From assembly GCA_017453065.1 (NCBI GenBank), contig JAFTKW010000010.1:1-43727 (forward strand): 43,727 nt of DNA. The letters run 5' to 3'. The position numbers and the translations under genes were made by a program. Shown here piece by piece: positions 1-43,727 of the stretch. This DNA comes from Lachnospiraceae bacterium (GTDB lineage: Bacteria > Bacillota > Clostridia > Lachnospirales > Lachnospiraceae). The notes under the pieces are model-generated. The model saw nothing but the letters and a program-made list of their open reading frames with translations, ran no database searches and was not told the DNA's origin. How positions within the stretch are numbered: position 1 is the first letter of the stretch; every line of letters begins with the position of its first letter.

Positions 1-134
1 AGGCAAATAAAAAAGGCTCTTTAGAGCCAGCCTGTGACCGCAGTGCGGAAGGCGAACTTTTCAGAGCCTCTTTAGAGGCATGCAGGGAACAGCGGCTTAT
101 AGCCGCAGAGCAAACCACCAGCTAAGCTGGTGGT
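1..134 (+). mobile_element. Right end of an IS200/IS605-type element (partial)
   Basis: The first 134 bases form a string of short perfect hairpins: ggctct/agagcc (15-28), ccgca/tgcgg (38-48), gcctct/agaggc style (66-79), gcggct/agccgc (92-106), and a final 10-bp stem accaccagct/agctggtggt (114-134). A terminal hairpin of this kind downstream of the transposase is what IS200/IS605 elements use as the right-end recognition structure. A closely similar accacctgc hairpin occurs at the far right edge of the window in left-end position. No transposase coding sequence is inside this window; it would lie upstream. The call is by pattern and by the matching right-edge copy, not by a database hit. Confidence 0.6.
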
Positions 135-165
135 GCTGATTACTAGTTAAAAGAGGGAAAAAGCA

Positions 166-1566
166 ATGAAACGAAATGTGTTTAACGGGAAAATGTGGGC
201 TATGTGTCTTGTGCTGGTTCTAGTGTTGACGGGCTGTGGCAGCAGCCCTGCAGGAAATGTACAGCAGGGAGAGGACGTGCAGTCCAGTGAACAGGCGGCG
301 AGCAACGATGCAAACATGGCAGATGATGCCGTGGCAGACATGGAAAGCAGTAGCGTGGTGGAGGAAAGCTCCGTAGACAGTGATGGCCAGGAAGCGACTG
401 ACACACAGGCTGGCGAGGAGTCAAGTGAACAGCCAAGCCAAGAAGAAAGCAAGGAACCAGAAATTCCAGCAGAGCCAGAGATTGAATCCTTGAAGGCGTA
501 CTGCGAAAAGTATTTCAAACTTGGTGTAGGCATCAATGGTAGTACTCTGGACAATCTGACATTGAACAACGAACAGTATATGGAAATGGTAAAACAGCAT
601 TTTAATAGTGTGACATTGTCCAACCTGATGAAATCCTGCTATATCCTGAAGCAGGATCTAAGCATAGAAAATGCGAAGAATGGCGATGGCACACCAGTGT
701 TGACATACGAGTGTATTGACCCCACTTTGCAGTGGTGCATGGACAATGGAGTAGGCATGCGTGGGCATACCTTGGTTTGGCATACACAGGCACCAGATTG
801 GTTCTTTAGAGAAGGCTACGAAAGCGATGGAGCCTACGTAGACAAGGAAACCATGCTGAGCCGAATGGAAAGTTATATCCAGCAGTTGATGACTCATGTG
901 CAGGACAACTATCCTGGTGTAGTATATTGCTGGGATGTGGTAAACGAAGCGGTGGATCCAGACAAGGGAGATCCAAACAGTGCTTTTTACTGTCGCACAG
1001 AATTAGACGGCACCCCAAACCCATGGTATGTGACCATCGGAGAAGATTATGTAGAGATGGCCTTTACCTATGCTCGCAAATACGCGGCAGAAGGGGTCAA
1101 ACTTTTTTACAATGATTTCAACACCTACGACACCAAAAAGCGAGAATACATCTATACCCTTTGTGAAGGCTTAAAGGAAAAAGGACTCATCGATGGAATT
1201 GGTATGCAGGGCTACTACGGAACCAGCTATCCAAATCAAAACGCTATCGAGGGAACTATCATTCGTTTTTCGGAATTGGAATTGGAACTGCAGTTGACTG
1301 AGTTTTCTGTCAGTGTGGATGAAGAAAACGAAGAACAGTTCAAGGCACAGGCACAGAGATACTTCAATATTTTGCTTGCACTGCACAACTATGATATTGA
1401 AGGTGGCGGCAAGGCCAACATTACCAATGTAACATTCTTCGGCCTGATTGATCACTATGTTCCAGGAGACAAAACCAACTCTCGTCTATGGGACAAAAAC
1501 TTTGAACCAAAGCCTGCTTATGACAAGGTCAAAGCGGTGCTCAAGAATGTTTATGGAAAGAATTAG
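166..1566 (+). CDS. Secreted GH10 endo-beta-1,4-xylanase, lipoprotein
   Basis: Glycoside hydrolase family 10 enzyme that cleaves the xylan backbone outside the cell. The N-terminus is a lipoprotein signal (hydrophobic residues 11-22, lipobox LTGC with Cys24), followed by a Ser/Glu-rich low-complexity linker to about residue 100 that would hold the catalytic domain off the membrane. The catalytic domain shows the GH10 landmarks in order: RGHTLVWH near residues 200-207, WDVVNEAVD with acid/base Glu261, and LTEF with nucleophile Glu379. A single catalytic domain is present and no carbohydrate-binding module is obvious. The ATG is preceded by AGAGGG. The gene stands alone between the IS-like end and a strong terminator. 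Family assignment is very secure; exact substrate range is inferred. Confidence 0.95.
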   Translation: MKRNVFNGKMWAMCLVLVLVLTGCGSSPAGNVQQGEDVQSSEQAASNDANMADDAVADMESSSVVEESSVDSDGQEATDTQAGEESSEQPSQEESKEPEIPAEPEIESLKAYCEKYFKLGVGINGSTLDNLTLNNEQYMEMVKQHFNSVTLSNLMKSCYILKQDLSIENAKNGDGTPVLTYECIDPTLQWCMDNGVGMRGHTLVWHTQAPDWFFREGYESDGAYVDKETMLSRMESYIQQLMTHVQDNYPGVVYCWDVVNEAVDPDKGDPNSAFYCRTELDGTPNPWYVTIGEDYVEMAFTYARKYAAEGVKLFYNDFNTYDTKKREYIYTLCEGLKEKGLIDGIGMQGYYGTSYPNQNAIEGTIIRFSELELELQLTEFSVSVDEENEEQFKAQAQRYFNILLALHNYDIEGGGKANITNVTFFGLIDHYVPGDKTNSRLWDKNFEPKPAYDKVKAVLKNVYGKN

Positions 1567-1595
1567 TTGAGAGAATGAATAAAATGAATTAGTGT

Positions 1596-1627
1596 AAAGC
1601 GCTCTGGCGAAATGCCAGGGCGCTTTT
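1596..1627 (+). terminator. Rho-independent terminator of the GH10 gene
   Basis: An aaagcgctctggc arm, GAAAT loop and gccagggcgctttt arm form a long GC-rich stem ending in a T run, 30 bases after the xylanase stop codon. Confidence 0.9.
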
Positions 1628-1669
1628 GATTGGTATGGTGCCAGGTGATTGTCAATGGTAGAGGGAAAA

Positions 1670-1792
1670 TTGGGCATCAGAAGATAAATATTTATATATC
1701 ATGCCCAAAAGAGAACGAAAAAACAGTATTTTGCCAAGACGGAAGGGGTTTTTGGGCATGGAAGAGATGTTATTTCATACCTATGCCCAAAA
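1670..1792. repeat. Two tandem inverted repeats with the same arms
   Basis: Two separate inverted repeats share the arm sequence TTGGGCAT/ATGCCCAA: 1670-1677 with 1701-1708, and 1750-1759 with 1783-1792 (10-bp arms in the second). The loops are unrelated in sequence (about 23 bases each). The four half-sites TGGGCAT are regularly placed at roughly 40-base steps, which suggests a binding-site array or paired hairpins. There is no gene here that I can support. Confidence 0.6.
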
Positions 1793-1815
1793 CGATAGAT
1801 GAAGGGGTACTAGTT

Positions 1816-2055
1816 ACAGCTCTGAGCCGGGCCCAGTTCGCGTCCAGCGATGCTGACCGCTCGCTGCAAAAGCTTCGCCACATACATCTTCGCACGAATA
1901 TGTCTACATGTGAGCAAGCTCCCGTAAAAACACCTCCTAAGCCCATCCGCTACGCGTATGCCGTAGCTCTGAGTGCTACTAGTGGCTTAGTCGGTGACGG
2001 GCCACCAAAAGTAAATGCTCGCAAAGCGAGCGCTTCCTTTTGCCTACAGCCCGTC
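1816..2055. other. Gene-free stem-rich element
   Basis: This GC-richer stretch contains many paired arms and no credible gene. Pairs seen: ctaagcc (1937-1943) with ggcttag (1984-1990), enclosing gctacg/cgtagc (1949-1967); gacgggc (1996-2002) with gcccgtc (2049-2055), enclosing caaaag/cttttg and gctcgc/gcgagc (2017-2031). A 151-codon open frame crosses it (from 1630) but has no ribosome site and a composition unlike the neighbours. Parts resemble the element at 35930-36054: both carry a cgctcgct block, then gcttcgccacat, then aatatg, tgtgag or cgtgag, and ctcccg, in the same order. It may be a diverged non-autonomous repeat or a structured RNA. Confidence 0.45.
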
Positions 2056-2142
2056 AAATCCCATTTTTTCTATATCTTGCTTTGACAAGTTTGGTATTTA
2101 TATGTCTTGGATTTCGTTTTTGGAACAGTGCTACATTTGGCT

Positions 2143-2155
2143 CTGGTTATACCAG
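2143..2155. promoter_or_regulatory. Candidate FadR/GntR-type operator upstream of hypB
   Basis: CTGGTTATACCAG is a perfect 5-bp-arm palindrome with a 3-base centre and fits the TGGTnnnACCA form bound by FadR-subfamily GntR regulators. It sits about 85 bases upstream of the -35 box of the hypB promoter. The GntR gene that faces this operon is the obvious candidate partner; this is inference. Confidence 0.4.
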
Positions 2156-2239
2156 ATACCAAAAATGCAATCCTTTATGTAAAAGTGCCAAAAGACGTGC
2201 CTGAAATATGGGTATTAGGGCGAATCTTTCTGTGCGCAA

Positions 2240-2269
2240 TTGACAAAAAAATGACAAAAATACTATAAT
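2240..2269 (+). promoter_or_regulatory. Promoter of the hypB operon
   Basis: TTGACA (2240-2245), an 18-base spacer and TATAAT (2264-2269) form a near-consensus sigma-A promoter 45 bases upstream of the hypB start codon. Confidence 0.85.
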
Positions 2270-2314
2270 TTGGATAGGTAAAATAAATTGGTATGACCAC
2301 AGAGAGGTACAAAG

Positions 2315-2983
2315 ATGGCAGATTTTAAGATATTGGAAATCAAACAGAGCATCTTCGACGACAATGACAAGCAGGCGGACAAATTGAGAGCAAGTTTGAA
2401 AGAGAAGAAACTCTTCTTATTAAATCTCATGTCTTCCCCGGGTTCAGGAAAGACCACAACTCTTACTAGAACCATTGAGCTTATAAAAGATGAACTTCGC
2501 ATCGGTGTAATGGAAGCGGATATTGATTCGGATGTGGATGCAAAGACCATTTCTGATTTGGGAGTAAAAGCCATTCAGCTCCACACTGGCGGCATGTGCC
2601 ATCTGGATGCGGATATGACAGCGCAAGGCTTGGAAGGTCTGGAGATAGGAGATTTGGATTTGGCAATCCTTGAAAACGTAGGAAACTTGGTTTGCCCAGC
2701 AGAGTTTGATACAGGGGCAGTGAAGAATGCCATGATTCTCAGTGTGCCAGAGGGACATGACAAACCGCTGAAATATCCACTGATGTTCTCCATCTGCGAT
2801 GTGGTACTGATCAACAAGATAGATGTAATGCCATATTTCGACTTTGATATGGAAGCTTGCAAGGAGTACATATTGATGCGCAATCCAAATGCCAAGATTA
2901 TTCCAATCTGTGCACGTACAGGTGAAGGCGTGCAGGAATGGGCAGACTGGCTGAAGGAACAGGTCAGAATTTGGCAGGAGTAA
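2315..2983 (+). CDS. hypB: HypB-type nickel-insertion GTPase
   Basis: HypB is a GTPase that, with HypA, delivers nickel to [NiFe]-hydrogenase and sometimes to other nickel enzymes. The protein is 222 aa. Visible features: P-loop SSPGSGKTT (around residues 41-49), the metal-site segment GGMCHLDADM with Cys-His, a second cysteine in NLVCPAEFD, and the guanine-specificity motif NKID in INKIDVMPY. The N-terminal CxxCGC high-affinity nickel site and any His-rich stretch are absent, so this is a minimal HypB. The start follows an AGAGAGG site and a strong promoter. It is the first gene of a four-gene cluster, but no hydrogenase structural gene or hypCDEF is present in the window, which makes its client enzyme unclear. 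Confidence 0.93.
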   Translation: MADFKILEIKQSIFDDNDKQADKLRASLKEKKLFLLNLMSSPGSGKTTTLTRTIELIKDELRIGVMEADIDSDVDAKTISDLGVKAIQLHTGGMCHLDADMTAQGLEGLEIGDLDLAILENVGNLVCPAEFDTGAVKNAMILSVPEGHDKPLKYPLMFSICDVVLINKIDVMPYFDFDMEACKEYILMRNPNAKIIPICARTGEGVQEWADWLKEQVRIWQE

Positions 2984-3028
2984 GAACTGCAAGAAGTAAG
3001 AACTGCAAGAAGTAAGAACTGCAAGAAG
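2981..3028 (+). repeat. Three perfect tandem copies of a 16-bp unit
   Basis: The unit taagaactgcaagaag is repeated at 2981-2996, 2997-3012 and 3013-3028 without a mismatch. The first TAA is the stop codon of hypB, so slippage here cannot alter the protein. Perfect identity suggests recent expansion. Confidence 0.95.
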
Positions 3029-3150
3029 ACGATGATAGAAACAGAAGGAATCATCGCTCAAACGAGGAAGTGCTCGCAGACAAAATATGCTGCGAATGAG
3101 GAAGAAGAAAAAAGAACGAAATATAAGATATGTAACAAGAGGAGGAAATC

Positions 3151-5913
3151 ATGGGTAAAAAGAAGGAGACCCCACAGGAAGGCAGAGAGCTCATCCTGAA
3201 AGCTGGTAAGATGATTACCAACCGAATTCCAATCGCACTTGGACTGGAAAAATTGACTACCGAAGACCCAGAATACTGGGGACTGGACGCGCTGCTCACA
3301 GATGAAATGGCAGAAGTGGTGCTGGCTATGGGCAGACGTAAACCAAGAACTTTGGAGGAAGTTGTAAAACTCACTGGCAAGGACAAAGACAAGGTGGAGG
3401 AACTGTTGAAGGAACTTTCTATCCTTGGAGTGGTGGAATACAACTGGGAAAATCCACAGCATGAAAAACAGTATTTGGTGCCTATGTTTGTACCAGGAAG
3501 TGCTGAATTCACAAATATGAATACTAGAGTGTTGGAAGAACATCCAGAGATGGGACGTTTCTTCGAAGAAATGAGCCGTCTTCCTTTGGAAAAAGTTACT
3601 CCAATGGTACCTCCAGGAGGTGCTGGAATCGGTATGCATGTAATTCCAGTAGAAAAAGCAATCGAGATGGAGAATACTTCCGTTTCCGTGGAGCACATTT
3701 CTCACTGGCTTGACAAATACGAAGGCAAGTATGCAGCAAGCCCTTGCTCTTGCCGTAATTCCCGCAAGACCTTTGACGAAGGCTGCGCAGACGATCCAGA
3801 AGGCTGGTGTATCGCTGTAGGCGATATGGCGGACTACGTAGTGGAAACCGAAAAAGGTGGCCGCTATATCACTAGAGAAGAAGCCCTCGAAATTTTCAAG
3901 AAAGCAGAAGAAAACGGCTTCGTACATCAGATTACCAATATCGATGGTGAAAACAAGATTTTTGCTATCTGTAACTGTAACGTAAATGTATGTTATGCCC
4001 TTCGTACTTCTCAGCTTTTCAACACACCTAACCTTTCTCGTTCCGCTTATGTGGCACATGTAGAAAAGAAAAATTGTGTGGCTTGTGGTAAGTGCGTAGA
4101 GGTTTGCCCAGCAGGTGCAGTGAAACTGGGTCAGAAACTCTGCAAAAAAGATGGAAGCGAAGTGGAATATCCTAAGATGCCACTTCCATCCGAGCAGAAG
4201 TGGGGACCACACATGTGGACCGAAGATTATCGTGATCGCAACCGTATCAACTGTCATGAGACAGGTACTGCTCCATGTAAGACTGCCTGCCCAGCACACA
4301 TCGCTGTACAGGGCTATCTGAAGATGGCAGCACAGGGCAGATATCAGGAAGCTTTGGCACTGATTAAAAAAGACAATCCACTGCCAGCAATCTGCGGACG
4401 CATCTGTAACAGACGTTGTGAAGATGCTTGTACTCGTGGTTCTATCGATGAAGCGATTGCTATCGACGAAGTAAAACGCTTTATCGCTGAGCAGGATTTG
4501 AAAGCAGAATCTCGTTACATTCCTAAGAAGGTTGTACCAACCTTGAAGGGTGCATTTGAGGAAAAAATCGCTATTATTGGTGGTGGCCCAGCAGGTCTTT
4601 CTTGTGCTTTCTATTTGGCAGAAAAAGGCTATGCTCCTACTATTTTTGAAAAGAATGACAGACCAGGTGGAATGCTAGTTTACGGTATTCCTTCCTACAA
4701 ATTGGAAAAAGACGTTGTAGCAGCGGAGATTGAAATTATCGAGGCTATGGGCGTTGAAATCAAAACTGGCGTAGAAGTGGGCAAGGATATCACTATTAAA
4801 CAGCTTCGCGACCAAGGCTACAAGGCATTCTACATTGCAATCGGTTGTCAGGGAGGACGCAAGCCTGGCGTACCTGGTGAGGATGCGCAGGGTGCAACTA
4901 CAGCAGTAGACTTCCTTCGCGAAGTTGGTGCCACTGAGAAATATGACATCCAGGGCGATGTAGTAGTTATCGGCGGTGGTAACGTAGCTATCGATGCTGC
5001 TCGCTCTAGCCACAGAGTTGGCGCGCCTAAGGTTTCTATGTTCTGCTTGGAAAGCCGTGAGACTATGCCAGCTTCTGCAGAAGAAATCTACGAGGCAGAG
5101 GAAGAAGATGTAGTAATCAACTGCGGTTGGGGACCAAAGGAAATCCTGACAGAGGATGGCAAGGTTACTGGTGTTGTATTTAAGAAATGTACATCCGTTA
5201 CAGACGCAGAGGGTAGATTTAATCCTACATACGACGAAAATGACACCATGGTAGTTTCCTGTAAGCATGTTATCTTCAGCGTAGGTCAGTCCATTGTTTG
5301 GGGTGATTTGCTGGAAGGCAGCAAGGTAGAACTTGGCAGAGGCAACGGAGCAGTTGCAGATGCACTTACTTATCAGACAGCAGAGCCAGACATCTTTGTG
5401 GGTGGCGATGTTTATACAGGACCTAAGTTTGCAATCGATGCGATTGCGGCTGGTAGAGAAGGTGCGATTTCCATCCACCGTTTCGTACAGCCTCGAAGCA
5501 GTTTGACAATCGGACGTAACCGTCGTGACTTTATCGCACTTGACAAAGAAGATATCTTGGTTGAGAACTACGACAATTCTAGCCGCCAGATTCCGGGCAG
5601 AGACAAGAGCGTAGATCACAAGAAGTCCTTCCGTGATACCAGCACAGGATTTACCGAGGAGCAGGTAAAGGCAGAGGTTGCAAGATGCCTTGGCTGTGGC
5701 GCTACAGTAGTAGACCCTAACAAGTGTATCGGATGTGGACTTTGTACCACGAAGTGTGAATTTGATGCGATTCATTTGGAGCGTGACAACCCAGAATGCA
5801 GTACTATGATTGTCAGCGAAGACAAACTGAAATATGTACTTCTTAACGGTGCAAAACAGGCAATCAAGATCAAGTTCGCAGGCAAGAAAAAAGGCAAGAA
5901 AACCAAGAAATAA
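3151..5913 (+). CDS. Large Fe-S/FAD pyridine nucleotide oxidoreductase (GltD-like core)
   Basis: A 920-aa cytoplasmic redox protein. Domains in order: an N-terminal winged-helix-like region (about 40-120); a cysteine-rich module with CSCR, GC and GWC near 198-225 and ICNCNVNVC near 275; a 4Fe-4S ferredoxin motif Cys309-x2-Cys312-x2-Cys315-x3-Cys319-Pro; a GltD-type Fe-S entry domain (CKTACPAHI, then CGRICNRRCEDAC); an FAD Rossmann motif GGGPAG at 477-482; an NAD(P) motif VVVIGGGNVA around 604-613; and a second ferredoxin motif at Cys859/862/865/869 before a Lys-rich tail. The core resembles the small subunit of glutamate synthase and NfnB, which pass NAD(P)H electrons through flavin and Fe-S centres. 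RBS AGAGGAGG. It lies between hypB and hypA, so its role is probably tied to them. Partner and substrate are unknown. Confidence 0.85.
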   Translation: MGKKKETPQEGRELILKAGKMITNRIPIALGLEKLTTEDPEYWGLDALLTDEMAEVVLAMGRRKPRTLEEVVKLTGKDKDKVEELLKELSILGVVEYNWENPQHEKQYLVPMFVPGSAEFTNMNTRVLEEHPEMGRFFEEMSRLPLEKVTPMVPPGGAGIGMHVIPVEKAIEMENTSVSVEHISHWLDKYEGKYAASPCSCRNSRKTFDEGCADDPEGWCIAVGDMADYVVETEKGGRYITREEALEIFKKAEENGFVHQITNIDGENKIFAICNCNVNVCYALRTSQLFNTPNLSRSAYVAHVEKKNCVACGKCVEVCPAGAVKLGQKLCKKDGSEVEYPKMPLPSEQKWGPHMWTEDYRDRNRINCHETGTAPCKTACPAHIAVQGYLKMAAQGRYQEALALIKKDNPLPAICGRICNRRCEDACTRGSIDEAIAIDEVKRFIAEQDLKAESRYIPKKVVPTLKGAFEEKIAIIGGGPAGLSCAFYLAEKGYAPTIFEKNDRPGGMLVYGIPSYKLEKDVVAAEIEIIEAMGVEIKTGVEVGKDITIKQLRDQGYKAFYIAIGCQGGRKPGVPGEDAQGATTAVDFLREVGATEKYDIQGDVVVIGGGNVAIDAARSSHRVGAPKVSMFCLESRETMPASAEEIYEAEEEDVVINCGWGPKEILTEDGKVTGVVFKKCTSVTDAEGRFNPTYDENDTMVVSCKHVIFSVGQSIVWGDLLEGSKVELGRGNGAVADALTYQTAEPDIFVGGDVYTGPKFAIDAIAAGREGAISIHRFVQPRSSLTIGRNRRDFIALDKEDILVENYDNSSRQIPGRDKSVDHKKSFRDTSTGFTEEQVKAEVARCLGCGATVVDPNKCIGCGLCTTKCEFDAIHLERDNPECSTMIVSEDKLKYVLLNGAKQAIKIKFAGKKKGKKTKK

Positions 5914-6013
5914 ATCGCAGACTTGCAAAAGGAAAAGCGCAAAGACAACTAAGTTTCGCAAAAAAGGCGCAAGAAAGATGGATGCAAGAAGGCGAAAATA
6001 GAAGGAAAGAATC

Positions 6014-6361
6014 ATGCATGAATTAGGTGTAGTTTTTCATGTGATCAAGACGGTAGAACAGGTGGCCAAAGAAAATGACATCACAGAAATTAAGTCTGTG
6101 ACGCTTCAAATTGGTGAGGTTTCCACCGTAATTGAACAGTATCTCAGAAAATGCTGGAAATGGGCAACTGAGAAGAAATCTGAATTACTTGAGGGGACGG
6201 AGCTTAAGGTTGAGGTAATCCCCGCAGTGACTTACTGCGAGGATTGCCAAAAAACCTATGGTACAGTGGAGCATGGCAAGATTTGCCCACACTGTAAGAG
6301 CCCCAATACATATTTAGTTCAAGGTAAAGAATTTACCATTAAAGAAATCGAGGCCAGATAG
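6014..6361 (+). CDS. hypA: HypA-type nickel metallochaperone
   Basis: HypA binds nickel through its N-terminal Met-His-Glu and a structural zinc through two CxxC pairs. Here MHEL opens the protein, so the nickel ligand His2 is intact, and the zinc site is Cys75/Cys78 and Cys91/Cys94. Length 115 aa is normal for the family. It follows the oxidoreductase by 100 bases of purine-rich sequence and precedes the membrane-protein gene by about 40, consistent with one transcript. Finding hypA and hypB separated by an oxidoreductase, with no hydrogenase nearby, is unusual. Assignment to the family is secure; nickel delivery to a hydrogenase elsewhere in the genome cannot be excluded. Confidence 0.92.
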   Translation: MHELGVVFHVIKTVEQVAKENDITEIKSVTLQIGEVSTVIEQYLRKCWKWATEKKSELLEGTELKVEVIPAVTYCEDCQKTYGTVEHGKICPHCKSPNTYLVQGKEFTIKEIEAR

Positions 6362-6400
6362 GCCTAGAGATAAGAAAAGAAAAAGAGGGAGGAAAAGACT

Positions 6401-7444
6401 ATGTTTTTTCAAATTTATGGAGATGGTGCAGGTTGGCAGCTTCTTGGCTGGGTACTTGTATTTGTAAGCTTGATTTTGGTAAACGAATTTGCTCGTCGCA
6501 GTAAGTTCGGTGGAATCACATGCTTCCTTGCAATTCCTGCAGCACTGACAGTTTACTTTATCGCTATTTATGTAGGCGCTGCAATGGGCGCTGAGTGGGC
6601 ACTGAACAACCCAACTTACCTTTACATGAACAGCTGGTTCCACTATGCAAAATTGTATGCGGCAACCATCGGATGTGTAGGTTTCATGATGCTCAAATAC
6701 AAATGGGGCATTGGTAAGACAGAGTGGTTCAAGGTATTCCCATTCCTAATCGTAGCAGCAAACATTTTAATCGCTGTTGTAAGTGACTTCGAATCTGGCG
6801 TAAAGGGCATGATGGCTCTTAAAGAGTTTGGCGACCGCTGGTGGCTTTCTTCCGAAAATGTATGGCTTTACGGCGGATGGTGGAACTGGGTAAATGGTAT
6901 CGCTGGTATTCTCAACATCTTCTGTATGACAGGCTGGTGGGGAATTTACTCCTCCAAGAAAAAAGACGATATGCTTTGGCCTGATATGACTTGGATGTTC
7001 ATCCTTGCATACGATCTTTGGAACTTTGAGTATACATACAACAACCTGCCAACACACGCTTGGTACTGTGGCGTAGCACTTTTGCTTGCTCCAACAGTAG
7101 CAAATGCACTTTGGAACAAAGGTGGCTGGATTCAGAACCGTGCAAACACTCTTGCTATGTGGTGTATGTTTGCTCAGGTATTCCCACTCTTCCAGGATGC
7201 AAGTAGATTCACAACTATCCCAGTGCTTTATGCAGACGGATTCATGGATGCAGCAGTTAGACCTACAAGCGTTAATCCAACCATGCAGGGTGTGGTTGCT
7301 ATCCTTGCACTTGCAGCAAACGTACTTTGCCTGGCAGTAATTATCAAACGCTCCATTGAGCAGAAAAAGAACCCATACAAGAACGAAATCTTCACAGATC
7401 AGGAAGACTTCAAGATTGCTATGGCTAGAGCAGAGGAAGCGTAA
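6401..7444 (+). CDS. Polytopic membrane protein, probably DUF5692 family
   Basis: A 347-aa integral membrane protein with about nine hydrophobic segments spread evenly from residue 9 to about 325 and a short charged cytoplasmic tail. It is rich in Trp (for example WWNWVNG and WYCGVA) and carries no recognisable transporter or enzyme motif. From memory it matches the family called DUF5692, which has no known function; this should be confirmed. RBS GAGGGAGGA precedes the ATG. It is the last gene of the hypB cluster and is followed by a shared terminator. Context suggests it is the membrane partner of the oxidoreductase or a transporter for a substrate or metal handled by the cluster. That is inference only. 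Confidence 0.7.
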   Translation: MFFQIYGDGAGWQLLGWVLVFVSLILVNEFARRSKFGGITCFLAIPAALTVYFIAIYVGAAMGAEWALNNPTYLYMNSWFHYAKLYAATIGCVGFMMLKYKWGIGKTEWFKVFPFLIVAANILIAVVSDFESGVKGMMALKEFGDRWWLSSENVWLYGGWWNWVNGIAGILNIFCMTGWWGIYSSKKKDDMLWPDMTWMFILAYDLWNFEYTYNNLPTHAWYCGVALLLAPTVANALWNKGGWIQNRANTLAMWCMFAQVFPLFQDASRFTTIPVLYADGFMDAAVRPTSVNPTMQGVVAILALAANVLCLAVIIKRSIEQKKNPYKNEIFTDQEDFKIAMARAEEA

Positions 7445-7535
7445 GAATAAGTGACAAACGCGCTTCGATGGGCGCAGTATGAAATGTAAATTTCATTTAA
7501 AAGTTAGCAATGCAACAAGCTAAATATATACAAAG

Positions 7536-7568
7536 AGAGCCAATTCCCAATGGGAACTGGCTCTTTTT
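7536..7568. terminator. Bidirectional terminator between the hypB cluster and the GntR gene
   Basis: Arms agagccaattccca (7536-7549) and tgggaactggctct (7551-7564) pair with one wobble and are followed by a T run; on the other strand an A/T flank is also present. It separates two convergent genes. Confidence 0.85.
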
Positions 7569-7613
7569 GAGTGTGTATAAATGGAATTGTGTTTTGTGCT
7601 CTTGGTGCTGTAT

Positions 7614-8321
7614 TTAGTCATAGTAGATCTGGTGATTTCCGAAGATGCAATCGTTGACGGATGCCTCCAGGGCAGCACTAGCGCCTGCCAAATCCCGGTT
7701 TCGTATGTACGTCCACATCTTGTAATTTCGCTCATAAAGAAGATCGATACCATACAAATCGCAGAAACGGTTCCACATGGTAAAGATTGGCGCCTGGAAA
7801 GACTGGATAATCAATGGAATCAGAGTGTTTCCAGAGTAAAGTGCCAATTCATGCTGGAAGTCAAATGCGGCCTGTACAGCTTCTGCCTGTGTAGATGCAG
7901 TACGAATCTGTTCTACGATTTCGCGGAGCTGCTCGATTTCCTCGTCGCTCATGCGTCTGATGGCAAGGCTGGTTACGACAGAGTCCAGAGCCAGACGTAC
8001 TTCGAAGATGGAACGGATTTCATCATTTCGTATACGACCGCCGTTGTATTTCATGATGGCAGTCAGCGTATTGAGATTGCCTTTGCGACGATAGTCTGCT
8101 ACATAGCATCCACTACGAGGTTTGATGACAATGAAACCGTTCTTTTCTAAGTCGGCAAGACCGCCATTGACTACAGCGCGGCTTACTTGCATCATCTCTG
8201 CCAGTTGACGTTCGGGAGGCAATTTTTCGCCCACCTTGAGTTTACCAGAAAGAATCATATGCTCTAATTGTTCTACGAAAAGTTCACGCAAAGATGGAGA
8301 ACTGAGCTTTTGGAAATCCAT
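7614..8321 (-). CDS. GntR-family regulator, FadR subfamily (FCD domain)
   Basis: A 235-aa transcription factor. Residues about 10-75 form the winged-helix DNA-binding domain typical of GntR proteins (LRELFVEQLEHMILSGKL, then GEKLPPERQLAEMMQVSR, then a GYV-like wing SGCYVADY). The rest is an all-helical FCD effector domain with RLALDSVVTSLAIRRMSDEE. FadR-type regulators respond to small organic acids or acyl compounds. The start is set by AGGAGG before the ATG at 8321. It converges on the hypB cluster and shares its terminator. Candidate operators lie in its own leader (8364-8383) and upstream of hypB (2143-2155), so it may control both itself and that cluster. The ligand is not visible from sequence. 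Confidence 0.9.
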   Translation of the reverse strand: MDFQKLSSPSLRELFVEQLEHMILSGKLKVGEKLPPERQLAEMMQVSRAVVNGGLADLEKNGFIVIKPRSGCYVADYRRKGNLNTLTAIMKYNGGRIRNDEIRSIFEVRLALDSVVTSLAIRRMSDEEIEQLREIVEQIRTASTQAEAVQAAFDFQHELALYSGNTLIPLIIQSFQAPIFTMWNRFCDLYGIDLLYERNYKMWTYIRNRDLAGASAALEASVNDCIFGNHQIYYD

Positions 8322-8363
8322 GTTAAACCTCCTAGGAGTAATGTTTGTGCACGCATTGGTGTA

Positions 8364-8407
8364 CTGGCCTAGTGGCCAGACCAGATTGCTTGTTTTGCCC
8401 TATTATA
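8364..8407 (-). promoter_or_regulatory. Promoter -10 and palindromic operator of the GntR gene
   Basis: On the minus strand a perfect -10 TATAAT lies at 8402-8407. Just downstream of the predicted transcription start is a perfect 16-bp palindrome CTGGCCTAGTGGCCAG (8364-8379); the overlapping TGGTCTGGCCA on the minus strand is one base off TGGTnnnACCA. A repressor bound here would block its own transcription. No good -35 was seen. Confidence 0.5.
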
Positions 8408-8500
8408 GCAGATTTTGGGTATGAGGTCGAGAGGGATTGCGGTAAATGGCGGGGAACTACTGACAAATATAGGGAATGGGTGCAAAGTAGGAGGGGAGTA

Positions 8501-8509
8501 TGGTATAAT
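8501..8509 (+). promoter_or_regulatory. Extended -10 promoter of the TlpA-like operon
   Basis: TGGTATAAT is a consensus extended -10, about 45 bases before the TlpA-like start codon. The -35 region is poor, as often seen with extended -10 promoters. Confidence 0.65.
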
Positions 8510-8552
8510 TAAGTGAAATGAAAACGAGACAGAATATGATGGAGCGATTCGT

Positions 8553-9179
8553 ATGAAGAAGAGAATTTTGAGTATGAGTTTGGCACTTGCTTTGGTGCTA
8601 GGATGCGGCGCGTTTGCTGCATGTGGAGCAGAAAATGAAATGCCAAGTGACGAGATAAATATAGGAGCGACGAGCACAAGCGATGGACAACACGCTGATT
8701 CCGTGGAGGAAAGCAAAAGCCAAGAGCAGGAGCCATATATCCTTACTTTTGAGGCGATTACTACGGAGGGAGAAGAGTTAACTTCGGATATTTTTGCACA
8801 GTCTAGGCTGACTATGATCAATGTGTGGGCTACCTATTGCAACCCCTGTCTTTCAGAGATGCCAGATTTGGGTGCAATTGCGACTGAGTATGATAAGGCA
8901 GATTTCCAAATGATAGGAATTATCAGCGATGTGATGGCGGATAGCGAGCAGAGTGATATTGACTATGCCAAGCAGTTGATTGAGGAGACCAGCGCAACGA
9001 CTTATCCTCATCTGCTTTTAAATGAGTCCCTTTATATGAATCTGGTGGGTGGGGTAAGTGCAGTGCCAACCACTTTCTTTGTAAATCAAGAGGGCGAACT
9101 ATTGGGCTATGTAACAGGTGCACAGGCCAAGGTTACTTGGAACAGTTTGATTGAAGATTTGCTGGCTGAGATGGAGTAG
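8553..9179 (+). CDS. TlpA/ResA-like thioredoxin-fold lipoprotein
   Basis: A 208-aa extracytoplasmic thiol-disulfide protein. The signal peptide ends in a lipobox region with two possible cysteines (LGC at 18, AAC at 24), then a Glu/Ser-rich linker to about residue 60. The thioredoxin fold follows with active site WATYCNPC (Cys96 and Cys99), ISDV insertion region, and the cis-proline loop VPTTFF. This is the layout of TlpA/ResA proteins that reduce disulfides or hemes, or repair oxidised partners, outside the membrane. It leads an apparent operon with a CXXC membrane peptide, a membrane 4Fe-4S protein and a nuclease, with short gaps between genes, so its electrons may come from that Fe-S membrane protein. 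Confidence 0.9.
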   Translation: MKKRILSMSLALALVLGCGAFAACGAENEMPSDEINIGATSTSDGQHADSVEESKSQEQEPYILTFEAITTEGEELTSDIFAQSRLTMINVWATYCNPCLSEMPDLGAIATEYDKADFQMIGIISDVMADSEQSDIDYAKQLIEETSATTYPHLLLNESLYMNLVGGVSAVPTTFFVNQEGELLGYVTGAQAKVTWNSLIEDLLAEME

Positions 9180-9185
9180 AAAACT

Positions 9186-9335
9186 ATGAAACCAACGAAA
9201 AAGAAATTGCCATTTTGGACCATTGGACTTGGTTTGGGCGTGATTTGCCTAGGCATTGGTATATGGCAAGAACAATTGATTGATATTTATCGCAAGGCAG
9301 TGATGATCTGTCTGGAATGTATTGGAATCGGATAG
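9186..9335 (+). CDS. Small CXXC membrane peptide, CD1871A-like
   Basis: A 49-aa protein starting at the ATG at 9186, six bases after the TlpA-like stop. It has a basic start (MKPTKKK), one hydrophobic helix (about residues 10-27), and ends in ICLECIGIG, where the CxxC plus GIG tail is the hallmark I associate with the CD1871A family of clostridial peptides. Such peptides are typically found next to TlpA-like and NapH-like 4Fe-4S proteins, exactly as here. It is presumably a single-pass membrane redox adaptor. Function is not established; the family call is from pattern memory. Confidence 0.8.
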   Translation: MKPTKKKLPFWTIGLGLGVICLGIGIWQEQLIDIYRKAVMICLECIGIG

Positions 9336-9344
9336 GTTAGACGT

Positions 9345-10253
9345 ATGAAGAAATTAAGACTACCCAATTTACGACTTTGGGTGCAAATCATATATACCAT
9401 AGTGACCAACGGATATGCCTATGGTTTTTTAAATGGAAAAATATACAAAGGTGCGCTGAAGTATGCTTGCGTGCCGGGACTGAACTGCTATTCCTGCCCG
9501 GGAGCACTGGGGTCCTGCCCCTTAGGTGCTTTGCAGGCGGCGCTTAATGAGCGAAATATGCAGGTGCCATGGGCGGTGCTTGGATTTCTGTTTATCTTTG
9601 GAAGTTTGTTTGGGAGATTTGTGTGTGGGTGGCTATGCCCATTTGGACTGGTGCAGGACCTGCTATACAAAATCCCGACTTTTGGCAAGAGTCATTCCGA
9701 AGGTGAGGATGGAAAAACATCAAAAATATCCAGGTGGAAACAGTTTTTACGAAAAAGAAAACAACTGCCAGGTCATGCAGTTCTGAAATACGGTAAGTAT
9801 TTGGTGCTGGTAGGTTTGGTAGTCATCGGCTCTAGCTTTTTGTTTACAGGCTTTGTCAAGGTGCCAGCCTTTTGTAAGTTTTTGTGCCCATCGGGAACCT
9901 TGATGGGAGCAGTGCCATTACTGGGAGCCAATGTGGAGCTTCGAAACCAGGCAGGCGGTCTTTTTTGGTGGAAGATGGGAGTGTTGATTGTACTGCTCTT
10001 GCTTTCTATATTTGTATATAGACCGTTTTGTCAATACCTGTGTCCGCTGGGTGCAATATACGGATGGTTCAATCGATTTAGTCTAGTGCAGATTCGCTGG
10101 GAAAAAGATGCCTGTACAGACTGCGGGGCTTGTCAAAAGGCATGTCCAGTAAATCTAAAACCAGAACAGATTTCTGTATCTACAGAGTGTATTAAATGTG
10201 GCAAGTGTGTAAGTGCCTGTGCTAATGGATGTTTGAAATGGGGGAATAAGTGA
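9345..10253 (+). CDS. Membrane 4Fe-4S binding protein, NapH/NosR-like
   Basis: A 302-aa polytopic protein with Fe-S motifs between membrane segments. Early cysteines occur in NCYSCPGALGSCPLGAL (about residues 46-62), then CGWLCPFGL, FCKFLCPSGTL and FCQYLCPLGAIYGW, the repeated CxxxCP pattern of the NapH/MauN/NosR group. Two classical 4Fe-4S clusters end the protein: CTDCGACQKACP and CIKCGKCVSAC. These proteins carry electrons across or along the membrane from quinol or ferredoxin donors. It starts nine bases after the CXXC peptide and its stop overlaps the next start codon (TGATG), so translation is probably coupled. A role supplying electrons to the TlpA-like protein is inferred. Confidence 0.88.
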   Translation: MKKLRLPNLRLWVQIIYTIVTNGYAYGFLNGKIYKGALKYACVPGLNCYSCPGALGSCPLGALQAALNERNMQVPWAVLGFLFIFGSLFGRFVCGWLCPFGLVQDLLYKIPTFGKSHSEGEDGKTSKISRWKQFLRKRKQLPGHAVLKYGKYLVLVGLVVIGSSFLFTGFVKVPAFCKFLCPSGTLMGAVPLLGANVELRNQAGGLFWWKMGVLIVLLLLSIFVYRPFCQYLCPLGAIYGWFNRFSLVQIRWEKDACTDCGACQKACPVNLKPEQISVSTECIKCGKCVSACANGCLKWGNK

Positions 10254-11347
10254 TGAGACAAGATATTTTGTGGTGGACCTTTTCCGCGTTTTGTATGACA
10301 GGGGCAATCCTATTTATGCCATCCTTAAGCGGCGTATTGTTTTTGCTGGCCAGTATTTTAAGCATGCCGCGAGGAATCGTGCGTAAACTTTGGGGAAACT
10401 TGCCCAGAAACCTTAATTTCTTAAAACCAGTTGCTGTAGCGGTGCTATTCTTGGTGGCGGTGTTTACCATTCCGCTTCCCGAGGAAGATTCATATTTGGC
10501 AGAGACGCAGCAGTCTGGAGAAGTCTTGGATGAGATAGCAGGAGAGGATACTGCAATTGAGGGAAGCGACGTGGCGGCGGTAGGAGAGGAGGCCACGGGT
10601 GATAAGGCGGATGAGGCGAGTGGTGAAGATAGCACTGCCTCTCAGAATAAAGATGACACCCCTTGGGGCGAAGAAATAGATGCAACTGGTGTAGCAGAGG
10701 ATGTAAGTTTACTGACTCCAGAAGAAACAGCCCAGAAGATTCTGGCTGTGATTGCGGAAGGATTGCCGGCATATACGGGCGATATGTTTACTGTCATTCA
10801 TGACAACGTGCCTTATTTCGAGGCGGAAGAGATGACGGATGTGTCCTATGAATACTATTCTCCGCTGGACGATTTGGGTAGATGTGGCCCTTGTGTGGCA
10901 AGTATTGGTAGAGACATCATGCCTACGGAAGATCGTGGAGCGATAGGCAGCGTCAAGCCTTCTGGTTGGAATCAGGCGAAATATACAGGTGTAGTCGATG
11001 GCGCTTATTTGTATAACAGGGCGCATTTGATTGGACATCAGCTGACGGGTGAGGATGCCAATGTTTGCAACTTGATTACGGGAACTAGATATTTCAATAC
11101 CGAGGGAATGCTGCCTTTTGAGAATATGGTAGCGGACTATATCAAAGAAACAGGGAATCATGTGATGTACCGTGTTACACCAGTGTTCGAGGGCGACAAT
11201 CTGGTGGCGACGGGGGTACTGATGGAAGCCAAATCTGTAGAGGATGATGGAGAAGGAATACTGTTCTGTGTATACTGTTACAATGTACAGCCAGGTGTCA
11301 CCATCGATTATAGTGATGGATCCAGTGAACTGACAGACGGTGGTTGA
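10253..11347 (+). CDS. Membrane-anchored DNA/RNA non-specific endonuclease, EndA-like
   Basis: The C-terminal half (about residues 200-345) is a beta-beta-alpha-metal nuclease domain: NRAHLIGHQL with the catalytic His, then NLITGTRYFN with the metal-binding Asn, then GMLPFENMV, the signature layout of streptococcal EndA and related secreted nucleases. The N-terminus has two or three hydrophobic segments (residues about 4-75) followed by an acidic Glu/Ala/Ser linker, placing the nuclease outside the cell on a membrane anchor. Start chosen at ATG 10253, overlapping the preceding TGA; an in-frame GTG lies one codon upstream. Membership of a redox operon is odd for a nuclease; oxidative folding is a possible link, although few cysteines are present (CGPC near residue 218, a CxxC). 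Confidence 0.88.
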   Translation: MRQDILWWTFSAFCMTGAILFMPSLSGVLFLLASILSMPRGIVRKLWGNLPRNLNFLKPVAVAVLFLVAVFTIPLPEEDSYLAETQQSGEVLDEIAGEDTAIEGSDVAAVGEEATGDKADEASGEDSTASQNKDDTPWGEEIDATGVAEDVSLLTPEETAQKILAVIAEGLPAYTGDMFTVIHDNVPYFEAEEMTDVSYEYYSPLDDLGRCGPCVASIGRDIMPTEDRGAIGSVKPSGWNQAKYTGVVDGAYLYNRAHLIGHQLTGEDANVCNLITGTRYFNTEGMLPFENMVADYIKETGNHVMYRVTPVFEGDNLVATGVLMEAKSVEDDGEGILFCVYCYNVQPGVTIDYSDGSSELTDGG

Positions 11348-11364
11348 GGATATCTGTCTGTTTG

Positions 11365-11468
11365 TCAGCGGCATGCATATCTAAACATCCTTCCTAGAGA
11401 ACTTTACAGTGACGAAGTTCTTCAGGGTGGTGCTAAATTCGACACACTGTAATGTGTCTACACGCTGA
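11365..11468 (+). other. Predicted branched RNA structure after the nuclease gene
   Basis: TCAGCG (11365-11370) can pair with CGCTGA (11463-11468) to close a junction holding two hairpins: agaactt/aagttct (11398-11421) and gacaca/tgtgtc (11441-11458). A further 8-bp hairpin tatacatt/aatgtata follows at 11471-11488. It lies between the nuclease stop and the terminator. Individual stems are short, so chance is possible. Confidence 0.3.
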
Positions 11469-11493
11469 TATATACATTCAAATGTATAAAAGA

Positions 11494-11522
11494 GGGCTCA
11501 GACCAAATGGTCTGGCCCTTTA
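11494..11522. terminator. Terminator between the nuclease and AraC genes
   Basis: gggctcagacc (11494-11504), AAAT loop, ggtctggccc (11509-11518) then TTTATTAT. It sits between two convergent genes and can serve both. Confidence 0.8.
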
Positions 11523-11558
11523 TTATGTATCAAGGCTAGGATGTAGCAACCAAAAAAC

Positions 11559-12413
11559 TCAAGGCTGATAGTAATCGCGAAACTCTGATGGAGTGCAACC
11601 CTTTAAAAGTTTAAACATTCGGTTGAAAGAAGAAAAACTTTCAAAGCCAGAGCGAATGGCAATCTCTGCAATGGAAAGGCTAGGGTCTGCCAAAAGAGTG
11701 GAAGCGTACTGGATACGCTGGTGATTTACGTATTTATAAAAAGAAGTATGTGTATATTCTTTGAACAGATGACTGAAGTGAAATTTGCTAAAGCCAGCCT
11801 GCTGGGCAATTGCTTCCAAGGTGAGTTTTTCAGTGAAATGTTCGTTGATGTATTTACAGACACCATGGATTTTTTCGAAACAGTCCTTTGAAAAACAGCT
11901 ACCTTCGTTCTTTTTGTCAGAAGAAGCATAATTTCTTCCGGTGTGTACGAAAAACTCAATTAGTTTTGAACAGATATAGGCTTCTGCCATGGAGTGGTCG
12001 GAAAAATGTTCCTCCTTAATGGTCAGCAGAATATTCACCACCATATCGTGAGTGGCAGGTAAATTGTCGGGAGTGATGAGCAGAGCAGAGCCCATGGAAG
12101 CAAGAGAGGTATCCAGGTCCTTAATCTGACGCAAAAACCCTGGCTTGGCCAAGAGGATGATGCGCTCGCCAGTGTCTGGAGCTGTAATCTCGTGAATGAC
12201 ACCAGAATTGACAATCAGGATATCCTGTTCGTTCAGGTGGTAGTGCGTATCATTGCAGGTGACATCATACCCATTTTTGATAGGCATAATAATTTCCAGT
12301 GGAATATGCCAGTGGGCAGGATAATCCTCCGCTTCGTCGTTGTAATAGAAGAGAATCTGTGCGTCCTTTTTGAAATTAACCGTCTCTTTAATACCTTCTA
12401 ATATCTCTATCAT
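11559..12413 (-). CDS. AraC-family regulator with cupin sensor
   Basis: A 284-aa regulator. The N-terminal part is a cupin-like sensor (HWHIPLEIIMPIKNGYDV, with paired His), and the C-terminal about 100 residues hold two helix-turn-helix motifs (LTLEAIAQQAGFSKFHFSHLFK and LSIAEIAIRSGFESFSSFNRMFK) ending in TPSEFRDYY. This layout is common in sugar-responsive activators. I start the gene at the ATG ending at 12413, which has GGAGG at correct spacing; an upstream in-frame TTG (12467) lacks a ribosome site. It is divergent from the sugar ABC importer and very likely controls it through the AT-rich 400-bp interval. Confidence 0.9.
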   Translation of the reverse strand: MIEILEGIKETVNFKKDAQILFYYNDEAEDYPAHWHIPLEIIMPIKNGYDVTCNDTHYHLNEQDILIVNSGVIHEITAPDTGERIILLAKPGFLRQIKDLDTSLASMGSALLITPDNLPATHDMVVNILLTIKEEHFSDHSMAEAYICSKLIEFFVHTGRNYASSDKKNEGSCFSKDCFEKIHGVCKYINEHFTEKLTLEAIAQQAGFSKFHFSHLFKEYTHTSFYKYVNHQRIQYASTLLADPSLSIAEIAIRSGFESFSSFNRMFKLLKGCTPSEFRDYYQP

Positions 12414-12667
12414 AAGAGCCTCCGTTTCTAAAGAAGTGGAATGGTTATTCTTTGACAGCTTGCACAAATATCATAAGAGAAAAAAATTCAAAAGAAAATG
12501 AAATAAGGCAAACTCGGCAACATTTGATAAAAATAGCAATATTTAGGTACTAAGAAAAGACTGTTTTCTTAAAAAATTGAAAGTTTAAAATAAACAAAAA
12601 GAATAAAATAAACACAAAAAATGCTACAAATTTGTGCAATTATAACTCTCAAACAAAGTTTGCGTTG

Positions 12668-12719
12668 TAAAAGTTGCCAAACAACAAAGCAATAATTCGC
12701 ATTTATATAGCAACTTTTA
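12668..12719. promoter_or_regulatory. Inverted repeat in the AraC-importer intergenic region
   Basis: TAAAAGTTGC (12668-12677) and GCAACTTTTA (12710-12719) are perfect 10-bp inverted arms 32 bases apart, about three helical turns between arms. A possible -10 (tatagt) follows near 12745. The interval 12414-12809 contains no gene; it is very AT-rich with several small palindromes (acaaatttgt, caaacaaagtttg). This repeat is the best operator candidate in it. Confidence 0.45.
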
Positions 12720-12809
12720 TGCTGATGCAGTGTATCAAAATTTGCTATAGTTAATGAGTCGGAAGTGCACAAACGACGGTTTCTACAATATAAGGAGGGT
12801 TATAGTATT

Positions 12810-14084
12810 ATGAAAATGAGAAGATTGTTGGCTGCATTGCTAGTATTGGCAATGGTTATGGTCGGTGTTACTGGCTGTGGCGAAAAGAAAAGCGACGTAG
12901 TTGAAATTACTTGGATGTTCTGGGATGACCTGAACGCAACAGAAGACCTTATTTCCAAAGGCTACAAAGATGTTGTTGACAGATTCAACAAAGATTATGA
13001 AGGCGTTTATCATGTAAACGTTGTTACAACTAACTTGGAAGAGTATTATCCTAAGCTCAATGCTTTGGTGGCAGCAGGCAAGACTCCTGACTGTTTCATC
13101 GTTTCTCCAGGTCCTAACTTGGACGTATACGTTGATCCAGGCGTAGCAGCTGATTTGACAAGCTATCTGAAAGAGGATGGCTGGATTGATACATTCAACG
13201 GCGGTGAGGGTGCATTCTCTCAGCAGACATATGATGGCAAGATTTATGCAGTACCTTTGAATATCGCAGCAGCTTGCGTATTCTACAACACAGAAATGTT
13301 CACAGCTGCAGGCGTTACAGAGATGCCTACAGACTGGGAAGGCTTGCTTGATGCTTGTGAAAAACTTGAAGCAGCAGGTTACACACCTCTTACAATTTCT
13401 GCAGGTACAGCTTGGTGCTTGTCCATGCTCGCAGGTTACATCTGTGACAGCGAAGGCGTAGATACAGCAGCACTCGATGCAGGAACAGCTTCTTGGTTGG
13501 ATGCTAATGTAGTAAATGCTTGTGATAAGTTGGTTGCTATCTCTGAGTACTTCCAGGAAACAGCAGCTGGTGATACAAACGATGTTGCAACAGCTAACTT
13601 CTATAATGAAGAAGCAGCTATGTTGATCCAGGGTTCTTGGGCAATTGCTCAGATCAATGGTTCTAACCCAGACTTCGAATCTAAATGTGGCGTATTCGCA
13701 TTCCCAGGTACAGACGGCAGAGTTATTGCTAAATCTGACAGCTTGGCTATGAGTGCAACAACAAAGCATCCAGAAGCAGTTATCGCACTCATGAAATATT
13801 TTACAGACGACACAGCTCAGAAATATACAGCTGAAGTTGGTGGTAAGATTCCTGTAACAAAGGTTGAATACGATGCATCTGTAGCTCCAGCACAGCTTTC
13901 TTACGTAATGGATGTATTTGGCAATGCTAAATCTACATTTGGTTTCTACAATGAGTCCCTTGCTACAACAGAAGCAGGTTCTACATTTGACAATGCTATG
14001 GTTTCCATTTACCTTGGAACACCTGTTAAAGAGGCTCTTCAGACCATCGAAGACTTCTATAAGAATAACATTTGGAATAAATAA
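12810..14084 (+). CDS. Sugar ABC transporter substrate-binding lipoprotein
   Basis: A 424-aa extracellular solute-binding protein of the family 1 (carbohydrate) type. The signal peptide MKMRRLLAALLVLAMVMVGVTGCG has a clear lipobox VTGC. The mature part shows the family pattern: DVVDRFNKDYEG, NALVAAGKTPDCF, YDGKIYAVPLNIAAACVFYN, AMLIQGSWAIAQI and a KYFTDDTAQKYTAEVGGKIPV tail region. Start is at 12810, which has AAGGAGGG upstream; an earlier in-frame ATG at 12765 would bury the signal peptide. The codon choice (many GCA, ACA, GTT) suggests high expression. It is followed by a hairpin terminator and two permease genes. No ATPase gene is in the cluster, so a shared MsmK-like ATPase elsewhere is expected. 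Confidence 0.93.
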   Translation: MKMRRLLAALLVLAMVMVGVTGCGEKKSDVVEITWMFWDDLNATEDLISKGYKDVVDRFNKDYEGVYHVNVVTTNLEEYYPKLNALVAAGKTPDCFIVSPGPNLDVYVDPGVAADLTSYLKEDGWIDTFNGGEGAFSQQTYDGKIYAVPLNIAAACVFYNTEMFTAAGVTEMPTDWEGLLDACEKLEAAGYTPLTISAGTAWCLSMLAGYICDSEGVDTAALDAGTASWLDANVVNACDKLVAISEYFQETAAGDTNDVATANFYNEEAAMLIQGSWAIAQINGSNPDFESKCGVFAFPGTDGRVIAKSDSLAMSATTKHPEAVIALMKYFTDDTAQKYTAEVGGKIPVTKVEYDASVAPAQLSYVMDVFGNAKSTFGFYNESLATTEAGSTFDNAMVSIYLGTPVKEALQTIEDFYKNNIWNK

Positions 14085-14103
14085 GCAATAAATGTTATCT
14101 ACT

Positions 14104-14136
14104 GCGGGATTGGGGCAATCCAATCCCGCTTTTTTC
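14104..14136 (+). terminator. Intra-operon terminator after the binding-protein gene
   Basis: gcgggattgg (14104-14113) pairs with ccaatcccgc (14120-14129) and is followed by TTTTTT. Placed between binding protein and permeases, it would give partial termination and more binding protein than permease. Confidence 0.85.
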
Positions 14137-14154
14137 TAAAAATCGGAGGCGTTT

Positions 14155-15042
14155 ATGGACAAAATATTAAGAGATAAAAAAGCAATCGTCATATTCGTGG
14201 CACCAGCATTTTTGCTGTTTACATTAGTTTTGTTTATTCCGATTTGCCAGTCAGTGTTCTACTCTTTTTGTGAGTACAATGCACTGACCAAACCGAAGTT
14301 CATTGGATTGGAAAATTATAGGCAGCTGTTTACCATAGACCCAATTATGGGTACTGCACTTAAGAACTCATTATTCTTTTTGGTATTCTCTGTTGTGACA
14401 CAGCTGATAGCCGGACTTATTTTGGCTGCCCTTTTAACAAATATAAAAAAAGGACGTAACTTCTTTAAGAATGTTTATTACCTTCCATGCGTACTTTCCT
14501 CGGCAGCACTTGGTTTGCTCTGGATGTTTGTATTCACACCAAAGCTTGGTATCAACCAGATATTGGCAGAGTTTGGAATTGAGGGCCCACTTTGGCTTAT
14601 GGAGACAGAGGGTTTTATTATATTGCCTATGTGGGTAATCGCTTTCGTAGCTTTGTGGCAGTACGTAGGTCAGTCCATGATGCTTTACATGGCGCAGATT
14701 TCTGGTATCAGTACTGATTTGTATGAAGCAGCTTACATAGATGGATGTACCAAGGTAAAAGCATTTCGCTATATTACATTGCCACTAATCAGACCTATGG
14801 TGGCAACTGCTATGTCGTTGAATGCTATCGGATCATTGAAATTCTTTGACCTAATCTTCAACATGACAGAGGGTGGACCAAACCATATGACAGAGGTGTT
14901 GGCAACTCACCTATATACACAGGGCTTTAAGTACTTTAAGTATGGCTATGCCAGTGCCATCGGCGTAGTGCTTTTGGTTGTATGTCTGATTGTGACATTT
15001 GTCATCAACAAGTTTGTGAAAACTGACAACTATGAAATGTAA
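14155..15042 (+). CDS. Sugar ABC transporter permease 1 (MalF/UgpA-like)
   Basis: A 295-aa inner-membrane permease with six expected transmembrane segments. The cytoplasmic EAA loop that contacts the ATPase is clear: EAAYIDGCTKVKAFRYITLPLI, followed by a second hydrophobic block and the conserved FDLIFNMTEGGPNHMTEVL segment typical of MalF/UgpA-type carbohydrate permeases. The ATG follows CGGAGG. It pairs with the next gene, 12 bases downstream, to form the membrane channel. The substrate is not visible from sequence; with GH10 and GH51 in the window, an oligosaccharide is plausible. Confidence 0.93.
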   Translation: MDKILRDKKAIVIFVAPAFLLFTLVLFIPICQSVFYSFCEYNALTKPKFIGLENYRQLFTIDPIMGTALKNSLFFLVFSVVTQLIAGLILAALLTNIKKGRNFFKNVYYLPCVLSSAALGLLWMFVFTPKLGINQILAEFGIEGPLWLMETEGFIILPMWVIAFVALWQYVGQSMMLYMAQISGISTDLYEAAYIDGCTKVKAFRYITLPLIRPMVATAMSLNAIGSLKFFDLIFNMTEGGPNHMTEVLATHLYTQGFKYFKYGYASAIGVVLLVVCLIVTFVINKFVKTDNYEM

Positions 15043-15054
15043 GGAGGTGCAGAT

Positions 15055-15906
15055 ATGAGTAAGACAGTGAAAAAGAAAAAAAGCGGCAACAAGTTTATCT
15101 ATGGTTTAATCTACGCTTTTCTTTCCTTCATGGCAGTAGTATATCTGCTTCCACTGGTATGGGTAATTTATGTATCCCTTAAGGATGACAAGACCTTGTT
15201 CGTATCTCCTTGGGCTATGCCAGAAAAATTGATGTTTGAAAACTATTCTTTTGCCTGGACAGCAGGTAAATTGGGTACAGCTACTTTAAATTCAGCCATC
15301 GTCTGCATAGTAACATTGGTACTTTGTCTGGTGATTGGTTCTATGGCAGCATTCGCAATCGGAAGAATGAGATGGAAATTTGCCAATCTGACCATGACTT
15401 ACTTCATGACAGGTATGATGATTCCAGTTCACTGTATCCTGATTCCGTTGTTTACCAGATTTGCAAAGATGAACTTGGTTGACAGTTTGGTAGGTTTGAT
15501 TTTGCCTTACCTGACGCTGTCATTGCCACTGACCATCTTTATCATGACGGGTTTCTTTAAGGGGCTTCCAAATGAACTCTTTGAATCGGCTTGTATCGAT
15601 GGATGCTCTATTTACAAGAGTTTTACACACATCGCGTTCCCGCTTGCCAAAACAGGCTTGTTTGTAACTGGACTTATGTCCTTTGTTGCAAACTGGAACG
15701 AACTGTTGCTTGCTATGGTATTTATCTCGGAAGATGACAAAAAGACACTGCCGGTGGCATTGTCCAAATTCGTAGGACCGTACAACACCAACTATTCACA
15801 GATGTTTGCGGCTATCGTAATTGCCATCATCCCTACCATCGTAGTATATTGCTGCTTCAGCAATAGTATCGTAGATGGTTTGACACAGGGCGCAGTAAAA
15901 GGTTAA
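15055..15906 (+). CDS. Sugar ABC transporter permease 2 (MalG/UgpE-like)
   Basis: A 283-aa permease, partner of the preceding one. It has a basic N-terminus (KTVKKKKSGNK), six predicted membrane segments and the EAA loop ESACIDGCSIYKSFTHIAFPLA. The family-typical N-terminal SLKDDKTLF and ENYSFAW segments are present. RBS AAGGAGG. It ends the importer operon; a strong terminator follows. As with its partner, no ATPase gene is adjacent, which is common for carbohydrate uptake systems of this class in Firmicutes. Confidence 0.93.
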   Translation: MSKTVKKKKSGNKFIYGLIYAFLSFMAVVYLLPLVWVIYVSLKDDKTLFVSPWAMPEKLMFENYSFAWTAGKLGTATLNSAIVCIVTLVLCLVIGSMAAFAIGRMRWKFANLTMTYFMTGMMIPVHCILIPLFTRFAKMNLVDSLVGLILPYLTLSLPLTIFIMTGFFKGLPNELFESACIDGCSIYKSFTHIAFPLAKTGLFVTGLMSFVANWNELLLAMVFISEDDKKTLPVALSKFVGPYNTNYSQMFAAIVIAIIPTIVVYCCFSNSIVDGLTQGAVKG

Positions 15907-15960
15907 GTAAATAAGTTGTTGGCCTGGGGGTATAGGTTGGCGACTTTGGGGGTTAATGGA

Positions 15961-15995
15961 CACTCTGTGGCCGAAAGGCTACAGGGTGTTTTTTC
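15961..15995 (+). terminator. Terminator of the sugar importer operon
   Basis: cactctgtggcc, GAAA tetraloop and ggctacagggtg form a 12-bp stem with one wobble, followed by a long T run. Confidence 0.9.
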
Positions 15996-16009
15996 GAGTT
16001 TTGGTATAG
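15991..16009 (+). repeat. 19-bp direct repeat, left copy
   Basis: ttttcgagttttggtatag occurs here and again, identical, at 18125-18143. The two copies bracket four small genes. The 3' part TGGTATAG also resembles an extended -10 element, so a shared promoter motif is an alternative explanation. Confidence 0.8.
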
Positions 16010-16108
16010 TTTTGCTCCGATGTTTCAGCGTATTATAATTTATTGGGAAAATGGTCACCGCACTTCTATGAGTGGGGTGGCTTTTCTATGAAACAAAGGA
16101 GGGGTGAA

Positions 16109-16504
16109 ATGTTTATGGCTTGTGACAGGGGTATATTTAGAAAGAGCAGAAAAGAATGCCTGGAGGAGATCGGTCTAGAGGTTTTTGATTTCAACAAGGA
16201 GTATGAATTGCTCAAGTATAAGTACCTAAGTTTTGAAAAACTATCGAGAAAAGAATGGAAACAGTGCCAAAGGTGTATCAAATGCAAGGGGATGCCAAAC
16301 AAATATTGCATCTGGAGAGAAGAGATAAGAGAAAAATATAGCAACTATAATATAACAGAACTGCTGGATTTTAAGCGATATTTAGAGTTGTGCGCTGAGA
16401 AAAGAAAAGGAATTATTTGGGCTAGAAAAAGAGTGATAGAACGCGGCCTGTACACGGCTTACCAGAAAGTGATAGAAGAAATCATTGAATTCAAAAAGGG
16501 GTGA
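16109..16504 (+). CDS. Hypothetical cysteine-containing protein
   Basis: A 131-aa soluble basic protein that I do not recognise. Start set at ATG 16109, with AGGAGGGG seven bases upstream; an earlier ATG at 16043 has no ribosome site. Features: MACDRGIFRKSRKECLEEIGLEVFDFNKEYELLKYKYLSFEKLSRKEW helical N-terminal half, then a cysteine cluster CQRCIKCKGMPNKYC that could bind a metal, then a charged helical C-terminus ending EEIIEFKKG. No signal peptide or membrane segment. It lies at the start of the small-gene block inside the 19-bp direct repeats. Function unknown. Confidence 0.7.
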   Translation: MFMACDRGIFRKSRKECLEEIGLEVFDFNKEYELLKYKYLSFEKLSRKEWKQCQRCIKCKGMPNKYCIWREEIREKYSNYNITELLDFKRYLELCAEKRKGIIWARKRVIERGLYTAYQKVIEEIIEFKKG

Positions 16505-16630
16505 AGCTCAAGTTTGGAGGATGTGAAAAAGGAGAGTAATTTTTTCTATAAGGCTTGCCGATATATTCTATAGTAGCAAAGGATTGCACCTGCGTGGGAA
16601 AAACGCAGCAAACAAAAGGATGTGAAGAAC

Positions 16631-17242
16631 ATGAAGATATCAGAGGCGAGGCAAACTTACAATGCGCAGATTCGGGCCTATAGAGAGCAGTATGTGGCCC
16701 TATCTAAACAAAAGCAAGAGCTGGAAAAGAAGATGCAGCTAACGCCAGATGGAAAGGAAGTATTTGCCAATGAGGCGGCGGTACTAGAACTTACTATGCA
16801 GGCGTTAGATGAAAAGCAGACCGAATATAAGGATTACATGGCCAAACTGCTGGAGCAGGAGACCAGTATAGCCAATGCGGTTTCTTCCGAGCAACAGGGC
16901 GAGGCTATGGCAGAATACTATGAGGACCTAGGGAAAATCATGGAAGTAGCCAGACGCATCATGAATGGTGGAATCGTGCCTGCATCGGATGAAAAGAAAC
17001 TGATGGAATATAGCCAGGAGCTTTATCAGGCTGCCAAAAACATAGGCATGCTGGCAAAGAAACGGGAAGAATACGATACTCTCTGGGGAGAAGAGGAAGA
17101 AACAGTCAACGAAGATCCAAGGGAAGTGGCCGCTAACTCGGAAGCTTTTGCGGATGGACCAGAAGTGGCGGATGTGGCGGAAACTGTGGCAAGTGCAGTG
17201 GAAGGAGCCGCGATGGAAGCTTGCGGAGGAGTTGTATATTAA
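16631..17242 (+). CDS. Hypothetical coiled-coil protein
   Basis: A 203-aa protein that I do not recognise. Residues 1-150 are almost wholly charged helix with heptad-like spacing (for example YVALSKQKQELEKKM), implying a coiled coil; the C-terminal 50 residues are acidic and Ala/Val-rich and likely disordered. No signal peptide, membrane segment or cysteine motif in the helical part. Start chosen at ATG 16631 after AAAAGGA; a GTG at 16622 in frame is an alternative. A small hairpin ctgcgt/acgcag (16590-16608) precedes it. Proteins of this look are common uncharacterised products in Lachnospiraceae. Confidence 0.75.
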   Translation: MKISEARQTYNAQIRAYREQYVALSKQKQELEKKMQLTPDGKEVFANEAAVLELTMQALDEKQTEYKDYMAKLLEQETSIANAVSSEQQGEAMAEYYEDLGKIMEVARRIMNGGIVPASDEKKLMEYSQELYQAAKNIGMLAKKREEYDTLWGEEEETVNEDPREVAANSEAFADGPEVADVAETVASAVEGAAMEACGGVVY

Positions 17243-17307
17243 TCGATTTTTGGATATGATATTTATGTGATTAGACCTGTACGAGGCCAAATGATGGAGG
17301 AATGAGT

Positions 17308-17658
17308 ATGCTAGTTTTAGTTTATAGAAAATGTACAACTTGTCAGAAGGCACTGAAATGGCTAGAGGGCAACGGTGTGGACTTTACAGAACGTCCTATT
17401 GTCGAGGACAACCCAACCTACGAAGAGTTAAAGGAATGGCATAAAAAGAGCGGATTGCCACTCAAAAAGTTCTTTAATACCTGCGGACTTCAGTACAAAG
17501 AAATGAATCTGAAAGATAGACTTTCTGAGATGTCGGAAGACGAACAGTACAAGCTGTTGGCAACCAATGGAATGCTAGTGAAGAGACCACTTGTTGTGGG
17601 AGAAGACTTTGTGCTAGTAGGATTTAAGGAAAAAGAGTGGGAAGAGAAAACGAAGTAG
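17308..17658 (+). CDS. Spx/ArsC-family thioredoxin-fold protein
   Basis: A 116-aa protein of the ArsC/Spx/MgsR/YffB group. The N-terminal MLVLVYRKCTTCQKAL carries a CxxC redox pair like Spx, and the body shows the family pattern (WLEGNGVDFTERPIVEDNPTYEELKEW, SGLPLKKFFNTCG, LLATNGMLVKRPLVV with the conserved RP near the C-terminus). Members are either redox-sensing RNA polymerase binders (Spx) or small reductases; this sequence alone does not decide. Start set at ATG 17308, seven bases after GGAGG; the ATG at 17302 is too close to that site. Confidence 0.9.
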   Translation: MLVLVYRKCTTCQKALKWLEGNGVDFTERPIVEDNPTYEELKEWHKKSGLPLKKFFNTCGLQYKEMNLKDRLSEMSEDEQYKLLATNGMLVKRPLVVGEDFVLVGFKEKEWEEKTK

Positions 17659-17740
17659 AAAGGGAATCTTTCCCAGTTGACAAGAGCAGCCATACATGAT
17701 ATCATAATCGAACAAATGTTCTTTTTGAAAAGGAGGAAGT

Positions 17741-18007
17741 ATGGCTGGAGTAGTACTGCGAACAATAAATGAATGCAATCATCTGAAGATCATCCCAGTG
17801 ATTTCTTCCTTTGATAGCAAGGGCAATATCGTCCTGCTTTATATTAGAGTGGATGGCGAATCCATGAAGATATACAATCCATTTTTGGTCGAGTCCACAT
17901 ACGAGAGACTGACGTATCAGTGTGATGTGCTGAACTGGAATAGGGTGAAGTCGATCAAACTGTCGTACCATATTGAGAAGCATGTGTGGAGTTTGGTGGC
18001 GGGGTAG
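17741..18007 (+). CDS. Small hypothetical protein
   Basis: An 88-aa protein with a strong ribosome site (AAAAGGAGG) seven bases before the ATG. It appears to be a small beta-rich domain: alternating hydrophobic strands such as LKIIPVISSF, GNIVLLYIRVDG and SIKLSYHIEKHVW. No signal, membrane or metal motif. I do not recognise the family. It is the last gene before the CRISPR locus and is followed by a weak terminator-like hairpin. Confidence 0.7.
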   Translation: MAGVVLRTINECNHLKIIPVISSFDSKGNIVLLYIRVDGESMKIYNPFLVESTYERLTYQCDVLNWNRVKSIKLSYHIEKHVWSLVAG

Positions 18008-18024
18008 ATAGCAAGAAAAAGGAG

Positions 18025-18075
18025 AAAAGCATCTTGAATGTTGGCTATATTTGCTGATATTTTGGGTGCTTTTTT
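18025..18075 (+). terminator. Probable terminator with long loop
   Basis: aaaagcatc near 18025 pairs with gggtgctttttt near 18064-18075 (one wobble), ending in a T run. The loop is long (about 30 bases), so this is moderate evidence. Confidence 0.5.
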
Positions 18076-18124
18076 GTTGTGGATTGGATTGAAGCATTTG
18101 ACAAAATGTGATGAGAAAGGCGCA

Positions 18125-18143
18125 TTTTCGAGTTTTGGTATAG
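18125..18143 (+). repeat. 19-bp direct repeat, right copy
   Basis: Identical to 15991-16009. Its last three bases (TAG) are immediately followed by an open fragment that looks like the tail of a lost gene, so this copy could mark a deletion or insertion junction. Confidence 0.8.
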
Positions 18144-18242
18144 ACCATCGATTTTGTTCCTCAATATACTAAAAATGGTAAAGTGAAAATTGATAAGCAG
18201 GTCGGGTTAGAGAGGATTCTAGAGATCTTGAAGAAATCTTAA
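18144..18242 (+). pseudogene. C-terminal fragment of a lost gene
   Basis: Thirty-two sense codons open directly after the right 19-bp repeat and end at TAA 18240-18242. The translation has protein-like composition: FVPQYTKNGKVKIDKQ then VGLERILEILKKS, an amphipathic C-terminal helix. There is no start codon or ribosome site, and the upstream frame is closed by TAG inside the repeat. I read it as the 3' end of a gene cut off when the neighbouring DNA was rearranged. Parent family not identified. Confidence 0.4.
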
Positions 18243-18446
18243 GAGTGAATGCTATAAATTGCATAATCGTTGGTTTTGAGATGACCCCAAGTGATAAGTA
18301 ATACAAAGATGAAGGCAACTGTGGTATAATCGAAACAAGATCTTAAGGTGAGAAAAGGCAAATAATAAAGACGATAAATACTGAAAACAAAATACAATTA
18401 TAACACAATGTAAGTCCGGATTAACGGACTTATAGGTGATTAAAAT
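18243..18446. other. Gene-free interval upstream of the tracrRNA
   Basis: No gene is supported. It holds a plus-strand extended -10, TGGTATAAT (TATAAT at 18325-18330), without a clear -35, and a perfect hairpin taagtccg/cggactta (18411-18432) next to the tracrRNA terminator. The promoter-like site could feed the cas operon, which would then have a leader of almost 300 bases running antisense through the tracrRNA gene. Confidence 0.4.
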
Positions 18447-18547
18447 AAAAAAAGACTTGTTACCAAGCCTTTTAAAATTCTACACCATGTAGAGTCTTAC
18501 GACGATATCGGATTAACCTTATTTGAACTCGTCTTTGTTAATTTGAT
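18447..18547 (-). ncRNA. tracrRNA of the type II-A system
   Basis: On the minus strand, 18546-18522 is an anti-repeat: it pairs with the first 21 bases of the CRISPR repeat as two helices separated by a bulge, the usual repeat:anti-repeat form. It is followed by AATAAGGTTAATCC, close to the nexus of the Streptococcus pyogenes tracrRNA (AATAAGGCTAGTCC), then a ctaca/tgtag hairpin, and finally an AAGGCTTG/CAAGTCTT hairpin (18452-18471) with seven Ts at 18453-18447. The RNA is about 100 nt. Start is inferred from the promoter below. Antisense placement upstream of cas9 is common in type II-A. Confidence 0.9.
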
Positions 18548-18553
18548 AATTGC

Positions 18554-18582
18554 ATATTAGCATTAACAACCAATATTGTCAA
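18554..18582 (-). promoter_or_regulatory. tracrRNA promoter
   Basis: Reading the minus strand: TTGACA (18582-18577), a 17-base spacer and TAATAT (18559-18554). Transcription would begin near 18547, directly at the anti-repeat. The -35 box lies about 30 bases upstream of the cas9 start codon, so tracrRNA and cas9 transcription face away from each other from the same short region. Confidence 0.85.
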
Positions 18583-18611
18583 CAAATAAAATATATAGAG
18601 GAGGTATACAA

Positions 18612-21600
18612 ATGAAGGGATACTATTTAGGATTGGATATGGGTACATCGTCTGTTGGGTGGGCAGTTACAGATGAGAATTATAATATCCTTCGAGCGAA
18701 AGGGAAGGATTTGTGGGGTGTGCGTGGATTTGAGGAAGCAAATACTGCTACAGAAAGAAGAACAAACAGAGTTAGTAGACGTAGAAGACAGAGAGAGGTA
18801 GCTAGAATTGGATTGTTAAAAGAGTATTTTGCAGATGCAATTGAAAAAATTGATCCGTATTTCTATCAGAGATTGGAGAATAGTAAGTTTTTCTTAGAAG
18901 ACAAGCCAGAGCGTGTAAGAAAGAAATATTCTCTTTTTGCAGATGCGGATTTGACAGATAAAGAATATTATGCAAAATATCCTACCATATTTCATCTGAG
19001 AAGCGAACTTTTACATTCTGACAAGCCACAAGATGTGCGCCTTGTCTTTTTGGCATTGTTAAATATGTATAAGCATAGAGGACATTTTTTAAACGCAACA
19101 TTATCAAATGAAGGCGCAGAGAAAGGTTTGCTGGTAGCCTTTAAAAATTTTGTGGGTATTTTACAAGAAGAGTGTGGAATTAACCTAATTGAAGAGTATG
19201 ATTTTGCTGCGATTGAGAACGTCTTAACAAACAAAGATTTTTCTAGAAAGAAAAAAGTAGAAGAGTTAACAGTTCTATTCGGATTAACAAACAAAGATAA
19301 GAAAAAGGTTGAGTTTATCAAAGCAATATGTGGACTGAAGGTAAATGCGAAAATCCTTTTTGATGGCATTGTGTTGGATGAAGAAAGGAAAATTGAATTT
19401 AGTTTTAGTGATTTTGGTTACGAAGAAAAGGTGCCAGAAATTGAAGATGCATTAGGTGAAGCGTATTATGCAATTGTCGAATGCATGAAGACGGTATATG
19501 ATAGTGCACTATTGCAGCATATAATGCGTGGCTATGAATATTTATCTGATGCAAGAGTTGCAGATTATGATAAACATGCTAAAGATTTAGCTATTCTTAA
19601 AAAAGTTATTAAGAAGTATAAGACAAAAGAAGAATATGATATGTTTTTTAGAAGTGAAGAAAAAGGAACATATTCTGCGTATGTTAATTCATCTAATTCG
19701 GGAGCAAGGATAAGAAGAGGATATAAAGAAAGAACGTCTGAGGCCCTTTATAAGAATATAAACAAGTTGATTTCTGGATTACCTGAAGATGATGACATTA
19801 CATATATCAAGGATGAAATAGGGAAAGAAAGTTTTCTGCCCAAACAGTTAACTGCTTCTAACGGTGTTATTCCAAATCAGGTACATGCTAGAGAGATGAT
19901 ACAAATCTTAAGAAATGCAGAGATGTATTTGCCATTTTTGTTAGAAAAGGATGAATTGGGACAGAGCGTATCGGAACGAATTGTTAAACTGTTTACATTT
20001 CAGATTCCCTATTATATTGGACCTACTTCTGAGGATAGTCATACTGGATGGGTGAAACGACTCGAAAAGGGGCCAGTGTTGCCATGGAATATTGAACAGA
20101 AAATTGACATAAAAGAAACTTCTAAAGAATTCATTTCCAAAATGGTTCGAAGATGTACATATATTTCGGGAGAAATGGTTTTGCCAAGGGCATCCTTGGA
20201 ATACGAAGCATTTTGTGTTTTGAATGAGATAAATAATATTGCAATTGATGGAGAACGTATTTCTGTCGAAATGAAACAGTTGCTCTATAACGAGTTGTTT
20301 AAAAAAGGAAAAAAAGTCACAAGAAAAGGAATTGCCAAACTATTGATGGCACAAGGTGTTCTTGATGATGAAAATAAACTCTCTGGAATAGATGTCAACA
20401 TCAATAATTCTCTCTCGACATATGGGAAATTCAGGGCTATTTTGGGAGAAAAAATAGAAGAGGATTTCTATAAACATATGGTGGAAGAAATTGTTTTTTG
20501 GTGTACTGTGTATGGAGATTCAAAATTCTTTGTGAAGGACAAGATAAGAGAAAAATATGAAGATTATTTATCAGAAGAGCAGATTAATAGGATTGCCGGA
20601 TTTAAGTTTAAAGACTGGGGTAGATTGTCTAAATCTTTGCTAGAAATGCAGGGGTGCGACAAGAGTATTGGAGAAAGTTTGTCTTTAGTCAGAATGATGT
20701 GGGAGACGAACCTTAACATGATGGAATTACTCCATAACGACAATTATACATATAAAGAACAACTTGCCGATAAACAGGATAAATCATTAAAGAGTCTTAC
20801 AGAACTGAAAGCGGAGGATTTGGATGACTTCTATTTCTCTGCACCTGTAAAAAGGATGGTATGGCAAACCCTCTTAATCATTAAAGAACTTGAATTGGTA
20901 CTAGGGGCGCCACCTGAGAGATTATTCGTGGAAATGACTAGAAGGGCTGATGACAAACCTACACGAACGGTATCTAGAAAACAGAAATTTTTACAGTTAT
21001 ATAAAACTATCAAAGATGAAGGTAGAGATTGGAAAGATGAGATAGAACGCGCAGACGCAGATGGCAGAATAAATAGTAAAAAGATGTACTTGTATTTTTG
21101 CCAGATGGGTCGTTGTATGTACACAGGAGAAGCCATTGACTTGAGTAATTTAGGTGCATACGATATAGATCATATCTATCCAAGACATTTTGTGAAAGAT
21201 GATAGTTTGGACAATAACCTAGTTTTGGTTAAGAAAGAAAAGAATGCTCATAAGAGTGATACTTATCCAATTGAACAGGAAATTCGTGATAAGCAGAAGG
21301 AACTATGGAATCGGTTAAAAACCATGAATTTACTTAATGAAGAAAAGTATAGACGATTAACTGGTAGAAATTCTTTCTCTGATGAACAGAAGGCTGATTT
21401 CATTGCAAGACAACTTGTGGAAACTAGTCAAGGTACAAAGGGAGTAACTGATATTTTGAGAAAAATGGTGCCTACAACAACTATTGTTTTCTCAAAGGCA
21501 TCAAATGTATCAGAATTTAGGCAGAGTAGAGGTATTCCAAAGAGCAGATTAGTGAATGAGTTCCATCATGCTCATGATGCATACTTGAATATTGTAGTAG

Positions 21601-22649
21601 GAAATGTTTACTATACGAAATTTACTCAAAATCCACTTAACTTTATACAAAAAGAATATGCAAAAGACAGAGTAAGACATGAGTATCATTTGAGTAGAAT
21701 GTTTGATTTCGATGTATCTAGAAACGGCTATGTCGCATGGAAAGGCGCAAAAGCAGGAGAAGAGCAGGGAACAATAGTCCTAGTAAAGAAGATGCTATCT
21801 AAGAACACCCCACTTGTCACGAGAAGAAGTTTTGAGGAACGTGGGGCTATTTCAAAAATTAACCCTGTAAGTGCTAAAGATACAACTCCACAGAGTTACT
21901 TGCCGCTTAAATGCAGTGATGAACGTATGCAAGATGTGACAAAATATGGCGGATATCAGTCTATTGCAATATCTTATTTTTGTTTGGTGGAGCATGGGCC
22001 AGAGAATAAGAGAATACGTACCTTGGAAGGTGTGCCCGTATACCTTAGAGATACAATAGAAAAAAAACCGGATAGACTTTTGGAGTATTGCAAAGAAACG
22101 CTACAGTTAGTCAATCCAAGAATATGCATGCGAAAGATTAAGAAGCAGTCGCTGATTAAGAAGGATGGATTTTTTGTGTATATTTCCGGGAAATCTGGTC
22201 TAACGATTACGTTGAGAAATGCTACAAATTTGTGCTTGAGTCAGGAATGGATTAGCTATGTTAAATTGATAGAGAATGCGGATTCTCAAAAGAAATTGAA
22301 TGATAAAATCTGTCATAGAAAAAATATTGAGTTGTTTGATGAATTGACAGAAAAGCATGTTGGAAATGTTTTTGCTAAAAAACCTACCTATGTGGGAGAT
22401 AAATTACAAAAGAATAGAGAGAAATTTCTACAACTGGGATTATTACAACAGTGCGAAACCATTAGAGAGATATTTGCATTAACTAGTGTTGGAGTTGCCA
22501 ATTCTGCAGATTTGTCTTTGTTAGGTGAAAGTTCAAGGAGCGGAGAAATGAAAATGATGAAAAATATTTCAAACTGTGAAGAGATGTGCTTGATTAATCA
22601 ATCTGTAACAGGCCTGTTTGAAAGCAGGATTGATCTTTTAAAAATATGA
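18612..22649 (+). CDS. cas9: Cas9, type II-A RNA-guided endonuclease
   Basis: A 1345-aa Cas9 that cuts DNA guided by crRNA:tracrRNA. Motifs in order: RuvC-I LGLDMGTSSVGWA (Asp9); arginine-rich bridge helix RTNRVSRRRRQR (about 52-63); large helical recognition lobe; RuvC-II with LFVEMTR (Glu774); HNH motif YDIDHIYPRHF (His854) with LDNNLVL; RuvC-III HHAHDA (His986, Asp989). All catalytic residues are present, so both strands should be cut. The C-terminal 300 residues are the PAM-interacting region; PAM is not predictable here. Start at ATG 18612 has AGAGGAGG at seven bases; an upstream in-frame ATG (18576) lies inside the tracrRNA promoter. Length and the csn2 partner fit II-A. Stop overlaps the cas1 start by four bases. 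Confidence 0.98.
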   Translation: MKGYYLGLDMGTSSVGWAVTDENYNILRAKGKDLWGVRGFEEANTATERRTNRVSRRRRQREVARIGLLKEYFADAIEKIDPYFYQRLENSKFFLEDKPERVRKKYSLFADADLTDKEYYAKYPTIFHLRSELLHSDKPQDVRLVFLALLNMYKHRGHFLNATLSNEGAEKGLLVAFKNFVGILQEECGINLIEEYDFAAIENVLTNKDFSRKKKVEELTVLFGLTNKDKKKVEFIKAICGLKVNAKILFDGIVLDEERKIEFSFSDFGYEEKVPEIEDALGEAYYAIVECMKTVYDSALLQHIMRGYEYLSDARVADYDKHAKDLAILKKVIKKYKTKEEYDMFFRSEEKGTYSAYVNSSNSGARIRRGYKERTSEALYKNINKLISGLPEDDDITYIKDEIGKESFLPKQLTASNGVIPNQVHAREMIQILRNAEMYLPFLLEKDELGQSVSERIVKLFTFQIPYYIGPTSEDSHTGWVKRLEKGPVLPWNIEQKIDIKETSKEFISKMVRRCTYISGEMVLPRASLEYEAFCVLNEINNIAIDGERISVEMKQLLYNELFKKGKKVTRKGIAKLLMAQGVLDDENKLSGIDVNINNSLSTYGKFRAILGEKIEEDFYKHMVEEIVFWCTVYGDSKFFVKDKIREKYEDYLSEEQINRIAGFKFKDWGRLSKSLLEMQGCDKSIGESLSLVRMMWETNLNMMELLHNDNYTYKEQLADKQDKSLKSLTELKAEDLDDFYFSAPVKRMVWQTLLIIKELELVLGAPPERLFVEMTRRADDKPTRTVSRKQKFLQLYKTIKDEGRDWKDEIERADADGRINSKKMYLYFCQMGRCMYTGEAIDLSNLGAYDIDHIYPRHFVKDDSLDNNLVLVKKEKNAHKSDTYPIEQEIRDKQKELWNRLKTMNLLNEEKYRRLTGRNSFSDEQKADFIARQLVETSQGTKGVTDILRKMVPTTTIVFSKASNVSEFRQSRGIPKSRLVNEFHHAHDAYLNIVVGNVYYTKFTQNPLNFIQKEYAKDRVRHEYHLSRMFDFDVSRNGYVAWKGAKAGEEQGTIVLVKKMLSKNTPLVTRRSFEERGAISKINPVSAKDTTPQSYLPLKCSDERMQDVTKYGGYQSIAISYFCLVEHGPENKRIRTLEGVPVYLRDTIEKKPDRLLEYCKETLQLVNPRICMRKIKKQSLIKKDGFFVYISGKSGLTITLRNATNLCLSQEWISYVKLIENADSQKKLNDKICHRKNIELFDELTEKHVGNVFAKKPTYVGDKLQKNREKFLQLGLLQQCETIREIFALTSVGVANSADLSLLGESSRSGEMKMMKNISNCEEMCLINQSVTGLFESRIDLLKI

Positions 22650-23518
22650 GTTGGCGAACAGTAGTTATATCGAACAGCGCAAAGCTTGATTATCAATTAG
22701 GGTATTTGGTTGTTAGAAGAGACGATGTGGTGAAGATTCACATTAGTGAGATTTCTATTTTAATAATAGAAACCACATCGGTCTCCTTAACTGCTGCTCT
22801 GTTGAGCGAGCTTATAAAGAAAAAGATAAAAGTCATATTTTGTGATGAGAAGAGAAATCCTTCATCGGAGTTAATACCGTATTACGGGGCACATGATACA
22901 AGCATAAAAATTAAGAACCAGATAGATTGGGATGCGGATATCAAGAGTAGTGTATGGACTGAGATAGTTAGTGAGAAAATTCGCAAACAAGCACAGCATT
23001 TAGAATATTGGAAATTACCTGAAAAACAAATGTTGTATGATTATCTTGATGAGATACAGTTTGGAGATTCGACAAATAGAGAGGGGCACGCTGCCAAAGT
23101 ATATTTTAATGCTTTGTTTGGAATGGATTTTACACGTACGGCAGAGAATAGCACCAATGCAGCTCTGAATTATGGATATGGTATTATTTTATCTGCATTT
23201 AACAGAGAGATTGTGGCAAATGGCTACATTACACAACTTGGACTCTTTCATGATAATATGTTTAACCAATTCAATCTTGGCTCAGATTTGATGGAACCCT
23301 TTAGACCAATTGTGGACAAAAAGGTAAAACAGATGAAACCAGCAAAGTTTGAACATGACGAAAAAATCTGTATTTTGCAAATTTTACAACAAGAAGTAAC
23401 TATTTCAAATCGAAATGAGTGTGTCAATAATGCGATTAAAATATATTGTAGAAGTATATTTGAAGCATTGAATGAAAGAGACATATCAGCGATAAAATTT
23501 TACGAATATGAGCTATAG
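22646..23518 (+). CDS. cas1: Cas1 integrase of the type II system
   Basis: Cas1, 290 aa, the integrase that with Cas2 inserts new spacers at the leader end of the array. The type II signature WRTVVISNSAKLDY opens the protein. The metal-binding residues are intact: Glu146 in NREGHAAKVYF, the His in LGLFHDNMFNQFNLGSDLMEPFRP and the acidic residues that follow. Its ATG overlaps the cas9 stop (ATGA), giving translational coupling, and its end overlaps the cas2 start by 11 bases. Confidence 0.97.
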   Translation: MSWRTVVISNSAKLDYQLGYLVVRRDDVVKIHISEISILIIETTSVSLTAALLSELIKKKIKVIFCDEKRNPSSELIPYYGAHDTSIKIKNQIDWDADIKSSVWTEIVSEKIRKQAQHLEYWKLPEKQMLYDYLDEIQFGDSTNREGHAAKVYFNALFGMDFTRTAENSTNAALNYGYGIILSAFNREIVANGYITQLGLFHDNMFNQFNLGSDLMEPFRPIVDKKVKQMKPAKFEHDEKICILQILQQEVTISNRNECVNNAIKIYCRSIFEALNERDISAIKFYEYEL

Positions 23519-23828
23519 ATATATGAGAGTAATAGTGTTGTTTGACTTGCCAGTTTTAACAGAAAAGAATAGAAGGGATTACAGGAATTTTCGTAAATAC
23601 CTTATTAAGTCTGGATTTTTGATGCTCCAAGAATCTGTCTATTGTAAGTTGGCGCAAAACAATGTGGCGGCTGAGTCCATTGTTGAAAATGTAAAGAAAA
23701 ATAAACCTAGCGCAGGCTTGGTGCAGTTATTGAGAGTGACAGAAAAACAGTATAACAAGATGGAGTTTGTAGTTGGTAATAGTATGACTAATGTACTTGA
23801 TTCAGATGAAAGGCTTGTAATATTATGA
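23508..23828 (+). CDS. cas2: Cas2, partner of Cas1
   Basis: Cas2, 106 aa, forms the dimer core of the Cas1-Cas2 integration complex. Ferredoxin-like start MRVIVLFDLPV is typical; the conserved Asp in FDLP and the RRDYRNFRKYLIKSGF helix are present. Chosen start is ATG 23508 overlapping cas1; ATG 23523 (MRVIV) is an equally possible start that removes five residues. It overlaps the csn2 start by four bases. Confidence 0.96.
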   Translation: MSYRYMRVIVLFDLPVLTEKNRRDYRNFRKYLIKSGFLMLQESVYCKLAQNNVAAESIVENVKKNKPSAGLVQLLRVTEKQYNKMEFVVGNSMTNVLDSDERLVIL

Positions 23829-24499
23829 GAATAGCATATCCGCCATACGATATTTCTATGGAGATAGAAGAAAATCATATATATGTGTTGTCTGTAGAAA
23901 ACACAACAGCGTATTCTGCAATATTAAGAGATATTTGGCTCCAAGCACAAGGAGCAGAAGGAAATATAATTATGTCAGAAGGGGAGAGAATATTAAATTT
24001 GTCTAAAGTGGCTATCTGTATTTTCAATCCTTTTGATATAAATTGTAATGAAAAGAAAATACTTAACAAAGTCTATCAAGAATTGAAACAAGTTTCGTTA
24101 GATAATCTAGTAGAAGAGCATGCGAATGTGAATAAGTCAATATTGAATTATCTGGAGCAAGTAGTTCAGGGAGTTTCATATGCTTTAGATTATAATATAG
24201 ACTTGGATATTATGGACTTGTTAAAAGTATATGATGTCCATATACAGATTGAAGGTGAAACGCTTCTTGAAAATTTGGTCGAATATGTACGAACGGTAAA
24301 TCAGATATGTAAAGTGTCAACAGTGTTTGCTATAGGATTGAAATATTATTTTAATGAAAAAGAACTAAAGCAATTGTATGAATTTCTTTTTTATGAGAAA
24401 ATAAATTTAATCATTGTAGAATCTATGCATTCTGCAATGATAAGCAATGAAAAATGCTGGATATTAGACAAAGATTTGTGTCTAATATCACCTAATTAA
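23825..24499 (+). CDS. csn2: Csn2, type II-A adaptation protein
   Basis: A 224-aa protein in the position and with the look of Csn2, the ring-forming DNA-end-binding protein that works with Cas1-Cas2 and Cas9 in spacer capture and defines subtype II-A. It shows the acidic helical middle part (LDNLVEEHANVNKSILNYLEQVVQG) and the C-terminal alpha/beta segment (VFAIGLKYYFNEKELKQLYEFLFYEKINLIIVES). The ATG overlaps the cas2 stop. AT-rich codons (many ATA, AAT) contrast with genes outside the locus. Size is close to the short S. pyogenes-type Csn2. Confidence 0.9.
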   Translation: MRIAYPPYDISMEIEENHIYVLSVENTTAYSAILRDIWLQAQGAEGNIIMSEGERILNLSKVAICIFNPFDINCNEKKILNKVYQELKQVSLDNLVEEHANVNKSILNYLEQVVQGVSYALDYNIDLDIMDLLKVYDVHIQIEGETLLENLVEYVRTVNQICKVSTVFAIGLKYYFNEKELKQLYEFLFYEKINLIIVESMHSAMISNEKCWILDKDLCLISPN

Positions 24500-24557
24500 A
24501 TTAACAACGCCCTCGCATGGCGTAGTACTTGGTGATAATCTCATGGTCAAATTTGAG
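24500..24557 (+). promoter_or_regulatory. CRISPR leader ending in the ATTTGAG anchor
   Basis: The 58 bases between csn2 and the first repeat form the leader. Its last seven bases are ATTTGAG (24551-24557), which is the leader-anchoring sequence required for polarised spacer insertion in type II-A systems of streptococci. A hairpin acgcc/ggcgt lies near 24507-24523 and a weak -10 (gataat) near 24534. Confidence 0.85.
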
Positions 24558-25187
24558 GTTTGAGAGTCTTGTTAATTTGAAAAGGTACTAAACAATATTT
24601 TTTCGTGTCTCAAGTGTTGTAGGTGTTTGAGAGTCTTGTTAATTTGAAAAGGTACTAAACCGGTTCTGGTGGCGGTACTGCAGAAGAAACGTTTGAGAGT
24701 CTTGTTAATTTGAAAAGGTACTAAACCACTCAGAACGGTGTGAACATTGCTATATCGTTTGAGAGTCTTGTTAATTTGAAAAGGTACTAAACACTGTTAA
24801 CCTCGCCACCGTGTCCGCCTTGGTTTGAGAGTCTTGTTAATTTGAAAAGGTACTAAACAGAAGAATCCAGATTCAGTAGTTCCACAAGGTTTGAGAGTCT
24901 TGTTAATTTGAAAAGGTACTAAACAAATATTTACACAACACACACCAACGCCTAGTTTGAGAGTCTTGTTAATTTGAAAAGGTACTAAACAAGATAAAAC
25001 AAGAAGCAATATCAAGATTTGTTTGAGAGTCTTGTTAATTTGAAAAGGTACTAAACAATCGATGCATCAGGATTGGGAATCTCTATGTTTGAGAGTCTTG
25101 TTAATTTGAAAGGTACTAAACCCCAACATTTCCTGTACGGTGGAGTTGCCCGTTTGAGAGTCTTGTTAATTTGAGAGGCGTTAGATG
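24558..25187 (+). CRISPR. Type II-A CRISPR array: 10 repeats, 9 spacers
   Basis: Repeats are 36 bases, beginning gtttgagagtct and ending aggtactaaac. Starts: 24558, 24625, 24691, 24757, 24823, 24889, 24955, 25021, 25087, 25152. The first eight are identical; the ninth is 35 bases (one A lost from the aaaa run); the tenth keeps only its first 22 bases and diverges after, marking the leader-distal end. Spacers are 30 bases, except the first (leader-proximal), which is 31. All nine spacers look distinct. No spacer was seen to match elsewhere in the window by eye. Same strand as cas9. Confidence 0.98.
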
Positions 25188-25259
25188 TTGAAGAGATTGT
25201 GATGGAAGATATTTTAGATTGATTATTTACATTTTTTATACTGTTAAGAGGTCATTATC

Positions 25260-25595
25260 ATGCCAAACAAATACAACATCATCACCCTATGCGGTAGCAC
25301 CCGCTTTAAAACTGAATTCTTAGAAATTCAAAAGCGTCTAACCCTAGAAGGGAACATCGTAATATCTGTCGGTCTGTTCGGGCATTCGGGAGATGCCGAA
25401 GTTTGGGAGAATATGGATGAAGGCACTTTGACCAAGACCAAGACTATGCTAGATGATATGCACAAGGCCAAGATAGATATGTCTGACGAGATCTACGTGA
25501 TTAATGTAGGGGGATATATCGGTGAAAGTACGAGGTCAGAGATAGAGTATGCTATCGCACATGGAAAGAAAGTAAATTATTTAGAACCGATATAA
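25260..25595 (+). CDS. Nucleoside 2-deoxyribosyltransferase-like small protein
   Basis: A 111-aa protein with a Rossmann-like start IITLCGSTRFKTEFLEIQKRL and the segment MSDEIYVINVGGYIGESTRSEIEYAIAHGKKVNYL. The closing pattern (G-x-S-x-x-E-I-x-Y-A) is that of the nucleoside 2-deoxyribosyltransferase superfamily, where the Glu is catalytic, but the protein is shorter than true enzymes of the family. Homologues occur in both bacterial and phage genomes. An AAGAGG site lies upstream. It is the first gene after the CRISPR array, and no operon partner follows before a terminator. Confidence 0.7.
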   Translation: MPNKYNIITLCGSTRFKTEFLEIQKRLTLEGNIVISVGLFGHSGDAEVWENMDEGTLTKTKTMLDDMHKAKIDMSDEIYVINVGGYIGESTRSEIEYAIAHGKKVNYLEPI

Positions 25596-25604
25596 TATGT
25601 AAAC

Positions 25605-25643
25605 AAAAGAGGGTTCTGCCATCCGGCAGCGCCCGCCTTTTTT
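25605..25643 (+). terminator. Terminator after the deoxyribosyltransferase-like gene
   Basis: A ctgcc/ggcag hairpin (loop ATCC) with flanking aaagaggg and cccgcctttttt arms, ending in a run of six Ts. Confidence 0.75.
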
Positions 25644-25831
25644 GCCCCCCAAAAATACACATTTGTTCGCAAGGTTTGAGAAGAAGCATACTACACTTTC
25701 ATGCTAAGATGAAAATATGAGAGAGGGCGTGCGCACCCAGAGATGGTGCATAAGATGGGGATTTATGTTCTCACGCGCATATTGTGTAATGTATTTAGTA
25801 ATTGTGTAACATAAAAAGGGAGGATTTCATT

Positions 25832-25971
25832 ATGGAAATGAAAGACCTATTGTTAGCACTCTTGCCGATGGTAGTAAGTATTGGGGACATGAATTTGACC
25901 TTTTTACGCTGAAGGTTTATGTGCCTGTCAATGAGGCTGCGTGGAAATTTATTTCTCAGTTTACGAGATAG
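25832..25971 (+). pseudogene. Small ORF interrupted by a -1 frameshift
   Basis: GGGAGG precedes ATG 25832, but that frame reads only 26 codons to TGA. Stepping back one base at the AAAG at 25841-25844 enters a frame with clearly protein-like content through TAG 25969-25971: [18 protein letters not shown], then [16 protein letters not shown], then KFISQFTR. The joined product would be 46 aa. Either one A was lost from a run of four, or the slip is programmed. No family recognised. It sits 31 bases before the GH51 gene, so it may have been its operon partner. The rest of 25644-25831 holds no gene that I can support. Confidence 0.55.
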
Positions 25972-26002
25972 TAAAAATATATGTTTTGCGAGGTAGATAC
26001 AT

Positions 26003-27988
26003 ATGCAAATCAAGATTGACAAAGTATTAAAACATCAGGTTCCAGAGGGAATGATTGGCCTCTTTTTCGAGGACATCAACTATGCTGCAGACGGTGGTCT
26101 CTATGCAGAGATGATTGAGAACCGCTCCTTTGAATTTGTAAAGGCTGGCGGTGATGTAGGCGACTATTATACTGTGTATGACGGTGGCTATGGCTGGAGT
26201 GGCTTCCCATCTGAGGGTGCGGCAAGTCTTCGCTTGGTAACAGGAAGCCCACTTTCTGAGAGCAATCCTCATTATATGCGCGTCGTTGCCAACCAGGCAG
26301 GGGCAGGTCTTGCCAATCAGGCATACGAGGGTCTGGTACTTACAGAGGGCGCAGAATATGAGGTCACACTTTGGGCTCGTAAGGTGCGCTATGAGGGTGA
26401 CTTTAAAGTACAGGCGATTAAGGACGGTGAGGTGTGCGGCGAAGTGCTTGTTACAGAGGCAGACTGCGTAGAGCAGACCTACAATTTCTTCCATATGTAC
26501 AAAGTAACTTTGACTGCAAAAAGGAGCGCGCGTAGTGCTCAGTTTGTGCTGACACTGACTGAACCTGGTATTGCAGAGTTTGATTATGTATCTATGTTCC
26601 CAAAGGATGCAGTGGCAGGACTGTTCCGCAAGGATTTGTTTGAAAGACTGAAGGAGCTTAAGCCAGGCTTTCTGCGTTTCCCTGGCGGCTGTATCGTAGA
26701 GGGCAACACCTATGACAATCGTTATCGCTACAAGGAAACCTTAAAGAAGCCTTGGGAACGCAAGAGCAACTGGAATCGCTGGGCGGTACATGGCACCAAC
26801 AAAGACAATGGGTTTGAGACTCAGTATGCACACTATAACCAGACCTATGGTCTTGGCTTTTATGAATATTTCTTGCTTTGTGAACTGATTGGGGCGAAAC
26901 CTTTGCCAGTACTCAATGTGGGCCTTGCCTGTCAGTATCAGTCCAAGGAAAAAGTAGATATGTCGAGTCCTGAATTTTTAGAGGCAGTGCAGGATGCATT
27001 GGATTTGATTGAGTTTGCCAACGGAGCCACCGACACCAAGTGGGGCGGCGTTCGTATGATGCTTGGCCATCCAGAGCCATTTAACTTAGAGATGCTTGGC
27101 ATCGGCAACGAGCAGTGGCAGACCGAGGAAGTGGATTTCTTTGAAAGATATGAAGCCTTCGAACGCATCGTACATGCCAATGCACCAGAAATCAAATTGA
27201 TTGGCTCCGCAGGACCAGATATTACATCCGAAAGATATACCGCAGCATGGGATTTCTATCGCAGCAAGCTTAGCCAGCTTAAAAAGGAAGATCCCAAGGC
27301 GGCTGAAAGATTTGTTTATTCTATTGATGAACACTACTATGTGCCTCCAAAGTGGCTATTTGATCATGTAGATTTCTACGACAACTATGAGAGAGAGATC
27401 AAGATTTTTTCAGGTGAGTATGCAGCCCATCCAGTTTCTGGCATGAACATGCCTGAGGCCAATACCTTAGAGGGAGCACTCGCAGAGGCAGCCTTTATGA
27501 CTGGCCTGGAGCGCAACTGTGACTTGGTTATTCTGGCATCCTATGCGCCACTTTTTGCAAGGGTAGGTTATGCTCAGTGGTCTCCAGACATGGTCTGGTT
27601 TGACGCAGCGACCTCTTATGTGAGCCCAAGCTATTATGTACAGCGCATGTATGGGCAGAACATGGCGGACTATACGCTGGAAACCTACGGTCAGGAAAAA
27701 GAACTTGCCAAGGAGCAGGTGTACTATTCTGTAAGCTACAAGGAAGGTAGCGATGAAGTGGTACTTAAGATTGTCAACGGTTCCGATTGTGAGCATCGTT
27801 TGCAGCTTGTGCTGGATGAAGCATGGCGTGCAAAGGAAGATTATGCAATGGAGCTTTTGACTTATGAGGATCCAAAGCTTGGCAATACCATTGATGCGCC
27901 AGAGAGAGTGACTCCAGTGGTAGTAGAAGGCAAAGTGGCAGAGGGAATTACTTTGCCTGCAGGTAGCTTTGCTGTAGTAAAAATGTAA
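26003..27988 (+). CDS. GH51 alpha-L-arabinofuranosidase, intracellular
   Basis: A 661-aa glycoside hydrolase family 51 enzyme that removes arabinofuranosyl side chains from arabinoxylan or arabinan fragments. It starts with the family pattern LFFEDINYAADGGLYAEMIENRSFE, followed by a beta-sandwich region (about 90-195) resembling a CBM4/9-type insert, then the catalytic barrel with FLRFPGGCIVEG, GIGNEQW (acid/base Glu370) and IFSGEYAAH (nucleophile Glu472), and a C-terminal beta domain. No signal peptide, so it would act on imported oligosaccharides, complementing the secreted GH10 xylanase. Single gene with its own terminator. The family is secure; the substrate is inferred. Confidence 0.95.
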   Translation: MQIKIDKVLKHQVPEGMIGLFFEDINYAADGGLYAEMIENRSFEFVKAGGDVGDYYTVYDGGYGWSGFPSEGAASLRLVTGSPLSESNPHYMRVVANQAGAGLANQAYEGLVLTEGAEYEVTLWARKVRYEGDFKVQAIKDGEVCGEVLVTEADCVEQTYNFFHMYKVTLTAKRSARSAQFVLTLTEPGIAEFDYVSMFPKDAVAGLFRKDLFERLKELKPGFLRFPGGCIVEGNTYDNRYRYKETLKKPWERKSNWNRWAVHGTNKDNGFETQYAHYNQTYGLGFYEYFLLCELIGAKPLPVLNVGLACQYQSKEKVDMSSPEFLEAVQDALDLIEFANGATDTKWGGVRMMLGHPEPFNLEMLGIGNEQWQTEEVDFFERYEAFERIVHANAPEIKLIGSAGPDITSERYTAAWDFYRSKLSQLKKEDPKAAERFVYSIDEHYYVPPKWLFDHVDFYDNYEREIKIFSGEYAAHPVSGMNMPEANTLEGALAEAAFMTGLERNCDLVILASYAPLFARVGYAQWSPDMVWFDAATSYVSPSYYVQRMYGQNMADYTLETYGQEKELAKEQVYYSVSYKEGSDEVVLKIVNGSDCEHRLQLVLDEAWRAKEDYAMELLTYEDPKLGNTIDAPERVTPVVVEGKVAEGITLPAGSFAVVKM

Positions 27989-27998
27989 GATTTGATTT

Positions 27999-28024
27999 AA
28001 GGGTCAGTGTGTGCTGGCCCTTTT
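27999..28024 (+). terminator. Terminator of the GH51 gene
   Basis: agggtcagt and gctggccct pair around a short loop (one wobble) and are followed by TTTT. Confidence 0.8.
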
Positions 28025-28148
28025 CTTGTTTTGGAATGCTCACTTAAGGAAGTCTTTGTATGATAACTTTTTGCGAGAGTGTGCTGGTAGTAAAATGCTA
28101 TTCTCAGTGAATGAGTGAGTAAGCTGAGGGATAATCATGTTTGGGATT

Positions 28149-28162
28149 AGAAAACGTTAACA
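28149..28162. promoter_or_regulatory. cre-like site
   Basis: AGAAAACGTTAACA differs by one base from the catabolite-response element form TGnAAnCGnTnnCA bound by CcpA in Firmicutes. It lies downstream of a glycosidase gene and far (about 380 bases) from the next start codon, so its target is unclear. Confidence 0.35.
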
Positions 28163-28193
28163 TGTTATCACAAAAGCATATAGAATAACTTTT

Positions 28194-28241
28194 TTTCATA
28201 CTAAAATACTAAATGAGCGAAAACCCAATTTTAGTATGAAA
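28194..28241. repeat. 14-bp perfect inverted repeat in a gene-free interval
   Basis: TTTCATACTAAAAT (28194-28207) and ATTTTAGTATGAAA (28228-28241) are perfect inverted arms with a 20-base centre. The interval 28025-28531 has no gene that I can support; besides this and the cre-like site it shows an atgctaagat motif at 28397 resembling an extended -10. Confidence 0.7.
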
Positions 28242-28531
28242 TTCCCATCGTAGACTGCCTGCCAAATTAAAGAAGAAGCTAGGACTCATCAAAGATAGAG
28301 TCAAATTCTCTGATAGTACTTAGATGAAATACCACAATTTTTTCTCGTTTAGCACATCAAAATCGCAAGAAAGTACATGGCAAGCCCCAAAAGGCTATGC
28401 TAAGATGAAGCAAGATGAGGCGCCGGGGCAGACCTGTGAATGTGGTGTGTAAACAGGGATGAAACCATGACGAAGCATCTATGAAACAATGTTGCGCTAA
28501 CTTAAGAGGAATGACACAAAGGAGGACGCAG

Positions 28532-30304
28532 ATGGAAACAAAGAAACCTTCTAAAATGGCCTGGATATGGGAAAGTATCAAAGGCTACAGAGTACTTTAT
28601 ATTGTGGGTATATTAGGAACTATCGTATACAATGCGATGCAGCTGGTAGTGCCGTATGTGACCCAAAATCTGATTGATTTGTTCGTAACAGGAGAGGATG
28701 CAGCTACCAACATCGTGACCAAGAGAGATGTCTTTTGGACTTTGATTGTGGCGATGGTTGTACTGACTTTGATACGAACTGTGATTGTGTATTTGGTATG
28801 TATGGATGTGGAGTTTGTATCTCAGAAATCTCTATATCGTATCAGAACACATCTATTTGACAAAATTGAAAGACAGGATATGGCATTTTACAATACCTAT
28901 CGTACGGGTGACTTGATGACCCGTTTGACCGGCGACTTGGACGCAGTTCGTCACATGCTATCTTGGGTATTTCGTGCCATTGTAGAAGCTATAGCGTTGC
29001 TTCTTTCTACAGCCATTTATTTCTTCTATATGGACTGGAGATTGGCGATTGCAGTGCTGGCGATTTCCCCACTGATTTTGGTGGTTGTGGTGAAATTCAG
29101 AAACAAGGTTAAACCAAGACACAGACAGCTCCGCGAAAAGATGTCTCAGCTCAATACCGCAGCTCAGGAGAACATTTCTGGTAACCGAGTTGTTAAGGCT
29201 TTCGCAAGAGAAGACTATGAGATGGACAAGTTTGATGAGCGCAGTAAGGATTTTGCAAAGACCAACAAACTCACAGCAATGACATGGCTGGAGTTTTATC
29301 CATATATTGAAACCTTTGCAAACCTGATGCCAGTGGTACTGTTGGTAGTAGGTGGTCTGTTTATCATCAACGGAACTCTTACCATGGGTGAGTATGTAGC
29401 CTTTTCTGGTTTGATTTGGGCGGTACAGAACCCAATGCGTATGTTGGGAAGTATCATGAACGACTTCCAGAGATTTGGGGCTGCAGCGGAAAAAGTAATG
29501 GAGATTTACTATTCCGAGCCACAGATTGTGGACAAGCCGGATGCTATCGACAGACCAGAGCGCTTCCAGGGTAAGGTGGAGTTTCGTAATGTAAGCTTTA
29601 AGTATGATGACGGTGTACTTCCAGTACTTCACAACATTTCCTTTGTGGCCAATCCAGGTGAGACCGTGGCCATCATGGGAGAGACTGGTTGTGGCAAGAC
29701 CTCTATGATTCAGTTGATTCCTAGATTCTATGAGCCAACAGAGGGACAGGTGTTGATAGACGATATCGATGTAAGCCAGTTGAAACTGACACAGCTTCGT
29801 CACAATATCGGCCTTGCGACACAGGATGTACTTCTTTACTCCGATACTATTGATGGAAACATTGCCTACGGTGATAGCTCCTTGACCAAGGAAGAAGTGG
29901 AAAAATATGCCAAGTATTCTGCGGCAGCGAAGTTTATCACTCGTATGCCGGAAAAATACGATACTGTAGTAGGAGAGCGTGGTGTAGGCCTTTCCGGTGG
30001 TCAGAAACAGCGTATCTCTCTGGCCAGAGCGCTTGCGGTAAAGCCTGCTATCCTGATTTTGGATGATACTACCTCAGCGGTGGATATGGAGACCGAAAAG
30101 CAGATTCAGCACAGCCTTAAGGAATTGGATTTCCCATGTACCAAGCTGATTATTGCGCAGCGTATCTCTACCACCAAGTTTGCAGACAAGATTCTGATTG
30201 TACAGGACGGACGTATCACAGAGTCCGGCACCCATGATGAATTGGTTGCTCTTAAGGGCTATTATTACAGTTTGGTTCAGTTGCAGACAGGAGAGGAGGT
30301 ATAA
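28532..30304 (+). CDS. ABC exporter half-transporter with degenerate ATP site
   Basis: A 590-aa MsbA/MdlA-type half exporter: a six-helix membrane domain (about 25-320) fused to an ATPase. Walker A is GETGCGKTS and the signature LSGGQ is canonical, but Walker B reads ILDDTTS, with Asp in place of the catalytic Glu, and the H-loop His is Gln (IAQRISTTK). These changes mark the degenerate-site subunit of heterodimeric exporters such as TM287/288 and BmrCD. Start at ATG 28532 follows AAAGGAGG; an earlier ATG at 28481 is in frame but without a site. Its partner starts two bases after its stop. Cargo (drug, lipid or peptide) cannot be read from the sequence. Confidence 0.93.
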   Translation: METKKPSKMAWIWESIKGYRVLYIVGILGTIVYNAMQLVVPYVTQNLIDLFVTGEDAATNIVTKRDVFWTLIVAMVVLTLIRTVIVYLVCMDVEFVSQKSLYRIRTHLFDKIERQDMAFYNTYRTGDLMTRLTGDLDAVRHMLSWVFRAIVEAIALLLSTAIYFFYMDWRLAIAVLAISPLILVVVVKFRNKVKPRHRQLREKMSQLNTAAQENISGNRVVKAFAREDYEMDKFDERSKDFAKTNKLTAMTWLEFYPYIETFANLMPVVLLVVGGLFIINGTLTMGEYVAFSGLIWAVQNPMRMLGSIMNDFQRFGAAAEKVMEIYYSEPQIVDKPDAIDRPERFQGKVEFRNVSFKYDDGVLPVLHNISFVANPGETVAIMGETGCGKTSMIQLIPRFYEPTEGQVLIDDIDVSQLKLTQLRHNIGLATQDVLLYSDTIDGNIAYGDSSLTKEEVEKYAKYSAAAKFITRMPEKYDTVVGERGVGLSGGQKQRISLARALAVKPAILILDDTTSAVDMETEKQIQHSLKELDFPCTKLIIAQRISTTKFADKILIVQDGRITESGTHDELVALKGYYYSLVQLQTGEEV

Positions 30305-30306
30305 CT

Positions 30307-32088
30307 ATGGCTAGAAGAAATACGTATAGAGAAGACGAAGTCTTAGAAACCCCATTTGACTACCACCACTTACTTCGCGCAGGCGTTTATATTAAGAAAT
30401 ATGCCAAGCAGATGATATTGGCGTTTGGATTAAGTGGTATTGGTGGAATTGCTGCTTTGTTTGGACCAATGATTACCCAAAAAGCCTTGGATGAGGCGAT
30501 TCCAGACAAAAATGTTCGAATGTTGATTGCTTTGGTACTGGTGCTTTGTGTCTGCTATGGTGTTACAACCATCCTGGCACTTCTTAGATCCCGTATTATG
30601 ATTGATGTCAGCCAAAATATTATCTATGACATTCGTAAAGATATTTTTGCTCACTTACAGAAACTGCCTTTTCAGTATTATGATGACAGACCACACGGCA
30701 AGATTTTGGTGCGAGTAGTGAACTATGTAAACTCTGTTTCCGATATGCTGACCAACGGATTGATCAACGTGGTGCTGGAAATCATCAACTTGATTTTTAT
30801 CGTTATCTTTATGTTCTGTGTGGACGTAAAGCTTTCCTTGGTGGTTATGGCGGGTGTGCCAATTCTGGCGGTGTTTATGTTCTGGATCAAGGACAAGCAG
30901 CGTAAGGCTTGGCAGCAGGTTTCCAACAAGAACTCTAACTTAAATGCTTATCTTCAGGAAAACATCGTGGGTGCTCGTATCACTCAGATGTTTGCCAGAG
31001 AAGAGGAGAATGCGGAGACCTTTGCAGAACTTTGTGACCGCTGCAGAAGCGTATGGTTTAAGGCGGTTAGTTACAGTAACCTCGTATGGCCAGGTATTGA
31101 CAATATTTCTGTATGGGTGCGTGCGGCTGTGTTTATCGTGGGGCTGATCTTTATGGGGCAGGGTCAGGTGAGCCTGGGTGTTATTTTTGCGATTACATCC
31201 TATGCTTCCCGTTTCTGGCAGCCAATCATGAACCTGGGAAATATCTTCAACAACTTTATCAACAACATTGCTTATCTGGAGCGTATCTTTGAACTTCTAG
31301 ATGAACCCGTAACAGTAGACAACGCAGAAGACGCAATCGAAATGCCTGAAATCAAGGGTGATGTAACCTTTGAAAATGTAACCTTCGCTTACGAAGAAGG
31401 AAAGGATGTCTTAAAGAACGTTTCCTTCACCGTGAAGGCGGGCGAAAGCGTGGCGTTGGTTGGCCCTACTGGTGCGGGAAAGAGTACCATCGTAAATCTG
31501 ATCTCTAGATTTTACAATGTGGGACAGGGACGCGTGTTGATTGACGGTCAGGATATCTCCAAGGTAACTCTAAATTCCCTGCGTAGCCAGATGGGTATCA
31601 TGCTACAGGATAGCTTCATTTTCTCTGGTACTATCGAGGACAACATCCGCTATGGTAAGTTGGATGCTACTTTAGAGGAAATTGTAAGTGCAAGTAAGAC
31701 GGTTTGCGCAGATGAGTTCATTGGAAGATTCCAGGATGGCTATCAGACAGAGGTAAAGGAGAGAGGCTCCCTTCTTTCTCAGGGGCAAAAACAGCTTATT
31801 TCCTTTGCGCGAACCTTGCTTTCTGACCCAGCAATTCTGGTGTTGGATGAAGCTACCTCCAGTATCGACGTGCAGACAGAAAAAGCGTTGCAGCAGGGAT
31901 TAAATGCTATGCTTCAGGGCAGAACCAGTTTTATCATTGCTCACAGACTTAGTACAATCAAGAACTGTGACAAGATTATGTATGTGGATCAGGGCGGCAT
32001 CGTGGAGTGTGGAACCCATGAGGAACTGCTGGCCAAGAAGGGTTATTATTACAAACTTTATACCGCGCAGATGGATGATATTGCATAA
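30307..32088 (+). CDS. ABC exporter half-transporter, catalytic partner
   Basis: A 593-aa half exporter and the partner of the preceding gene. The membrane domain spans about residues 25-325. Walker A GPTGAGKST, Walker B LVLDEATS with the catalytic Glu, and the H-loop IIAHRLST are all intact, whereas the signature is LSQGQ rather than LSGGQ. In a heterodimer this non-canonical signature faces the degenerate Walker B of the first subunit, so one ATP site is active and one is not. The two-base spacing from the upstream gene implies coupled translation and equal amounts. A terminator follows. Confidence 0.93.
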   Translation: MARRNTYREDEVLETPFDYHHLLRAGVYIKKYAKQMILAFGLSGIGGIAALFGPMITQKALDEAIPDKNVRMLIALVLVLCVCYGVTTILALLRSRIMIDVSQNIIYDIRKDIFAHLQKLPFQYYDDRPHGKILVRVVNYVNSVSDMLTNGLINVVLEIINLIFIVIFMFCVDVKLSLVVMAGVPILAVFMFWIKDKQRKAWQQVSNKNSNLNAYLQENIVGARITQMFAREEENAETFAELCDRCRSVWFKAVSYSNLVWPGIDNISVWVRAAVFIVGLIFMGQGQVSLGVIFAITSYASRFWQPIMNLGNIFNNFINNIAYLERIFELLDEPVTVDNAEDAIEMPEIKGDVTFENVTFAYEEGKDVLKNVSFTVKAGESVALVGPTGAGKSTIVNLISRFYNVGQGRVLIDGQDISKVTLNSLRSQMGIMLQDSFIFSGTIEDNIRYGKLDATLEEIVSASKTVCADEFIGRFQDGYQTEVKERGSLLSQGQKQLISFARTLLSDPAILVLDEATSSIDVQTEKALQQGLNAMLQGRTSFIIAHRLSTIKNCDKIMYVDQGGIVECGTHEELLAKKGYYYKLYTAQMDDIA

Positions 32089-32147
32089 GGGTGCGCGACT
32101 GCGGATACAGGCGGCTCAAGGCGATATCTTGGATGTGCAGAGGATGG

Positions 32148-32183
32148 CTCCAGCTTAGGGAAACCTAGGCTGGAGTTTTTTTT
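32148..32183 (+). terminator. Terminator of the ABC exporter pair
   Basis: ctccagcttagg, GAAA loop and cctaggctggag pair with one wobble, followed by eight Ts. Confidence 0.9.
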
Positions 32184-32190
32184 ATGATGC

Positions 32191-32248
32191 TTGACGATGT
32201 AACTCTTTAGAGATACAATTGAGTTGTGGAGTATCTCTTTAGAGATAC
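32191..32248 (+). promoter_or_regulatory. Toxin-antitoxin promoter with two palindromic operators
   Basis: The promoter is TTGACG (32191-32196), 17 bases, TACAAT (32214-32219). Operator 2 is the perfect 18-bp palindrome GTATCTCTTTAGAGATAC at 32231-32248; operator 1 at 32199-32216 matches it at 17 of 18 bases and fills the space between -35 and -10. Their starts are 32 bases apart, three helical turns, so bound proteins would lie on one face. A half-site GAGATAC occurs at 32273-32279. This is a typical autorepression layout for the XRE-type protein encoded downstream. Confidence 0.8.
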
Positions 32249-32301
32249 CATCTGTGAATTGTGATTGATTTTGAGATACTAGGTGTGCGTGAGGTGTAAT
32301 T

Positions 32302-32979
32302 ATGAGTAAATTGACTTTGTATCACGGCTCCTACGAAATTGTGGGAAAGCCTGTCTATGGTATGGGAAAAGAATACAATGATTATGGTAGAGGATTTTAC
32401 TGTACTGAGCATATAGAGCTGGCCAAGGAATGGGCCTGCGCAGAAGGAACGGGTGGATATGTAAATGAATACCAGCTTGAGATGGAAGGGCTTAAGGTTT
32501 TGAATCTTTCATCAGAAGAATATATGGTATTGCATTGGCTGGCGCTTCTTATGACATATCGAAAGATACGTTTGACTACGCCAGTGATGATGCAGGGAGT
32601 ACAATGGTTGAAGGAGCATTTTTTGCTGGATGTAGAAGCCTATGATGTGATAATAGGATACCGGGCAGATGATTCCTATTTTTCTTTTGCTAGAGCCTTC
32701 GTGAACAATGAGATATCCTTGGAGCAGCTTAGTTATGCCATGAAGCTTGGAAGACTGGGTGAGCAAGTGGTACTAAAGTCGGCCAAGGCTATGGAGCAAA
32801 TGAATTCGGTTGGCGCAGAGTCTGTAGATAGTACCATTTACTATGCTAAGCGAAAGGTTCGAGACGAGGAGGCAAGAAATGCCTTTTTCAAGGAAATGGC
32901 GAAAGAGGGCGTGAATGGAATCTTCATCCGTGATTTGATCAGAGGGGAGGTTGAACCTGATGATGCACGCTTACGATAA
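32302..32979 (+). CDS. DUF3990-like protein, probable ADP-ribosyltransferase-fold toxin
   Basis: A 225-aa protein whose N-terminal 160 residues look like DUF3990: TLYHGSYEIV with the His, then the DYGRGFYCTEHIELAKEWA segment with Gly-Phe-Tyr, then a VIIGYRADDSYFSFARAF segment. This family is placed in the ADP-ribosyltransferase-fold clan, where the His and Tyr bind NAD. The C-terminal part is a charged helix pair. It is encoded just upstream of, and overlaps by 20 bases, a helix-turn-helix gene, and the pair has a palindromic autoregulatory promoter; together this looks like a type II toxin-antitoxin module. Toxicity and target are inferred. Start ATG 32302 has a weak GAGGTG site. Confidence 0.7.
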   Translation: MSKLTLYHGSYEIVGKPVYGMGKEYNDYGRGFYCTEHIELAKEWACAEGTGGYVNEYQLEMEGLKVLNLSSEEYMVLHWLALLMTYRKIRLTTPVMMQGVQWLKEHFLLDVEAYDVIIGYRADDSYFSFARAFVNNEISLEQLSYAMKLGRLGEQVVLKSAKAMEQMNSVGAESVDSTIYYAKRKVRDEEARNAFFKEMAKEGVNGIFIRDLIRGEVEPDDARLR

Positions 32980-33595
32980 AAATTACGTGGATGATGCTAT
33001 GAGCAATTTAGGTGAAGCTTTTGACTATGCGGTCAACGAGTGCAACTTAAAACCAGATGAATTTTTGGATATGTTTATCACCGTTGGGGTGGCCGGTCAG
33101 TTTGGCGAGGGAACGCCCAAGTATGTATCTGGCATGTCGGGAACAGAACTAGTGTGGGAAGTGTTTAACCGTGCCGGGCTGAAGCGGAGATTGCCAGAAG
33201 CAGGTTGTGATTTGGAACGCTCCCCGGAGTATTGGTGTGGCTGGATATTGGCTTATTATCAGTGGTATACGGGCAAAAGTTTCAAACAAATCAAGCAGTA
33301 CCTATCTATGGAAGAGATATCCAAGATGTATGGAACGCTTCATGAAGCAAGCGAAGATAACTTTGTAGACGCCATTGACAGAAAACTACAGGGAATGGAT
33401 AATCAGACTAAGTTGCAAATCTTACGCAAGGCAGTAGGATATTCGCAGAAGGAATTGGCTCTTCGGTCCGGAGTTACACTTCGAATGATTCAGCAGTATG
33501 AACAGCGAGCCAAGGATATCAACAAAGCCAGTACGGTAAATCTAGTGGCACTTTCTAAGGTACTGGGATGTAAAGTAGAAGATTTGCTGGAATAA
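32960..33595 (+). CDS. XRE-type helix-turn-helix protein, probable antitoxin
   Basis: A 211-aa protein. The C-terminal 70 residues are an XRE/Cro helix-turn-helix (LQILRKAVGYSQKELALRSGVTLRMIQQYEQRAKDINKASTVNLVALSKVLGCKVEDLLE). The N-terminal 130 residues form a separate domain with an aromatic stretch SPEYWCGWILAYYQWYTGKSF and probably bind the DUF3990-like partner. Start at ATG 32960 has GGGGAGG nine bases upstream, overlapping the toxin gene by 20 bases. It is presumably the protein that binds the two palindromes upstream. Order toxin first, antitoxin second. Confidence 0.75.
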   Translation: MMHAYDKNYVDDAMSNLGEAFDYAVNECNLKPDEFLDMFITVGVAGQFGEGTPKYVSGMSGTELVWEVFNRAGLKRRLPEAGCDLERSPEYWCGWILAYYQWYTGKSFKQIKQYLSMEEISKMYGTLHEASEDNFVDAIDRKLQGMDNQTKLQILRKAVGYSQKELALRSGVTLRMIQQYEQRAKDINKASTVNLVALSKVLGCKVEDLLE

Positions 33596-33621
33596 AGAAA
33601 CCATAGGAGCAGAGACAACAT

Positions 33622-34596
33622 ATGAGCAAACATATGAGCGCAAAGCTGATGCTTTGCATATCAATGATTATATTTGGAACCATTGGTTTGTTCACCAGAA
33701 GTATTGCAGTTACTTCTGGTGAATTGGCTTTATACCGTGCAGTCATGGCGGCAGTGCTTTTGGTTGGATATTTTCTGGTGACAAAGCAGAAGATGGATTT
33801 TACTGCGATTAAAAAAGAACTAGGACTGCTTTTACTCTCGGGCGTGGCTATGGGCATCAATTGGATACTTTTGTTTGAGGCTTACAAGCACACCACGATT
33901 TCGGTGGCGACACTGAGCTATTACTTTGCACCGGTGCTGGTAATGATTCTATGTCCTATTCTTTTTAGGGAGCGATTAAGTGGCAAGCAGATTCTGTGCT
34001 TTGTCATGTCTACTGTGGGTTTGGTGCTGATCGTACTGTTTGAAGGCGGCGATGCTGGGGCGGAAAGCACTGTGGCTGTTGATGCTTCGCAGGTAGTTGG
34101 CGAGCTTGCTGCCAGTGGTGGAACCGAGATAGTGGGTGAGTTGGCTGCGAGCTTTGACGGTGGGCATTTACTCGGCGTTTTGTTTGGTCTTGGGGCGGCA
34201 GTATTTTATGCAACGGTAATTCTGCTGAACAAATGCATCAAAAATGTGGCGGGCATTCAGCGAACATTTCTGCAGTTTCTATCAGCTATCGCTATTTTGC
34301 TGCCTTATGTGGCGCTGACTGGTGGCATGAATTTGTCTGGCTTAGATGGCGTGGGCTGGATTTGCCTGTTGGTGGTAGGAATCGTCCACACAGGAATCAC
34401 CTACTGCATGTATTTTTCTTCTTTGAAGGAACTGAAAGGACAGGAGGTTTCCATCTTAAGTTATTTAGATCCTTTGGTGGCAGTACTGGTATCTGTTGGA
34501 ATTTTGGGAGAGCAGATGAGCCTGATGCAGCTGCTAGGAGGCGTGCTAATCCTTGGATTTACGCTATGGAATGAACTTGGCAATCAATCGACTTGA
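33622..34596 (+). CDS. EamA/DMT-family membrane transporter
   Basis: A 324-aa transporter of the drug/metabolite superfamily with ten predicted membrane helices in two EamA halves (about 10-140 and 185-318). The halves show the usual features IIFGTIGLFTRSI with ELALYRA in the first and TYCMYFSSLKELKGQEVSILSYLDPLVAVL in the second. The link between halves (about 142-178) is unusually long and carries an imperfect internal repeat, VGELAAS twice. Substrates in this family range from amino acids to metabolites and cannot be told from sequence. It follows the antitoxin gene by 26 bases but is likely independent in function. Confidence 0.88.
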   Translation: MSKHMSAKLMLCISMIIFGTIGLFTRSIAVTSGELALYRAVMAAVLLVGYFLVTKQKMDFTAIKKELGLLLLSGVAMGINWILLFEAYKHTTISVATLSYYFAPVLVMILCPILFRERLSGKQILCFVMSTVGLVLIVLFEGGDAGAESTVAVDASQVVGELAASGGTEIVGELAASFDGGHLLGVLFGLGAAVFYATVILLNKCIKNVAGIQRTFLQFLSAIAILLPYVALTGGMNLSGLDGVGWICLLVVGIVHTGITYCMYFSSLKELKGQEVSILSYLDPLVAVLVSVGILGEQMSLMQLLGGVLILGFTLWNELGNQST

Positions 34597-34661
34597 TGTA
34601 TTTTAATGTGCGAAAATAAAATTGGTCAAAAAAATTGACAAAAAATAATTAAATCAGGTCA

Positions 34662-34690
34662 TTGACAAGTCAACTTTCTTGATGTATTAT
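34662..34690 (+). promoter_or_regulatory. livJ promoter
   Basis: TTGACA (34662-34667), 17 bases, TATTAT (34685-34690), 35 bases upstream of the livJ start. A second TTGACA at 34635-34640 lies just upstream. Confidence 0.85.
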
Positions 34691-34725
34691 AAACGAAAAT
34701 TGCTTTAGGAGGATAAAGGATTAAC

Positions 34726-35874
34726 GTGAAAAAGTTTGTTAGTGTTATTTTGACAGTGGTTCTCGCAATCGGATGTCTCACAGGTTGCGGAAACTCAAAT
34801 GCAGGTGGAGATGTATTTAAGATTGGTGCTACAGGACCACTTACAGGTGGTGCAGCAGCATATGGTGATGCCGTTAACAAGGGTGCACAGATTGCAGTTG
34901 AAGAAATCAACGCAGCTGGCGGTATCGCAGGAGTTAAAATTGAATTTAGAATGGAAGATGATGAACATGATGCTGAAAAGGCAGTGAATGGTTACAACAT
35001 CTTGAAGGACTGGGGCATGCAGATGTTTATGGGTACTGTAACTTCTGCTCCATGTATCGCAGTAGAAGCTGAAGCTTCCAACGACAACATGTTCCTGATT
35101 ACACCATCAGGTACAGCAGTAGATTGTATCAGCGGCGCAAATGCATTCCGTCTTTGCTTCTCTGACCCAGCACAGGGTACCAAATCTGCTGAGTACATCG
35201 GCCAGAACAAATTGGCAACAAAGGTAGCTATCATTTACGATAGTTCCGATCCATATTCTGCAGGTATCTGCGAAAGCTTTAAGGTTGAAGCAGTTAACCA
35301 GGGTATCGAAGTAGTATCTAGTGAAGCTTTCACATCAGACAGCAACAAGGATTTCAAGGTTCAGCTTCAGAAAGCAAAAGATAGCGGCGCTGATTTGTTG
35401 TTCCTTCCTATCTATTACACAGAGGCTTCTTTGATCCTTCAGCAGGCAAAAGATATGGGCTTTGCTCCAAAGATCTTTGGTTGTGACGGCCTTGATGGAC
35501 TTCTTGGTGTTGAAAACTTTGATGTTTCTTTGGCAGAAGGTGTAATGCTTCTTACACCATTCGCAGCAGACGAGCAGAACGCAGCAACTCAGGATTTCGT
35601 TGCTAAATATGCAGAGAAGTACAACGGTGAAGTTCCAATTCAGTTCGCAGCAGATGCTTACGATGCTATCTATGCAATCAAGGCTGCAGCAGAAAAAGCT
35701 GGTGCTAAATCTACCATGTCTGCTTCTGAAATTTGCGATTTGTTGAAAGTGGCTATGACAGAAATTAACCTTAAGGGTCTTACAGGTGACATCACATGGG
35801 ATGCATCTGGTGAACCTAACAAAGAGCCTAAGGCTGTTGTAATCGAAAACGGCGCTTACAAGTCTATGCAGTAA
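34726..35874 (+). CDS. livJ: Branched-chain amino acid binding lipoprotein
   Basis: A 382-aa periplasmic-binding-protein type 1 lipoprotein for branched-chain amino acids. Signal peptide with lipobox LTGC (Cys21), then the family pattern FKIGATGPLTGGAAAYGDAVNKGAQIAVEEINAAGG, the PSGTA ligand loop, and VAIIYDSSDPYSAG. Start is GTG at 34726 with AGGAGG about 13 bases upstream, a long spacing; translation may be tuned by it. Codons are biased as in highly expressed genes. A strong terminator separates it from livHMGF, which have a second promoter, so binding protein can be made in excess. Confidence 0.93.
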   Translation: MKKFVSVILTVVLAIGCLTGCGNSNAGGDVFKIGATGPLTGGAAAYGDAVNKGAQIAVEEINAAGGIAGVKIEFRMEDDEHDAEKAVNGYNILKDWGMQMFMGTVTSAPCIAVEAEASNDNMFLITPSGTAVDCISGANAFRLCFSDPAQGTKSAEYIGQNKLATKVAIIYDSSDPYSAGICESFKVEAVNQGIEVVSSEAFTSDSNKDFKVQLQKAKDSGADLLFLPIYYTEASLILQQAKDMGFAPKIFGCDGLDGLLGVENFDVSLAEGVMLLTPFAADEQNAATQDFVAKYAEKYNGEVPIQFAADAYDAIYAIKAAAEKAGAKSTMSASEICDLLKVAMTEINLKGLTGDITWDASGEPNKEPKAVVIENGAYKSMQ

Positions 35875-35882
35875 TGCAGTTA

Positions 35883-35914
35883 AAAGGATACCCTTGTGAG
35901 GGTATCCTTTTTTA
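35883..35914 (+). terminator. Terminator after livJ
   Basis: aaaggataccc (35883-35893) pairs perfectly with gggtatccttt (35900-35910), followed by a T run. Confidence 0.92.
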
Positions 35915-35929
35915 TTGGGTAGGGAGAAT

Positions 35930-36054
35930 GAGACAGGCTAAGCTCGCGAGAGTGCTCGCTCGCTTTGTGGCTTCGCCACATAGCCCAGTGACTTAATATG
36001 CTCTTACGTGAGTAGACTCCCGCCGAGCAATTAAGTCGCTGTTCTGCCTGTCTC
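35930..36054. other. Multi-stem structured element between livJ and livH
   Basis: A 125-base element closed by a perfect 9-bp inverted repeat GAGACAGGC (35930-35938) / GCCTGTCTC (36046-36054). Inside are GCGAG/CTCGC (35946-35959), GTGGC/GCCAC (35967-35979) and a 12-bp stem cagtgacttaat (35986-35997) / attaagtcgctg (36030-36041) with one wobble. The pairs nest without conflict, giving a branched fold. It contains no gene and is not a tRNA. It shares an ordered set of short blocks with 1816-2055. It could be a structured RNA or a non-autonomous mobile repeat that inserted between livJ and livH. Confidence 0.65.
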
Positions 36055-36100
36055 GTGCAAAAAACTTGATTTATTTTAATATTTTTATGCATATTATATC

Positions 36101-36130
36101 TTGCTAACCATGATACAGTAATGCTATAAT
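36101..36130 (+). promoter_or_regulatory. livH promoter
   Basis: TTGCTA (36101-36106), 18 bases, TATAAT (36125-36130) with an extended TG two bases before it. It lies 43 bases before the livH start and allows expression of livHMGF past the upstream terminator. Confidence 0.8.
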
Positions 36131-36172
36131 ACGTTAATACATTAAATTTTTAAAATTATAAAGGTGATTGGT

Positions 36173-37057
36173 ATGAGTTTCGTAGCGTTTTTAATTAATG
36201 GCATAAGTTTGGGAAGTGTATATGCAATCATAGCACTGGGCTACACCATGGTATATGGTATAGCAAAGATGCTGAACTTCGCTCATGGTGATGTCATCAT
36301 GATCGGTGCATATACCGTACTTACAGTGTTGACTGGCTTGGGAGTAAATCCAGCCCTTGCTGTAATCATAGGTATGGCGGTCTGTACCTGCCTCGGTATG
36401 ATTATTGAAAAGGTTGCGTACAAGCCACTTCGTGGTGCGTCTTCTTCCTTGGCAGTACTTATTACAGCCATTGGTGTGAGCTACTTTTTACAAAATACAG
36501 CACTGTTGGTATTTGGTGCAGACACCAAATCCTTTATCAACGTAATCGGTGTTCCATCCCTGTCCTTGGCAGGCGGAGAACTTACTATCACAGGTACCAC
36601 CATGGTAACCATTGCAGTTTGTATCGTGATTATGATGAGCTTGATGTTCTTTGTAAACAAGACCAAGCCTGGTCGTGCCATGAAGGCAGTTTCAGAGGAC
36701 CGTGGAGCAGCACAGCTGATGGGTGTCAATGTCAATGCGACGATATCGCTCACATTTGCCATTGGTTCAGGATTGGCTGCAGTTGCAGGCGTACTTCTTT
36801 GCAGTGCATATCCTAGTTTGACACCTTACACAGGTGCTATGCCGGGTATCAAAGCTTTCGTAGCAGCGGTATTCGGTGGTATCGGTTCCATCCCGGGAGC
36901 CATGATTGGTGGTATCTTGCTGGGCGTAATCGAAACCATGGGCAAGGCTTACATTTCTTCTCAGGTTGCAGATGCAATTGTATTTGCAGTGTTGATTATC
37001 GTATTGCTAGTCAAACCTACCGGATTATTCGGAAAGAATATTCAGGAGAAGGTATAA
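36173..37057 (+). CDS. livH: Branched-chain amino acid ABC permease LivH
   Basis: A 294-aa permease of the LivH type, about eight membrane segments. Family features: GSVYAIIALGYTMVYGIAKMLNFAHGD near the start, RAMKAVSEDRGAAQLMGVNVN as the cytoplasmic loop, and AFVAAVFGGIGSIPGAMIGG near the C-terminus. Start at ATG 36173, eight bases after AAAGG; a GTG at 36164 is in frame but overlaps the site. First gene of the livHMGF transcript. Confidence 0.94.
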   Translation: MSFVAFLINGISLGSVYAIIALGYTMVYGIAKMLNFAHGDVIMIGAYTVLTVLTGLGVNPALAVIIGMAVCTCLGMIIEKVAYKPLRGASSSLAVLITAIGVSYFLQNTALLVFGADTKSFINVIGVPSLSLAGGELTITGTTMVTIAVCIVIMMSLMFFVNKTKPGRAMKAVSEDRGAAQLMGVNVNATISLTFAIGSGLAAVAGVLLCSAYPSLTPYTGAMPGIKAFVAAVFGGIGSIPGAMIGGILLGVIETMGKAYISSQVADAIVFAVLIIVLLVKPTGLFGKNIQEKV

Positions 37058-37108
37058 CAATGTTATTTTGAAACATTAATTTCTAGGAGAAAGCGTAAGG
37101 GATATTTT

Positions 37109-38182
37109 ATGAAAAAGGATTTGTTTAAGAATATGAGCAAAACCACAAAGAACAATGCTATTACATATTCCATTGTGGTTGCCGTTTACTTAATTGTTCA
37201 ATTGTTTGTAATGACTGGAAGTATTTCCAGTTTGATGAAGGGACTTTTGGTTCCTTTGTGTGTATATGTGATTGCAGCCATTTCCCTGAACCTGGTAGTA
37301 GGTATTTCGGGAGAATTGAGCCTTGGACACGCAGGATTTATGTGTGTAGGCGCTTATTCCAGTTCCTTCTTTTCTGTGCTGGTGGGGGATGCCATGCCAG
37401 AGGGAATTCGTTTTGCGTTTGCTATCCTGGTTGGTGCTTTGGTTGCTGCAGTATTTGGAATCTTGATTGGTATTCCGGTACTGAAGCTTCGCGGTGACTA
37501 TCTGGCAATTGTAACTTTGGCTTTTGGTGAGATTATCAAAAACCTGATGAACGTTGTCTATGTAGGACGCGATAGCAAGGGTCTTCATTTTTCTGTGACA
37601 GATACCGCAGGTCTGAATATGGAAGCGGACGGACAGGTTATCGTCAAAGGCGCCCTTGGTATTACAGGTACTCCAAAGGACTCCAACTTTACTGTGGGCG
37701 TGATTCTGATTTTGATTGCACTGTTTGTCATTTTGAATCTGATTAATTCTAGAAGTGGTCGTGCAATCATGGCCATTCGTGACAACCGAATCGCAGCAGA
37801 GTCTGTTGGTATCAATATCACCAAATACAAGCTGATGGCTTTTTCCATTTCAGCAGCCCTTGCAGGCGTGGCAGGTGTGCTGTATGCCCACAACTTGGCG
37901 ACATTGACAGTCAAGAAATTTGATTACAACACCTCTATTTTGATTTTGGTATTTGTAGTTTTGGGAGGAATCGGAAACATCAGAGGTTCTATGATTGCGG
38001 CTGTTCTTTTGACTGTTTTGCCAGAACTGCTTCGTGGACTTTCCGATTACCGTATGCTGATTTATGCGATCGTGCTGATTGCTATGATGCTCTTTAACTG
38101 GGCACCAGTAGCCATTAACTGGAGAGCAAAGCTGAAAGAGAAATTTCAGAACAAAAATAAAAGCGTGAAGGAGGCAGAATAA
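37109..38182 (+). CDS. livM: Branched-chain amino acid ABC permease LivM
   Basis: A 357-aa permease that pairs with LivH. Features: ISLNLVVGISGELSLGHAGFMCVGAY at residues about 58-83, LRGDYLAIVTLAFGEIIKN, GRAIMAIRDNRIAAESVGINITKYKL as the ATPase-contact loop, and LVFVVLGGIGNIRGSMIAA. Length and motifs are normal for the family. It ends two bases before livG, and the ribosome site for livG (AAGGAGG) lies inside its last codons. Confidence 0.94.
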   Translation: MKKDLFKNMSKTTKNNAITYSIVVAVYLIVQLFVMTGSISSLMKGLLVPLCVYVIAAISLNLVVGISGELSLGHAGFMCVGAYSSSFFSVLVGDAMPEGIRFAFAILVGALVAAVFGILIGIPVLKLRGDYLAIVTLAFGEIIKNLMNVVYVGRDSKGLHFSVTDTAGLNMEADGQVIVKGALGITGTPKDSNFTVGVILILIALFVILNLINSRSGRAIMAIRDNRIAAESVGINITKYKLMAFSISAALAGVAGVLYAHNLATLTVKKFDYNTSILILVFVVLGGIGNIRGSMIAAVLLTVLPELLRGLSDYRMLIYAIVLIAMMLFNWAPVAINWRAKLKEKFQNKNKSVKEAE

Positions 38183-38184
38183 TT

Positions 38185-38943
38185 ATGGCTATGCTTGAAG
38201 TAAAAAATCTGTCTATCTCCTTTGGTGGTCTTCGCGCGGTTGACAGTTTTGATTTGACCATTGAAAAAGGTATGCTTTATGGACTGATTGGCCCTAACGG
38301 AGCAGGCAAGACGACTGTTTTCAACCTGCTTACAGGAGTGTACAAACCAAGCGAAGGTATTGTTCGTTTGGATGGCGTGGACATCACAGGGAAGTCCATC
38401 GTGGATATTAACAAAGCGGGTATTGCCCGTACCTTCCAGAACATTCGTCTTTTTAAAGAACTGTCTGTGCTGGACAATGTAAAGGCTGGACTTCACAATC
38501 AAAGCACTTACTCTACCTTGGAAGGCATCTTCAGATTGCCTAAGTACTACAAGGTAGAAAAAGAGATGAATGACCAGGCTATGGAAATCTTGAAAGTATT
38601 TGATTTGGATAGCGAGGCGCAGACCTTGGCAAGCAATCTTCCTTACGGCAAACAGCGTAAACTTGAGATTGCCAGAGCCATTGCTACCAATCCAAAGCTT
38701 TTGTTGTTGGATGAGCCTGCAGCGGGCATGAATCCAAATGAAACTGGCGAGTTGATGGATACCATCCGTTTTGTCAGAGAAAAATACGATACCACTATTC
38801 TTTTGATTGAACATGATATGAAGCTGGTAAGTGGTATCTGTGAGGAGCTTACCGTGCTCAACTTTGGGCGTGTGCTGACACAGGGCAAGACCGAAGATGT
38901 ACTGAATGATCCAGCAGTAATCACTGCATATTTGGGCGAATAG
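38185..38943 (+). CDS. livG: Branched-chain amino acid ABC ATPase LivG
   Basis: A 252-aa ATPase. Walker A GPNGAGKTT, the LivG-specific signature LPYGKQRKLEIARA in place of LSGGQ, Walker B LLLLDEPAAGMNP and the switch EHDMKLV are all present. It drives uptake through LivHM with LivF. Lies between livM and livF with gaps of 2 and 13 bases. Confidence 0.95.
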   Translation: MAMLEVKNLSISFGGLRAVDSFDLTIEKGMLYGLIGPNGAGKTTVFNLLTGVYKPSEGIVRLDGVDITGKSIVDINKAGIARTFQNIRLFKELSVLDNVKAGLHNQSTYSTLEGIFRLPKYYKVEKEMNDQAMEILKVFDLDSEAQTLASNLPYGKQRKLEIARAIATNPKLLLLDEPAAGMNPNETGELMDTIRFVREKYDTTILLIEHDMKLVSGICEELTVLNFGRVLTQGKTEDVLNDPAVITAYLGE

Positions 38944-38956
38944 GAGGAACGATAAA

Positions 38957-39667
38957 GTGGCAATGTTGGAAGTTAAAGAATTACAAGTGTATTATGGTGT
39001 AATTCAGGCATTGAAGGACGTTTCTTTCGAGGTAAACCAGGGAGAGGTAATTGCCCTGATTGGCGCCAATGGAGCGGGCAAGACTACTACACTTCACACA
39101 GTGACAGGCCTACTCCCTGCAAAGCATGGTTCTATCATTTTTGAGGGCGTGGACATCACCAAGATGCCAGCTCACAAAATCGTGCAGATGGGTATTGCCC
39201 ATGTGCCAGAAGGCCGTAGGGTATTTGCAGATTTGAGCGTATATGAAAACCTGATTATGGGTGCATATACTCGTAAAGACAAAAAAGAGATTGCAAAGAA
39301 TTTGGAGAACGTTTATGCCCGTTTCCCAAGACTGAAGGAGCGTAGAACTCAGAGAGCGGGAACCCTTTCCGGTGGTGAACAGCAGATGCTTGCTATGGGT
39401 CGTGCTCTGATGTCCAATCCTAAGATGATTGTAATGGATGAGCCATCCATGGGACTTTCCCCAATCTTTGTAAATGAGATTTTTGATATTATTCAGAAGG
39501 TTAGTGCAAGTGGCACAACCGTTTTGTTGGTAGAGCAGAACGCCAAGAAAGCACTTTCCATCGCAGACAGAGCGTATGTGCTGGAAACGGGTAAAGTGGT
39601 GCTTTCTGGAGATGCGAAGGAACTTCTGAACGATGATTCCATTAAGAAGGCATATCTGGGTGAGTAA
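38957..39667 (+). CDS. livF: Branched-chain amino acid ABC ATPase LivF
   Basis: A 236-aa ATPase, second of the pair. Walker A GANGAGKTT, HVPEGRRVFADLSVYENL typical of LivF, signature LSGGEQQMLAMGRAL, Walker B IVMDEPSMGLSP and LVEQNAKKAL. GTG start at 38957, nine bases after AGGAGG; an ATG two codons later (38963) is the alternative. Last gene of the importer; no clear terminator follows before the next promoter. Confidence 0.95.
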   Translation: MAMLEVKELQVYYGVIQALKDVSFEVNQGEVIALIGANGAGKTTTLHTVTGLLPAKHGSIIFEGVDITKMPAHKIVQMGIAHVPEGRRVFADLSVYENLIMGAYTRKDKKEIAKNLENVYARFPRLKERRTQRAGTLSGGEQQMLAMGRALMSNPKMIVMDEPSMGLSPIFVNEIFDIIQKVSASGTTVLLVEQNAKKALSIADRAYVLETGKVVLSGDAKELLNDDSIKKAYLGE

Positions 39668-39742
39668 GGGACAGTGGTTTGTGAATGCATGCAAGTCGGT
39701 GCCAATTGATGGCGTAGGCTGGCGAGTGTAAGCAAGAGAGAT

Positions 39743-39771
39743 TTGCACAGACAGGCGATATGCGTTAAAAT
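39743..39771 (+). promoter_or_regulatory. Promoter of the cytidylate-kinase-like gene
   Basis: TTGCAC (39743-39748), 17 bases, TAAAAT (39766-39771). Transcription would start near 39778, which makes the ATG at 39778 an unlikely start codon and favours the GTG at 39808. Confidence 0.7.
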
Positions 39772-39807
39772 GAAAGCATGACAATGATTGAATCGGAGGT
39801 AGATGTT

Positions 39808-40431
39808 GTGGACAATATCGTAATTACGATTGCTAGACAGTATGGTAGCGGTGGGAAGACCGTAGGACAAATGCTTGCGAAGGAACTTGGGATTCCTTTT
39901 TATAGCAGAGATATTCTGCGTTTGGCTTCAGAGGACAGCGGAATCAGCGAGGGCCTTTTTGGGGAAGCAGATGAAAAACTGAAAAACAATCCACTTCTTA
40001 GACTGACCAAGAATGTCTATGATGGCGATTTGATTCCACCAGAGTCCGGCGAGTTTGTATCCGACAAGAACCTGTTCAACTACCAGGCCAAGATCATCAA
40101 ACAGCTGGCAGAGACTCAGTCCTGTGTCATCGTAGGTAGATGCGCAGACTATGTGCTGAAGGATTATCCAAATGTGATGAGCGTGTTTGTCCATGCGGAT
40201 GAGCAGTTTTGCTTTGAGAGAGCCATGGAGCGCAATAGCATGTCTCCAAAGGAGATGAAGAAATTCATCGCCAAAGTAGATAAATACCGTGGCGATTATT
40301 ACAGATACTACACAGGTCAGAACTGGACCGATGCAAGAAACTACGACTTGTGTCTGGATTGTGGCAAGCTTGGCTTTGAGAAATGTATGGAAGAGATTCT
40401 GGCATATCGCAAGGTGAGATTTGGAGTGTAA
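39808..40431 (+). CDS. Cytidylate-kinase-like family protein
   Basis: A 207-aa P-loop protein of the cytidylate kinase-like family. The P-loop ITIARQYGSGGKTVGQMLAKELGIPFYSRDIL matches the family, where the usual GxxGxGK is RQYGSGGKT. CVIVGRCADYVLKD and a Lys/Arg-rich lid (ERNSMSPKEMKKFIAKVDKYRGDYYRYYTGQNW) follow. These proteins are widespread in Firmicutes beside a true cmk and their physiological substrate is not established. GTG start at 39808 has GGAGG eight bases upstream, and the promoter position supports it; ATG 39778 is the alternative. Confidence 0.85.
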   Translation: MDNIVITIARQYGSGGKTVGQMLAKELGIPFYSRDILRLASEDSGISEGLFGEADEKLKNNPLLRLTKNVYDGDLIPPESGEFVSDKNLFNYQAKIIKQLAETQSCVIVGRCADYVLKDYPNVMSVFVHADEQFCFERAMERNSMSPKEMKKFIAKVDKYRGDYYRYYTGQNWTDARNYDLCLDCGKLGFEKCMEEILAYRKVRFGV

Positions 40432-40452
40432 AAGAAATAAAATGATAAAGTA

Positions 40453-40486
40453 AAAACACCAGCCTCATGGCTGGTGTTTTTGTCTG
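40453..40486. terminator. Bidirectional terminator between convergent genes
   Basis: aaaacaccagcc, TCAT loop and ggctggtgtttt form a perfect 12-bp stem with A and T flanks on both sides, between the kinase-like gene and the GH5 gene. Confidence 0.92.
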
Positions 40487-40494
40487 TTGATACT

Positions 40495-42537
40495 TTATTT
40501 TTCTAATCCGAATTTTGCATAAACGATGGTGTTTTCATCCACTTTTTCACCTTTGTACTCCGTGCCTGGCTGGTAATCTTTGGTGGTGTACCAACCAAGG
40601 AAGCTTAGGTGCTTCAAGACTGGGTCAGCTGGAAGGGTAGTGCCTGTGTGATAGGTAGCACCATTTACTTTGTAAAGTACGGTGGCTGAGCTTCCCACAG
40701 TGGAAACTTCATAAGTTGTCACAGAACCGTTGCAGGAAAGGAAGGACATATCGGTAAGCTGTGAGAACTGTGTAACGCCATAGCCTTTGATTACTTTGGC
40801 AATGTTCTCGGTACTAAAGTAGGCTACTTTTTTGCCATTTACGGTTTCTTCTTTATCAGGGTCGATTGGCATCCACCACTGACTTAGGGAAGCACTGTTA
40901 AGTACCATTTTGACGTTTCCTTTTCCTTCATAGACAACTGCTACAGATTGGCCTTCGTAGAAGTAGGAATCCTGTGCTGGTGTAGTGATGTATGTGGAGT
41001 CCCATTCTTTTTGGCTAGTGTGTCCATCTGGATAGGAGAAAATGATGTCTCCACCAACGATAGAATCGGATGGAGCATCATTGGTGTCGGAATTGCCAAC
41101 AGCTGAGCCCCAAGTGATACTAGATTTGACCTTCATCATGGCATTTACAAAATCAGGGTCTGCCAGTTCGCCAGTGCGTCTATTGAAGTAGCAGTGATTT
41201 TCGCTGCCACCTGTGCCTGGAGCACCGTTGTCCCAAAGCACAATTGGAACGCCGTGCTCTGCGGCCTTGGTCGCCATATAGGTAACCCAATTTACACGAG
41301 CCTGATTGTTGGTCTTGCCAGTGGCACTTGTTTCGCCGATGACCACAGGAATGCCATGGTCGAGGAACTCGGTCTTGATGGTCTCAAAAACAGTATCGAT
41401 AGAACTGGTATCGGATGGATTGTTTAGGTCAAAGTTTTGCTGCTCTGCACTTAAGCAGAAGGAGTAAGGAGAATAGGAGTGAGTGGAAATAATCAAGTTG
41501 TTCACTGTTTCTCCATTGTAGGTAGGCAAGGAGATGGTTCTCAGCACAGAGGCAGAGTTGGAAGCTGCATAGCCTGGAATCATGAGACAGCGCTCATGGT
41601 TGTAGCCTTTGCCACTTGAGCGAACGGCATTTGCAAATACCTGGTTAAAGTAATTGACAGTATCATAAGCTTCCTGGTTGCCAGACCATTCAAGGTTTGT
41701 ACCCGCAAGACGAGGCTCATTCATGCCTTCAAAAATCAGGTGTTGATCATAGTCTGCAAAGTAATCTGCAATCTGTGCCCAAAGTGCACCAATCTCTTTG
41801 GCGATTTCGTCTTGGTTGGTCACTAATTTGGAAGTGTTGATCCATTCTTCGTGATGCAGATTCAGGATAATGTATACGTCATGTTTGTAGCAGTAATCCA
41901 CCACTTCTTTGACTCTGGCAAGGTATGCAGGGTCGATGGTGTATTTACCATCGGTGGATACGAAGGAGTACCAAGTGGTAGGGATGCGGATGGTGGTAAA
42001 GCCAGCGGCAACTACACCGTCCACTAGCTTTTGTGAGATCACAGGGTTGCCCCATGCCTGTTCGTGCTTCAGCACATCGGATACGCGGCCGCTGGTAGCG
42101 TCTAGGGAGTTTCCTATGTTAAAACCAAAGCCCATGTTTGCTACGATTTCAGAGGCGGTCTTGCCAGTGAGGGCATCGGGGTCTGTTGTAGGAGCAGTGG
42201 GAGCGGTGGTTTCGTCTTCTTTAGGGTTAGTGTCAGTACTGGTGGTGTCGCCTGCGGATGAAGTTTCGTCCTTTGCAGGGGCGCTGGATTCTGGAGTCTC
42301 GTCTTTTGCAGGATTGTTTGCTCCGGGAGTTTCATCCTTGGCAGGTTCACTGGGCTGGGCCTGGTCTGACTCTGCAGGTGCAGAAGGCTCAGACTCCGCA
42401 GGAGTACTGGACGGCTCCTGACTACTTTCCTGTGAAGGGGTAGCGGAAGGAGTGCTGTCAGAATTTCCGCAAGCCGTAAATGTAGAAATAAGTAAAACAG
42501 ATGTTAGTAATAAACATAGTATTTTTCGGATTTTCAT
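40495..42537 (-). CDS. Secreted GH5 endoglucanase, lipoprotein
   Basis: A 680-aa cellulase of glycoside hydrolase family 5. The lipoprotein signal ends at FTAC (Cys23). A long Ser/Pro/Glu/Thr linker (about 24-125) follows, containing three PAKDET units. The GH5 domain (about 130-460) shows FGFNIGNSLDA, TIRIPTTW, LNLHHEEW, FEGMNEPR with acid/base Glu274, STHSYSPY, and VIGETS with nucleophile Glu402. The C-terminal 200 residues hold a beta-sandwich module (possibly carbohydrate-binding) and a last segment LSFLGWYTTKDYQPGTEY like the Listeria-Bacteroides (InlB B-type) repeat. RBS GAAAGGA. Membrane-tethered cellulose or glucan degradation is expected. Confidence 0.93.
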   Translation of the reverse strand: MKIRKILCLLLTSVLLISTFTACGNSDSTPSATPSQESSQEPSSTPAESEPSAPAESDQAQPSEPAKDETPGANNPAKDETPESSAPAKDETSSAGDTTSTDTNPKEDETTAPTAPTTDPDALTGKTASEIVANMGFGFNIGNSLDATSGRVSDVLKHEQAWGNPVISQKLVDGVVAAGFTTIRIPTTWYSFVSTDGKYTIDPAYLARVKEVVDYCYKHDVYIILNLHHEEWINTSKLVTNQDEIAKEIGALWAQIADYFADYDQHLIFEGMNEPRLAGTNLEWSGNQEAYDTVNYFNQVFANAVRSSGKGYNHERCLMIPGYAASNSASVLRTISLPTYNGETVNNLIISTHSYSPYSFCLSAEQQNFDLNNPSDTSSIDTVFETIKTEFLDHGIPVVIGETSATGKTNNQARVNWVTYMATKAAEHGVPIVLWDNGAPGTGGSENHCYFNRRTGELADPDFVNAMMKVKSSITWGSAVGNSDTNDAPSDSIVGGDIIFSYPDGHTSQKEWDSTYITTPAQDSYFYEGQSVAVVYEGKGNVKMVLNSASLSQWWMPIDPDKEETVNGKKVAYFSTENIAKVIKGYGVTQFSQLTDMSFLSCNGSVTTYEVSTVGSSATVLYKVNGATYHTGTTLPADPVLKHLSFLGWYTTKDYQPGTEYKGEKVDENTIVYAKFGLEK

Positions 42538-42578
42538 AATAAGTTCCTTTCATCAGTTGTAAACTTGTTACATGGGTA

Positions 42579-42607
42579 ATTTTAACATTTTAGTCAAAAC
42601 GATTCAA
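42579..42607 (-). promoter_or_regulatory. Promoter of the GH5 gene
   Basis: On the minus strand: TTGAAT (42607-42602), 17 bases, TAAAAT (42584-42579). It lies about 40 bases before the GH5 start codon. Confidence 0.7.
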
Positions 42608-42750
42608 TATGGAAGGGAACAGCACCCAAAAACGAGTAAAATCGATTTCGAGATTGAAGTAGGGCAGTAGCATATGTTATGCTAAGAAAAAATATAACTA
42701 GAAAGGTTCAAAGAGTGTTTTTTGAAGAATAATAAGGCGATTGTGCAGTA

Positions 42751-42792
42751 GCGATGGCTATTGCAAATAAAAAGGACTGTAATAGCCATTGC
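42751..42792 (+). promoter_or_regulatory. Long hairpin in the leader of the CD3324-like gene
   Basis: gcgatggctattgca (42751-42765) pairs with tgtaatagccattgc (42778-42792), 15 bp with two G-T pairs and a 12-base loop. There is no T run after it, so it is not a terminator; it lies 28 bases before the start codon. A weak promoter (TTGAAG 42654, TATGCT 42678) precedes it. Confidence 0.5.
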
Positions 42793-42820
42793 ATCCTAAG
42801 TTACATTTAGGAGGACGCAT

Positions 42821-43126
42821 ATGAGCTATGTAAATGCAGATAACGTTTTGCCACAAAGTCTGATAAAGGAGATTCAGAAGTATGTGGATGGAGGGCTACT
42901 TTATATTCCGAGAAAGGATGCAAAATCTTTTTCCTGGGGTGAGAAAAGTGGCGCCAAGGACAAGCTGGCGAAACGAAATCAAGAGATAGTACGCCGCTAC
43001 TACTTGGGTGAGACTATTTCTCAATTAAGTGAGGTGTTTTTTCTCTCGGAAAAAAGAGTCCGAGGAATAATACACGAATATGAATCCTCTCAGAAAAAGG
43101 AAGATGGAGGATTCAAAGATGAATAG
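42821..43126 (+). CDS. CD3324-like helix-turn-helix protein
   Basis: A 101-aa protein matching the pattern of the CD3324 family: SYVNADNVLPQSLIKEIQKYVDGGLLYIPRK, then WGEKSGAKDKLAKRNQEIVRRYYLGETISQLSEVFFLSEKRVRGIIHEY. The second half is a helix-turn-helix resembling sigma-70 region 4 or the Mor family. Probably a small DNA-binding regulator; function not established. RBS GGAGG. Its end overlaps the next start by eight bases, so the two genes are translated together. Confidence 0.85.
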   Translation: MSYVNADNVLPQSLIKEIQKYVDGGLLYIPRKDAKSFSWGEKSGAKDKLAKRNQEIVRRYYLGETISQLSEVFFLSEKRVRGIIHEYESSQKKEDGGFKDE

Positions 43127-43544
43127 AGAAAACAAGCGAAAACAGTACGAAAAAGGATATTACAAAACCCATCCATGTAATGAGACTTTCACATGTAAGA
43201 ATTGCGGAAGGTTGGTGGTACCAGCTGGTGCAGGTAGCGATCACAGGAATCATTGCCCAAACTGTCTTTACAGTTTGCATGTGGATATCGAGCCAGGGGA
43301 CCGCGAATCGGATTGCGGAGGACACATGGAGCCAGTTTCGGTATGGGTTAGAAACAAAGGCGAATGGGCTATCATTCACAGATGCAAGATGTGTGGCTCG
43401 TTTAGTTCCAATCGAGTGGCAGCAGATGATAACCCAATGAAACTGATGTCTATCGCTATGAGGCCCATCGGACAACCGCCTTTCCCTGTGGAGAGGATTG
43501 AGGAGATGACTCGCATGATGGGCGGCGAAGGAAGCCTTGGGTAG
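43119..43544 (+). CDS. RNHCP-domain zinc-ribbon protein
   Basis: A 141-aa protein. It contains FTCKNCGRLVV, then DHRNHCPNCLYSLHVD with the name-giving Arg-Asn-His-Cys-Pro, and later HRCKMCGSFSSNRVA. The paired CxxC motifs make zinc-ribbon-like sites. RNHCP proteins are small and widespread in bacteria, without known function. Start at ATG 43119 has GGAGG eight bases upstream; an upstream in-frame ATG at 43080 lies deep in the preceding gene. Coupled to the CD3324-like gene. Confidence 0.88.
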   Translation: MNRENKRKQYEKGYYKTHPCNETFTCKNCGRLVVPAGAGSDHRNHCPNCLYSLHVDIEPGDRESDCGGHMEPVSVWVRNKGEWAIIHRCKMCGSFSSNRVAADDNPMKLMSIAMRPIGQPPFPVERIEEMTRMMGGEGSLG

Positions 43545-43552
43545 TAAAAAGG

Positions 43553-43592
43553 AACCAAGATAAGGGGAATAACCCCTAATCTTGGTTTTTTT
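43553..43592 (+). terminator. Terminator after the RNHCP gene
   Basis: aaccaagataagggg pairs with cccctaatcttggtt (one mismatch) and is followed by a long T run. Confidence 0.92.
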
Positions 43593-43604
43593 GGTTTGAG
43601 AACC

Positions 43605-43727
43605 AATAAAACCACCTGCTATGCAGGTGTGTTCCCAGATGGCTTTAGCTTCAAGAAAAAACCTCCTGTAGTATAATGAGTGCAGGTTCGCCAACCGCAC
43701 GAGATTATACAAAGGAGGTTATCCAAA
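43605..43727 (+). mobile_element. Left end of an IS200/IS605-type element (partial)
   Basis: A left-end hairpin CACCTGC-TAT-GCAGGTG (43613-43629) is followed by a promoter (TATAAT 43672-43677), a leader hairpin gtgc-ggtt/aacc-gcac (43680-43700) and a strong ribosome site AAAGGAGG (43711-43718) nine bases from the window edge. This is the order seen ahead of the TnpA gene of IS200-type elements, whose start codon would lie at the first base outside. The stem is closely similar to the right-end hairpin at 114-134. Exact element boundary is not fixed. Confidence 0.65.

Follow-up and report, generated by a model that had tools for sequence, protein, structure and literature searches.

A probable intact type II-A CRISPR-Cas9 locus of a Lachnospiraceae-like bacterium, with a comparatively supported tracrRNA and a spacer matching an integrase gene

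In Streptococcus pyogenes, the source of the type II-A SpCas9, the genes lie in the order cas9-cas1-cas2-csn2 and the repeat pairs with the anti-repeat in a bulged duplex, both as in the locus described here, while its tracrRNA carries other 3'-terminal hairpins than ours. Eubacterium ventriosum, the source of EvCas9, is a gut firmicute. EvCas9 is also of type II-A in the sections of PMC13052146 and PMC11403445 that we consulted, and is termed compact in the latter. The Cas9 of Faecalibaculum rodentium, FrCas9 (PDB 9JWK, so identified in the available part of PMC13052146), is a type II-A protein for which the PAM NNTA is given. As far as its description extends, its locus likewise has cas1, cas2 and csn2, and a tracrRNA transcribed in the opposite direction lies upstream of its cas9. 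Cas9 and the dual RNA co-evolve, and exchange works among close relatives only (the consulted sections of PMC3936727), so that the guide RNA of a given locus should be the fitting one for its own Cas9, including the one reported here. PAMs have been predicted for 2546 of 2779 Cas9 clusters from metagenome-assembled genomes (the consulted part of PMC9617884).

The window, by which we mean the whole stretch of 43,727 nucleotides analysed, contained a complete type II-A CRISPR-Cas9 locus at positions 18447-25187, consisting of an antisense tracrRNA, cas9, cas1, cas2, csn2, a leader and an array (Table 1). The four cas frames were open across 5.9 kb and overlapped by 4 bases (cas9/cas1), 11 bases (cas1/cas2) and 4 bases (cas2/csn2), confirming the tight coupling by overlaps of 4 to 11 bases that had been claimed, while AGGAGG was found at 18599-18604, seven bases 5' of the cas9 ATG. 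All four proteins scored above the curated NCBIfam cut-offs, with 873 bits for Csn1 (TIGR01865, cut-off 100 bits), 304 for the type II Cas1, 76 for Cas2 and 155 for Csn2 (TIGR01866, cut-off 35 bits), and the PADLOC calls agreed with NCBIfam and Pfam on the cas genes. The presence of csn2 beside cas9-cas1-cas2, as in type II-A, was recognised by TIGR01866, PF09711 and the PADLOC Csn2 models. The original prediction of a complete and intact type II-A locus was thus borne out in all its parts, and from the sequence we consider it almost certain that a Lachnospiraceae-like bacterium here carries an intact adaptive immune system of CRISPR-Cas type II-A. The assembly spans 2.73 Mb at 84.7% completeness and 5.06% contamination, and a search throughout this incomplete sequence returned one cas9 and one cas1. 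No second match to the array was observed in the assembly at E 0.001, so no spacer was self-targeting at high identity. Elsewhere in the window, at 32302-33595, a DUF3990 protein (PADLOC PDC-M42A, 2.4e-44) and a downstream HTH protein (PDC-M42B, 1.6e-12; HTH_3) were encoded by genes that share 20 bases; the two are predicted to be a candidate defence pair and are arranged like a toxin-antitoxin system.

Table 1. Features of the predicted type II-A locus, in positions of the window.
Feature	Position	Strand	Details and basis
Terminator-like hairpin of tracrRNA	18450..18473	-	predicted from sequence
Hairpin UCUACA-UGG-UGUAGA, conserved loop	18479..18493	-	helix 3; covarying stem
Nexus stem GG..CC	18510..18518	-	in 21/21 sequences
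Anti-repeat, pairs with 5' part of CRISPR repeat	18520..18546	-	duplex -20.7 kcal/mol; own-repeat co-variation, 18 loci
Predicted tracrRNA, ~100 nt, upstream of cas9	18447..18547	-	start inferred from promoter
Predicted tracrRNA promoter, TTGACA-17-TAATAT, TG before second hexamer	18554..18582	-	consensus match, 10/12 positions
cas9	18612..22649	+	1345 aa; ATG start; NCBIfam, Pfam, PDB comparison, motif alignment
cas1	22646..23518	+	290 aa; open frame, NCBIfam, PADLOC
cas2	23508..23828	+	106 aa; open frame, NCBIfam, PADLOC
csn2, short form	23825..24499	+	224 aa; open frame, NCBIfam, Pfam, PADLOC
Leader end ATTTGAG	24551..24557	+	directly abuts first repeat (GTTT start)
CRISPR array	24558..25187	+	10 repeats, 9 spacers
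Spacer S1, leader-proximal	24594..24624	+	matches tyrosine-integrase gene

Within Cas9, the Pfam domains REC, HNH_4, RuvC and PI all scored above their cut-offs, and the bridge-helix model fell narrowly below (26.1 vs 26.3 bits). All RuvC and HNH catalytic residues had been claimed, and all were present both in the sequence and in the motif alignment, namely D9, E774, H986 and D989 of RuvC and D853, H854 and N878 of HNH, positions which we take to be catalytic from their SpCas9 equivalents. FrCas9 aligned with the window Cas9 over its whole length with 559 of 1335 residues identical (41.9%, from three separately aligned pieces), and the last 345 residues were the least alike (37.9% vs 43-44% elsewhere). 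SpCas9 also gave a whole-length alignment, at approximately 437 bits vs 1052 for FrCas9. By analogy, Cas9 and its dual RNA would carry out RNA-guided, PAM-dependent cleavage of DNA.

The suggestion that this Cas9 may be an uncharacterised orthologue stood in part, while the reasons offered for it proved weak. No near-identical Cas9 was found among the solved structures (PDB), where FrCas9 at about 42% was the best. A literature search likewise returned no near-identical characterised Cas9, most characterised orthologues' sequences lying outside the comparison, and against this comparison set the window Cas9 is probably uncharacterised. In PMC7606464, a catalogue of Cas9 proteins, the main text mentions Clostridia in one passage and Lachnospiraceae in none, and the portions of PMC13020425 and PMC3936727 consulted contain nothing on either. 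The HNH motif DIDHIYP, put forward as a sign of novelty, was the commonest form among relatives, observed in 26 of the 36 aligned Cas9s (one further row was unreadable at two letters), and is therefore no peculiarity of this protein. A repeat unlike the streptococcal one was similarly a weak sign of novelty, as repeats of the same kind occur in relatives (GTTTGAGA...).

Of 397 genomes sampled across the family, 33 (the window's own included) had a Cas9 homologue at E 1e-50 or better. Among the 36 aligned Cas9s the nearest was that of L002 (62.3% identity), followed by that of genome G060 (58.2%). L002, the closest intact homologue found, is the II-A locus of Lachnoclostridium sp. UBA7215 (DKUB01000006.1), a MAG, with Cas1, Cas2 and Csn2 identities of 76.6%, 74.5% and 43.0%, respectively, and with 53.7% identity in the PAM-interacting part of Cas9 against 62.3% for the whole protein. 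Gene order in the relatives was the same as in the window locus. A Cas9 phylogeny, proposed along with the original prediction, paired the window with L002 (support 98/97) and, among the 36 rows, set both in a clade of 23 (100/100). Those of the nearest Cas9 loci that have a named source come from Lachnospiraceae, which lends inferential support to the assignment first made from the sequence. The eight Cas9 rows of the window's genus needed at least four changes on well-supported branches of this tree, by which a single origin of the II-A locus inside the genus was rejected, and the loci may instead have moved between lineages or have been lost and regained.

Several related loci were no longer whole. 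Two with 63-64% Cas9 identity in their best segments were broken and were left out of the alignment: in L006 (10001-13574) one open frame fuses Cas9 from residue 1206 on into residue 163 of Cas1, and in L004 (10001-13322) Cas9 is without the stretch between about 887 and 1180. Within the window's genus, L155 (genome G398) had csn2, cas2 and a cas1 in two pieces with no cas9 match, while L156/L174 (genome G474) retained Cas9 residues 4-143 only, a tracrRNA and an array of seven repeats. In a record filed as a bacteriophage (MT835488.1; L138/L139), cas9, cas1, cas2 and csn2 directly adjoined phage-like genes, and the record closed with three repeats. The idea of a phage encoding a Cas9 was considered for this record and rejected, since suf, pur and enolase genes, read by eye, give it the look of a bacterial scaffold into which a prophage has integrated.

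The array showed the direct repeats and unique spacers of a type II system. Repeats were 36 nt long, with repeats 1-8 identical, the ninth copy lacking one A (35 nt) and the tenth having a degenerate 3' end, while the spacers were 30 nt each except S1 (31 nt). The ATTTGAG/GTTT junction at the first repeat was of the Group 1 type of II-A leaders, and the heptamer was present at the leader end in 13 of the 21 loci compared, the window included. In the consulted part of PMC5382924, ATTTGAG is the Group 1 leader motif, found in 87 of 167 II-A loci, whereas the SpCas9 locus falls in the CTRCGAG group.

An antisense tracrRNA with its own promoter had also been claimed, and as a predicted transcript it was upheld by the promoter match, the terminator, the fold and comparison. 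The region folded better than all of 200 shuffles (z-score -3.78). The best-scoring Rfam model, RF02348, matched at full length with 20.8 bits (E 0.48), far below its cut-off of 70, and the tracrRNA was therefore tested by comparison of loci. A motif search over 32 sequences (the window and 31 loci) gave 26 rows, from which one false positive was dropped to leave 25 tracrRNAs, so that an antisense motif like the window's was present in 24 of the 31 further loci. Twenty-one of the 25 were aligned; L002, L144, L146 and L150 were left out by eye for a longer or different 3' part. The nexus stem was invariant and gives no covariation evidence. In the 3' hairpin stem (helix 3), four of six pairs were changed on both sides, with 85.6% of cells paired. 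Two-sided changes over three helices amounted to 28 cells, compared with a shuffled mean of 9.6 (0 of 500 shuffles as high) and with 3 to 7 cells when the partners were slid. Two of the five shuffle measures were unremarkable: for the number of pairs with a two-sided change, 115 of 500 shuffles scored as high, and for further pair types 485 of 500 did so. The core of this hairpin, CA-UKG-UG, was kept in most of the 21 rows (the window and 20 relatives) while the stem covaried, and it is possibly a contact with Cas9.

Pairing of each tracrRNA with its own repeat was also compared. Over 18 loci the repeat:anti-repeat duplex of own pairs had a mean energy of -22.9 kcal/mol, compared with -14.9 when partners were swapped, and the own-pair value was reached by none of 10,000 permutations, a test in which the relatedness of the loci remains. 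The window tracrRNA ranked second of the 18 for the window repeat, and its anti-repeat had one A more than the aligned relatives, giving a bulge in the duplex. The tracrRNA expected of a type II locus is thus well supported by sequence and comparison as a predicted transcript, and from these we infer its expression. A second terminator-like hairpin was present on the minus strand at 18411-18432, just behind the tracrRNA terminator.

In S. pyogenes a long tracrRNA acts as a natural single guide and represses the cas operon. In the window, no more than 60 bases separate the promoter of the tracrRNA from the start codon of cas9, which would suit a longer form acting in the same way, but the 200 bases 5' of the anti-repeat held no repeat-like stretch whose pairing with the anti-repeat clearly exceeded that of shuffles (102 of 200 shuffles were as good in the window, and 34 to 199 of 200 in the other nine of the ten loci tested), and we regard such self-guided repression as very improbable here.

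A locus complete in sequence may also be silent or hypoactive, a relic that no longer acquires spacers. The short array of nine spacers, its shortened ninth repeat and the decay of four related loci (cas9 missing from L155, cut to its start in L156/L174 and broken in L004 and L006) would agree with this. However, the open frames and retained catalytic residues, the identity of repeats 1-8 and a tracrRNA that still matches its own repeat all speak for an intact system, and the base lost from the ninth repeat lies outside the pairing part, leaving all ten copies with the same duplex energy (-20.3). We accordingly assign a low probability to a relic and retain the reading of the locus as an intact immune system.

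Spacer S1, the newest by usual array polarity because it is leader-proximal, matched 27 of 31 bases on a contig from another genus of the family (G302:C203; L177 4301-4331), and the final 15 bases, at the PAM-side end, all agreed. The site lies inside a tyrosine-integrase gene (Pfam Phage_integrase, PHROG integrase), and its neighbours, which include HNH endonuclease, MazF-like, sigma-factor-like and IS605-type genes, mark the contig as mobile DNA. All four mismatches were synonymous (peptide SPTTLETRKNI), an outcome given by random fourfold changes in 727 of 200,000 trials. When IMG/VR was scanned for PTTLETRKNI with codon degeneracy allowed, two viral contigs (50,454 and 145,752 bases) came up, and on each the peptide lay in a homologous integrase. 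Their sites (L185 and L186) were each six DNA bases off S1, some of these on the PAM side. These matches show S1, as judged from sequence, to be directed at an integrase gene carried by phages or related mobile DNA, and the cell presumably encountered such an integrase-bearing element. An origin in phage or mobile DNA, as in other II-A arrays, was thereby traced for one of the nine spacers.

For the other eight spacers no credible protospacer was found in the phage, plasmid, IMG/VR and genome searches. BLAST of the whole array matched 49 of 50,697 phage records, of which the best 40 gave weak pieces, and 9 of 72,556 plasmid records, again in weak pieces, with none credible in either set; the related array of MT835488.1 was also picked up. 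Seed scans of IMG/VR with 18-19 nt of S2, S3 and S9 returned no contigs, while 16-nt seeds of S4, S5, S8 and S6 returned 38, 39, 5 and 9, respectively; in these the remaining 14 nt matched at best at 6, 8, 4 and 6 of 14 positions, and they were rejected as chance (one S5 match at a contig end was left unscored). The seed scans covered these seven spacers, and S1 was followed in IMG/VR through its peptide. Also rejected were a site for S9 in L178 (six mismatches, next to the PAM side), sites for S2 in L180 and L181 (seven mismatches each) and one for S7 in L179 (seven). The genome searches with the arrays of the window and its relatives scored no more than 2-4 candidates in each genome, which makes the protospacer counts lower bounds. 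Four relatives' arrays matched among phages just the array of MT835488.1 itself and weak pieces of Staphylococcus phages. Six were searched against genomes, that of L140 in 77 from its own genus and the other five in 138 from the genus of the window, and at least three credible protospacers were found: two for L157 (29/30, flank TGAAAC; 27/30, TTCTAT) and one for L148 (27/30, TAAAAT). The best of these (29/30, from an array of the window's genus) falls within the tail and baseplate region of a prophage. Two four-mismatch matches (flanks TTTCAG and ATATTT) were dropped as being at chance level by estimate. The relatives' flanks had no clear common motif and their Cas9s differ, and so no PAM was inferred from them.

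The search with all nine spacers, suggested at the outset as a means of reading the PAM, therefore yielded one target family and no PAM. The 3' flanks of the three S1-like sites, GACATTCC (L177), GATATTCC (L185) and GACATCCC (L186), all begin GAYATYCC. This flank encodes G-(M/I)-S, which is conserved as protein, so that its sameness across the sites does not in itself speak for a PAM, and a single target family cannot fix one; as a lead, something like GAYAT should satisfy the PAM. A PAM unlike those of characterised relatives, for example AT at positions 4-5 within GAYATYCC, would fit the shared flank of the three homologous sites, the low similarity of the last 345 residues to FrCas9 and the divergence of the PAM-interacting part from that of L002. 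The flank is nevertheless coding sequence conserved as protein within one family, and the FrCas9-type NNTA fits the L185 site (GATA) but not those of L177 and L186 (GACA). A PAM unlike that of the characterised relatives is in our estimation unlikely, and a FrCas9-like PAM may apply. It is improbable that the clade as a whole combines a guide-RNA plan of its own, that is, a 3' hairpin whose CA-UKG-UG core hardly varies, in an RNA scoring under the Rfam tracrRNA cut-off, with a PAM within GAYAT that is new to characterised Cas9s; if this were true, the Cas9 would be an orthogonal editor.

As an intact immune system, the locus would be expected to work as follows. From what is known of the II-A family, Cas1-Cas2-Csn2, with Cas9 selecting targets by PAM, would insert 30-nt spacers at the ATTTGAG/GTTT junction, and the array would be transcribed rightwards. 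Each repeat would pair with the anti-repeat of the antisense tracrRNA, a step that comparative sequence evidence supports, and RNase III would trim the resulting duplex. Cas9 and the dual RNA would then cut DNA that matches a spacer and bears the PAM on its 3' side. With Cas9 homologues common in the family and a PAM survey already in existence (PMC9617884, in the part consulted), the locus opens no new biology. What it adds, and what would suffice for producing and assaying the enzyme, is one more intact, diverged II-A locus for which the tracrRNA has comparative support and one target family is identified.
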